From IMG/VR virus record IMGVR_UViG_3300030019_000076, positions 1-40,733 of that record: a DNA stretch of 40,733 nt; one strand, 5' to 3'. Numbering within the stretch: position 1 is the first letter of the stretch; each line of letters starts with the position of its first letter. The position numbers and the translations under genes were made by a program. This document shows positions 1 through 40,733 of this stretch, piece by piece. The notes below the pieces were generated by a model. That model did no database searches. It was not told the DNA's origin and saw only the letters and a program-made list of their open reading frames with translations. This DNA is from a virus.

Positions 1-147
1 GGTCTGCGCAGCTACCAGGGGAGACTCCTGCAGAGAGTCGACGAAGTCCACGTTCGGGAGCTCGCTAACCTCAAGCCCAGCAGTGTTGTAGACACTCTGC
101 TGGGTGAGCATCAGCTTGTGCAGCATCCTGGACAGCCGGGGCTTCTC
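1..147. repeat. Terminal overlap, left copy
   Basis: These 147 bases match 40587-40733 with one difference, C at 127 against T at 40713. The repeat lies wholly inside the portal gene and the reading frame continues across it. It is therefore best read as the overlap of a circular (permuted) assembly rather than a physical direct terminal repeat. Removing one copy leaves about 40,586 bases. The mismatch is silent (Arg AGG or AGA), which suggests a population variant. Confidence 0.9.
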
Positions 148-1398
148 GAGCCTGATCTTGCGGTTCCTCGTGCTGTAGGAGCGCGACTCCCGGGATCGGA
201 TCTCTGTAGCCGTCTGCGCCATCCCATCTGTGCCCTCGCCGAAGGTCTGAGCGCTGTACCCAGCGCTGCGGAGGATGACTTCCGTCAGTTCCTGAGCCAC
301 CCGGAGGTGGTCCTCTACTCGAATCTGGAACTGGTTCATCGTGATCTGGGCGTCCCCGTCTTCCGGAGCTGCCGAGCGGATGGGGACATATACCTCTCGG
401 TCCACATCAAACACAGACCCAGCCCCAGGCTTTCCGCTCGACAGCATGTACTCAGGGATGAAGATGCGGGACTTGGCGAGGCGCACATCGCGCATCAGGG
501 AGCTGTATGTCTCATCGAGTGCGTCCATCTCTCCCTCGACCCCATCCAGGTCGGACCTGCCGAGGTGCCTACCGAGGATGTCACCCCTCCACACTCGGTT
601 GGGGAGCTGGTTGGGGAAATACTCCACCAGGAGCCCCGGCGTGCGCCCCTCAACAACAGCTCCGTCAGCCCCGACCGAGAGCGCGAGCGCGGCCGTACTC
701 GGGTGATCTGTGAGCGGGATCTGCTGCCCGAGATTCCCCTCATCCCCCTGGTAGAGCCCATGCAGCACGATGCCGTTACCAGCCGAGTCGAGCTCATGCC
801 TCTCTAGGTGGCGTAGCAGCTCATTCCCGTTGCGCGCCACCACCTTCCAGAATGTGACTGCGATCAGGTTGTCCCAACGGAACTCAGGAAGCGCCATGTC
901 TGCGTCCACCGTCGTCAGGAAGACCTCGTTGGGTCGCGCCACACGGTCCCAAGTCACTCGGTGGTAGCGGCCTCCGAGGGCTGCTCCGATCTCCGCACCG
1001 ATCGCCATGACTGACTGGACTGGCTCCTGCTGCTCTTCAAGCCAAGCATTCGTCTCGATGCTATCAGTCGGCGACCGGAAGGTTGGGGGCTCTGCATACA
1101 GCAGGTCAGCGCTGGCCTGGCACACGTCGCTCGCAATCGGGACATGCAACTGGTCGGTCCGCTCCTGGTCTCCCGTCGGGTTCATCGGGCGTCCCCACCA
1201 GAAGCGCGCGATCGTCCCGACGACACCCCCTCGGAGTTGCGACGGCCTGGTGATGTTTCCGGAGAGCATTCCTCGCTGGTAGACGCCACGCAGCGCCTCG
1301 GGGGTGCCTGTGTACCAGGCGTCCCACTCAGCGATCTTCGGAGCGACTCTGGAGAGCGCCTTGGGCGGCCATTCGGTCCTGCTCTGAGGCAGCGGCAT
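1..1398 (-). CDS. Portal protein, N-terminal 466 codons (continues at 40437-40733)
   Basis: This is the portal protein, the dodecameric ring at the capsid vertex through which terminase pumps DNA. Translation from the ATG at 1398 stays open to the left edge and rejoins in frame at 40733, giving about 515 residues in all, normal for SPP1 Gp6-like portals. The segment DETYSSLMRDVRLAKSR followed by an IPEYML stretch is typical of actinophage portals of this type. AGGAGA lies about eight bases before the start, and the gene begins just after the large terminase stop. The family call rests on my own translation and on gene order. The exact SPP1-like subfamily is an inference. Confidence 0.88.
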   Translation of the reverse strand, partial: MPLPQSRTEWPPKALSRVAPKIAEWDAWYTGTPEALRGVYQRGMLSGNITRPSQLRGGVVGTIARFWWGRPMNPTGDQERTDQLHVPIASDVCQASADLLYAEPPTFRSPTDSIETNAWLEEQQEPVQSVMAIGAEIGAALGGRYHRVTWDRVARPNEVFLTTVDADMALPEFRWDNLIAVTFWKVVARNGNELLRHLERHELDSAGNGIVLHGLYQGDEGNLGQQIPLTDHPSTAALALSVGADGAVVEGRTPGLLVEYFPNQLPNRVWRGDILGRHLGRSDLDGVEGEMDALDETYSSLMRDVRLAKSRIFIPEYMLSSGKPGAGSVFDVDREVYVPIRSAAPEDGDAQITMNQFQIRVEDHLRVAQELTEVILRSAGYSAQTFGEGTDGMAQTATEIRSRESRSYSTRNRKIRLEKPRLSRMLHKLMLTQQSVYNTAGLEVSELPNVDFVDSLQESPLVAAQT

Positions 1399-1408
1399 AT
1401 CTGGTCTC

Positions 1409-2707
1409 CTACTCGGTGTCGGAGCCGGGGGCCTCCAGGGACGCCAGCGCCATCGGGATCTCGGTCACCCAGTCCAGCCGGGTTGTGAATACAGCGTAGC
1501 GCAGAGCGTCAACCTCATCGTCGTTCTCCTTGACGGGCGCGTCCTCGCCGCGAGATGTGGCCTTCTCATCCCATACGTACCCAGGGATCCGATCCACCAG
1601 ATGCTCGCACTCTGCTGCCACCACGAGTTTGTCGGTCGCCAGCAACCCAGCGATGGTGCGGATACCAGCGAGGACCGACTTGTGAGCGTTACGCACACCT
1701 GGAAGTCCATCGTGTGACAGTTGGTTGCGGAAGCTCGCTGCTGCTGAGTCCACGGCGATCCACTCAGGCTCCCGCCACTTGTCTATCGGCTGTGCGGCGA
1801 GCCACTTCTGCAGAGCCTTGGACTGCTCTGGCTGCGTGGCCTTGCCTGGGGCCCACTCAGACAGCACCCAGAGCCTGCCCTTGGCCAGCCCCAGCAGGTA
1901 CCCCCGAGTCTCGTGCGTGTCTCCGTAGTCGACCCCAACGGCGAGCACCCGGTCCATCGGTGGGAAGGTTGCGTTGCTGGCGACGTGTCGCTCTGGGTCC
2001 CAGATGTCATAGATCGCCCCAGCTGCCTGCACCCACTCACCAAGGATGAACCGCCGATACCACAGACCGACGTACTCCCTGCAGATCTGAGCCACGTAAA
2101 CAGGGTCGAGGTGAGCATTGTCGGTCAGTTTGAATCGGAAGACTCGGTATCCGAGCTCGTCCGCTCTTGCGATGACTGACTTGCGCAACCAGTGGGATGG
2201 GCCGTCAGGGTTGGTAGTAGCAAACAGCCTCGCCCCTGGCACCGACATACGTCCGAGCAGCTGCGTCCAAAAAGCCTCGGACACCAGAGTCGCCTCGTCA
2301 ACGTATGCCCCGACGACGGTCAGGCCTCGCAGCACCATCTCAGCACGGGCGTCAGACGCACCCAGGATGTGCACTGTCCGACCGAGGATGCGCCCTGTTG
2401 GTGCTCCTGGGGTATAGGCGATGTGCTTGCTCGCAAAGCCAAACAGCGACAGATCCTGCAGAGGACCGAACACGTTGCGAGCCACCGAGTCCCTTGTGCG
2501 GCCGATGATGACCAGCTCTCCTCCTCGAGGAGCGTGGATAACATAGAGCAACCAGGCCAACAGGCTAGCGATGGTCTTACCGCTACGGATGGATCCAGTC
2601 CAGAGGTTCACACGCGCGGTCGCTCGAGCGATCGACATAACCTGCTTGGGGGACAGCCCGGCCATGACGGCTGAGATGACAGCTGTCCCGAGGACGATCG
2701 CGGTCAC
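1409..2707 (-). CDS. terL: Terminase large subunit
   Basis: This is the ATPase-nuclease that cuts concatemeric DNA and drives it into the prohead. The 432-residue protein has a Walker A motif GSIRSGKT at residues 38-45 and a Walker B-like VVGAYVDEAT ending near residue 140. A C-terminal nuclease half has acidic clusters in GVDYGDTH and DEVDALRYA. Length and motif order fit the terminase large-subunit superfamily. The GTG start at 2707 overlaps the small-subunit stop (GTGA), so the two are coupled. The portal follows after a 10-base gap. Confidence 0.95.
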   Translation of the reverse strand: MTAIVLGTAVISAVMAGLSPKQVMSIARATARVNLWTGSIRSGKTIASLLAWLLYVIHAPRGGELVIIGRTRDSVARNVFGPLQDLSLFGFASKHIAYTPGAPTGRILGRTVHILGASDARAEMVLRGLTVVGAYVDEATLVSEAFWTQLLGRMSVPGARLFATTNPDGPSHWLRKSVIARADELGYRVFRFKLTDNAHLDPVYVAQICREYVGLWYRRFILGEWVQAAGAIYDIWDPERHVASNATFPPMDRVLAVGVDYGDTHETRGYLLGLAKGRLWVLSEWAPGKATQPEQSKALQKWLAAQPIDKWREPEWIAVDSAAASFRNQLSHDGLPGVRNAHKSVLAGIRTIAGLLATDKLVVAAECEHLVDRIPGYVWDEKATSRGEDAPVKENDDEVDALRYAVFTTRLDWVTEIPMALASLEAPGSDTE

Positions 2708-3210
2708 AGTATTGAGTCCATCTCATCCGCTGCTGCCTTGATCGCATCAGCGATCTTGTCGAGCAGCCCGGCAGCGTCTGCTACACCCTGGTCGGCGTCC
2801 ATCTTCTCGATCTTCTCGATGGTGCTGACGCCGACCTGCATCGCCTGGACGAGCCGGAGCTGGTCGGCGATGGGCGGCTGGTCGATCACGGCCTCCTCGA
2901 AGGTGTTGTCCTTGCCTCCGAAGTTGTACACAGTCACCGGACGGAACATCTGTTGCTTCAGCCTCTCGAGGTCCGTCATCAGCTCCTCAGAGAAGCGCGC
3001 ACGCCGGGCGCGAAGGTCGGCCTGCTGTGCCTTGGTTGCAGCCATCGGCACGTCCCGGTTCCAACTCAAACCGAGAGCCTTGGCATGGTCCTTCACCACG
3101 GACTCGTTGCGGCCCATGGCCTTAGCTGTCTGGCTGATGCTCTTGCCGAGGGCAACAGCTCGCCGGAGATCTGCGTCGTCATCTGGGGTCCACGCTCTAC
3201 GTGCGACCAT
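2704..3210 (-). CDS. terS: Terminase small subunit (HTH)
   Basis: This is the putative DNA-recognition subunit of terminase, 168 residues. The N-terminal 50 residues look like a Myb/SANT-like or sigma-type helix-turn-helix, with WTPDDDADLRRAVALG followed by SISQTAKAMGRNESVVKDHA. The remainder is helical and includes a probable oligomerisation segment rich in Ile, Glu and Lys. AGGAGG lies six bases before the ATG. It is the first gene of the leftward late arm and lies directly beside the divergent regulatory region. The call rests on position and the HTH rather than on strong sequence conservation. Confidence 0.82.
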   Translation of the reverse strand: MVARRAWTPDDDADLRRAVALGKSISQTAKAMGRNESVVKDHAKALGLSWNRDVPMAATKAQQADLRARRARFSEELMTDLERLKQQMFRPVTVYNFGGKDNTFEEAVIDQPPIADQLRLVQAMQVGVSTIEKIEKMDADQGVADAAGLLDKIADAIKAAADEMDSIL

Positions 3211-3314
3211 GAGGGCCTCCTGGGCTCGAACCTACGCGTGCGATCAAACGCTCAGGTGCATCCTACCGTGTCAGCCGTTCGACCCAGCTACCGAAACATC
3301 GGTTGACCTCGGTG

Positions 3315-3622
3315 CGTTATTTGACCCGTAATTTGATCACTGAAAACGTAACTTGATGGCGTTATTTGAGTGGCCCGTTATTTGAAAACCTCAGGTGCTC
3401 TATACAGATCTGAGGGTATCTGAGGGTTTGCGCTGGTCGTTAGAGGGTAGAGCCAGCAGACGAGTGAGGGTAGGTGAGGGTAACTGCCGTTATTTGACTC
3501 CAGAACGTACCCTCAGATCCGTCATCCCGTTTTCGGACGAACCCTCCCCCGACCAGCGCGTACCCTCCGATACCCTCAGATCTCACGTTCTAAGTTAAGG
3601 GTTTCCAAATAACCAAATAACG
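3315..3622. repeat. CGTTATTTGA-like motif array
   Basis: Exact CGTTATTTGA copies lie at 3315-3324, 3360-3369, 3376-3385 and 3488-3497. Variants CGTAATTTGA and CGTAACTTGA lie at 3327-3336 and 3347-3356. Inverted near-copies CCAAATAACC and CCAAATAACG lie at 3605-3614 and 3613-3622 and overlap by two bases. The first five starts are spaced 12, 20, 13 and 16 bases apart. This is a candidate binding array for a replication or regulatory protein. Confidence 0.85.
3406..3583. repeat. Long imperfect inverted repeat (34-base arms)
   Basis: The left arm (3406-3439) and right arm (3550-3583) are reverse complements with three mismatches. Each carries two tandem GAGGGTA-type units followed by a GCGCTGGTCG block. 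The 110-base interior adds further GAGGGTA units on the left (3443-3482) and TACCCTC-type units on the right (3508-3515), preserving the symmetry. The centre coincides with the CGTTATTTGA copy at 3488-3497. Confidence 0.88.
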
Positions 3623-3719
3623 GGGTAACGGGTTAGAGGTTCTATAGCGCAGCATCCGGATACTAATCTCTGCCAGTAGTAGAGCCAGCGTGGGTGGGCT
3701 CTCCGCGTAGCCTGGAGCC

Positions 3720-4001
3720 ATGGCCTTGGAGCGGGATCTTGAGCGACTCTTCTATGACAGTGCGCGGCGGGCAGGAGGGCTGCCGTACAAGCTCGTCCCC
3801 TCGCACGCAGGCCTCCCGGACAGGTTCGTGCTGTGGCCGGGAGGCCGCGTGACGTTCGTGGAGCTGAAGACAGAGACAGGCCAGCTCAGCGCCATCCAGC
3901 GAGAGATCCACAGACGCTGGGCTGAGTTGGGAACAACGGTTACCGTGCTGTATGGCGCGGCCCAGATCAGAGCCTGGGTCAGTGCCCAGGCCCTACTATG
4001 A
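3720..4001 (+). CDS. VRR-NUC nuclease
   Basis: This is a small PD-(D/E)XK nuclease of the VRR-NUC type, a family found as stand-alone phage enzymes and in FAN1, and thought to cut branched DNA. The 93-residue protein has the core GLPDRFVLW, then VTFVELK, placing the likely metal ligands at D34, E48 and K50. The following segment TGQLSAIQREIHRRW is typical of the family. It is the first gene of the rightward arm, and GGAG lies just before the ATG. A resolvase role in replication or recombination is inferred from the family and its helicase neighbour. Confidence 0.88.
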   Translation: MALERDLERLFYDSARRAGGLPYKLVPSHAGLPDRFVLWPGGRVTFVELKTETGQLSAIQREIHRRWAELGTTVTVLYGAAQIRAWVSAQALL

Positions 4002-4015
4002 CCAGAGGAGTGAAG

Positions 4016-4474
4016 ATGACCCTGAAGGATCAAGCACGAGCCCTAGCACGTGGCTCCCGACAGGCAGCACTCATTGAGGAGCTGCTGAGCGGGCCAAACG
4101 TCCCGGTGTACGGAGTGAACCCCACACCCAGCGTCCACACAGCGCTGGTTGGAGAGGCTCGTCTCCCCTGGAAGAGCTGGCAGGGGCTGCGCAAGCGGCT
4201 GAAAGACGCTGGGTTTCGCGTCCAACCGAATCGCAACCCGCCATCGTTGACACTCTGGCCACCAGTGAGCCCCTATGCGGAGCCATGCGTGCTCCCAGGA
4301 GTGCGTGTGTTCGAGGCTTCTTGGCTGCCTAGGCTCAGCCAGACGCACTTCCTCATCAAGGATGAGGGCAAGTTAGAGCGTGTGGTAGAGCACACCGCTG
4401 TGGAAGACGGCCGTATGTGGGTGTCTCCAGCGCTAGGCTCCGCTCTCCAGGACGAACAGGACCAGCTGCTGTGA
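4016..4474 (+). CDS. Hypothetical protein
   Basis: I do not recognise this 152-residue protein. Its N-terminal half is basic, with ARALARGSRQAALIEELLSG followed by a stretch rich in Trp, Arg and Lys. This could be a winged-helix-like DNA-binding segment, but no clear motif is visible. I chose the ATG at 4016 because GAGGAG precedes it. An in-frame ATG at 3998 overlaps the nuclease stop (ATGA) but has no good ribosome site. The stop overlaps the GTG of the next small gene, so it belongs to the early operon. Confidence 0.72.
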   Translation: MTLKDQARALARGSRQAALIEELLSGPNVPVYGVNPTPSVHTALVGEARLPWKSWQGLRKRLKDAGFRVQPNRNPPSLTLWPPVSPYAEPCVLPGVRVFEASWLPRLSQTHFLIKDEGKLERVVEHTAVEDGRMWVSPALGSALQDEQDQLL

Positions 4475-4632
4475 AGCCCCAATGCCGCTGCACCAGTTCT
4501 GCTGGAACGCGTAAGATCAACTTCCGCACCAGGCAGCGCGCGGTCACTGTGGCCCTTCAGCGCGGCTGGGACCCGCACACCTACCGCTGCCCCACTACCT
4601 CTGGCTGGCACCTGACCAAAGGGAACCGATGA
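4471..4632 (+). CDS. Small Cys-containing protein
   Basis: This is a 53-residue basic protein starting at the GTG that overlaps the previous stop (GTGA) and ending in ATGA with the helicase start. It begins KPQCRCTSS and ends YRCPTTSGWHLTKGNR. That layout resembles small phage zinc-ribbon-like proteins with a GWHLT ending, although here the second Cys pair is incomplete (only one Cys near the end). Tight coupling on both sides supports it as a real gene. Its function is unknown. Confidence 0.68.
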   Translation: MKPQCRCTSSAGTRKINFRTRQRAVTVALQRGWDPHTYRCPTTSGWHLTKGNR

Positions 4633-5957
4633 AGCTCCATGACTACCAGCATGTTGCTGTGGAGTTCCTACGTGCTCGGGGTAGGGCAGGCCTGTTCATT
4701 GACATGGGGCTGGGTAAGACGGCCGTGTGTCTCACCGCGCTGGAGCCGCGCCACCTGCCAGCTCTCGTGGTGGCACCCAAGCGCGTTGCCGAGAATGTCT
4801 GGCAGGAGGAGCGTGACCTCTGGCGCCCGGACCTGTCCATCGGGATCGCCATGGGCACCCCGCAGCAGCGCGCTGCCGTCCTGGACGCGGGCCACGACAT
4901 CACCGTCATCGGCCGCGACAATATCAAGGACATCGTCGGGCGTGACCACTTCTACCGGACGCTGATCATTGACGAGCTGAGCGGATTCAAAGATCAGTCC
5001 AGTGCCCGATTCAAGACGATGAGGCGCTGGACTCCGAAGTACGTCTGGGGGCTGACTGGGACACCCGTGCCCAACGGCCTGCTCGACCTCTGGCCTCAGA
5101 TGTTTCTGCTCGACCGTGGAGCCCGTCTCGGCAAGACCGTCTCGGCCTACAGGAGCCGGTACTTCCTGGTGGCCAACACGCTGCCCACTGGGGTCGTCAT
5201 CGAGTGGGCGCTCCGCCCCGAAGCGGAAGCAGCCATCCACCGAAAGATCGATGACATCGCGCTGAGCATGGAGACGGAAGGGCGTGTCGAGGTTCCGGAA
5301 CTGAGGTTCAACCAGGTCGACGTCCCCATGCTGCCTACAATACGCAGGGCCTACCGGGACTTCAAGAGGGACCTACTAGTCAACCTGCAGGATCTCGGGC
5401 TAGGGGAGGAGACACACACAGCTGCTAACAATGCGATCATCGGCAACAAGTTGCAGCAGATCTCGAGTGGAGCCCTGTACTCGGACAGCCTCGAGCGGAC
5501 CTACACAGTACTACACCATGAGAAGATCAGGGCTTGCCGAGAGATCGTTGATGGCACCGGGTCACCCACGCTCATCTTCTACCGATACCAGTTCGAGCTT
5601 GACATGCTCCGAGGCGAGTTCAAGGGTCAACTCTTCACCCCGGCGACCCCGAACCTGCAACGTGAGTGGAACGCAGGCAACATCCCCATCCTCGCAGCGC
5701 ACCCAGCAAGCATCGGGCACGGGCTCAACCTGCAGAAGGGACCCGGCCGAACCATAATCTGGGCGACCCCAACCTGGTCGCTGGAGGAGTGGCAGCAGGG
5801 GAATAAGCGGCTGGCGCGGCAAGGGTCACAGCACCCCTGGGTTATGGTGCACATGCTCGTGAGCCCGAAGACTGTTGACGGGCTGGTGTACAGGGCCCTT
5901 CTGGAGAAGGACATGGAGCAGCTCAGACTACTAGAGCACTTGGAGAGTCCACTGTGA
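4629..5957 (+). CDS. SNF2-type superfamily 2 helicase
   Basis: This is an ATP-dependent DNA translocase or helicase, 442 residues. The visible SF2 motifs are GLGKT at residues 27-31 (motif I), DELS at 115-118 (motif II) and LTGTPVPN from 142 (motif III). In the second domain are GHGLNLQ (motif V) and QGNKRLARQGSQ (motif VI). The last two are characteristic of SNF2-like phage helicases found beside VRR-NUC genes. ATGA and GTGA overlaps link it to both neighbours. A role in replication or recombination is likely, but the substrate cannot be told from sequence. Confidence 0.92.
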   Translation: MKLHDYQHVAVEFLRARGRAGLFIDMGLGKTAVCLTALEPRHLPALVVAPKRVAENVWQEERDLWRPDLSIGIAMGTPQQRAAVLDAGHDITVIGRDNIKDIVGRDHFYRTLIIDELSGFKDQSSARFKTMRRWTPKYVWGLTGTPVPNGLLDLWPQMFLLDRGARLGKTVSAYRSRYFLVANTLPTGVVIEWALRPEAEAAIHRKIDDIALSMETEGRVEVPELRFNQVDVPMLPTIRRAYRDFKRDLLVNLQDLGLGEETHTAANNAIIGNKLQQISSGALYSDSLERTYTVLHHEKIRACREIVDGTGSPTLIFYRYQFELDMLRGEFKGQLFTPATPNLQREWNAGNIPILAAHPASIGHGLNLQKGPGRTIIWATPTWSLEEWQQGNKRLARQGSQHPWVMVHMLVSPKTVDGLVYRALLEKDMEQLRLLEHLESPL

Positions 5958-6673
5958 GCCGCCTACGTCCCTTCTTCCCATACTTCGGTGGAAAGTGGCG
6001 CATCGCCCCCCGCTACCCTGCTCCCAGGCATACCCTCATCGTGGAGCCGTTCGCCGGAGCTGCAGGATACGCGCTGTCCCACCACATGCACGACGTCCTC
6101 CTGTCCGACCTGGACCAGCGCGTGGTCGGGGCGTGGAACTACCTCATCACGACCCCAAGCGAGGAGATCGCTCGGTTGCCGCTGTACGACGGCACTTGGA
6201 ACACCATCTACGACCTGGACATCAGCCAGGAGGCTCAGTGGCTCATCGGGTGGTGGATGAACAAGGGAGCCGGGGGTATCTCACCCAGCAAGTGGATGCG
6301 GGAGTCGGCCAACCTAGGTGAGAACTACTGGGGGCCAGGCATCCGCGATCGCCTCACGCGGCAGGCCGACGAGATCCGCCACTGGAAGGTGCTCCATGGC
6401 TCATACGCGGACCTGGAGAACCTGGAAGCGACGTGGTTCGTCGACCCGCCGTACCAGATCGCTGGCAAGGGTTACCGGCACCACTCGGTGGACTTGAAGC
6501 ACCTGGCCGAGTGGTGCCGGGAGCGAGAAGGCCAGACCATCGTGTGTGAGAACATGGGTGCCGACTGGCTCCCATTCCAGCACTTCTTCGATGCGAAGGG
6601 TGCAGCCGGGGCCACCCGCACTGGCGTGTCGAAGGAGGCCGTCTGGTATGGCCCTGGAGGGGATCTAATCTGA
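5954..6673 (+). CDS. Dam-like DNA adenine methylase (D12 class)
   Basis: This is a putative N6-adenine methyltransferase of the D12/Dam class, 239 residues. PYFGGKWRIA (residues 9-18) matches the family N-terminal motif, EPFAGAAG (31-38) is the AdoMet-binding FxGxG motif, and DPPY (164-167) is the catalytic motif. The target sequence cannot be read from the protein, and GATC is only the commonest for the family. The GTG start overlaps the helicase stop. It could protect phage DNA from restriction or mark replicated DNA. Both roles are inferred. Confidence 0.9.
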   Translation: MSRLRPFFPYFGGKWRIAPRYPAPRHTLIVEPFAGAAGYALSHHMHDVLLSDLDQRVVGAWNYLITTPSEEIARLPLYDGTWNTIYDLDISQEAQWLIGWWMNKGAGGISPSKWMRESANLGENYWGPGIRDRLTRQADEIRHWKVLHGSYADLENLEATWFVDPPYQIAGKGYRHHSVDLKHLAEWCREREGQTIVCENMGADWLPFQHFFDAKGAAGATRTGVSKEAVWYGPGGDLI

Positions 6674-6900
6674 TGCCGATCTACAACGATCAATTCATCC
6701 TGCCTGCTGTGCTGGAGGGGCGCTGCGCCAAACCAGATTGCATCAATCACATGGGGCTGAGGAAGGGGAGCCTAGTAGTGAGCACCCTGGTTGGCATCTA
6801 CCACACGCCGTGCCTGCCCCGGGAGATGGAGGACTCTACAGGATGCTGGCAGTGCGGGGAACGACACCCGCAGCCCTATGATGGCTCGTGCTTGCTATGA
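6673..6900 (+). CDS. Small Cys-rich protein
   Basis: I do not recognise this 75-residue protein. It has a CAKPDC pair, a lone Cys in HTPCLP, and CWQCGERHP followed by a final Cys, so it probably binds zinc. The ATG shares a base with the methylase stop. Its own stop lies just before the primase, where ATGA offers a possible overlapping start. Its place inside the replication operon suggests a DNA- or protein-binding accessory role, but that is a guess. Confidence 0.75.
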   Translation: MPIYNDQFILPAVLEGRCAKPDCINHMGLRKGSLVVSTLVGIYHTPCLPREMEDSTGCWQCGERHPQPYDGSCLL

Positions 6901-6920
6901 CCCCCAGGGAGGAACCACCC

Positions 6921-9233
6921 GTGTCCGAGCTCGTCCTCGCGATCGTCACCGCTGCTAAGCGGGACAGTCTGCACTGGAAGCAGTCCGCCATCACCTGGGA
7001 GGAGTTGACCAGCTGGGGTACTGACCCAGCCACCAAGAAGGAGTGCGGCAACTACATGATGGGGGAGCTCGCTGAGACCACCGTCGTGCACAAGACAGAC
7101 AGCAAACGCTGCACTGGGCTCCACCGCACAGCCTCGGCGGTGATCTCCCGGAGTGCCCTCACGCTCGATGCAGACCACAAGTGCAAGGGGCTGCCGGACA
7201 AGGTCGCAATGCTGAGCGACTGGGCTCACTGGGTACACACCACCCACAGCAGCACCCCGTCGGAGCCCCGCTACCGTCTGGTGCTGCCGCTCTCCCGGAC
7301 CGTGACTCCCGAGGAGTATTTCGCCCTCGCCAACGTGGTGCTCGACCGGTTAGGGCGAGAGCAGTTCGACCCGACGACAGTGCAGCCCAGCCGGTACATG
7401 TTCAAGCCTGCGATGCAGCACCCGGACTGGTACGAGAGCCGGGTGGTCGACGGCGAGGTCCTCGATGTTGAGGAGATGCTGGCTGAGTTCGATATGGCCG
7501 CGCTCCCAACACCCAAGCCACACCACAACAAGCGTGACCCCTTCTCCCTCGAGGGAGTGGTCGGAGCGTTCAACCGTGTGTACGAGGACCTCGACGAACT
7601 CATCGAGGACTACGCGCTCCCCTACGTCAACGCAGGGGCTGACCGCTGGCAGCTGATTGGAGCATCGAGCGAGCCTGGGGTAGGGCAGGTGGCCCCAGGG
7701 CTGTTCTACTCTCACCACGCCAATGACCCTGCTTGGGGGCAGACAGCCTCAGCCTTCGACCTCGTGAGGCTGCACCGCTTCGCAGACCTCGACTTCACCA
7801 CCAATGATTCCACACCCATCAACAGGCGTCCGTCCCATGAGGCCATGCTGACCCTCGCCAGCAAGGACAAGCGAGTCGTCGCAGAGACCCTCGGTATGGA
7901 GTTCACTGACGACCCTGACGACGAGGACGCTCCTCCGCGAGACGACAGCAAGGACTGGAAGCTCAACCTGTCGTTCAACGCACGCACAGGCAAGTTTAAT
8001 GACACCATCGGTAACTGGGACCTCATCCGCGATCACGACCCAGTCTTCTCGAGGCTGCGCTACAACATGATGACCTTCAGCCCGGAGACAAACATCGACC
8101 TGCCCTGGCGCACCCTGGCCAGCACAGGACCGATGTTTGACCCCGTCGACCGGTCGTCCTTGGCTCACTACCTGGAGCGCGAGTACGGTGTGCGCATGGC
8201 TCGGTCGTTCATCGATGAGCTCATCGACACCAGCGCGCACAAGCACCGCTACCACCCAGTGCAGGAGTACCTCGATAGCCTGAAGTGGGATGGCGTACCC
8301 CGCGTGGAGGAGTGCCTCCCTGGGGTGCGGGAGCAAACTGAGTTCACCCGCCTGGCTGCCCGTAAGGCTCTTGTTGCTGCAGTGGCTCGGGTGCTCAATC
8401 CAGGTGTTAAGGCAGACCTATCGCTGGTGCTCTTTGGCCCAGAGGGCGTCGGAAAGACCTGGTGGATCAGCAAGCTCGCCCGGGGCTGGGACGCGACCCT
8501 CGGAAGGCTAGACAGCAAGGACACCCTGCTCATCATGCAGCGCTCCTGGATCATGGTGGCAGATGAGGGGCACTCAATCCGTAAGGCTGACGCCGACGCG
8601 CAGAAGGAGTTCCTGACACGCACCCACGACATCTTCCGGATGCCCTACGACCGCGAGGCTCGGCTCTACCCACGCCGGTGTGTCATCTGGTCAACCACCA
8701 ACGATGAGATCTTCCTCCGCCGGCAAGAGGGCAATCGTCGCTTCCTCATAGTCCGGTGCCCAGACCAGGTCGACTTCGACTCCATGACTCCAGAGTACGT
8801 AGACCAGCTGTGGGCAGAGGCCGTACACCTCTGGCGTAGTGGGGAGCCGCTGTTTCTTGACACAGAACAGTCAGCAGAAGCGAAGGACGAGCGAGAGCAA
8901 TACACAGAGGAAGACGCCCTCGCAGGTCTCATTCACGAGTGGCTCGAAACCCCTGTTCCTGCCAACTATGAGTCGATGTCTCTAGAGGAGCGACAGCTGT
9001 GGCGGCTCAATGCTTCTGAGGGCTTCGAGCACGACGGCACTGTAGACATCGACCAGGTGTGCACCATGCAGGTCTGGGTAGAGGTACTTGGAAGGCGCAT
9101 AGGCGAGCACAAGCGAATCGACCTGCTTGAGATCGCGGAGGCTCTGAAGTCCCTCGGCTGGGTTGCACAGCCAGGACGCATCCGGGTCCCTGGGTACGGC
9201 CCACAGACCGTCTTTCAGCGACCGCTCATCTAG
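6921..9233 (+). CDS. Primase-helicase (AEP-like N-terminus, VirE/VapE-like ATPase)
   Basis: This is a two-part replication protein of about 770 residues. The N-terminal half resembles archaeo-eukaryotic-type primase-polymerases, with TLDADHK (acidic pair at 83-85), a RYRLVLPLSR strand and FDPTTVQPSRYMFKP. The C-terminal half is a virulence-associated-E-type ATPase, with GPEGVGKT at 506-513, an acidic ADEGH Walker B and RQEGNRRFLIV near the end. I prefer the GTG at 6921, which has AGGGAGG upstream. The in-frame ATG at 6897 overlaps the previous stop and is the alternative. It probably primes and unwinds the phage origin. Confidence 0.87.
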   Translation: MSELVLAIVTAAKRDSLHWKQSAITWEELTSWGTDPATKKECGNYMMGELAETTVVHKTDSKRCTGLHRTASAVISRSALTLDADHKCKGLPDKVAMLSDWAHWVHTTHSSTPSEPRYRLVLPLSRTVTPEEYFALANVVLDRLGREQFDPTTVQPSRYMFKPAMQHPDWYESRVVDGEVLDVEEMLAEFDMAALPTPKPHHNKRDPFSLEGVVGAFNRVYEDLDELIEDYALPYVNAGADRWQLIGASSEPGVGQVAPGLFYSHHANDPAWGQTASAFDLVRLHRFADLDFTTNDSTPINRRPSHEAMLTLASKDKRVVAETLGMEFTDDPDDEDAPPRDDSKDWKLNLSFNARTGKFNDTIGNWDLIRDHDPVFSRLRYNMMTFSPETNIDLPWRTLASTGPMFDPVDRSSLAHYLEREYGVRMARSFIDELIDTSAHKHRYHPVQEYLDSLKWDGVPRVEECLPGVREQTEFTRLAARKALVAAVARVLNPGVKADLSLVLFGPEGVGKTWWISKLARGWDATLGRLDSKDTLLIMQRSWIMVADEGHSIRKADADAQKEFLTRTHDIFRMPYDREARLYPRRCVIWSTTNDEIFLRRQEGNRRFLIVRCPDQVDFDSMTPEYVDQLWAEAVHLWRSGEPLFLDTEQSAEAKDEREQYTEEDALAGLIHEWLETPVPANYESMSLEERQLWRLNASEGFEHDGTVDIDQVCTMQVWVEVLGRRIGEHKRIDLLEIAEALKSLGWVAQPGRIRVPGYGPQTVFQRPLI

Positions 9234-9293
9234 ATAGTAACCAGCGCTCCCAGGCCGCACAGCCTAGGTTGGTGCTTGCCAACAACGGCGGCA

Positions 9294-9316
9294 CGACACA
9301 ACGAGAGAAGGAACCA
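9294..9316 (+). promoter_or_regulatory. Early leader motif (copy 1)
   Basis: CGACACAACGAGAGAAGGAA plus CCA runs straight into ATG 9317. It is one of eight related leaders with the core CGACACAACGA, each joined to the start codon of an early gene. It includes a GAGA/AGGA ribosome site. Confidence 0.7.
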
Positions 9317-9706
9317 ATGCTGCTCAGCATCGACACAACGCAGGAGCTGTCCCCGCTCGACCTCGCAGTCCTCCACACGCTGCTCGGGTCCGACATCCGT
9401 CCGGGAGGCACGGCACCGGCCAAGGCGACCCCGGCCAAGGCGACCCCGGCCAAGGCGACCCCGGCCAAGGCTGAGCCCGAGCCGGAGGAGGAGTCGGAGG
9501 ACGACGAAGACCTCCTGGGTGACACCAAGCCCGAGAACGACAAGCCGACCATCCAGGACTGCGTCGCACTCGCAACCAAGCTCGTCTCGAACGGCGAGGG
9601 TCCGGCCGTCAAGGAGGCGCTCTCCTCTGTCGGGGCGAAGCGTGTCTCCGAAGTCTCCGGGGTCGCGAAGATCAAGAAGCTGCACGACGCGCTCCTCGCG
9701 ATCTGA
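9317..9706 (+). CDS. Hypothetical acidic protein with APAKAT repeats
   Basis: This is a 129-residue protein of unknown function. An N-terminal helix is followed by four near-identical PAKAT repeats encoded by a 15-base tandem repeat. Next comes a very acidic stretch ending DDEDLLGD, and then a helical C-terminal domain of about 60 residues with VALATKLV and IKKLHDALLAI. The repeat looks like a flexible linker. The acidic DLLGD motif resembles stretches in three other proteins here. The ATG at 9317 follows a copy of the early leader motif, and a strong hairpin follows the stop. Confidence 0.75.
   Translation: MLLSIDTTQELSPLDLAVLHTLLGSDIRPGGTAPAKATPAKATPAKATPAKAEPEPEEESEDDEDLLGDTKPENDKPTIQDCVALATKLVSNGEGPAVKEALSSVGAKRVSEVSGVAKIKKLHDALLAI
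9416..9471 (+). repeat. 15-base tandem repeat (3.7 copies)
   Basis: The unit CCGGCCAAGGCGACC occurs at 9416-9430, 9431-9445 and 9446-9460, with a partial copy to 9471. It is in frame and encodes PAKAT repeats, so copy number can change without breaking the gene. Confidence 0.95.
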
Positions 9707-9722
9707 GATTCTCCACCTGACC

Positions 9723-9760
9723 GGCTGGTCGAGCATCACCACCTGGATGCTCGACCAGCC
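9723..9760 (+). terminator. Perfect 15-bp hairpin
   Basis: The arms at 9723-9737 and 9746-9760 are exact reverse complements around an 8-base loop. It lies 17 bases after the 9706 stop and 33 bases before the next ATG. There is no long T run, so it may be a partial terminator or an mRNA-stabilising or processing hairpin. Confidence 0.65.
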
Positions 9761-9771
9761 TTACCCCCGCT

Positions 9772-9793
9772 CCAACGACGAAACGAGACAACG
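9772..9793 (+). promoter_or_regulatory. Early leader motif (copy 2, variant)
   Basis: A CAACGACGAAACGAGACAAC-type variant of the leader motif immediately precedes ATG 9794 of the DUF2800 gene. It keeps the ACGA...CAACG spacing of the other copies. Confidence 0.55.
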
Positions 9794-11029
9794 ATGGCTC
9801 CATCACAGCACGCGGTGCTGTCCCCTTCTGCCTCTGAGCGCTGGCTCTCCTGCCCGGCATCTGTTCGGCTCATCGAGGCGCTCCCCAAGGACGAGCGGAA
9901 CCAAGAATCGGTCTACGCCCACGAGGGCACTATCGCTCACGCTCTGGGCGAGCTCGAGGCGTCGAGGCACTTCGGCCTCATCGACGACAAGACCTACCTC
10001 AAGCAGCACCGCGAGTGGGTCAAGACCTGCAATCAGTCCGGTATCACGGCGGAGCAGCAGGCGGATATGGCCTACAACATCGAAGGCTATGTCGAGCTCA
10101 TCGAGGAGCGCAAGGCTCTCTACCCCATGACCCAGGTGATGCTCGAGCAGCGGATGGACACAGGGGTGCCCACATGCTGGGGCACATCTGACACGGTGCT
10201 CGTCAGCCCTGAGCACGTCGAGATCATCGACCTGAAGTACGGTGTTGGCGTCCCAGTCTCCGCCGTCGGCAACCCGCAGCTGCGCCTCTACGCGCTGGGT
10301 GCCTATGACACGTTCGGAGAGCTGCTCGGAGACGTGCAGACCGTGCGGTGGACTGTGTACCAGCCGCGCATCCACAACACCTCCACGGAGGAGCTTCCCA
10401 CGTCTGAGCTGCTGGCATGGCGGGAGAGCATCCTCCCGACAGCCGAGGCAGCCATCGATGGTACGGGCGAATTCGGCCCCTCAGATGAGGCGTGCCGTTG
10501 GTGCCCACTGAGCGGACAGTGCCGCGCTCAACTCGAGTTCATCACGGAGCGGGACTTCTCCCAGGACCCAGACCTGCTCTCCCTTGAAGAGATCGGGAAG
10601 GTGCTCGAGGAGGTCCCTGGCATCAAGCAGTGGCTCACCGCTGTTGAGGCTCTGGCGCTCCAGAAGGCATACTCCGAGCAGGAGAGCATCCCCGGGTGGA
10701 AGGTCGTCATCAGCGGAGGTAACAGGGTGCTCAGTGATCCTTCAGTGGCCGCTGAGGCCATCTCCGCAGCCGGGGTGGAAGCAGCGCTGCTGTGGACTGA
10801 GCCCAAGCTGAAGGGCCTCGGGGAGCTGGAGACTCTCCTGAAGGGGCTCCCCAAGATCAAGCCTGAGGGAGCATCCCGAGCCAGGTTCCAGCGCCTTGAG
10901 GACGTCGTCCCTGCAGAGGCAATCGGGAGAACTGAGGGCAAGCCATCCCTTGTCCGAGAGGACGACCCCCGGCCTGCTGCTTCACCCAACGTGCAAGCGA
11001 TGAAAGAGTTTGATGATGTCAACGAGTGA
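9794..11029 (+). CDS. Cas4-like PD-(D/E)XK exonuclease (DUF2800)
   Basis: This is a 411-residue RecB/Cas4-type nuclease of the DUF2800 family. The opening LSPSASERWLSCPASV is diagnostic. The likely active site is D133 in GTSD, then D146 and K148 in IIDLKYG, with PQLRLYALGA after it. Four cysteines, C20 and then C234, C237 and C243 in CRWCPLSGQC, have the spacing used to hold an iron-sulfur cluster in Cas4 and AddB enzymes. It probably resects DNA ends for recombination together with the Gp2.5-like SSB. The ATG follows a copy of the early leader motif. Confidence 0.88.
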   Translation: MAPSQHAVLSPSASERWLSCPASVRLIEALPKDERNQESVYAHEGTIAHALGELEASRHFGLIDDKTYLKQHREWVKTCNQSGITAEQQADMAYNIEGYVELIEERKALYPMTQVMLEQRMDTGVPTCWGTSDTVLVSPEHVEIIDLKYGVGVPVSAVGNPQLRLYALGAYDTFGELLGDVQTVRWTVYQPRIHNTSTEELPTSELLAWRESILPTAEAAIDGTGEFGPSDEACRWCPLSGQCRAQLEFITERDFSQDPDLLSLEEIGKVLEEVPGIKQWLTAVEALALQKAYSEQESIPGWKVVISGGNRVLSDPSVAAEAISAAGVEAALLWTEPKLKGLGELETLLKGLPKIKPEGASRARFQRLEDVVPAEAIGRTEGKPSLVREDDPRPAASPNVQAMKEFDDVNE

Positions 11030-11459
11030 TCTCGTCCGCGTATTCCACGAGACCTACGACTGCCCGATCAATGACGGAGCCCCAGCGTTTCCCGAAGACC
11101 GGCTCATGCTGCGGCTTGGGTTGATCGTGGAAGAGGTTGCGGAGCTGCTCGATGCTTCTTTGAGCAGCCCTGCTGGCGATCTCCTCCGAGGTGTGTGGCC
11201 GGTTATCCAGTCGCTCGACCTCGGAGCCAGGGACATGGTGGAGGTCGCTGACGCGCTGGCAGATATCGATTACGTCGTCTGCGGCATGGCGATCGAACTG
11301 GGGATTCCGCATGACGCTGTCGTCGCGGAGGTTCACCGCTCCAACCTCAGCAAGCTCGGTCTCGATGGTAGGCCGATCTACCGCGCTGATGGGAAGGTCC
11401 TCAAGGGACCCAACTACACCAAGCCCAACGTCGCAGCAGTACTGGAGGAACTCTCATGA
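11013..11459 (+). CDS. MazG-like NTP pyrophosphohydrolase
   Basis: This is a putative all-alpha nucleotide pyrophosphohydrolase. The helix RLGLIVEEVAELLDA supplies the paired acidic residues of the MazG/PRA-PH fold, and DALADIDYVVCGMAIELGI supplies the second metal-binding helix. The C-terminal EVHRSNLSKL and GKVLKGPNY are common in phage members. The start is ATG 11013 or 11016, inside the end of the exonuclease gene. Such enzymes clean or bias the nucleotide pool. With a thymine-modification cassette downstream, a role against dTTP or dUTP is possible but unproven. Confidence 0.82.
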   Translation: MMSTSDLVRVFHETYDCPINDGAPAFPEDRLMLRLGLIVEEVAELLDASLSSPAGDLLRGVWPVIQSLDLGARDMVEVADALADIDYVVCGMAIELGIPHDAVVAEVHRSNLSKLGLDGRPIYRADGKVLKGPNYTKPNVAAVLEELS

Positions 11460-11965
11460 AGGTCTACCTGGCAGCGCCCTACAGCGCACGAGACAGGGTG
11501 AGGAACGATGTTGCCTCACGGCTCATCAGGGAAGGTCATGTGGTGACGTCTTCCTGGCTGAAGGATCAGCACGAGATTACGCCAGACAAGGAAGGGGCAT
11601 CCTGGGGGTCAGACGGCCGCTACATCCTGAAGCACGTCGAAGACGACTTTAAGGATGTTTCCGACGCTGACCTACTCGTGGTGTTCACAGGCGAGTGGAT
11701 CAGCCTCATGTGGCCAGATCTCTCCGAGACAGCACTTCACTCTGGCGGGCGACACGTCGAGACAGGCTATGCGCTGGCGCTGGCTAAGCCTGTAGTGGTC
11801 ATGGGAGAGGCGGAGAACGTCTTTCAGCGAGGATCCTGCCAGTTCCTGCACTCCATACCGAAACTCCTGGCGTTCCTCAACGGCCTGCTCTACTGCGTCC
11901 GGTGTAACAGTCGGCTCGCCGCATCAGGCTCCGTGGAGTGCTCAACCTGCATCGAGGAGAACTGA
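11456..11965 (+). CDS. Nucleoside 2-deoxyribosyltransferase-like protein with zinc ribbon
   Basis: This is a 169-residue protein with a nucleoside deoxyribosyltransferase-like domain. MKVYLAAPYSARD is the nucleotide-binding N-terminus, and the GGRHVETGYALALAKPVVVMG segment contains the conserved Glu of the family. The last 25 residues add a zinc ribbon with C147, C150, C162 and C165. That extension is unusual for the family and may bind nucleic acid or a partner. The ATG overlaps the MazG-like stop. A role in base exchange or nucleotide salvage is inferred from the fold. Confidence 0.8.
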   Translation: MKVYLAAPYSARDRVRNDVASRLIREGHVVTSSWLKDQHEITPDKEGASWGSDGRYILKHVEDDFKDVSDADLLVVFTGEWISLMWPDLSETALHSGGRHVETGYALALAKPVVVMGEAENVFQRGSCQFLHSIPKLLAFLNGLLYCVRCNSRLAASGSVECSTCIEEN

Positions 11966-12240
11966 TGGCTGTCGAGCTGCACCTGGTCCCATATGACCAG
12001 GTAGAGACTGTTTCAGTGCAGGTGGGGCACCCAGAGGTCGTGGGCGCGTACAACATCGTCATCAACTGCATGCCGAACCCAGACACGAGCGAGGTCGATG
12101 TTAAGGTCCTACTCCCTGTGGGGGTCACGGCTACTGGCACAGCAGAGCTCATCCGGTACGCAGGTATGGTCCTCCTCGGCATTGAGGTGAGCACCACTCC
12201 AGAGGAGGTGAGCACCACTCCAGAGCCATCTGGAGAGTAG
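11965..12240 (+). CDS. Hypothetical protein
   Basis: This is a 91-residue protein I do not recognise. It is mostly beta-strand-like, ending in a short repeated tail (EVSTTPE twice) encoded by a 21-base tandem duplication. The ATG shares a base with the previous stop, and GAGGAGA lies just upstream, which is why I prefer it to an earlier in-frame ATG at 11938. Confidence 0.7.
   Translation: MAVELHLVPYDQVETVSVQVGHPEVVGAYNIVINCMPNPDTSEVDVKVLLPVGVTATGTAELIRYAGMVLLGIEVSTTPEEVSTTPEPSGE
12184..12225 (+). repeat. 21-base tandem duplication
   Basis: The 21-base unit at 12184-12204 is repeated exactly at 12205-12225 near the 3' end of the small gene. It is in frame and duplicates the residues EVSTTPE. 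Confidence 0.95.
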
Positions 12241-12288
12241 TACAGCCGCACCGCTACTGCACCGGTAGCGTTACCCCGTCCAAGCACA

Positions 12289-12307
12289 CGACACAACGGA
12301 GACAACG
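12289..12307 (+). promoter_or_regulatory. Early leader motif (copy 3)
   Basis: CGACACAACGGAGACAACG precedes ATG 12308 of the SSB gene. A GGTAGCGTTAC-type element lies about 25 bases upstream, also seen before the copy at 22751. Confidence 0.7.
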
Positions 12308-12889
12308 ATGGCAACGCAGACCAAGGCGGCTGACCCCGCACGAGTGGTGACCGGCCGAGTCAGGCTTTCCTACGTCCACCTATTCGAGGCGTACACCAGT
12401 GGTGACGACGAGGACGCCAAGTTCTCCGTCACCCTGCTGATCCCCAAGACCGACACCGCAACCATGGACAAGCTCCGTGCGGCGCAGAAGGCGGCTCTGG
12501 AGAAGGGCAAGGCCACCAAGTTCGGCGGCCGGATCCCCAAGGACTGGACGGACACCATCCACGACGGGGACGAGGAGGCAGACCTCGAGAAGAATCCCGA
12601 GTATGCCGGGCACTGGTACATGAACGTCGGCTCCCGGGTCAAGCCTGGGATCATCGACCGCATGAAGCGCCCGATCGAGGACAGCACCGAGGTCTACTCC
12701 GGGTGCTATGCCCGAGTCGCCCTCGGTGCCTACCCCTACAAGATCAAGGGCAACCAGGGGGTCTCCTTCGGGCTCAACCACGTGCAGAAGCTCGCTGACG
12801 GCGAGTCGCTCACGGGGCGTACCCGAGCAGAGGACGCCTTCGACGACCTCGACGACGACGAGGACCTCGACGACGACGACCTCATCTGA
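12308..12889 (+). CDS. Single-stranded DNA-binding protein (DUF2815, Gp2.5-like)
   Basis: This is a probable phage SSB of the DUF2815 family, 193 residues. It opens with VVTGRVRLSYVHLFEAY, and KFSVTLLIPKTD is the conserved second strand. GCYARVALGAYPYKIKGNQGVSFGLNHVQKL is the family hallmark (positions about 138-168). The last 20 residues are almost all Asp and end DDDDLI, like the acidic tails through which T7 Gp2.5 and SSBs recruit polymerase and other partners. It lies just before the DNA polymerase gene, and its ATG follows a copy of the early leader motif. Confidence 0.88.
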   Translation: MATQTKAADPARVVTGRVRLSYVHLFEAYTSGDDEDAKFSVTLLIPKTDTATMDKLRAAQKAALEKGKATKFGGRIPKDWTDTIHDGDEEADLEKNPEYAGHWYMNVGSRVKPGIIDRMKRPIEDSTEVYSGCYARVALGAYPYKIKGNQGVSFGLNHVQKLADGESLTGRTRAEDAFDDLDDDEDLDDDDLI

Positions 12890-12892
12890 GCT

Positions 12893-12938
12893 GCTGCCTC
12901 TGGTTCGCGTCACCCCCTGCCCGTGAGCCAGAGGCAGC
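12893..12938 (+). terminator. Hairpin 1 between SSB and DNA polymerase
   Basis: The 11-base arms at 12893-12903 and 12928-12938 pair perfectly around a 24-base loop, directly after the SSB stop. It forms a tandem pair with the hairpin at 12947-12984. Confidence 0.55.
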
Positions 12939-12946
12939 TGTAGTCG

Positions 12947-12984
12947 CAGCCGGGCGTGGAGACGGTTCCCTCCGCGCCCGGCTG
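12947..12984 (+). terminator. Hairpin 2 between SSB and DNA polymerase
   Basis: The 15-base arms at 12947-12961 and 12970-12984 pair with a single T-G wobble around an 8-base loop, and TTCTGT follows. It is a terminator-like hairpin 25 bases before the polymerase start, and could attenuate polymerase relative to SSB. Confidence 0.65.
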
Positions 12985-13009
12985 TTCTGTACCCACCACA
13001 AGGAGAGAC

Positions 13010-14899
13010 ATGGACTGCAAGCCAAGGCTCTACATCGACATCGAGACCTACTGCACGCTCGACCTCAAGAAGACAGGCGTGTACCCCTACGCGCACCACC
13101 GGTCATTCCTCATCCTCATGGCTGCGTACGCGCTCAACGACGAGCCTGTACAGATCGTGTTTGGCTACGACGTGCTCGCCATCCCTGGCCTCTTCGACCC
13201 CAACGTCCTCAAGGTGGCTCACAACGCGCAGTTTGAGCGCATCTGCTTCAGCGTGTACAGTCAGCGCGTCCTCGAGGTCGAGCCAGGGGAGTACCTGGAT
13301 CCCTCAGCGTGGCACGACACTATGGCCGTCGCTGCAGAGAACGGCTACCCCCAGAAGCTCGAGACCCTCGCCAAGTGGCTACACACCACACCCAAGGACG
13401 AGGCCGGGGTAGCGCTCATCCGCTGGTTCTGCGTGCCCGACCGCAAGGGACAGCGTCGCCTCCCGGAGGACCACCCAGAGAAGTGGCAGCAGTTCTGTGA
13501 CTACTGTGTGCAGGATGTCGAGACGCTACGCGAGATCGACAAGGCGCTCGGCGACTTCCCCACAGAGGCAGAGCGCGAGCTGTGGATCACCGACCAGATC
13601 ATCAACGACCGAGGTGTCCGCATCGACGTGCCTATGGTCAAGGCAGCACAGCAGGCTGCGGAGGACAACCGCATGGAGCAGGAGTTGGAGGCCTCTGGGC
13701 TCACCGGCCTGGTCAACCCAAACTCCACCGAGCAGCTGCTGGGCTGGCTACGTAGACAGGGGTTCACCATCACCAATCTTCAGAAGGAGACCGTCGAGAA
13801 GCTGCTGGAGAGGGAGGACCTGACCACAGAGCAGCGCAGGGTGCTGGAGATACGCCAGGAGCTTGCTCTCGCGGCCTCTAGCAAGTTCACCGCTGCCCTC
13901 GTGGGGTTGAGGGCTGACGGGCGGCTTCCAGGGCAGTTTCGCTTCTTCGGGGCACACACAGGACGCTGGGCTGCACGAGGTGCACAGCTCCACAACCTTC
14001 CCCGGCTCTCCTTCACATGGATCGACCCGGAGACGGACAAGAAGGACTTCGACGAGGCAGGGCAGAACATGGCCATCCTCGACCTGCTCCTCGGCAACGG
14101 AGCCAGCTCCGAGACGCTGAAGAAGCTCGTCCGCCCGATGATCCTCGGCCCGTTGACGACTGTCGACTACTCCGCGATCGAGGCACGTGTGCTTCCCTGG
14201 ATCGCCGGGGAGGAGTGGCCTCTCCAGGCCTTCCGCGACGGCCGGGACATCTACGTCGAGACAGCAGAGCGCATGAGCACCCCTGGCAACACACTGACTC
14301 GCTTTCAGGGAAAGGTGGCTGTGCTGGCGCTGGGCTACAACGGCTCCATCAACTCCCTCCGAGCGATGGGCGGTGATGGTACTGATGAGGAGCTCCAGGC
14401 GCTCGTAAACCAGTGGCGCTCTGCTAACCCAGCCATCGTCCGCTTCTGGAAGGAGCTCGGTATCGCCTTTGAGAAGGGTGGGACTGTTGGGGCTGGGCTC
14501 GTGTCTGTGGAGGTGGAGGACCGCACCAGGCGCATCCGACTCCCATCTGGCCGTGCTATCACCTACCACGGCTGCAAGTGGGTCTGGGAGGAGGGCAAGT
14601 GGGGCAAGAACAAGCAGGCCTATTTCCGCTCCCCCGTGTACGGGACACCACAGCGGACCTATGGTGGTTCCCTCGCGGAGAACGTGACGCAGGCGGTCGC
14701 CCGTGACCTCATGGGGCACTCGTTGGTGCAGATGGTCAAGGCAGGCCTCCCCGTTGTGATGCACGTACACGATGAGGTTGTGGCCGACGGCACTGACTTC
14801 GACACCATCAGGCAGCATATGCTTTCCACACCAGCCTGGGCAGCGGGACTCCCTGTTGACGGAGCTGGGTACGTGGCAGACCGATACCGGAAGGACTGA
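13010..14899 (+). CDS. DNA polymerase, family A (with 3'-5' exonuclease)
   Basis: This is a phage replicative DNA polymerase of about 629 residues. The exonuclease domain shows YIDIETYC (D10, E12), HNAQFERICF and YCVQDVETL. The polymerase domain shows motif A DYSAIEARV, motif B-like KVAVLALGYNG and motif C HVHDEVV, plus TGRWAARGAQLHNLPR before motif A. AAGGAGAG lies just before the ATG at 13010. The modification genes follow one base after its stop, so they are probably co-transcribed. It would have to accept hydroxymethyl-dUTP if the cassette downstream works as predicted. Confidence 0.95.
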   Translation: MDCKPRLYIDIETYCTLDLKKTGVYPYAHHRSFLILMAAYALNDEPVQIVFGYDVLAIPGLFDPNVLKVAHNAQFERICFSVYSQRVLEVEPGEYLDPSAWHDTMAVAAENGYPQKLETLAKWLHTTPKDEAGVALIRWFCVPDRKGQRRLPEDHPEKWQQFCDYCVQDVETLREIDKALGDFPTEAERELWITDQIINDRGVRIDVPMVKAAQQAAEDNRMEQELEASGLTGLVNPNSTEQLLGWLRRQGFTITNLQKETVEKLLEREDLTTEQRRVLEIRQELALAASSKFTAALVGLRADGRLPGQFRFFGAHTGRWAARGAQLHNLPRLSFTWIDPETDKKDFDEAGQNMAILDLLLGNGASSETLKKLVRPMILGPLTTVDYSAIEARVLPWIAGEEWPLQAFRDGRDIYVETAERMSTPGNTLTRFQGKVAVLALGYNGSINSLRAMGGDGTDEELQALVNQWRSANPAIVRFWKELGIAFEKGGTVGAGLVSVEVEDRTRRIRLPSGRAITYHGCKWVWEEGKWGKNKQAYFRSPVYGTPQRTYGGSLAENVTQAVARDLMGHSLVQMVKAGLPVVMHVHDEVVADGTDFDTIRQHMLSTPAWAAGLPVDGAGYVADRYRKD

Positions 14900-14900
14900 T

Positions 14901-15839
14901 ATGGACCTCGACGCAGGGCTCAACTACATGGGGTTTGTCGAGGACAGGCACAAGGTGTGGCGCTCTAGACAGAGCGGCGACCGGCAGCCCTGGACCACCA
15001 ACCCGATCCTCAGGGAGCGGAAGTTCACCAACGTGTTCCGCGTCCTCGACCCAGGCAGCCAGTTCGTGCTCTCGACGCTCTATGAGCCTGACCTGGACGA
15101 GGCTGACCTGCTGCTGCGGCTCTTCCTCTACCGGCACACTGGCCGGTTGGAGGCCTGGAGGATCCTGATTCTGACGAGCGGTCTCCCCACGAGGAGTAAC
15201 CTCTCAGAGGTGCTCTCAGTGTGGCAGAGCTATCGTGGCGAGGGGAAGATCAAGACGCAGAACCGCACTGACCCAAACTCTGGATCGACGAGCCACATCG
15301 CCTTTGAGCGGCCAATGTTCACCAGCGCCTACCTCGTGTTCCCACAGTCACACACCCCTGGCACAGACAAGCTGGTATCGATAGTCGACCTGACACGGCG
15401 GCTGTTCGTCGACGACGCCAGCACGCAGCTCAGCTTCGCCAAGGCGACCACGCAGAAGGACCGGTTCGCCGCTCTGCGGCGCAACAAGGGCGTCGGTGAC
15501 TTCATGGCTATGCAGATCCTCACAGACTGGGGATACTTCACAGAGGACAGGGAAGATGAGTTCATCGTTCCGGGTCCTGGAGCAGTGAAGGGTGCAGCTG
15601 CTCTCGGGATGAAGGCTCTGCCAGCCTGCCACTGGGCACACAAGGCTCTGTCTGGTCTGTCTATCTCCGTAACTATGCCAGATGGCCGCAGGAGAACGCC
15701 TAGCCTGATGGATGCGCAGAACACCCTGTGCGAGTTCAGCAAGTATGTCAGGTTTCAGGGCAAGCCCCTGACTGGCCAGCACTACCGCCCAGCAAACCCA
15801 GGGCCGCAGCCGGAACCCCTGCTGCCGGTCAACTGGTGA
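14901..15839 (+). CDS. 5-hmdU DNA kinase helical-domain / aGPT-Pplase-like protein
   Basis: This is a 312-residue protein resembling the helical domain that accompanies 5-hydroxymethyl-dU DNA kinases and the alpha-glutamyl/putrescinyl thymine pyrophosphorylases, a clade derived from HhH DNA glycosylases. The signs are WTTNPILRERKFTNVFRVLD (residues 31-50) and GVGDFMAMQILTDWGYF followed by PGPGA at 224-228. It probably binds DNA and helps activate or substitute the hydroxymethyl base. The ATG at 14901 comes one base after the polymerase stop and has GGAAGG upstream. Which clade it belongs to needs a profile search. Confidence 0.72.
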   Translation: MDLDAGLNYMGFVEDRHKVWRSRQSGDRQPWTTNPILRERKFTNVFRVLDPGSQFVLSTLYEPDLDEADLLLRLFLYRHTGRLEAWRILILTSGLPTRSNLSEVLSVWQSYRGEGKIKTQNRTDPNSGSTSHIAFERPMFTSAYLVFPQSHTPGTDKLVSIVDLTRRLFVDDASTQLSFAKATTQKDRFAALRRNKGVGDFMAMQILTDWGYFTEDREDEFIVPGPGAVKGAAALGMKALPACHWAHKALSGLSISVTMPDGRRRTPSLMDAQNTLCEFSKYVRFQGKPLTGQHYRPANPGPQPEPLLPVNW

Positions 15840-15857
15840 CAACGAGAGGAACCAACG
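15839..15857 (+). promoter_or_regulatory. Early leader motif (copy 4, short)
   Basis: ACAACGAGAGGAACCAACG joins the end of the helical-domain gene to ATG 15858 of the hydroxymethylase gene. It includes the GAGAGGA ribosome site and the CCAACG ending shared with copies at 9316 and 19988. Confidence 0.6.
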
Positions 15858-17420
15858 ATGGACATGATCTACCAGGACGTGAACCATGCGCTCCCCAATC
15901 TTGCCTCCAGACTCAGAGCAGCAGACGAGCTCGGGTCTCGCGCTGGACGAGTCCGGGAGGAGATGCACAACCACATCGTCATCGAACGTCCGATTAATCG
16001 GGAAGTCCTCGTCCAGGGGCGTGGGGCATCGCTTCCAGCGCAGATCGCGGAGACCATGTGGGTGCTGTCGGGACGGAACGACGTCGCGTTCCTGAGTCAC
16101 TACCTCCCCCGTGCTGCTGAGTTCTCGGACGACGGCAAGGTCTGGCGCGGTGGCTATGGCCCACGCATCCGCTCAGCCATGCACTCAAACGCAGCAGCCA
16201 CACCGATGGAGCCTGTCGACCAGCTCAAGCACGTTCTCGATCTGCTTCAGCGCGACCACACGTCTCGCAGGGCTGTCATCGGCATCTATGACGGGGCAGA
16301 CGACTCCGTCGAGTCGAAGGACATCCCGTGCAACGACCTCCTCGTCTTCTCTTCGCGGTTGGGGAAGCTGGACCTCAGCGTCCACACCCGCTCTAACGAC
16401 CTCGTCTGGGGCTGGTCTGGCATCAACCAGTTCGAGTGGAGCGTGTTGCAGGAGATTGTGGCTGGGCTTCTCGGGTTGACCGTGGGGAAGACTCACTACC
16501 ACATCGTCTCGCTGCACATGTATGACCGGCACTGGGAGAAGTCAGAGGGCTGGAAGGGACTTGTACAGACTGCCGAGGATGCTCTGAAGCCGTCCCCTCG
16601 GTTCGACGCAGAGGCTGTGCGCAACAACGGCGAGGGGGACGTTCACTCTGTACTCAAACTCGACGGGCTCTTCCGGCGGTGGTTCATACTCGAGGATAGG
16701 ATCAGGGTTCAGGGTAGCCAACGTCCAGGTCTTCAAGGGGAGATTGAGGACTTCCCTGAGCCTATGATGCGGTCGTGGCTATACGTCCTCAACGCCTGGT
16801 GGAACGGAGCCTGGCTTCCCGAGGACATCAGGGGAACCAGGCTGGAAGCCGCACTGGAGCTCTCTCCGAAGAGGAAGACGGAGACAGCAGTAGAGCAGGC
16901 GCAGCACGACACGGTCTCTATCGTGACGTTGGCGTCTAACAACACCGTCAGTGAGTTCATCGACGAGACCAGCGACCTCCACGTAGAGAAGAGCCAGGCC
17001 TACGGGGACTCCTGGAAGCGTCGAGGAGAGCTGCTCGGTATTCTCGCCAACGTTGCTAGGAAGATCGACCGGCTCGGAGTCACAGACGAGCATGAGACAT
17101 CTGCCGACACCGCGCAGGACCTGTTGGTCTACCTCGTGAAGTACCGGCTGTGGCTCAAGGCGCATGTGAACGGCACGGAAGACTTCAGTGACGTCGACGG
17201 TGCTGTTCGCCGTGAGATGATGCGCGTTGCATCGATCGTTGCAACGGATGCTGGCTGCTGGCAGTTCAACTGGGAGACCTGGCTCAAGACGCAGTTCGAC
17301 GCTTTGTTCACCGCTGTTCAGGATCCGAATCGGCAATCCCCTGTCGTCTCTGGGATCCTCAACGGTATGGAGCGTGTTGCCTTCTTGCTTGCCTTCCACC
17401 TTTGGCTGAAGGCGAAGTGA
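15858..17420 (+). CDS. dUMP hydroxymethylase (thymidylate synthase family) fused to Nmad1-like domain
   Basis: This is a 520-residue fusion. Residues about 40-230 are a thymidylate-synthase fold, with ETMWVLSGRND, catalytic C158 in DIPCNDLL, RSNDLVWGWSGIN (178-190) and HMYDRHW. N190 aligns with the Asn that selects uracil over cytosine in this family, so the substrate is probably dUMP. The cassette context favours the hydroxymethyl product. The C-terminal part has YGDSWKRRG (382-390), then ILANVARKIDRL, like nucleotide-modification-associated domain 1 (DUF1599). Its ATG follows a copy of the early leader motif. Plain dTMP synthesis is the alternative. Confidence 0.83.
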   Translation: MDMIYQDVNHALPNLASRLRAADELGSRAGRVREEMHNHIVIERPINREVLVQGRGASLPAQIAETMWVLSGRNDVAFLSHYLPRAAEFSDDGKVWRGGYGPRIRSAMHSNAAATPMEPVDQLKHVLDLLQRDHTSRRAVIGIYDGADDSVESKDIPCNDLLVFSSRLGKLDLSVHTRSNDLVWGWSGINQFEWSVLQEIVAGLLGLTVGKTHYHIVSLHMYDRHWEKSEGWKGLVQTAEDALKPSPRFDAEAVRNNGEGDVHSVLKLDGLFRRWFILEDRIRVQGSQRPGLQGEIEDFPEPMMRSWLYVLNAWWNGAWLPEDIRGTRLEAALELSPKRKTETAVEQAQHDTVSIVTLASNNTVSEFIDETSDLHVEKSQAYGDSWKRRGELLGILANVARKIDRLGVTDEHETSADTAQDLLVYLVKYRLWLKAHVNGTEDFSDVDGAVRREMMRVASIVATDAGCWQFNWETWLKTQFDALFTAVQDPNRQSPVVSGILNGMERVAFLLAFHLWLKAK

Positions 17421-18478
17421 CAACAGTCGACTGGCGGCTGCCAGAGAATCGCCTAGAGGCATTTCTCCGGCAGTACGGCATGCACCTCAAGTACAAGACC
17501 CACCCAGGGCTCGTGTACTCGTTCCTGCCTGCGATCGCGCAGCACTATGGGCTCGACGAGCGCGGCCGGGCTTGGCTCACATGGCTCAACGGCAACACGC
17601 AGAACCCCGCGATGAGCCTGCTGCTGGGGGAGGCGTCGAGCTGGGACCCGATCCGCTGGCAGGGGGCTGTCGACTTCTGGAACGACAACTTCAAGGCGAT
17701 GGACTGGGACACCGACCGGCGCCACCAGAAGAGCAAGTTCGGTGTGGCAACTGCGCAGTGGATCGCGCAGTTCCCCAATCCTGTCCAGGCGTGGGGCAAC
17801 GCTCACGCTCTCGGGTGGACTGCAGTCTGGGACCACGCCTTCTCGCAGCCGTACATGGGTCGTCTCAGTGCCTGGAGCATGCTGGAGTACGCGCGTATCC
17901 TTGGTCTTCACGACCGGGACGCGATCTCTCTTCTGCTCCGCGACAGGGACGGGAGCCGCTCGCACCGCAACGGGCTCGCGCTTCTTGCTGGGGCACCGTT
18001 CGAGGCAGCACACTGGACTTGGGACGAGATCACAGCATGGACGACAGTGAGTGGGCTCGAGGACCTCGGGGAAGCGCTTCTCGCCAAGGCCAAGCAGCGC
18101 TTCCCCAACTCACCAGATGTGGGCTATCTCACGCTCGAGAGCGCGCTCTGCACGTGGAAGAGCTGGCACAAGCCAAACCGGCGATACCCCAACGTCTACG
18201 CGGACATGGCCTACAACCGGCTCATGAAAGCAGAGGCTCGGTTCGGGACTCGCTTCCAGGTGCTGTGGGACGCGCGAGCTGCGACGCTTCCCGACTACCT
18301 CCGCCTCGAGTGCAGCCCACATGACCCTGGGCTTGTCCCTGCCAAGCAGAACCTGTACCGGGAGACTGGCGTCCCGGCTATGCTGCATGTGCTGTACCCT
18401 GAGGACATGAGCAACCCGCTCAACCTCGACATCGACCTGGGGCTCACCCCAGTAAGGAGCAACCCACGATGGACCTGA
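17417..18478 (+). CDS. Amino acid:DNA transferase (AADT-like)
   Basis: This is a 353-residue protein resembling the amino acid:DNA transferase family of phage thymine-hypermodification pathways, which attach an amino acid to activated hydroxymethyl-uracil in DNA. The clearest parts are GRAWLTWLNGNTQNPAMSLL (about residues 52-71), MGRLSAWSMLEYARIL and SHRNGLALLAG. The GTG at 17417 overlaps the upstream stop, and GAAGG precedes it. Its stop lies inside the start of the PLP-enzyme gene. The family call is from remembered pattern and context and should be confirmed by a profile search. Confidence 0.68.
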   Translation: MTTVDWRLPENRLEAFLRQYGMHLKYKTHPGLVYSFLPAIAQHYGLDERGRAWLTWLNGNTQNPAMSLLLGEASSWDPIRWQGAVDFWNDNFKAMDWDTDRRHQKSKFGVATAQWIAQFPNPVQAWGNAHALGWTAVWDHAFSQPYMGRLSAWSMLEYARILGLHDRDAISLLLRDRDGSRSHRNGLALLAGAPFEAAHWTWDEITAWTTVSGLEDLGEALLAKAKQRFPNSPDVGYLTLESALCTWKSWHKPNRRYPNVYADMAYNRLMKAEARFGTRFQVLWDARAATLPDYLRLECSPHDPGLVPAKQNLYRETGVPAMLHVLYPEDMSNPLNLDIDLGLTPVRSNPRWT

Positions 18479-19347
18479 CCCCCGTCGAGAACCACGACGG
18501 CCTCTGGGTGAAGCGGGAGGACCTCTACCAGGGTGCCTTCGGCGTGAACGGTGCGAAGTACAGGGCGTGCCAGTACCTGATCGGGCGCGCTGTCGCTCAT
18601 GGTGCCACGCGTATCGTCTCTGCTGCCAGCGTCCTGTCTCCTCAGTCTGCGATGGCATCTGTGGTTGCCAAAGAGGTCGGGGTGCAGTGCCACGTCATCG
18701 TCGGAGGCACCACCCCCGAGAAGGCGATCCCGGTGCACAAGCCGATGCGCATCGCTCAGGCAGCTGGCGCAACGTTCTCGTGCATCCCGGTGGGCTACAA
18801 CCCGGCGCTCCAGAGTGCCGCTCTCCACGCTGTGGAGGACGACCTGATTGAGACGTCCTGGAGGCTCCCCTATGGCATCTCCACCCCGCCAGACGCCACG
18901 CAGAGGGACATCGAGTTGTTCCTCCAGGTAGGTGCGCCGCAGACAGCGAACATCCCGGACGAGGTGGAAACGCTCGTCATCCCGTTTGGCTCTGGTAACA
19001 CAGCCGCTGGCGTGCTCTATGGGTTGCACGACAACAGGCCGCGCAACCTCAAGCGGGTGGTGCTCATCGGTATCGGCCCTGACCGGTTGCAGTGGGTCAA
19101 GGACCGGCTGGCGAGCCTGGACTGGCCACTCGGGCTGACTCCTGAGGGCGTGGAGCTGGTGCACATGCAGCTGCACCCGTGGTTCTCGGAGTACGGCGAC
19201 AAGATGCCTGGCGAGCTCGACGGCATCACGCTCCACCCCACTTACGAGGGGAAGGTCGTCCGCTTCCTTGACACAGCACAGCCAGACTGGTGGACAGCTC
19301 GGGACGGGAAGACCTGCCTGTGGATCGTTGGAGGGCCGCTGCCATGA
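18469..19347 (+). CDS. PLP-dependent enzyme, fold type II
   Basis: This is a 292-residue pyridoxal-phosphate enzyme of the tryptophan synthase beta / threonine synthase / ACC deaminase fold. K30 in GVNGAKYRAC is the likely Schiff-base lysine, and GSGNTAAG (174-181) is the phosphate-binding loop. The N-terminal GLWVKREDLYQG is also typical. In known phage pathways a PLP enzyme decarboxylates or otherwise processes the amino acid attached to thymine. That role is inferred here from neighbours. AAGGAG precedes the ATG, and the stop overlaps the kinase start (ATGA). Confidence 0.8.
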   Translation: MDLTPVENHDGLWVKREDLYQGAFGVNGAKYRACQYLIGRAVAHGATRIVSAASVLSPQSAMASVVAKEVGVQCHVIVGGTTPEKAIPVHKPMRIAQAAGATFSCIPVGYNPALQSAALHAVEDDLIETSWRLPYGISTPPDATQRDIELFLQVGAPQTANIPDEVETLVIPFGSGNTAAGVLYGLHDNRPRNLKRVVLIGIGPDRLQWVKDRLASLDWPLGLTPEGVELVHMQLHPWFSEYGDKMPGELDGITLHPTYEGKVVRFLDTAQPDWWTARDGKTCLWIVGGPLP

Positions 19348-19940
19348 CCAGGTCCGTGTACGTCATCGGGGGAGCAGCAACCGGAAAGAGCACCTTCATG
19401 GCCTCGCTGCTGGATGGTGTCGAATTTGGCCCCTTGTCTGACCTCTACTCAGCCAGGCCCTCCCGGAGCCTCATTACGCTTCGAGGGCACTGGCTGGAGA
19501 AGGACGACCACTCCTGGGGACTGTACCTCGGAGTGATGCGTGAGCAGTTCCCGGGGACTGATGGCCTCGACCGCGTAAGCCACACTGTCGCCTCGTCATG
19601 GCTCAGCGAAGAGTCCGTTCTCCCTGACCGCATCGTCGGGGAGGGTCTCAACCTGTCTAACGAGGGATTCCTCAAGTCCCTAGCCCAGCGGACAGATCTG
19701 CTCCTCGTCTACCTGACGGCGACAGAGGAAACCGTGGCTGCTCGCTGCGCTCTCCGGGGCAGCGAGCAGAAGCCCATATTCCTGAAGGGCTCTGCGTCGA
19801 GGGCTCGTAACGCTGCTACGGCCGCGCGCTCCAACGGGATCCGGGTGATCGAGGTATCTGCTGAAGACCACAGCGAGCTTGACCTTGCGCAAGACCTGTG
19901 TGCTATGCATCTCCAGAACACAGAAGCCGCTCTGTTCTAG
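19344..19940 (+). CDS. 5-hydroxymethyl-dU DNA kinase (P-loop)
   Basis: This is a 198-residue P-loop kinase that probably phosphorylates the 5-hydroxymethyl group of uracil in DNA, the activation step of thymine hypermodification. GGAATGKST (9-17) is the Walker A motif. GLYLGVMREQFPGTDGL (59-75) and the later VGEGLNL match the pattern of phage 5-hmdU DNA kinases, and an Arg-rich lid-like region lies near residue 140. The ATG overlaps the PLP-enzyme stop. It is the last gene of the coupled cassette, and the downstream gap carries another leader motif. A nucleotide kinase is the alternative. Confidence 0.8.
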   Translation: MTRSVYVIGGAATGKSTFMASLLDGVEFGPLSDLYSARPSRSLITLRGHWLEKDDHSWGLYLGVMREQFPGTDGLDRVSHTVASSWLSEESVLPDRIVGEGLNLSNEGFLKSLAQRTDLLLVYLTATEETVAARCALRGSEQKPIFLKGSASRARNAATAARSNGIRVIEVSAEDHSELDLAQDLCAMHLQNTEAALF

Positions 19941-19966
19941 AGCGCTATTCTGGGCTAGCCGATCAA

Positions 19967-19988
19967 CGACACAACGATAGGAACCAAC
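19967..19988 (+). promoter_or_regulatory. Early leader motif (copy 5)
   Basis: CGACACAACGATAGGAACCA plus AC runs into ATG 19989 of the second MazG-like gene, after the modification cassette. It contains TAGGA as the ribosome site. Confidence 0.7.
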
Positions 19989-20435
19989 ATGACCCCGATA
20001 CCCCCAGTGCTTGCTGAGTGGCTACTCAGTTGTAGCCCAGACTCATCAGGGATGTGCCGCATCCATGGAGAGGTAGTTGAGCCTGTAGAGTGCCCCACAT
20101 CAGAGGTGCTTCGAGCAGTCCGAGAAGAGCGCAAGCGGCAGGTTGAACGCTACGGGTCCAACGCGCACACCACAGACGGAACAGGCCCTGGGGTCGAGTG
20201 GCTCCAGCCGGTAGCGGCCTACCCGGCAACTGAGGTGGAGCTGCTGTTCCGCGACGACTACGAGAAGCACGAGCGCAAGGTCACGGGACAGTCGGTGACG
20301 TGGATGCGCTTGGTCCGCGAAGAGGTCGCTGAGGCTTTCAAGGAGAGCGACCCCCAGCGGCTTGAAGAGGAACTCATCCAGGTCGCTGCCTTGTGTGTGT
20401 CATGGGTCGAGAAGCTGCGGGCTCGCCGTGGTTAG
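19989..20435 (+). CDS. MazG-like protein (second copy)
   Basis: This is a 148-residue protein with a MazG-like helical core. VLRAVREERKRQVERYG is the phage-type opening helix, TWMRLVREEVAEAFKE holds the metal-binding EExxE set, and LEEELIQVAALCVSWVEKL is the second metal-binding helix. The first 35 residues are a separate extension with two cysteines. It is unlike the MazG-like gene at 11013. It sits right after the modification cassette and begins with a leader motif, so a link with nucleotide-pool control is plausible. Confidence 0.82.
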   Translation: MTPIPPVLAEWLLSCSPDSSGMCRIHGEVVEPVECPTSEVLRAVREERKRQVERYGSNAHTTDGTGPGVEWLQPVAAYPATEVELLFRDDYEKHERKVTGQSVTWMRLVREEVAEAFKESDPQRLEEELIQVAALCVSWVEKLRARRG

Positions 20436-20613
20436 CCAGCATCCGGAGCCCACATACACCTTGGCTCAGTGGGTTGAATACCGCGCCAAGGTCGCGACAC
20501 TGCTGAAGCAATCAGGCGACAAACGGGCAGATGCGAGCTTGTATGGGAGTGTCGACCGGCTTCTGGGAGCAGGCGCCATAAGCCTCGAATGGCTAAGGAG
20601 CGAAGAGTCATGA
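20428..20613 (+). CDS. Small hypothetical protein
   Basis: This is a 61-residue protein starting at a GTG inside the end of the MazG-like gene. It has TYTLAQWVEYRAKVATLLKQ and ends in LEWLRSEES. No family is evident. No strong ribosome site precedes the GTG, so expression probably depends on coupling. The stop overlaps the ATG of the next small membrane protein. Confidence 0.6.
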   Translation: MVSQHPEPTYTLAQWVEYRAKVATLLKQSGDKRADASLYGSVDRLLGAGAISLEWLRSEES

Positions 20614-20753
20614 GACGCTGGGCTTCTAACACCTGCCTCATCGCTGGGCTTATCGCCGTCGTGAGTGCACCGCATGACAAGGTCAACGGGGCGACCATCC
20701 TCGGAGCGGTACTCGTGTTCGCCGGAATCCTCCTATACAAGGACCCGGTCTGA
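20610..20753 (+). CDS. Small two-helix membrane protein
   Basis: This is a 47-residue protein not obvious in a size-filtered scan. It starts at the ATG overlapping the previous stop, with AAGGAG upstream. Two hydrophobic stretches, CLIAGLIAVVSA and ATILGAVLVFAGILLY, are separated by a short charged turn (HDKVN), giving a hairpin-like membrane protein. It could be a small inner-membrane protein or an early toxin-like factor. There is no functional motif. Confidence 0.65.
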   Translation: MRRWASNTCLIAGLIAVVSAPHDKVNGATILGAVLVFAGILLYKDPV

Positions 20754-20754
20754 G

Positions 20755-20771
20755 GTAACGATCGCGTAACG
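20755..20771 (+). promoter_or_regulatory. GTAACG direct pair, 11-base spacing
   Basis: GTAACG at 20755-20760 and again at 20766-20771 are exactly one helical turn apart. The same arrangement occurs at 22661-22677. Both precede early genes that also carry the leader motif, so this is a candidate activator or polymerase-binding element. Confidence 0.5.
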
Positions 20772-20840
20772 TTTTACTCTCGATGTCCACAAATAGGAGT
20801 CGGGACCGATGATCGGGTGTACGGTTGAGCTCGCTCCACC

Positions 20841-20872
20841 ATACAACGATCCAACGACAGAGAGGCAAGACC
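20841..20872 (+). promoter_or_regulatory. Early leader motif (copy 6, degenerate)
   Basis: Two CAACGA-type units (ATACAACGAT and CCAACGACAG) precede GAGAGG and ATG 20873. It appears to be a diverged or doubled form of the leader. Confidence 0.5.
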
Positions 20873-21673
20873 ATGGCCGACCTCGCCACAAGCAACATCG
20901 TTCTCCAGACCGCGGCAACTGGTGAGCTGCGGGTCCACCGAGACACCTGCAAGATCGTCATCGACAAGGGATTCGTCACTGTCGATGGGCTGATCGGGGA
21001 GCACGGTGAGGAGATGGGCAAGCTCACCAGGAAGAACATCGAGGCTCTGGCCTCAGCGAAGTTCTGCACCACGTGCAAGCCCAAGGGTGCGCAGACAACC
21101 ATCGACCAGTTCAGCGAGATCCTCGCTGGATGGCCGGAGGATGAGGGCTCGGACACGTTCGAGGAGCACCGAGCCCTTCTCAACTCTTCCGGTGACAATG
21201 ACGACGAGCCAGTGAACGAGCTCGAGGACATGCTGGGCGAGGCGCTCGTCACCCCCTCTGAGGAGGCAGCCCAGGCTGAGGACGACGCCGTCAGCGACGA
21301 TGACGACCTCATCGGGGACGTGCCTACTGAGGTCAACCCGCTCGAGGGTGTCAAGGTCTCGAAGCACTATGACGACGCACTCATCAAGGTCGGCCTCCCC
21401 AAGCTGGACGGCACGCACGAAAACTTCAAGGACCTCGCTCTCGAGGCCTTCGAGGCCCTGAAGAAGTGGCGCCGGGCTGACGAGGAGTACAAGGCGCTCC
21501 CTCCGCAGGACACCAAGTGGGTCACATCGACCCGCTATGCCTGGGAGCGCGACTTCCTCCTCGGGTACTTCTCTGGGGTCGTCGGCCAGCGGCCGGTGGC
21601 GCACTTCTCGAGGGTTGGTAACCTCGCAGCCCGTCGCGGTGCCGCTGCCGCCAAGGCATTCCGAACCATCTGA
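20873..21673 (+). CDS. Hypothetical three-part acidic protein
   Basis: This is a 266-residue protein I do not recognise. Residues 1-70 form a small domain with RVHRDTCKIV and a CTTC pair that may bind zinc. The middle is strongly acidic and contains SDDDDLIGDV, much like the SSB tail. The C-terminal 90 residues are helical and basic, with FEALKKWRRADEEYK and RYAWERDFLLGYFSG. The acidic centre could bind the replisome, or mimic SSB. The ATG at 20873 is preceded by a degenerate leader motif, and a strong hairpin follows the gene. Confidence 0.72.
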   Translation: MADLATSNIVLQTAATGELRVHRDTCKIVIDKGFVTVDGLIGEHGEEMGKLTRKNIEALASAKFCTTCKPKGAQTTIDQFSEILAGWPEDEGSDTFEEHRALLNSSGDNDDEPVNELEDMLGEALVTPSEEAAQAEDDAVSDDDDLIGDVPTEVNPLEGVKVSKHYDDALIKVGLPKLDGTHENFKDLALEAFEALKKWRRADEEYKALPPQDTKWVTSTRYAWERDFLLGYFSGVVGQRPVAHFSRVGNLAARRGAAAAKAFRTI

Positions 21674-21681
21674 CCGCTCAA

Positions 21682-21715
21682 GAGCAGCCCCGATGCCCCG
21701 GCGTCGGGGCTGCTC
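21682..21715 (+). terminator. Strong GC hairpin
   Basis: The 12-base arms at 21682-21693 and 21704-21715 pair perfectly and can extend inward with one wobble pair. It lies 9 bases after the 21673 stop and 22 bases before the next GTG. There is no T run, so termination may be partial. Confidence 0.65.
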
Positions 21716-21737
21716 CCGTCTACCCAAGGAGCACACT

Positions 21738-22664
21738 GTGCGGATCCAGTACATCGAGAAGAACTTCCAGCGCACGACGCTGGCGCTGATCCGGAAGGCC
21801 AGCGAGATCGCTGAAGAGTACGCGGCACAGGGGTATGACCTCACACTGCGCCAGCTGTACTACCAGTTCGTCGCGAGGGACATCCTCCCCAACTCCGACA
21901 AGTCCTACGACCGCCTCGGCGTCGCAGTGTCTGACGCGAGGCTCGCTGGGCTCTTGGACTGGGACCGCATCGTCGACCGCACCAGAAGTGTTGCCGGAGG
22001 TAGCACCGACTGGGTCTCTCCGAGCAACATCATCGAGGTCAGCGCTGACCAGTACCAGCGCGACCTATGGGAGGCGTCTGACCAGACGTTCCGCCCAGAG
22101 GTGTGGGTTGAGAAGGAGGCACTTGCTGGCGTAATCGCTCGCGCTGCAAACGGCTTCCAGGCTCCCTACTTCTCATGCCGGGGATACGTCAGCCAGTCGG
22201 CAATGTGGCGTGCTGGGCAGCGCTTCCAGGAGCAGCTGGCTCGTGGGTACACCCCTGTGGTGATCCACCTTGGCGACCACGACCCGAGTGGTCTCGACAT
22301 GACCAGGGACATCCGCGAACGGCTGCAGATGTTCGTCGGAGAGCCTATTGAAGTGCAGCGTATCGCGCTGAACATGGACCAGATCGAGGAATTCCAGCCA
22401 CCGCCCAACCCAGCCAAGCTCTCTGACGCTCGCGCGCAGGGGTACGTCGCGGAGTACGGATACGAGTCTTGGGAGCTAGACGCCCTGGAGCCGAGCGTGC
22501 TAGAGCGCCTCATCAAGGAGGCCGTCGAGCCGCTGGTTGACCAAACTGCTTGGGATGCGGCGGACGCGAATGACCAGGTCGAGCGAGACCGTATGCACGA
22601 GATCGCAGATCGATGGGATGCCATCAGCGCCCGGTGGGAAGAGATCGAGGAGCTGCTTGGGTAA
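21738..22664 (+). CDS. Topo VI A/Spo11-like Toprim protein
   Basis: This is a 308-residue protein with a winged-helix-like N-terminus (LTLRQLYYQFVARDIL, residues 35-50) followed by a Toprim domain. The conserved Glu lies in WVEKEALAG (about 125-127), and the DxD pair is D180 and D182 in HLGDHDPSG. This is the layout of topoisomerase VI subunit A and Spo11-like proteins, minus an obvious catalytic tyrosine context. It could nick DNA or act as an RNA-primer or repair nuclease. I chose GTG 21738 because AAGGAG precedes it. The frame is open further upstream but crosses a hairpin. Confidence 0.72.
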   Translation: MRIQYIEKNFQRTTLALIRKASEIAEEYAAQGYDLTLRQLYYQFVARDILPNSDKSYDRLGVAVSDARLAGLLDWDRIVDRTRSVAGGSTDWVSPSNIIEVSADQYQRDLWEASDQTFRPEVWVEKEALAGVIARAANGFQAPYFSCRGYVSQSAMWRAGQRFQEQLARGYTPVVIHLGDHDPSGLDMTRDIRERLQMFVGEPIEVQRIALNMDQIEEFQPPPNPAKLSDARAQGYVAEYGYESWELDALEPSVLERLIKEAVEPLVDQTAWDAADANDQVERDRMHEIADRWDAISARWEEIEELLG

Positions 22665-22677
22665 CGGTTAGGTAACG
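22661..22677 (+). promoter_or_regulatory. GTAACG direct pair, 11-base spacing (second site)
   Basis: GTAACG at 22661-22666 and 22672-22677 repeats the layout of 20755-20771. The first copy includes the stop codon of the Toprim gene. The leader motif and GTG of the next gene follow about 75-95 bases downstream. Confidence 0.5.
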
Positions 22678-22750
22678 ATACATGGGCTAGCCCACGTAAC
22701 TGCCAGCTGCTCCTGAGTTCCAGGGTAGCGTTCTACCTGTACCGCAACGA

Positions 22751-22772
22751 CGACACAACGAGGAGCACGACA
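22751..22772 (+). promoter_or_regulatory. Early leader motif (copy 7)
   Basis: CGACACAACGAGGAGCACGA plus CA runs into GTG 22773. It is nearly identical to the copy at 23186-23207, although the genes behind them are unrelated. Confidence 0.7.
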
Positions 22773-23141
22773 GTGAGCCACACCGACCAGAGCGAATGCA
22801 GCGGTAGCCGGGGCATCCCATCAACGGACAACAACGGCCGGGCTTGGTGCCCAAAGTGTGACAGAGACTTCGCCTCCAACGCTGCTGGTACCGTCCGACC
22901 GCATAAGGCAGCCCCGGAAGAGCCCCTGGTTATCTACGCGAGCATCAGCTCAGGCAGCTCCGAGTACAGCGCTGAAGCTGCCCGCATCCCGATCGACGAC
23001 TTCATCCAGGCTCTGCAGAGCGCGAAGGAAGACGGGGCCACCTACGTGATCGGCACCTCTGGTAACTACAGGGGTGCGCCATTCGTCCGGCTCGGAGAGC
23101 CTGCGTTCGACCCGAACCCTGAAGAGAACCAGTACCGCTGA
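22773..23141 (+). CDS. Hypothetical zinc-finger-like protein
   Basis: This is a 122-residue protein. The first 45 residues have ECSGSRGIPS, then WCPKCDRDF, a likely zinc-binding site that resembles small DNA- or RNA-binding fingers. The rest (PIDDFIQALQSAKEDGATYVIG) is a compact alpha/beta segment I do not recognise. The GTG start is set by a leader motif with GAGGAG nine to fourteen bases upstream. A perfect hairpin follows the stop. Confidence 0.7.
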   Translation: MSHTDQSECSGSRGIPSTDNNGRAWCPKCDRDFASNAAGTVRPHKAAPEEPLVIYASISSGSSEYSAEAARIPIDDFIQALQSAKEDGATYVIGTSGNYRGAPFVRLGEPAFDPNPEENQYR

Positions 23142-23146
23142 CCAAC

Positions 23147-23180
23147 CAGGCCGTGGGGAGCAGCTGCTCCCCACGGCCTG
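23147..23180 (+). terminator. Perfect palindromic hairpin
   Basis: The 34 bases are self-complementary end to end, with arms meeting at CAGCTG (23161-23166). The hairpin lies between two early genes, and the second has a leader motif beginning six bases after it. It is a likely attenuator or processing site. Confidence 0.7.
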
Positions 23181-23185
23181 CGCAA

Positions 23186-23207
23186 CGACACAACGAGGAG
23201 CACGGCA
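23186..23207 (+). promoter_or_regulatory. Early leader motif (copy 8)
   Basis: CGACACAACGAGGAGCACGG plus CA runs into ATG 23208, six bases after a perfect hairpin. Compared with the copy at 22751 it differs at one position in 22. Confidence 0.7.
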
Positions 23208-23831
23208 ATGAGCAACACAGCCTACACAGTCGGCGACCGGACCAGTTCAGTCCGGTACGCAGGCCCGTACTTCCCAGAGGCAGTCCTCTGGGCGCGGGAC
23301 GAGTCCAACAGGCAGGCCACCAAGCCTGGCGAGCTGGGGCACCTCGTCATCACCACCTGGGAGGACGGCGTCCCTGTCCGGGACACCCACGTCTATCCTG
23401 AGAACGAGGACGGAACACCCGCCCGCATGACTGGTGCGGACGCCAAGCGGGTCATCCAGGAGGCTACGAAACCTATGACGCTCGGCCTGGCCAACTTCAG
23501 CTGCCTCCACTTCGGCTCAAAGACTCCCCCCAGCGACGTGGCAGCCTTGCTCATTACCACCCGCGGAGTGGCGTACTCCATCAAGAGTGATGGCGACGGC
23601 TGGGAGTCATGGGGCGCCCCGCTTGGGGTGGCTGGGAATGACCTAGTTACGCTCCACTGCATACTCGTGATCGAGTCTCGCGGAGCTGCGATCTCTCAAG
23701 CAGTCTTTGCTCTCAAGCAGTCTGGGGTTTGCGAACGGTCGGCACGAAGCGGGCTCCGCATCGCGTTGACAAACTGGAGAGACAACAGCGTGTTCCCTGA
23801 TGGTGACGACAACATCCGACTCTGGTACTGA
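23208..23831 (+). CDS. Hypothetical protein
   Basis: This is a 207-residue protein I do not recognise. It is alpha/beta, with LGHLVITTWEDGVPVRDTHV, DAKRVIQEATKPMTLGLANF and an otherwise soluble C-terminal part ending WRDNSVFPDG. No catalytic motif is clear. The ATG is preceded by a leader motif and GAGGAG. It lies between the zinc-finger-like gene and the DUF932 gene at the end of the rightward arm. Confidence 0.72.
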   Translation: MSNTAYTVGDRTSSVRYAGPYFPEAVLWARDESNRQATKPGELGHLVITTWEDGVPVRDTHVYPENEDGTPARMTGADAKRVIQEATKPMTLGLANFSCLHFGSKTPPSDVAALLITTRGVAYSIKSDGDGWESWGAPLGVAGNDLVTLHCILVIESRGAAISQAVFALKQSGVCERSARSGLRIALTNWRDNSVFPDGDDNIRLWY

Positions 23832-23846
23832 AGGGACTGACCAATC

Positions 23847-24839
23847 ATGGCGCACAACCTCGAAATGATCGACGGCAAGGCTTCGCTGGTCCTGGCAAGG
23901 GAGCACGCGTGGCACTCGCTGGGGACCGTCCTCCCGGACTCCTTCACCGCAGAGCAGGCGATGGAGCACGGGCTCCTCGGCGGCTGGGACGTCCGCAAGG
24001 CTCCGGCCTTCGGCACTGACCCCAAGACGGGGGCAGTCATCCCGATGCCCGGCCGGTTCGGCATCATGCGGGACCACCCGGTCACCAAGAAAGCTGAGTG
24101 GCTCGGGGGTGACGTCGGTTCGGTTTACACAGTCATCCAGAACGAGGAGCACGCGGAGTTCCTCAACACCATCGTGGACGAGTCTGGGGCTCACTTCGAG
24201 ACAGCTGGGTCCATCGCCGGGGGGCGACAGGTGTTCCTCACGATGAAGCTGCCTGGGAGCATGCGCATCGGTGGGGTCGACCAAGTGGACATGTACCTGG
24301 CTGCCCTCAACTCCCACGACGGGTCGACGCCCTTCACAGTGATCACGACTCCTGTTCGGGTCGTCTGCCAGAACACCCTCAACCTTGCCCTGAAGTCCGC
24401 GAAGGGTAAGGCGAGCTTCCGACACACCCGTGGCGCTGCAGCCTTCATCCGCCAGGAAGCCCGAGAGGCTCTCGATCTCTCGTTCACCTACCTGGACGCC
24501 TTCCAGGCAGAGATGGAAGCCCTCGTCGAGAAGACGATGACGCAGACCCAGTTCGAGAAGATTATCGCCAAGGAATTCGGTGCACCTGCTGGGGCTAGCA
24601 CCTCTGCTCAGACCCGCGCCACCAACAAGGTCGACAAGATCGCTGAGCTGTTCTCCGACGCGGAGACGCAAGAGGGTATCAGGGGAACCGCCTACGCGGG
24701 GCTCCAGGCCCTAACCGAGTGGTATGACCACTTCTCCCCCACGCGTGGAGAGGACCGAGACACCAACCGGGCAGTGAACGCAGCGCTCTACCCTGAGTTC
24801 AAGGACAAGGCTTTGCAGCTGATGCGAGCCGCCCGTTAG
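23847..24839 (+). CDS. DUF932 family protein
   Basis: This is a 330-residue phage/plasmid-type DUF932 protein, the last gene of the rightward arm. The family opening is visible as AWHSLGTVLPDSFTAEQAMEHGLLGGWDV. Later come YTVIQNEEHAEFLNTIVDE, VFLTMKLPG and the conserved TTPVRVVCQNTLNLAL (about residues 167-182). The family is common in phages and plasmids near replication genes, but its biochemical role is not established. A bidirectional hairpin follows 14 bases after the stop. Confidence 0.85.
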   Translation: MAHNLEMIDGKASLVLAREHAWHSLGTVLPDSFTAEQAMEHGLLGGWDVRKAPAFGTDPKTGAVIPMPGRFGIMRDHPVTKKAEWLGGDVGSVYTVIQNEEHAEFLNTIVDESGAHFETAGSIAGGRQVFLTMKLPGSMRIGGVDQVDMYLAALNSHDGSTPFTVITTPVRVVCQNTLNLALKSAKGKASFRHTRGAAAFIRQEAREALDLSFTYLDAFQAEMEALVEKTMTQTQFEKIIAKEFGAPAGASTSAQTRATNKVDKIAELFSDAETQEGIRGTAYAGLQALTEWYDHFSPTRGEDRDTNRAVNAALYPEFKDKALQLMRAAR

Positions 24840-24852
24840 CAGCTGGGCATAA

Positions 24853-24892
24853 GACAGCCCCCGTTCCCTCTGAGGAGAGTACGGGGGCTGTC
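24853..24892. terminator. Bidirectional terminator at arm convergence
   Basis: The 12-base arms at 24853-24864 and 24881-24892 pair perfectly. The hairpin lies between the stop of the DUF932 gene (24839, rightward) and the stop of the last leftward gene (24904), so it can serve both arms. Confidence 0.8.
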
Positions 24893-24903
24893 CTGTGTAA
24901 CGG

Positions 24904-25221
24904 TTACACCAGCGGAGGTGTGGACGTTCCGGAGAGGGAAGCCTCCATGGCGTACGCGGGGGTTGTGTTAGCCCCAAGAACCAGCCGGGTGAGCCATGGC
25001 GGGAGTTTCGGCTCAACCTTGCGCCAGAGCGCGTACCAGCCCACCATGAGTGTTGGGACGAGCCACGCGGGAGGCGGAGCACCCGGAGAGACACCGAGCA
25101 CGCTCGCCAACCAGGGGAGGTGCGTGACGAGCTGGCTCAGCACCCAGCCCCAGGCGATCGGGACAACGGTGCGGAGCATGGACAGGACGAAGTCATTCGC
25201 CCATTGACTGATCTTGGTCAC
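24904..25221 (-). CDS. Small membrane protein, holin candidate
   Basis: This is the last gene of the leftward arm, 105 residues. LSMLRTVVPIAWGWVLSQLV (residues 13-32) and WLVPTLMVGWYALWRKVEPK give two membrane segments. WLTRLVLGAN follows. This layout resembles small actinophage membrane proteins found beside lysis genes. The GTG at 25221 is chosen because GAGAGGA precedes it. The longer open frame upstream is hydrophilic and lacks a ribosome site. A holin role is an inference, and the endolysin is encoded far away at 38278. Confidence 0.7.
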   Translation of the reverse strand: MTKISQWANDFVLSMLRTVVPIAWGWVLSQLVTHLPWLASVLGVSPGAPPPAWLVPTLMVGWYALWRKVEPKLPPWLTRLVLGANTTPAYAMEASLSGTSTPPLV

Positions 25222-25234
25222 GCTGGTTTCCTCT

Positions 25235-25582
25235 CTAGACTGGTCGAGCTGGTGGCGGTGGAGGGGCACCTCGGTAACCCCATTCGAGTAGCAGACTACT
25301 GTACTCGCGCTCGAGTTGCAGCTGTTCCAGAACCTTGGTCATCTCAGCGCGGAACCCGGCTACCTCAACACGGTACCCAGCCACCTCTTCCTGCAGCTGG
25401 TCGATGAGTACATCCCTGTCTGTTAGTGTGTCGCGCTTCTGGTCTTGCTCGATCTTACGCGCTTCCCGCTCGTCTCCCTTGATCCCGGCTCTGCGTGATA
25501 CAATCACACCCATCACGGCAGCCAGACCCCCAAGGAGCCCACCCACCTTCAGCACGGTAGAGAGGATCTCGTCGATCGGCAT
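25235..25582 (-). CDS. Membrane-anchored coiled-coil protein, holin candidate
   Basis: This is a 115-residue protein with one N-terminal membrane segment (VLKVGGLLGGLAAVMGVIV). A long charged coiled coil then runs through about residue 95 (DVLIDQLQEEVAGYRVEVAG and beyond), ending in a Pro-rich tail. Such one-helix plus coiled-coil proteins are common in phage lysis regions and may be holins or holin regulators. It follows a four-helix membrane gene and precedes another membrane gene, so the three probably act together. Confidence 0.72.
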   Translation of the reverse strand: MPIDEILSTVLKVGGLLGGLAAVMGVIVSRRAGIKGDEREARKIEQDQKRDTLTDRDVLIDQLQEEVAGYRVEVAGFRAEMTKVLEQLQLEREYSSLLLEWGYRGAPPPPPARPV

Positions 25583-25587
25583 TGGGG

Positions 25588-26028
25588 TTAGTCCTTGAGG
25601 TGAGCGGCGAGCCTCGTCTGCTCGAAGAAGACGAGGAGGTCAAGTGCCCGCTTCGCGATGCACAGAGCCCCCAGAGTCATCAACGCTGCAGCGGCGAGCC
25701 TGGTCGGGTGGTTGTCAAGATCTGCCCACATAGGGGCTGCTCGAGACAGGAGCAGAAACGTAAGCGCGCTCGCCGGTACCCACTCCACTCTCCACCAGTG
25801 GGTGAGCACTGCGAGTAAACCAATACAGCCGAGAACTGCCATAGCGAGCCCTGACACAGCCACAAGGCTATCATCCACAGGAGCGATCGTCACCCCGGGG
25901 TATCTGGCATCCCCATACGCTGCGGCGATGCAGAGTGCGTAGGACGCGAGGCAGAGCCACTTCCCCACAAGCCTGGTAAACCTGGTGGGAGATGAGTCAG
26001 GCACCGATATCCGCCTCTTCCTCTTCAT
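25588..26028 (-). CDS. Four-helix membrane protein
   Basis: This is a 146-residue protein with about four hydrophobic helices, in order WLCLASYALCIAAAYG, VAVSGLAMAVLGCIGLLAVL, WVPASALTFLLLS and LAAAALMTLGALCIAKRALDLLVFF. The N-terminus is very basic (MKRKRR). I chose the ATG at 26028. An earlier ATG at 26043 is possible, but the sequence GAAG before 26028 and the basic start fit better. It overlaps the end of the 58-residue gene upstream in another frame. A role in lysis is inferred from position only. Confidence 0.68.
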   Translation of the reverse strand: MKRKRRISVPDSSPTRFTRLVGKWLCLASYALCIAAAYGDARYPGVTIAPVDDSLVAVSGLAMAVLGCIGLLAVLTHWWRVEWVPASALTFLLLSRAAPMWADLDNHPTRLAAAALMTLGALCIAKRALDLLVFFEQTRLAAHLKD

Positions 26029-26173
26029 GGGCTTCAAACACACCAGGAAGCCTAACGGTAACCTGCCCAGCTGGTAGTCCAGTCGCAGGGGACATAGCTG
26101 GAATCGTGATAGCGACTTCTTTAGTCTCCTCGTCGTACTCCGCCGAGTAGATACCTGGTGTGAGTATCATCAT
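25997..26173 (-). CDS. Small acidic protein
   Basis: This is a 58-residue protein just below common size cut-offs. It starts MMILTPGIYSAEYDEETKEV and ends in an acidic tail (HEEEEADIGA). GAGGGG lies about eight bases before the ATG at 26173, directly after the stop of the minor tail gene, and its end overlaps the next gene by 32 bases. It resembles short beta-strand tail or fibre accessory proteins in position, but I recognise no family. Confidence 0.6.
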   Translation of the reverse strand: MMILTPGIYSAEYDEETKEVAITIPAMSPATGLPAGQVTVRLPGVFEAHEEEEADIGA

Positions 26174-26184
26174 CTAAGCACCCC

Positions 26185-26790
26185 TCAGATCTGATAGGTC
26201 CCTGCAGCCGATAGCACGTGTCCACTAGCCGTAGGACCTTTACTCTGGTCCATCACAGACCCAGAAGTGTGGATCATGCGGGCATAGCCTGGGCCATCCA
26301 TCGTGAATAGAGCAAACCCTGCAGCCCCGTACAACCATCCCTGCCCAACGATGGGAAACCCACCGGCCGGGGAAACAGGGGGAAGCAGCAGGTCGTATTG
26401 ACCAGACCCTGCGGAGACCCCAGTTCCAGAATACCCGATTGACGCTCGCCAATGGCACACAGAGCCGTCGGTGATCTTGTAAGCGCCTGTTGCGCTCCCA
26501 GCAGACCCATAGCCCAGGGCAGTTCCACCGGCTCTGAGGATTGGGGTGTACGAGATCCAAGCGTCATACAGCCCTTCAGGCCCGTGTACGATCGCGCGCC
26601 TACCGACTATCTGCACCAGCACACGAGAACCACCAGCCACCCGGGAGGTTAGAAGATCGGGTGTGACAGACAACGCTGAAGAGTCTCCATCTAGCCGAAC
26701 GCGAAGCGGAGATAGCTGGGTCACAGTTCCCCACCTCCAGGAGCTAGACTCCCCTGGGGTGTCTTGAGGTAACAGAAGGTCGAGGTCCAT
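26185..26790 (-). CDS. Minor tail protein (possible receptor-binding tip)
   Basis: This is a 201-residue protein. Residues 20-75 look like a small OB-type barrel (SPLRVRLDGD, RVLVQIVGRRAIVHG), as seen in baseplate or tail-tip spike adaptors. The remainder is Gly- and Ser-rich with ASIGYSGTGV and SAGSGQYDLLLPP, like many phage tail-tip domains. The ATG shares a base with the previous stop. Position at the end of the tail genes suggests a host-binding or tip role, which is inferred. Confidence 0.72.
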   Translation of the reverse strand: MDLDLLLPQDTPGESSSWRWGTVTQLSPLRVRLDGDSSALSVTPDLLTSRVAGGSRVLVQIVGRRAIVHGPEGLYDAWISYTPILRAGGTALGYGSAGSATGAYKITDGSVCHWRASIGYSGTGVSAGSGQYDLLLPPVSPAGGFPIVGQGWLYGAAGFALFTMDGPGYARMIHTSGSVMDQSKGPTASGHVLSAAGTYQI

Positions 26791-27830
26791 TACAGGGCCA
26801 CCTCCCGAACTCGTATCTCCATCTGCGCGCCAACCTCAAGGTTGAGTGAAGTGCTCTGCACCACACCGCGCGACGACACACCACCGGTGTGGAAACCCAC
26901 AGCGTTGTTTAACTCAAGAGGGAGCGCCGCACAGCTGAGGCTGATACTAGCGCTCGAGGAACTCAGGTCAGCTAACTTACGAGAAGCAAGCGCATCGAGG
27001 ACTGCCTGAGAACTTGCCTCAACGTTTGTCTCCGTATAAACGACCCAACGTCCTCTCCTCGTGTATGAGAATGGGCTGCTTGGGTTAGTGTTCGTGGTGG
27101 TCGATATGAGCGCCGGAGCGGAGCCGCTAGCAACTGATACGAGGACCACCTTGTTAGGGACAGCTGCTAGGTCCTCATCCCGTGTGAACTCTGCGCTGTG
27201 TACAGCCTGTGCTCCCGCTGAAAAGTCCCATGACGTCGCTCGGTCTTGTGGGCGTACATAGGGCTCTGCCAGGAAGCGGCCGTGCCCATCACAGTGAAGG
27301 CTGAAGTAGTTGATAGACGCCAGAAGATCGTTAATGATTCGGAGCTTCGAGGTTCCCGCCTCCCACACCATCCCAGCAGGCGCTGTGAGTGTTGAGCCGG
27401 TGAGACTTCCTGCATTCTCCCCTGCGCTCTCGATCAGAGCCTTAACCACCGATGTTACTACAGAGCCTGCGGCAACAGAGTAGCTCCCATCAACCTTGTC
27501 TTGGTCAAGAACGACGAGTTTGTCGAGCATCTCAACGCTCCAGTGACGGCCACCGTCGTAATACGAGGACACTGGAGAAGCCAACAGGAAAACCCCCAGA
27601 GGCCAACTCTGAGCACCCACTTGCCACCATACCTGAATCCGGTTTGATAGCCAGTCGATGCCCTGCCCCATGTCGTCAAGCTCCAGTGTTCCTCCGCCAC
27701 GTATGACGGAGTTGACATCCTGATCTACGCGACCTCCTGTGACCCCGTCGAGCGCCTTCAGGACGGAGTCCTTGCTCGTGAGAAGGTCAACCCTCCAGCT
27801 CTCAACACGGTGCGTGGTCAGCTCAGACAC
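26790..27830 (-). CDS. Minor tail protein, hub-like
   Basis: This is a 346-residue minor tail protein in the place of the tail-tip hub. It opens with VESWRVDLLTSKDSVLKALDG, and later has LIESAGENAG and LLASINYFSLHCDGHGRF, a pattern of actinophage hub or baseplate-like proteins with a lysozyme-free core. The GTG at 27830 overlaps the end of the FN3-rich gene by eight bases. The hub assignment rests on gene order and general pattern, not on an explicit catalytic motif. Confidence 0.75.
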   Translation of the reverse strand: MSELTTHRVESWRVDLLTSKDSVLKALDGVTGGRVDQDVNSVIRGGGTLELDDMGQGIDWLSNRIQVWWQVGAQSWPLGVFLLASPVSSYYDGGRHWSVEMLDKLVVLDQDKVDGSYSVAAGSVVTSVVKALIESAGENAGSLTGSTLTAPAGMVWEAGTSKLRIINDLLASINYFSLHCDGHGRFLAEPYVRPQDRATSWDFSAGAQAVHSAEFTRDEDLAAVPNKVVLVSVASGSAPALISTTTNTNPSSPFSYTRRGRWVVYTETNVEASSQAVLDALASRKLADLSSSSASISLSCAALPLELNNAVGFHTGGVSSRGVVQSTSLNLEVGAQMEIRVREVAL

Positions 27831-30075
27831 GGTCCACCTCTGTGGCGGTGAAGTTGATACCTGTTATGGAACCTCCGACAGCTCGACTCGCGCTCATTCC
27901 GCTAACAGACACATACCGATAACTGCCGTCAGGACGTCGGAGAAGAAATGGGCCAGGTAGCACTGCCAAAGCCAGCCAGTCCTCCACTGGTGAGCTGGGT
28001 ACGCCGCTCCCCTCGGGAATGAAGTCCGTGCTAATCGACCATCTATTGTCGACCTGGACCCCTGCATGCTCTACCGGGTGAAGGCGTCCTGCATACTGCC
28101 GCAGGACCCGATTAGCCAGCCCCGCTGCAGCAGTGATTGACACGTTAGCAGCTGCTCTGCACACCTCAGAGAAGCCTGTTCCTCCCGACAGCCACACGCT
28201 AGGAGCAGGATCTCCAGACTGCGGAGTGGTGCAGGCCACCGCATCTGAGCTCCGTAGGCTGGCAAGAGCAGAGACAGCATCTACGCGGTACTCGTTCAAC
28301 CCATTTACCGTCGGAGCATAGTCCACCACAGTCGTGTTAAGTGGTACGCTCCCGGCTACTGGAACCCAGCCCCCTCCGTCGATCCTTCGGTACACCTCGT
28401 TGTGGTGAGGAGCAACCTCTGCGCCAACTGGGTTTGGGTTGGTGATGGTGAGCGATATCGTCGCTGTGTCGGGAGACCAGGTGGGAGCGGCAACTGAAGG
28501 CTTCGTCGGCAGAGCATAGGAGACGGAGAAGGAAATAGAGGCTAGGTTCGACCACATCCCGGAGGTGTCCCGTACCCGAACCTTGAACTGCCAGCTGGTC
28601 CCATCCCCCACCTTGGTCGAGAACGTTGTGGTGCTGTCTGCCCCAGACCCAGTCTTCTGCTCCACCAGTGTGGTGCCTGCCGCGTTGTAGAGAGACGCTT
28701 CCCAGGCGATCTGGGGAGTGCTCTCTGCGTCATAGTAGGTCCAAGATGCCACAACAGTGGCGCTGGTGTATGCTGCTGTGGGGCTGGAGATCGCTGCTGT
28801 CGGTCGGGTGCTAGTCGGAGCCGTTGCACTAGCGCTCCAAGGACCGTAACTGGGGTCCTGCCCCTTGGTGGCTACCTGCCACTCCACTGTGATGGGGTTG
28901 GCATAGCTGTTCGCAGGAAGAGTCCAGCTGGATACCGAGCTTGTAACCGTGACTGTTGTCCAGGCCCCGCCAGCAGCGAGGTTCCGGTGCCTGAGCTGGA
29001 AGCCTGACTGTGGAGAGCTATCGACAGGGTTGTGCGTCCAGCTGAGCGTGAAGGGATCTGTGGCGTCCCTAATCGTTGAGGGGCCAAGCCCTGTTGGAGC
29101 AGCCGGGGGAGCAGCCAGCTGCACATCCGTCGCCATCGTTGACCACGCCGAAGACAAAACAGGTGTTGCACTAACAGCCTTCACGCGATACCTGTGCAGC
29201 ACGCTCGTGGAAGGAGAGGTATGCGTGTACGTCCGCGTCCCCTTAGCAATCCCAGATGTCAGTGCTGTCCAGCTCGCCCCACTGTTTTGGCTCTCCTCGA
29301 TGGTCCAAGAGATGTCAGTTAGGTAAGATCCGTCCTCCCATGCGACAACGATGTTGTTGGCTGCGTTCTTGTACGCAGAAATACCAACAGGGTATCCAGG
29401 AGTCGTTTGAAGCACATTTGACACACCACTGTTTGCAGCCCCCGCGCTGTTCTTCCCCTGCACGAGGTAGGCGTACCACGAGTCCCCGTTAGTGGAATAA
29501 TCGGTGAAGCTCGTAACAGAGCCGCCCACCGTGTAGATGAGAGCTCCGCTGGGGTTTTCCCGGGAGTACCGGTAGACGTCGATCGACTCGTATGGTGTGT
29601 CTGAGTCGACTGTGTTTGTCCATGAGAAGGTGTGGACGTTGTCCGCGATCCTAGACAGCAGGCCCATCACAGGGTTCATAGGAGGGTACCAAGGACGCCT
29701 CGGCACCGTCATCTGCCCAGATATCGTCTGGGTACTCAGCGCCTCGAACCCAGTGATGACCCCCCACACAGTGAACGTCGCATCCCCTGAATGGCTGGGG
29801 TACACAGTCCCGTTCTGAGTGCGCAGGAGAGTGGTTCCTCCACCGGACCCATGCGACACATTCACAGAGGCTGCCCCAGAGTCCCCAAGGTCGCCATAGA
29901 TCCTATTGGAGTTGACGTTGTCTGATAGCGACCCGTCTGTCTGAAGGTAGAGCCGAGTTCCTACAACGTAACTCGAGATCCCAGCATGGACTGTCGGCGG
30001 GTCGTCAATCGACAGGATCAGCCGCCACTTACCAGAGGACCCGTAGTTCATCCAACCTGTGTAGAAGTCAGTCAT
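27823..30075 (-). CDS. Minor tail protein with fibronectin type III-like domains
   Basis: This is a 750-residue tail protein. After a jelly-roll-like N-terminus (residues 1-125) come several FN3-like repeats. Each shows a W or F core and strand pairs, such as MGLLSRIADNVHTFSWTN, VAWEDGSYLTDISWTIEES, FTLSWTHNPVDSSPQSGFQL and ATVVASWTYYDAESTPQIAW. A C-terminal domain of about 130 residues ends the protein. FN3 repeats are common in siphophage tail-tip proteins and may bind carbohydrate on the host surface. It lies between the tape measure and the hub-like gene. Confidence 0.82.
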   Translation of the reverse strand: MTDFYTGWMNYGSSGKWRLILSIDDPPTVHAGISSYVVGTRLYLQTDGSLSDNVNSNRIYGDLGDSGAASVNVSHGSGGGTTLLRTQNGTVYPSHSGDATFTVWGVITGFEALSTQTISGQMTVPRRPWYPPMNPVMGLLSRIADNVHTFSWTNTVDSDTPYESIDVYRYSRENPSGALIYTVGGSVTSFTDYSTNGDSWYAYLVQGKNSAGAANSGVSNVLQTTPGYPVGISAYKNAANNIVVAWEDGSYLTDISWTIEESQNSGASWTALTSGIAKGTRTYTHTSPSTSVLHRYRVKAVSATPVLSSAWSTMATDVQLAAPPAAPTGLGPSTIRDATDPFTLSWTHNPVDSSPQSGFQLRHRNLAAGGAWTTVTVTSSVSSWTLPANSYANPITVEWQVATKGQDPSYGPWSASATAPTSTRPTAAISSPTAAYTSATVVASWTYYDAESTPQIAWEASLYNAAGTTLVEQKTGSGADSTTTFSTKVGDGTSWQFKVRVRDTSGMWSNLASISFSVSYALPTKPSVAAPTWSPDTATISLTITNPNPVGAEVAPHHNEVYRRIDGGGWVPVAGSVPLNTTVVDYAPTVNGLNEYRVDAVSALASLRSSDAVACTTPQSGDPAPSVWLSGGTGFSEVCRAAANVSITAAAGLANRVLRQYAGRLHPVEHAGVQVDNRWSISTDFIPEGSGVPSSPVEDWLALAVLPGPFLLRRPDGSYRYVSVSGMSASRAVGGSITGINFTATEVDRV

Positions 30076-30077
30076 TG

Positions 30078-32597
30078 TTAGGAGACCCCATTCTTCTGGC
30101 GTGTACGGCGACGTACGTTTTGGAAGAACTCCACAATGTCGCTAAGCCCCCGGATGTCTTCCACTGGAATGGTCACAGCGACATCGTAGTAGGTGTCTCC
30201 GCCTCCGGAGGCTCTTGACTGGCTCAGCAGTGCCCCGTCAGCCATGAGCTGCTGTCCAGGCATCCGCTTGATGGTCTCCTGCAGGATGCCCCAAGAGCGA
30301 GCCGACCCATCAAGAGGGATGAACGCCTCTGGGACATCCAGCCGATCTCCCACGATCCTCCAGGTGTTGGGCTTCACCATCTCTGCGCCAGAGAACCCAC
30401 CCTGCGCCATCGGAACCAGGATGTCTCCCTGACCCTCTAGACGACGGCCGGTCTGGGTCTGGTAGACGGGCTGACCGGACGTGGAGATCTCCGCAGTGAG
30501 CCTGATCTTCTGGCTCTTGAACGCGTCAATCTGGTCCTGCGCAGTCTTGGTGTCCGCCTCGAGCGTGACCTTAGTTGCGATGTCTGTCGGGATGAGCCCA
30601 TAACTGTCTGCCAAGAGGTTGGCCTGCTCTGTGGTCAAACCCATCTGCTCGAGCTGCAAGATGAGCTCTGCTCGTGCCTCACCAAGTGACGCGGTGAGAT
30701 CATCTGTTGACTCTTGCGCGGCTACGCTCGACTCTGCGTTTCGGTCCATGGCGTCCTTGACAGACCGCAGCTGCCCATCGAGGTCTCTCTGAACAGCCAC
30801 ATGGGTGTCGAGTACCCCTGTGAAGCCTGAGATCTGCGTAGAACTACCGTCTGCAGCGATACCAACTTCTGAGATGTCCTTAGTCATCGACATCCCAGCG
30901 TCGTGCAGAGCTGCCTGGGCTACGAGGGGGATGGCAAAGTCGTTGAGCTTCTCCTGCGCTGGGTCGATACCCTCTTCGATCAGCTTGGTGCGGATGACAT
31001 CCGCGGTGTTGGAGGTCGACTCATCGAAGTCGCTTAGCGCCTGCTTGGCTCCCTTCGACCACTCCTTCCACTCCTTAGCGCCTTGGTCACCAGGGAGCAT
31101 CTTGTCGATTCCTTCAATGACAGACCCGATGGCGTCCAGCAGGGCTGGTAGGACGTCGTTTGCGAAGTCACCAACGGCCTCTACTGCGGTGGCGGTGCCG
31201 TCAACGAACGCTCGTGCAAAGTCGAGCGCGCCATTAGCGAGGTCGAGGAGGAACTGCATTACCTGCTCTCTGTTCTCACTCACCCACGTTGAGAAGTCCT
31301 CGATCTCCGGGTTGAATGCGGCTGCAAGCGCACCCTTGATCCCATCAGCGGCCACCTCGATGTTCCGTTGCGCCGACTCGATGTCCCCTGCAGCGTTATC
31401 TCCGATCGTTGCGAGAGCTCGACTTGCAGACCCGGAGAAGTTGTCAAGCCCAGATGCTGCAGTATCGAAGTCGAGCGCGAAGAGGGCATCTCCGAGGTCT
31501 TCGGCTTTGGTGCCAAAGAGGTCCACAGCTGCGATCTGCCGCTGTACAGGGTCTTCGATTGAACGCAGCCCATCGAGTGTCTTCTGCAACCCGGCTGCGG
31601 AGGTGTCCCCACCGGCAGAGATCATGGCAGCAGTATCCTGCGCGGACAGACCGATCATCTCAAAGCCTTGTACGGTCGTCTTAGACCCGTCGACAGCCCT
31701 GATCGCGAACTCCTTTAGCGCGTCTGCGACCGTGTCAGTGTCTCGCGCACCGGCCTTGAGTCCCTGACTGATCAGCCCGACGGCGTGAGGCCCGTCCAAC
31801 CCGAGCTTGCGGAACTGCGTGCTGTACTCGTCAAGTGTGTCAAGCCAGTCTTCACTGACATTGAGCCCAGCCTGCTCTCCACGGACAATGATGTCGAAGG
31901 CGTCCTGCGCAGTCTTGGCCAAACCCGTGCGCAGAAGCTGCGTGGTGGAGCGGGCGACCCTGCTGACATCCTCCTCCATGAAGTCTGCCACCCCGCTCAA
32001 AGACTGGATGACCTGCTGAGCAGCCTTCTGTGTCACAGATGGGTCGAGGAGGCCGCTCTGCACCGCTATACGAGCAGTGTTGAAATTGGCGTCGAGGCTA
32101 TCTCCGAAGTTGCTCGCATATGCCTCAGAGGCAGCGCGCCCGAGTCGAGCGGTAACTTCCGGGTCGAGCCCTGTCAGTGCGGTGAGCCGATCGCCTCGAA
32201 CCTCCACCTGAAAGGCTTCAACGAACATACTTCCGATGTCTGAGGCCAGCCCTACTACAGCGCCAGCGATTGGTGTAGCTGCGAGGCCTCCAAGGAATCC
32301 TCCGAGGAACGCCTTCCCGCCCTCACCACCAGATCCTTCTGCCTTGTCCTTGAAGCCGTCGAGCTCTTCCTCTGCCTTGCTCGTGTCTGCGTCCACGTCG
32401 ACCGTGGCGTCTGGGATAGACCGAGCGGCAGACTCGACACGGTCGAGAGACGCCAGCGCCTTGCTGCTGTCAGCGTCCACCTGCAGCATGGCGCGCTGCC
32501 CATCGAGCGTCTTCTGCTTGGTCTCGACCCCAGCTGCCTTCTTGTCGAAGTCTGAGACGTCTGCGGTGAAGATGCTCTCGAGTTCTGCGACCTTCAT
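30078..32597 (-). CDS. Tail tape measure protein
   Basis: This is the longest late gene, 839 residues, the internal ruler that sets tail length. It is helix-rich with a heptad-like N-terminus (VSDFDKKAAGVETKQKTLDG), a hydrophobic stretch from about residue 98 (FLGGFLGGLAATPIAGAVVG) and long coiled regions. It ends in a Pro- and Arg-rich tail. I chose ATG 32597 because AGGAGG precedes it. It overlaps the stop of the frameshifted chaperone (ATGA). A longer frame to 32675 would enter the chaperone gene. Confidence 0.93.
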   Translation of the reverse strand: MKVAELESIFTADVSDFDKKAAGVETKQKTLDGQRAMLQVDADSSKALASLDRVESAARSIPDATVDVDADTSKAEEELDGFKDKAEGSGGEGGKAFLGGFLGGLAATPIAGAVVGLASDIGSMFVEAFQVEVRGDRLTALTGLDPEVTARLGRAASEAYASNFGDSLDANFNTARIAVQSGLLDPSVTQKAAQQVIQSLSGVADFMEEDVSRVARSTTQLLRTGLAKTAQDAFDIIVRGEQAGLNVSEDWLDTLDEYSTQFRKLGLDGPHAVGLISQGLKAGARDTDTVADALKEFAIRAVDGSKTTVQGFEMIGLSAQDTAAMISAGGDTSAAGLQKTLDGLRSIEDPVQRQIAAVDLFGTKAEDLGDALFALDFDTAASGLDNFSGSASRALATIGDNAAGDIESAQRNIEVAADGIKGALAAAFNPEIEDFSTWVSENREQVMQFLLDLANGALDFARAFVDGTATAVEAVGDFANDVLPALLDAIGSVIEGIDKMLPGDQGAKEWKEWSKGAKQALSDFDESTSNTADVIRTKLIEEGIDPAQEKLNDFAIPLVAQAALHDAGMSMTKDISEVGIAADGSSTQISGFTGVLDTHVAVQRDLDGQLRSVKDAMDRNAESSVAAQESTDDLTASLGEARAELILQLEQMGLTTEQANLLADSYGLIPTDIATKVTLEADTKTAQDQIDAFKSQKIRLTAEISTSGQPVYQTQTGRRLEGQGDILVPMAQGGFSGAEMVKPNTWRIVGDRLDVPEAFIPLDGSARSWGILQETIKRMPGQQLMADGALLSQSRASGGGDTYYDVAVTIPVEDIRGLSDIVEFFQNVRRRTRQKNGVS

Positions 32598-33315
32598 TCG
32601 GTCCTCCTCAGGGCTGTGGCGAGTGCGCCAGGAGCGTTTATGAGCCCGAAGATCATGATGCGCACCCCAGGCCACGGTCGCGAGAGAACTGCTGGGTCAT
32701 ACAGGTCGATACCATACCGCTCTGCCATCCCGCAGATGACCTTGTCCCAGTGCTCAGCGAGGTCTACCCAGTTGACTTCTCGCCCTTCTGGTACTGGGGC
32801 GACGGCCTCTGGCTTCAGAGAAGCTGGGACCCGATAGTCTGGATACCACCCGTCTGCGTCTGGGCTACCGATCCCGTATTGAGCCCACTCCTCAGCAGTG
32901 GTTGGCCGGGCCTGGGAGCCCGGCCGCTCGCTTCCCCCTGAGCATCACTCCCCCATAGTGCCTTGGCTATGGCGTCAGCGCGGGCCTGCCCACGCGCCCA
33001 GAAGTGCAGCGCATAGTAAGACATCCTCGTAATGGTCTCAAGAGGAACCCCGTTTTCCCGCAGCTCCTCGTGCACAGCCGATCCGAGCGTGATGTCGGCG
33101 AGCGGTGTCCCGACTACGTCGAGCTGCTCGAGAATGGCTTGCACCTCGCTGGGGACTGGACCCTTGCTGAGATGCAGACTGATCTCAGAGCGGATGGCAA
33201 GAGCAATGATGAGCCGAGCCTGGTCGACACTCGGGGGACGCACCACGTAGGTGCGTCCCCCGAGAGGTAGGACCAGGTCGGCTGCAGCCCACTGGCTGAA
33301 GTCGACCGTTGGCAT
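32594..33315 (-). CDS. Tail assembly chaperone, frameshifted long form (gpGT-like)
   Basis: This is the long product of a programmed -1 frameshift, about 240 residues. The first 128 come from the frame starting at 33315, after which ribosomes slip at GGGGGAA (32938-32932). They then read 112 residues to TGA at 32596-32594. The added part has EEWAQYGIGSPDADGWYPDY and a C-terminal GIDLYDPAVLSRPWPGVRIM, typical of actinophage chaperone tails. Such GT proteins bind the tape measure during tail assembly. The shifted frame is closed just upstream of the slip, so no independent start exists. Confidence 0.85.
32815..33315 (-). CDS. Tail assembly chaperone, short form (gpG-like)
   Basis: This is the unshifted product, 166 residues, read in one frame from the ATG at 33315 to TGA at 32817-32815. 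It contains LVLPLGGRTYVVRPPSVDQA and MSYYALHFWARGQARADAIA, the pattern of actinophage chaperones of the DUF7426 type, and lies between the major tail protein and the tape measure. The part after the slip site (from about residue 129) is low-complexity and read only when no slip occurs. GGAG precedes the ATG. The long form shares residues 1-128. Confidence 0.87.
   Translation of the reverse strand: MPTVDFSQWAAADLVLPLGGRTYVVRPPSVDQARLIIALAIRSEISLHLSKGPVPSEVQAILEQLDVVGTPLADITLGSAVHEELRENGVPLETITRMSYYALHFWARGQARADAIAKALWGSDAQGEASGRAPRPGQPLLRSGLNTGSVAQTQTGGIQTIGSQLL
32904..32938 (-). promoter_or_regulatory. Programmed -1 frameshift signal
   Basis: On the minus strand the slippery site GGGGGAA (32938-32932) is followed after six bases by an 8-bp perfect GC hairpin, GGCCGGGC and GCCCGGCC, with a 6-base loop (32925-32904). 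This is the classic arrangement of slippery site, short spacer and stem-loop. Confidence 0.85.
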
Positions 33316-33318
33316 AGG

Positions 33319-34098
33319 TCAGGCTCCGCGCGTGTACGGGAACGTCGTCGAGGCGCCAGTCCCGTTCGTGACCGTGATGGGAGCAGAGCCTGCCGTACCT
33401 GAGGGCATGGCGACGACGATAGTCGAGTCCGAGATAACAGTGAAGCTCGGAGCATTGACCGCCAGGAACTTGACACCCGTCGCGGCGATGGTGCCAGTGA
33501 AGCCCGTACCAGTGATGGTGACGAGGTTGCCGACAGAGACGCCGGACGGTGTGGCTGCAGAGATGGTCGGAACAGCCGCTCCCCAGCCGGTGAACGGGTT
33601 GGCGATGTCGGTCGCTGGTCCCTTGCCGGTCAGTGTGAAGTTCAGGACCTCGACGCTGCCATCAGGACCGGTGTTGGCACGTGTCTGAGACACCGTGAAG
33701 AAGCCTCGCCCGGCGTCCGTCGGGTTGGCAACCCCAACTTCCGGCTTGTGGTACCACCGCACGTCGATGACTGCGGCGTCCCCCTTGGACGAGTTCTTGG
33801 TGCGGAGGAGCAGCGCCTCGATCTCAGGCAGGTACAGACCAGTCGAGGTGTTGCGGTTGACCTGAGCAGAGAACGCGAGGTTGACAGACCATCCGACGAC
33901 ATCGGCGTTGTCTGCTCCGAAGTCGTCATAGCTCTGTGCTGGCTGCGTCTTCGGGGTGGGGCTGGGCTGGAAGTTGCTGATGCGGCGCACTGACTGCCAC
34001 ACAGGAGACGCGTAGGTCCCCAGGTTGACGTCGAGCCCGTACTCGTAACTGTGCCCGAGGTATGACCCTCCGGGCAGTGCTGGCGGAGTCGGAGCCAT
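33319..34098 (-). CDS. Major tail protein with C-terminal Ig-like (IPT/TIG) domain
   Basis: This is the tail tube subunit, 259 residues. The N-terminal 165 residues are the tube domain (PGGSYLGHSYEYGLDVNLG, IDVRWYHKPEVG, FNFTLTG-like strands). From about residue 173 an IPT/TIG-type Ig domain follows (PTISAATPSGVSVGNLVTI, then GTGFTGT and PITVTNGTGAS), which would decorate the tail surface. I chose ATG 34098 because GGAGG precedes it. A frame to 34110 exists but lacks a ribosome site. A promoter lies just upstream at 34134-34162, and the chaperone genes follow three bases after the stop. Confidence 0.88.
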   Translation of the reverse strand: MAPTPPALPGGSYLGHSYEYGLDVNLGTYASPVWQSVRRISNFQPSPTPKTQPAQSYDDFGADNADVVGWSVNLAFSAQVNRNTSTGLYLPEIEALLLRTKNSSKGDAAVIDVRWYHKPEVGVANPTDAGRGFFTVSQTRANTGPDGSVEVLNFTLTGKGPATDIANPFTGWGAAVPTISAATPSGVSVGNLVTITGTGFTGTIAATGVKFLAVNAPSFTVISDSTIVVAMPSGTAGSAPITVTNGTGASTTFPYTRGA

Positions 34099-34133
34099 GA
34101 GATCCTCCAAGGTAGGTTGTGCTGGCGAGCCTG

Positions 34134-34162
34134 ATACTAGCGCCTCAGTCGCTTACTGTCAG
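34134..34162 (-). promoter_or_regulatory. Sigma-70-type promoter before major tail protein
   Basis: On the minus strand CTGACA (34162-34157) and TAGTAT (34139-34134) are separated by exactly 17 bases, close to TTGACA and TATAAT. They lie in the 95-base gap between the terminator-like tail gene and the major tail protein. A start site a few bases downstream would leave a short leader before ATG 34098. Confidence 0.62.
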
Positions 34163-34193
34163 AGACGCCTCGTTGCTGATCGTTGTGCCTGCG

Positions 34194-34619
34194 CTATTCG
34201 GGGATTCCCGAGAGAGCGTTGTCCAGCACGATCAGGTAGTTGTCTACGCGTTCCTGACGCTGACTGTCGTCTGCTCCTAGAGGCGCCATAGAGAGCCTCG
34301 AGACGCTGGCAAACCCAGCTCCGCAGAAGCGCTGCAGCACTCTGAAGACCTCACTCGCCATATCGTTGGCGCCGCTGAGTGAGTTGCGTGCACCTCTGAA
34401 GAGCACCTGGACTCTCCTGTGGGCTAGCCCAGTTTGTGGGTCGTCTCCCCCGTCATACAGAGTGAGCCCGATTGCACGATCTGGTGTTGCAGGGATGGCC
34501 CCGTAGTAGATGCCGATCTGGTCAGGAGTGTACGGAGTGCTCTCGCTCCAGACGTATGTGGTGCGCGCGTCAAGCACTGTGGCGAGCGCGCGAACCACCT
34601 CTGAGTCGTCCATCGTCAT
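34194..34619 (-). CDS. Tail terminator / completion protein
   Basis: This is a 141-residue protein in the head-tail joining block. EVVRALATVLDARTTYVWS, then IGLTLYDGGDD and RVQVLFRG are typical strands of tail terminator (Gp17/DUF3168-like) proteins. These cap the tail tube and stop its growth. The ATG at 34619 overlaps the previous stop. A second ATG at 34613 has a better-spaced GAGG and may be the true start. It is followed by the promoter-bearing gap before the tail tube gene. Confidence 0.75.
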   Translation of the reverse strand: MTMDDSEVVRALATVLDARTTYVWSESTPYTPDQIGIYYGAIPATPDRAIGLTLYDGGDDPQTGLAHRRVQVLFRGARNSLSGANDMASEVFRVLQRFCGAGFASVSRLSMAPLGADDSQRQERVDNYLIVLDNALSGIPE

Positions 34620-34957
34620 CCTCTCACTGCTCGTTGGGCAGACGCACCCATGATCCGCTCGGCCTCAGAGGAACCGACCTCAGTGCTTGCCTTCTCGAGG
34701 AACTTTGGCCCCCCGACCTTGTGCCTGAAGTCGAGTCTCTCATGCTGGGAAACAGCATAGATCAGGTCGCTGGAAACCGACGCGGCGAGTTCATCCGGAG
34801 ATGCCTCTGTTACAACCAGCGAGCTGCGGAGGTCACCGTACTCGAGCGGAGTCTTGGGGACGGCCACAGCCTGAACACGGAGCGCGACTTGGTTGAGACC
34901 AGCTGCTGCCCCTTCGCGCATCCGGCGAGACAGCTCCGCAGCATCGATGGTGCTCAC
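34616..34957 (-). CDS. Minor capsid / HK97 gp10-like neck protein
   Basis: This is a 113-residue protein starting at a GTG that overlaps the previous stop. LSRRMREGAAAGLNQVALRV is an N-terminal helix, and QHERLDFRHKVGGPKFLEKA is the conserved segment of small phage minor capsid or HK97 gp10-like proteins. These sit at the head-tail junction. The order connector, connector, this gene, tail terminator fits that role. Confidence 0.78.
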   Translation of the reverse strand: MSTIDAAELSRRMREGAAAGLNQVALRVQAVAVPKTPLEYGDLRSSLVVTEASPDELAASVSSDLIYAVSQHERLDFRHKVGGPKFLEKASTEVGSSEAERIMGASAQRAVRG

Positions 34958-35277
34958 GTCAGCTTCACCTCCAGGTGGTCTGGGAGGTCGAGATCCCCTG
35001 CGGTTCGCGCATTGGTGGTGATGACCTTTGCCTTCCGCCCGCTGGGGAGGGTAACAAGAGACCCTTCAACCCAGGTGCTTTGCCGACTCATGTCCGCGTC
35101 ATACAGTGTGCAGTCACTGATAAGTTGCCTGCCATCCCTAGAGATGACCAAAGAGCGAGCCTCGTCACAGAACACCATCGCAGTAACTGGTGCTGCGTAC
35201 ACCTCACCCATACCACCAGACCCGGTCAGCACATCAACAGAGACCTGGTGCACCATGAATTCTGCGAGCTCGCTCAT
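34954..35277 (-). CDS. Head-tail connector / stopper protein
   Basis: This is a 107-residue mainly beta protein, with VSVDVLTGSGGMGEVYAAPV and a Lys/Arg-rich centre (RSLVISRDGRQLI). It has the size and position of a head-tail stopper that closes the connector after packaging. It overlaps both neighbours (ATGA and GTGA). The assignment is by order and size, as no decisive motif is visible. Confidence 0.7.
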   Translation of the reverse strand: MSELAEFMVHQVSVDVLTGSGGMGEVYAAPVTAMVFCDEARSLVISRDGRQLISDCTLYDADMSRQSTWVEGSLVTLPSGRKAKVITTNARTAGDLDLPDHLEVKLT

Positions 35278-35705
35278 CCGTACACCACTGGGCTGGTCCC
35301 AACGAGCCCTGCGTCCTCGAGGATCATGTATGCATCCTGCCCGAGCCTTGTTGCAATCTGCGCTCGAGAAGTCACAGTGCTCATATAGGTGCTGTACTGG
35401 ACACTGGCTGATCCGAGGCTCTTCTGGGCGATGGTCTTACCTGCGTCTGCAGCGCCCTTGGCTGGGTCAATAGCGAGAGCACTCCAGGACGCCACCTGCG
35501 CACAAGTGGCGTCCCGGAGTGCTGCGGTGAGCCCGGCGTCCGTTGGCAGCCCAGTCTCGTCGTCAGCGTCATAGATGGCAGTCCTCGTTGCCTGCCTGAC
35601 TAGCCGGGCTGCATAGCTGAGCAACCTGGTAGCATCTTGAGCAGCAATCGATAGGCTCCATGGCGCCTGTGAGAGATCGTTAGGCTGAGCGTACACCGGG
35701 AACAT
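35274..35705 (-). CDS. Head-tail adaptor protein
   Basis: This is a 143-residue helical protein in the place of the adaptor that binds the portal (Gp15/Gp6-type). RLLSYAARLVRQATRTAIYD, ALRDATCAQVASWSALAIDP and SRAQIATRLGQDAYMILEDAG give the helical pattern. I prefer ATG 35705, which has GGGGAG five bases upstream. The GTG at 35711 overlapping the previous stop is the alternative. Confidence 0.75.
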   Translation of the reverse strand: MFPVYAQPNDLSQAPWSLSIAAQDATRLLSYAARLVRQATRTAIYDADDETGLPTDAGLTAALRDATCAQVASWSALAIDPAKGAADAGKTIAQKSLGSASVQYSTYMSTVTSRAQIATRLGQDAYMILEDAGLVGTSPVVYG

Positions 35706-35707
35706 GG

Positions 35708-36013
35708 TCACTCCCCAGCTGCTGCGAGAAGCAGGTCTGCCTTGGTAGAGCCCTTCACGAACTCCTTGCCAGCCTGCTCAAGCCAGGTCTCGATGTCGGC
35801 GTTCTTCCAGGTCTGATCCGGGAGTGCGCCTCCGATCAAATCCTCAGGCTCCTTGGGCGCTTCCTCGGGCTCCTTGGGCGCTTCCTCAGGCTCCTTGGGC
35901 GCTTCCTCAGGCTCCTGGACAGCGGAGAATCGGTCGTCTGCCTCGAAGCGGCGAAGCTCGTCTTCTCCGGATACCGTGTAGACGCGGCCGTCGCCATCGG
36001 TGTAATTACCCAT
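35708..36013 (-). CDS. Small head-region protein with EEAPKEP repeats
   Basis: This is a 101-residue protein directly after the capsid gene and its terminator. The N-terminus (YTDGDGRVYTVSGEDELRRF) is a small domain, then three EEAPKEP repeats form a stiff acidic linker. The C-terminal ADIETWLEQAGKEFVKGSTKADLLLAAAG is a helical SAP/HeH-like segment. It could be a capsid-binding or connector accessory. ATG 36013 is set by AAGGAGG. Confidence 0.72.
   Translation of the reverse strand: MGNYTDGDGRVYTVSGEDELRRFEADDRFSAVQEPEEAPKEPEEAPKEPEEAPKEPEDLIGGALPDQTWKNADIETWLEQAGKEFVKGSTKADLLLAAAGE
35846..35908 (-). repeat. 21-base tandem repeat (3 copies)
   Basis: Three 21-base units lie at 35846-35866, 35867-35887 and 35888-35908, differing at one position, and encode EEAPKEP repeats in frame. 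A partial fourth copy follows to about 35918. Confidence 0.95.
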
Positions 36014-36035
36014 GTTGGTCCTCCTTGATAGTGGG

Positions 36036-36075
36036 ACAGGCTGGGCCAACGGAGGATGCCGTTGGCCCAGCCTGT
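36036..36075 (-). terminator. Strong terminator after major capsid gene
   Basis: The 17-base arms at 36036-36052 and 36059-36075 are exact reverse complements around a 6-base loop. They lie just after the capsid stop (36081-36083) on the minus strand. This probably lowers expression of the downstream connector genes relative to capsid. Confidence 0.85.
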
Positions 36076-36080
36076 GGGTA

Positions 36081-37301
36081 CTACTTGGTCGGCAGGCCTC
36101 GGATGAGGCCGTGCTGGAGCTGCGACCCGTAGGCCAGGCCGATCTCGCCGTAGATCTGCGAGTCGTCTGAGGCACCGGTCTTGGCCAGTGCCTCCTCGAA
36201 GAGGACACCCTTACCGGGGATGCTGAGCAGCACCGGCTTGATGTCCGCCAGCGAGGCGAGCAGGATGGCGTCTCGGGGCATGGCGCGGTCGAGCATGATG
36301 TTCAGCGTCCCGAAGTCCGTGACCACCTGGTCGATGGCGACGTTACCGATCTTCTCACCGGAGACGATGGGGTTGGCCTTGCCATAGGCACTCGCGATCA
36401 TCGTCGAGATGGCGACCTTCTGGGTGCTGTTGACGATCAGGGTGCCCAGTCCGTCGGTCAGGCCACCGTTGTCAAACACCAGCTGACCGAACGAGTTGAA
36501 CGTCGGCAGATCGAGCGCTGTGGTCGTCAGGCTGTGGAACGCGATGCCGGACGCCACCGTTCCGACCGTGATGGCAGCGCCACCCTGCGTCGCAGCGACC
36601 TTGAAGGACACCGTGGTGCTGATGGACTGGACGTAGTACACCCGTCCAATGACGATGCCAGCCATCGCCTGCGCGGCGCTTGCCGGACCAACCTGCGTGA
36701 ACACGACACGGTCGTTCACAGCCAGCGAGTGTGCGCTCGCGGGAGTGATGGTGTCCGTGGCCGAACTCGCGTTCGAGTGCACGTTGGTACCGAGGTCGAC
36801 CAGGTTCGAGGTGACTGCCTGGAGGAGACCTCGGGTCCTACGTGCCGTGGTGTTGTCCGCAGGCTTGTAGTAGATGCCGTTGAGGAAGGACCAGTTGGCA
36901 TCCCGAGAGATCTGCTTCAGAGCCTGCTCGACCTGCCAGCTCTTCTCGTCGGTGACGGCGTTCTCGCCACCGCTGATGTTCAGCCCTGAGTACTGGCCGA
37001 CCGCAGCCTGCTTGGTGTAGGAGACAGAGACCTTCTCCTGGTGGATCTGGACGATGTTGTTGAAGCTGGTTCGGACACGCCCCTCGGCTCCAGGAGCAGT
37101 GGCGCCCTCGACTCGAGTGCGCTGATCCGGGTCACGGAGGTCATAGCCAGACCACTCGAACTCGACGCTGGTCGCCTGCGCACCCTGAGACAGGCTTCCG
37201 ATGGCTGACAGGAACGGCGTGTCGGCAGGGGTCAGCGCGAACAGGTCGCCGTGGTAGTTGGGGGTGTTGAACGTGGCGGAGATGCCGGTGATTCCGGACA
37301 T
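36081..37301 (-). CDS. Major capsid protein (SU10-like, DUF5309) with inserted domain
   Basis: This is a 406-residue coat protein of the SU10/DUF5309 type. The opening TFNTPNYHGDLFALTPADTPF (residues 10-30) is diagnostic, followed by VEFEWSGYDLRDPDQ and a helical spine (WQVEQALKQISRDANWSFLNG). An insertion of about 90 residues (roughly 170-262, HSLAVNDRVVF through YYVQSISTTVSFKV) looks like a small beta domain exposed on the capsid surface. The C-terminal part resumes the HK97-type fold (KVAISTMIASAYGKANPIVSG). A strong terminator follows the gene. Confidence 0.92.
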   Translation of the reverse strand: MSGITGISATFNTPNYHGDLFALTPADTPFLSAIGSLSQGAQATSVEFEWSGYDLRDPDQRTRVEGATAPGAEGRVRTSFNNIVQIHQEKVSVSYTKQAAVGQYSGLNISGGENAVTDEKSWQVEQALKQISRDANWSFLNGIYYKPADNTTARRTRGLLQAVTSNLVDLGTNVHSNASSATDTITPASAHSLAVNDRVVFTQVGPASAAQAMAGIVIGRVYYVQSISTTVSFKVAATQGGAAITVGTVASGIAFHSLTTTALDLPTFNSFGQLVFDNGGLTDGLGTLIVNSTQKVAISTMIASAYGKANPIVSGEKIGNVAIDQVVTDFGTLNIMLDRAMPRDAILLASLADIKPVLLSIPGKGVLFEEALAKTGASDDSQIYGEIGLAYGSQLQHGLIRGLPTK

Positions 37302-37328
37302 GTGGATTACTCCTTTGGCTGGTGAAGG

Positions 37329-38024
37329 CTAGCCACGTGCTGCGGCTGCCTTCTTCTGCTTGAGGCGGATGGACGTGCGGGTGTCGCCAGCCTTCTCTGC
37401 GGCGGCAATCTGTGCATCGATGTCGGGGAGTTCACCGGATCCACCGGCGTGGTCCACTGTGCTCGAGCCAACCACCGGGGCTGCCTTGAGTTTCGGGTTG
37501 TCAGTCACGGCCTTCTTGATGGCCGATCCTACCTTGCTCTGGAAGTCGGATGATGCCGGGTCCAGATCCGCCACGGTCGCCAGGAACGCGCGGGAGTCGA
37601 GGAGTGCTGCAGGGTCTGCATCGGAGGCTCCAGCTGACTTGTAGACAGCGAGCTCGGTGACCGCCTGCCTGGCGATGGTGTCTCGCTCCTGGAGCTGGGT
37701 CTGGAGCTGCTCGGCTGTGGGCTTCTCGCCCTCCTTCTTGATGCCGAGTGCGACTGCCAGCTTGTCCGTGAGCTGAGCGACAGCGTCGTCTGCTGCCTTC
37801 TGCTTGGCGTTGGTCCGCTCAGCACCGTTCTCCTTGCGGAGCTTGGCGATCTCGGCCTTCAGAACGGCCGGGTCGTCCGGCAGTTCGGTCTTGACCGGCT
37901 CCGCAGCGGGCTCCTCGGTCTTGACCGGCTCCGCAGCGGGCTCTGTTTGCGTGTCGCCATCGGCTTCGCCGCCAGCAGGCATGCTGAAGAAGCGCAGTCG
38001 TGGGTTCATCGTGTACCGCTTCAT
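37329..38024 (-). CDS. Capsid scaffold protein
   Basis: This is a 231-residue scaffold that shapes the prohead and is later removed. It is acidic and helical: an EPAAEPVKTE repeat, then KAEIAKLRKENGAERTNAKQ, a long coiled middle and a basic C-terminus (RTSIRLKQKKAAAARG) likely to bind the coat. ATG 38024 is chosen because GGAGG precedes it. The longer frame to 38081 is Arg-rich and lacks a ribosome site. It lies directly before the major capsid gene, as usual. Confidence 0.85.
   Translation of the reverse strand: MKRYTMNPRLRFFSMPAGGEADGDTQTEPAAEPVKTEEPAAEPVKTELPDDPAVLKAEIAKLRKENGAERTNAKQKAADDAVAQLTDKLAVALGIKKEGEKPTAEQLQTQLQERDTIARQAVTELAVYKSAGASDADPAALLDSRAFLATVADLDPASSDFQSKVGSAIKKAVTDNPKLKAAPVVGSSTVDHAGGSGELPDIDAQIAAAEKAGDTRTSIRLKQKKAAAARG
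37885..37944 (-). repeat. 30-base tandem duplication
   Basis: The 30-base unit at 37885-37914 is repeated at 37915-37944 with one difference, in frame within the scaffold gene. It encodes a duplicated EPAAEPVKTE linker. Confidence 0.95.
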
Positions 38025-38098
38025 TGATGGCCTCCAGGGCTCTCTGTGTATCCACTGCGGGCGCCAGGCCCGATGCGACATACCGTAGCGTACGTCTC

Positions 38099-38227
38099 AT
38101 GCTAGACGCCATCGGAATCCTTGGGATCCTCGTGATCCTGGTCCTCTCCATCACCCTGTCACTGGGTTACCTGGTCGTGCGGGCTGTCCGTGCCGATCTT
38201 TCAGCTCGGAGGAAGCATCGTTCCTGA
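38099..38227 (+). CDS. Small single-helix membrane protein on the opposite strand
   Basis: This is a 42-residue protein, the only rightward gene inside the late arm. IGILGILVILVLSITLSLGY is a clear membrane helix, followed by a basic tail (RADLSARRKHRS). It points at the endolysin gene, and both stops lie inside the shared hairpin at 38226-38279. There is no clear Shine-Dalgarno site. It may be a holin or antiholin partner of the endolysin, or another small membrane protein. Antisense control of the scaffold promoter region is also possible. Confidence 0.55.
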   Translation: MLDAIGILGILVILVLSITLSLGYLVVRAVRADLSARRKHRS

Positions 38228-38279
38228 GCACAAGAGAGCCCGGCCACCCATCACGCAGTGGCCGGGCTCTCTTGTGCTC
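38226..38279. terminator. Bidirectional terminator of endolysin and small membrane gene
   Basis: The 22-base arms at 38226-38247 and 38258-38279 are perfect reverse complements around a 10-base loop, with A- and T-containing outer ends. The stops of two convergent genes lie within the hairpin, at 38225-38227 and 38280-38278. Confidence 0.9.
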
Positions 38280-38910
38280 AGAGGATGATGCCGTACCCAG
38301 CGAGCTTGTCCGTTGTCTTCACACCGACGATGCCATCCGGAGTGAGCCCGGTACGTCGCTGGAACTCCTTGACGACAGCCTCAGTCTTGGGGCCGAACTT
38401 GCCGTCTGTGGTCAGCCTGGAGTAGGCGGGGAAGTGAGCATTGAGCCCACGCTGCAGGTTCTCAACCTGCGTCCCGCTGGTCCCGACACGCCACTCCTTG
38501 GCCGCCGACGGCTGCGGAGCGTGCGAGGGAACTGGGTCGATCGGGAGCTCCACACCGTTGAGGTCCTCAGTCCAGCCAAGGAGCGAGTACCCCCAGCCGG
38601 TCCATGTGCTGATTGGATATGTGGAGACGCGGCCGGTGGCGGAGTTGGTCGAACGGATCTTGCCGTTGCCGAGGTAGAGCGCAACGTGACCCGCAGCCAC
38701 CTTGGGGTGGGAGAAGAAGACCGGAGCCCCGATCGGAGCGTTCGAGAGATCGGGGTGCCTGAGGCCAGCGTGGTCCCAGGCTGCCTTCGCAGTGGCGTAC
38801 TTGGCAGAGACATCCCAGACCGTTCGCACGAACTGGAGACACTTGCCGCTGTACCCCTGGTTGATGTTGAGCGCGTTGGCTGCCGCTGCAGACCCTGATG
38901 CGGCCGTCAC
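38278..38910 (-). CDS. Endolysin: NlpC/P60 or CHAP-type peptidase with PG-binding domain
   Basis: This is a 210-residue lysin. The N-terminal half is a papain-like amidase or endopeptidase: C24 in YSGKCLQFVRTVWD and H75 in AAGHVALYLGNGKIRS are the probable catalytic pair. Residues about 140-208 are a peptidoglycan-binding domain (VENLQRGLNAHFPAYSRLTT, DGKFGPKTEAVVKEFQRRTG). No signal peptide is visible, so it needs a holin. The GTG at 38910 overlaps the stop of the preceding small gene. Its place between MuF and scaffold genes is unusual. A virion-associated hydrolase is an alternative. Confidence 0.83.
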   Translation of the reverse strand: MTAASGSAAAANALNINQGYSGKCLQFVRTVWDVSAKYATAKAAWDHAGLRHPDLSNAPIGAPVFFSHPKVAAGHVALYLGNGKIRSTNSATGRVSTYPISTWTGWGYSLLGWTEDLNGVELPIDPVPSHAPQPSAAKEWRVGTSGTQVENLQRGLNAHFPAYSRLTTDGKFGPKTEAVVKEFQRRTGLTPDGIVGVKTTDKLAGYGIIL

Positions 38911-39002
38911 TGCTCTGCGTCCTCGTCCTGGACACCGTCGGCAACAACGACGTCAGGCTCGATGTTGTCCTCCGGGTCCAGCTCAGGAGTGGTGTCACTC
39001 AT
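38907..39002 (-). CDS. Small acidic peptide gene
   Basis: This is a 31-residue acidic protein between the 61-residue gene and the endolysin, with overlapping start and stop on both sides. It starts MSDTTPELDPEDNIEPDVVV. No family is visible. It may be a translation coupler or a small regulator of the endolysin. The overlaps are the main evidence that it is translated. Confidence 0.55.
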   Translation of the reverse strand: MSDTTPELDPEDNIEPDVVVADGVQDEDAEQ

Positions 39003-39180
39003 GTGCTTCCACCTTCTCGATGTAGTTGCGGAACTCCTCGGGCAGTGCTGCCCAGGAGGGCTGTGGGTTGGAGTTCACCCAGTCTCGGATGCGCGTCTCC
39101 ATCGCGAAGCTGGCGCGCCAACTCCCGAGGATGTTACCACCGCGACCGAGCGCTGAGGCGATCCGTTTCGTAGTGTCCAT
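38995..39180 (-). CDS. Small hypothetical protein
   Basis: This is a 61-residue helical protein, MDTTKRIASALGRGGNILGS then FRNYIEKVEAHE at the end. It follows the MuF-like gene by nine bases and overlaps the next small gene. No family is evident. The Shine-Dalgarno site is weak, so translation may depend on ribosomes finishing the MuF-like gene. Confidence 0.65.
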   Translation of the reverse strand: MDTTKRIASALGRGGNILGSWRASFAMETRIRDWVNSNPQPSWAALPEEFRNYIEKVEAHE

Positions 39181-39189
39181 GCGCTCAGG

Positions 39190-40437
39190 CTAGCCGAACC
39201 GGCGTTGGGCTTCCCGATGCTGTGGACTTCCAGTACCAAACATGGTGGCTGCATTCCTGATCTTGTCTGCAGCCGACGGCCCAGTGACAGGCTTCGCAGG
39301 AGGAGGAGGCGTGATCAGCCGTTCTCGATCAGGTTGACGGGCGAGCCCTGTGCTCGCCACGTGCTCTCTGATGCTACCCTGCAGCGCGCGCACACGCTTC
39401 TTGGCTGCAGCCTGGACAGTAGGGGAGACCGCCTGCTCGGCGTCCGCCTTCGCTGCCCTGACCTGCCTCTCGAGCTCTCGCAACCGTGCTCGATCAGCCT
39501 CTGCCTGGGGGTCATAGGACTGCTGGTCAGACACGGCCGTCAACCCTGGCAGGTAGGCGACCTGACGGCACCTGCAGTTGGGATGCCGCCACCCATGAGA
39601 GCGAGCGTCGTCCAGTGTCCCCCGGACGTTTACCCACACCTCCTTGTCTGGATCAACTGCGCTGGGTACCTTGATGCGGCCTGTCGGTCCGCCGTCGACA
39701 CGGAGGATCATTCCAGACCACGCGCTGCACTCCTTGCAGGCACCGCTACCGACGATGATTGTGCACAGCCCAACACCAGCAGCCAACTGGGTCTGCTTGT
39801 GCTGCTCGTCCCATGCTCTCCTAGTCGCAGATCGAGTGCTCATCTCGACATAGGTACCGAGGTTCCACCGCTTGCCCGCCTTGTCAGTGAACCCTGTGAC
39901 GCCCTGCGCAACCAGCCTCTGCCACGCAGTCTTCTGCGCCACGCTGCTCGTGCTGACCCCCAAGAGCACGTCCTGCGCGGACTGCGCCGTGGCCTTCCGG
40001 TACACGTCGTCTGCCCAGCGCAGGATATTGGGGTGCACTGTGGTCAGCTGGCTGACGAGAGCCCCAGCAACAGCCTCTGCAGCCCGCTTGCTCCCCAGCA
40101 CCTGTCGCTGCATGATCACAGCCGTGCTCTCCTGTTTGAGAACCACGCCAGCAAGATCCCGCTGAGCAGCAGCATCGCCTAGCCCAGCCGCCTCACTGAG
40201 GACGATGTCAGCCATGGCTGGCATGGTGAGCCCCAGCCTCCGAACTTCGTCCTCGGCAGCCTTGCGGAGCTCCGACAGGCGGAGCGCTCTGACCACGTCG
40301 TCCGGATGTTGTCTCAACCCACGGCGAACCTGATCGAGGAGCCTGGCAGTAAGCCTGCTCTCAGTGCCCCGGTACATGGTGGCCAGCTCGACGCTGAGTT
40401 GGTCGAGCTGGTCCCGCTCCTGGTAGACACTGGGCAT
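39190..40437 (-). CDS. MuF-like minor capsid protein 2
   Basis: This is a 415-residue head protein of the phage minor capsid 2 / MuF type, encoded directly after the portal (shared base in TAATG). GACKECSAWSGMIL (C234, C237) and SHGWRHPNCRCRQVAYLPG (H285, C288, C290) are the typical metal-binding and closing motifs. The C-terminal 90 residues are charged and helical. These proteins sit inside the portal vertex or are ejected with DNA. The role here is inferred from family and position. Confidence 0.88.
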   Translation of the reverse strand: MPSVYQERDQLDQLSVELATMYRGTESRLTARLLDQVRRGLRQHPDDVVRALRLSELRKAAEDEVRRLGLTMPAMADIVLSEAAGLGDAAAQRDLAGVVLKQESTAVIMQRQVLGSKRAAEAVAGALVSQLTTVHPNILRWADDVYRKATAQSAQDVLLGVSTSSVAQKTAWQRLVAQGVTGFTDKAGKRWNLGTYVEMSTRSATRRAWDEQHKQTQLAAGVGLCTIIVGSGACKECSAWSGMILRVDGGPTGRIKVPSAVDPDKEVWVNVRGTLDDARSHGWRHPNCRCRQVAYLPGLTAVSDQQSYDPQAEADRARLRELERQVRAAKADAEQAVSPTVQAAAKKRVRALQGSIREHVASTGLARQPDRERLITPPPPAKPVTGPSAADKIRNAATMFGTGSPQHREAQRRFG

Positions 40438-40733
40438 TAGAAGACCGCAACAGGCGCAGCAGCCTGAGACAGCTCATCCGTGATGGCAGTGACCTCAGTC
40501 TTGATCTGATCGGGCGTCCAGTCTGGGTGGAGGGTGCGCACCTTGACCTCGATTGATGCTGCCCGAGCCTGGTCCAGCGCAAGCACGGTCTGCGCAGCTA
40601 CCAGGGGAGACTCCTGCAGAGAGTCGACGAAGTCCACGTTCGGGAGCTCGCTAACCTCAAGCCCAGCAGTGTTGTAGACACTCTGCTGGGTGAGCATCAG
40701 CTTGTGCAGCATTCTGGACAGCCGGGGCTTCTC
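40437..40733 (-). CDS. Portal protein, C-terminal part (5' end lies at 1-1398)
   Basis: This is the end of the portal gene that begins at 1398 and crosses the circular join. The frame is open from the right edge through the 147-base overlap and adds 50 residues beyond it, ending VAVF and TAA at 40439-40437. An internal ATG at 40712 makes it look like a separate 91-residue gene, but it is not one. The TAA shares a base with the ATG of the MuF-like gene, so the two are translationally coupled. The single overlap mismatch falls in an Arg codon and is silent. Confidence 0.88.
   Translation of the reverse strand, partial: EKPRLSRMLHKLMLTQQSVYNTAGLEVSELPNVDFVDSLQESPLVAAQTVLALDQARAASIEVKVRTLHPDWTPDQIKTEVTAITDELSQAAAPVAVF
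40587..40733. repeat. Terminal overlap, right copy
   Basis: This is the second copy of the 147-base overlap with positions 1-147. The first 126 bases are identical, position 127 of the repeat differs, and the last 20 bases are identical again. The portal reading frame enters here from the left edge of the window. Confidence 0.9.

What the first reader, a model, noticed from the sequence alone, without database searches (positions are those of the whole stretch)
13010..19940. Apparently complete thymine hypermodification cassette coupled to the DNA polymerase
Five modification genes follow the family A polymerase with gaps of 1 to 18 bases or overlaps: helical-domain/aGPT-Pplase-like (14901), TS-type hydroxymethylase (15858), AADT-like (17417), PLP enzyme (18469) and a P-loop 5-hmdU kinase (19344). 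In the known ViI- and M6-type pathways these enzyme types make hmdU, activate it in DNA, attach an amino acid and process it. All key motifs are visible in the translations. The phage DNA probably carries a bulky modified thymine that blocks restriction and other host defences.
Basis: partly seen in the sequence, partly recalled or inferred. Interest (0 to 1): 0.9.

Follow-up and report, generated by a model that had tools for sequence, protein, structure and literature searches.

The report
ViI-like thymine hypermodification gene cassette
This phage carries, directly behind its DNA polymerase gene, a compact set of genes of a known kind that puts a bulky amino-acid-derived group on thymines in its DNA, most likely to shield the DNA from bacterial nucleases; the set is a real new member of that kind, not a new kind.

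Summary
Five intact genes follow a family A polymerase at the stated coordinates, with gaps of 1 and 18 bases or overlaps of 4 to 10. Pfam places them as HMUDK_hel, thymidylate synthase, amino acid:DNA transferase, PLP enzyme and P-loop kinase. The synthase looks like a dUMP hydroxymethylase: nearest solved relative MilA (CMP hydroxymethylase), with the uracil-reading Asn kept. Transferase and PLP enzyme are full-length relatives of Salmonella phage ViI gp247 and gp226, not of M6 gp51 and gp52. The transferase model matches the solved PaMx11 glycinyltransferase. Two corrections: the kinase is outside the Pfam family of the proven 5-hmdU DNA kinases (only distantly related), and ViI-type rather than M6-type chemistry is expected. 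Best reading: 5-hmdU is made before replication, then phosphorylated, amino-acylated and trimmed in DNA. The product is unproven; 5-(2-aminoethoxy)methyl-dU is the leading guess. Glutamicibacter phage Montesquieu has the same set in two blocks; a dozen viral contigs have all five genes. Relatives show one transferase-PLP-kinase body behind two alternative heads: synthase plus helical protein, or ParB plus TET. Verdict: new member of a known kind.

The parts
13010..14899 (+). family A DNA polymerase with exonuclease-like N-terminus (ORF opens at GTG 12956)
   Evidence: PF00476 1.4e-11, phrog_17 6.5e-103
14901..15839 (+). helical protein HMUDK_hel / aGPT-Pplase1 family; likely 5-hmdU-DNA recognising partner of the modifying enzymes
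   Evidence: PF18723 8.6e-39, phrog_2396 = family of M6 gp55; AlphaFold2 pLDDT 93.6; matches predicted structures of SP10 and PhiW-14 proteins
15858..17420 (+). thymidylate-synthase-fold enzyme, predicted dUMP hydroxymethylase, with an extra conserved C-terminal domain
   Evidence: PF00303 4.4e-18; nearest solved structure CMP 5-hydroxymethylase 5b6d 1.8e-21; WDEW segment of methylases replaced by FSDDG; uracil-type Asn kept
16947..17150 (+). C-terminal domain of the synthase with motif KxxAYGxSWKRRGE...ARKxDRL
   Evidence: 21 invariant columns in 16 relatives; weak matches phrog_22490 and phrog_1485; no Pfam match
17417..18478 (+). amino acid:DNA transferase (AADT, aGPT-Pplase2)
   Evidence: PF18724 4.0e-15; phrog_3271 5.8e-67 = ViI gp247 family; model matches PDB 8z2m/8z2n with probability 1.00, TM 0.49-0.56 (query), 0.57-0.67 (target)
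18469..19347 (+). fold-type II PLP enzyme, predicted decarboxylase of the attached amino acid
   Evidence: PF00291 8.1e-10; phrog_3650 9.5e-69 = ViI gp226 family; PLP lysine in NGxK conserved 69/69
19344..19940 (+). P-loop kinase, predicted 5-hmdU DNA kinase
   Evidence: PF18751 8.8e-11; phrog_800 1.2e-9 shared with ViI gp67 and M6 gp54; Walker A Gly and Lys conserved 82/82
19989..20435 (+). MazG-like protein, possible nucleotide pyrophosphohydrolase, probably part of the unit
   Evidence: phrog_2831 1.1e-17; REExAE...QVA motif conserved in 12 relatives, near the cassette in most; no significant Pfam match

Best explanation
The locus is a thymidine hypermodification cassette of the Ackermannviridae ViI type in a tailed phage, probably of an actinobacterium. 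Inferred order of steps: (1) the synthase-fold enzyme turns dUMP into 5-hydroxymethyl-dUMP; (2) after conversion to the triphosphate, the phage polymerase puts 5-hmdU into DNA in place of thymine; (3) the helical protein recognises 5-hmdU in DNA and helps the P-loop kinase phosphorylate its hydroxyl group; (4) AADT displaces the phosphate with an amino acid, by homology to ViI gp247 most likely serine; (5) the PLP enzyme removes the carboxyl group, giving most likely 5-(2-aminoethoxy)methyl-dU on part of the thymines. The bulky cation would hinder host nucleases. Shown here: family membership, intact motifs, conserved gene order, fold of the AADT model. Inferred: every reaction, the amino acid, the product and the protective effect. 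The confidence given is for a thymine hypermodification pathway of this kind; for the exact product I would give about 0.4.
For: Family placement of all five proteins. AADT and PLP align end to end with ViI gp247 (28%, 6e-25) and gp226 (29%, 8e-36) but hardly with M6 gp51 (0.05) and gp52 (5e-6, partial); the same split by PHROG families. Synthase closest to a solved hydroxymethylase, shares the [FY]S[DA]DG segment with M6, ViI and MilA, and keeps the Asn where the CMP enzyme has Asp. AADT model matches the solved glycinyltransferase PUGT of PaMx11. Conserved cassette in Montesquieu and in a dozen viral contigs. Literature: the M6-like cassette of the same enzyme types (PMC9476957); 5-NeOmdU on about 40% of thymidines in ViI-type phages (PMC11721090); restriction resistance of such DNA (PMC6449724).
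Against: No chemistry is shown. The kinase lacks the Pfam family of the proven 5-hmdU DNA kinases. ViI gp247 lies on a very long branch relative to the window AADT, which is closer to transferases of TET-type phages, so the choice of serine is weak. No dedicated 5-hmdUMP kinase was identified, though not every small ORF of the window was profiled.
Confidence: 0.85

Rival explanations
1. The cassette works as described but the product is not 5-(2-aminoethoxy)methyl-dU: the AADT uses another amino acid, or the PLP enzyme does something other than decarboxylation (for example elimination or deamination), giving another base. (A refinement of the best explanation, not exclusive with its general part.)
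For: The window AADT is 28% identical to gp247 and sits in a clade nested among TET-route transferases of untested specificity; the PLP enzyme's solved relatives are D-cysteine desulfhydrase and ACC deaminase, not decarboxylases.
Against: Transferase and PLP enzyme occur together in both ViI and the window, as full-length homologues.
Confidence: 0.45
2. The P-loop gene at 19344 is not the DNA kinase but a nucleotide kinase acting on 5-hmdUMP before replication, with the DNA kinase step done by another protein.
For: It matches PF18751 (P-loop nucleotide kinase 3), not PF18748; a relative has a thymidylate-kinase domain fused to the helical protein.
Against: The same kinase family accompanies AADT and PLP behind TET heads, where no 5-hmdUMP pool is needed; it shares phrog_800 and hhalign similarity with the proven DNA kinases; no PF18748 gene is in the window.
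Confidence: 0.15
3. The genes are a decayed or unused cassette, and the phage DNA has ordinary thymine.
For: Some relatives lack single members (for example PLP displaced in L024/L106, AADT not seen in Vincenzo).
Against: All frames intact with catalytic motifs kept, tight gene overlaps, and pN/pS below 1 against L012.
Confidence: 0.05
4. The synthase is an ordinary ThyA supplying dTMP, and the other genes act on 5-hmU of other origin.
For: It is a member of the general thymidylate synthase family.
Against: Loss of the tryptophan segment of the methylases, nearest solved relative is a hydroxymethylase, and no TET or ParB hit in the window.
Confidence: 0.04

Closest known systems
Salmonella phage ViI (Vi01) thymidine hypermodification genes gp67, gp226, gp247
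   Same: full-length homologues of transferase gp247 and PLP enzyme gp226; hydroxymethylase of the same fold; helical protein also present (ViI 87558-88565)
   Different: genes are scattered in ViI; ViI kinase is PF18748, window kinase PF18751; window synthase has an extra C-terminal domain
Pseudomonas phage M6 cassette (gp51-gp58)
   Same: compact cluster near the DNA polymerase with kinase, helical protein and hydroxymethylase
   Different: M6 has a radical SAM enzyme and a transferase and PLP enzyme of other subfamilies; the window has none of these
Glutamicibacter phage Montesquieu MONT_53-51 and MONT_42-39
   Same: all five gene types in the same order, AADT 57% identical
   Different: eight genes separate synthase and transferase, and two kinase paralogues are present instead of one
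TET/ParB-headed thymine modification genes of cluster B mycobacteriophages and Rhodococcus phage Tonitrus
   Same: same transferase and kinase families, with the PLP enzyme in most IMG/VR relatives (PMC11955845)
   Different: 5-hmU would be made in finished DNA by a TET/JBP-like dioxygenase; no hydroxymethylase and no helical protein found
PaMx11 gp46/PUGT 5-PmdU glycinyltransferase (PDB 8z2m, 8z2n)
   Same: same fold as the window AADT model
   Different: 13-14% sequence identity; glycine specificity of an M6-type enzyme

Membership tests
Thymidine hypermodification cassette (ViI/M6 kind) | TS-fold pyrimidine hydroxymethylase | tested here: met
   PF00303; nearest solved structure is a CMP hydroxymethylase; hydroxymethylase-type active-site segments. 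Activity not tested.
Thymidine hypermodification cassette (ViI/M6 kind) | amino acid:DNA transferase PF18724 | tested here: met
   4.0e-15, over cut-off; fold match to 8z2m
Thymidine hypermodification cassette (ViI/M6 kind) | P-loop kinase for 5-hmdU in DNA | tested here: inconclusive
   phrog_800 shared with ViI gp67 and M6 gp54 and hhalign probability 93, but not in PF18748
Thymidine hypermodification cassette (ViI/M6 kind) | helical protein HMUDK_hel | tested here: met
   PF18723 8.6e-39; also in ViI, M6 and PhiW-14
Thymidine hypermodification cassette (ViI/M6 kind) | modified thymidine in virion DNA | not testable with these tools
   metagenomic virus record; needs LC-MS
ViI subtype (serine-derived, PLP-trimmed) | transferase of the gp247 subfamily and PLP enzyme of the gp226 subfamily | tested here: met
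   phrog_3271 5.8e-67, phrog_3650 9.5e-69; full-length alignments
ViI subtype (serine-derived, PLP-trimmed) | serine as the amino acid | not testable with these tools
   only homology; long branch to gp247
M6 subtype (glycine-derived, radical SAM) | radical SAM enzyme and gp51/gp52-type transferase and PLP enzyme | tested here: not met
   no rSAM hit in the window, no full-length similarity to gp51 or gp52
5-hmdU DNA kinase family PF18748 | match over the family's cut-off | tested here: not met
   no match in the whole record

The most novel reading that the evidence does not exclude
One amino-acid-attaching body (transferase, PLP enzyme, kinase) has been moved between two unrelated ways of making 5-hmU: before replication (hydroxymethylase plus helical protein) and after it (ParB plus TET dioxygenase).
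Probability: 0.25. Interest if true: 0.6.

Novelty: new member of a known kind. Interest (0 to 1): 0.38.

Why it matters
It extends ViI-type thymine hypermodification chemistry to small siphoviruses that are probably actinobacterial, in a very compact arrangement (five genes in 5 kb behind the polymerase), which makes the pathway easy to clone and test as one unit. The comparison with relatives gives a testable idea for the poorly understood helical protein and suggests that many actinophage genes labelled adenylate kinase or terminase small subunit are DNA-base kinases.

Tried and rejected
Near-identity DNA search in phages found nothing. P-loop gene as terminase small subunit: rejected, because that PHROG label also covers the kinases ViI gp67 and M6 gp54. 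Helical protein as a kinase subunit only: LuckyBarnes has it with two glycosyltransferases and no kinase hit. That ViI lacks the helical protein was my first impression from partial loci, corrected by a whole-record search. PDB fold search of the helical protein gave only weak matches, to PUGT and 8-oxoguanine glycosylases. Pfam scans of the synthase C-terminal domain and of the MazG-like gene gave nothing usable. The SP10 record could not be fetched. A kinase profile was too diverse to scan viral contigs. The papers by Lee (2018, 2022) and Iyer (2013) are not in the held library. The genome scan found the module in one actinomycetota MAG with a TET head and a weak partial match in a proteobacterial MAG. 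The Montesquieu paper does not discuss the cassette.

Full report
Observation. The six ORFs are present, open and tightly packed as described. Pfam, PHROG and NCBIfam scans were run on each. The window is a 40,733-base linear virus record of IMG/VR. Outside the cassette it carries terminase, minor head, major head, major tail and tape measure proteins on one strand and helicases, exonuclease, Gp2.5-like SSB and polymerase on the other, so it is a tailed siphovirus-like phage. No tRNA or Rfam match was found. The actinobacterial host is an inference from relatives (Montesquieu, LuckyBarnes, Microbacterium and Mycobacterium phages).

Synthase. The nearest solved structures are CMP 5-hydroxymethylase (MilA) entries, ahead of all thymidylate synthases. 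In methylases a WDEW segment lies over the active site; here it is replaced by FSDDG, as in ViI (FSDDG), M6 (YSDDG) and MilA (YSADG). From general knowledge of thymidylate synthase, loss of this tryptophan lets water trap the methylene intermediate, giving a hydroxymethyl group. The Asn that reads uracil is kept, where MilA has Asp. The protein also has a C-terminal domain with motif KxxAYGxSWKRRGE that is strongly conserved in the relatives and in Montesquieu and LuckyBarnes but not seen in M6 and ViI; its function is open.

Transferase and PLP enzyme. The transferase belongs to phrog_3271 with ViI gp247 and not to phrog_6364 with M6 gp51; the PLP enzyme belongs to phrog_3650 with gp226 rather than to phrog_7093 with M6 gp52. 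Pairwise, the ViI proteins align end to end and the M6 proteins do not. The AlphaFold2 model of the transferase (pLDDT 93.9) matches the solved PaMx11 glycinyltransferase with probability 1.00 at 13-14% identity, so the fold is that of a known 5-phosphomethyl-dU amino acid transferase. The PLP lysine is invariant in 69 sequences. The literature held here confirms that ViI-type DNA carries 5-(2-aminoethoxy)methyl-dU on about 40% of thymidines (PMC11721090) and that such DNA resists many type II enzymes (PMC6449724). That serine attachment and PLP decarboxylation give this base, and the assignment of gp67, gp226 and gp247 (orf00067, orf00226, orf00247 in the record) to these steps, is from my own knowledge of Lee et al. 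2018 and 2022, which could not be read here.

Kinase. The protein matches PF18751 and phrog_800; ViI gp67 and M6 gp54 match PF18748 and phrog_800. A profile comparison gives probability 93 and E 3e-7. So it is a distant relative, and its role as DNA kinase rests on this plus gene context.

Helical protein. It is present in ViI, M6, PhiW-14, Montesquieu, LuckyBarnes and Golden, and absent from SPO1, SP-15 and the three ParB-headed phages tested. In IMG/VR contig L122 it is fused to a thymidylate-kinase domain (PF02223 9e-18 plus PF18723 6e-116), and structure search finds it inside a 637-residue SP10 protein named 5-hmdU DNA kinase. In LuckyBarnes it stands next to two glycosyltransferases with no kinase hit in the record. 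A 5-hmdU reader serving different modifying enzymes would fit both; this is inference.

Two heads. In 81 loci anchored on the transferase (window plus 80), 16 have the synthase, 57 have TET and none has both; the helical protein is found in 14, always with the synthase and never with TET or ParB. Caveats: TET hits below about 50 bits are weak, loci reach at most 10 kb each side, and the transferase tree needs only about 4 label changes (quick tree, midpoint root), so these counts are not independent events. In 78 loci anchored on the helical protein, 65 have a synthase (TS or ThyX) nearby and none has TET or ParB. The link of this synthase with aGPT-Pplase1 was already noted in the literature (PMC9599517), and the ParB-TET-transferase-kinase set was noted in Rhodococcus phage Tonitrus (PMC11955845).

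Verdict. The finding is real, its interpretation is well supported, and it is a new member of a known kind. The exact base, the kinase step and the role of the helical protein remain to be shown by experiment.

Noticed in passing
window 11010-11459 and 19989-20435: Two separate MazG-like nucleotide pyrophosphohydrolase candidates flank the polymerase and cassette; they could remove dTTP or dUTP from the pool.
   Followed up: partly
window 5954-6673: D12-class N6-adenine DNA methyltransferase candidate (PF02086 1.5e-5), a second possible DNA modification in the same phage.
   Followed up: no
window 11456-11965: Weak match to nucleoside 2-deoxyribosyltransferase (PF05014 8.6e-4, under cut-off).
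   Followed up: no
window 21537-22664: Protein of phrog_6247, labelled DNA topoisomerase, without any Pfam family over cut-off.
   Followed up: no
L122:9173-10930: Fusion of a thymidylate-kinase-like domain with the HMUDK_hel domain in one ORF.
   Followed up: yes
L007:1-3152: Mycobacterium phage Vincenzo keeps the PLP enzyme and kinase behind a ParB-like protein, but no transferase or TET was detected in the 7.3 kb held.
   Followed up: partly
L100:12590-14875: Contig with hel, TS and window-type kinase but an M6-like transferase (PF18724 6e-23), a natural mosaic.
   Followed up: partly
actinophage records, hits (e.g. L003:2875-3462): About 350 phage records hold relatives of this kinase, many annotated adenylate kinase or terminase small subunit.
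   Followed up: no
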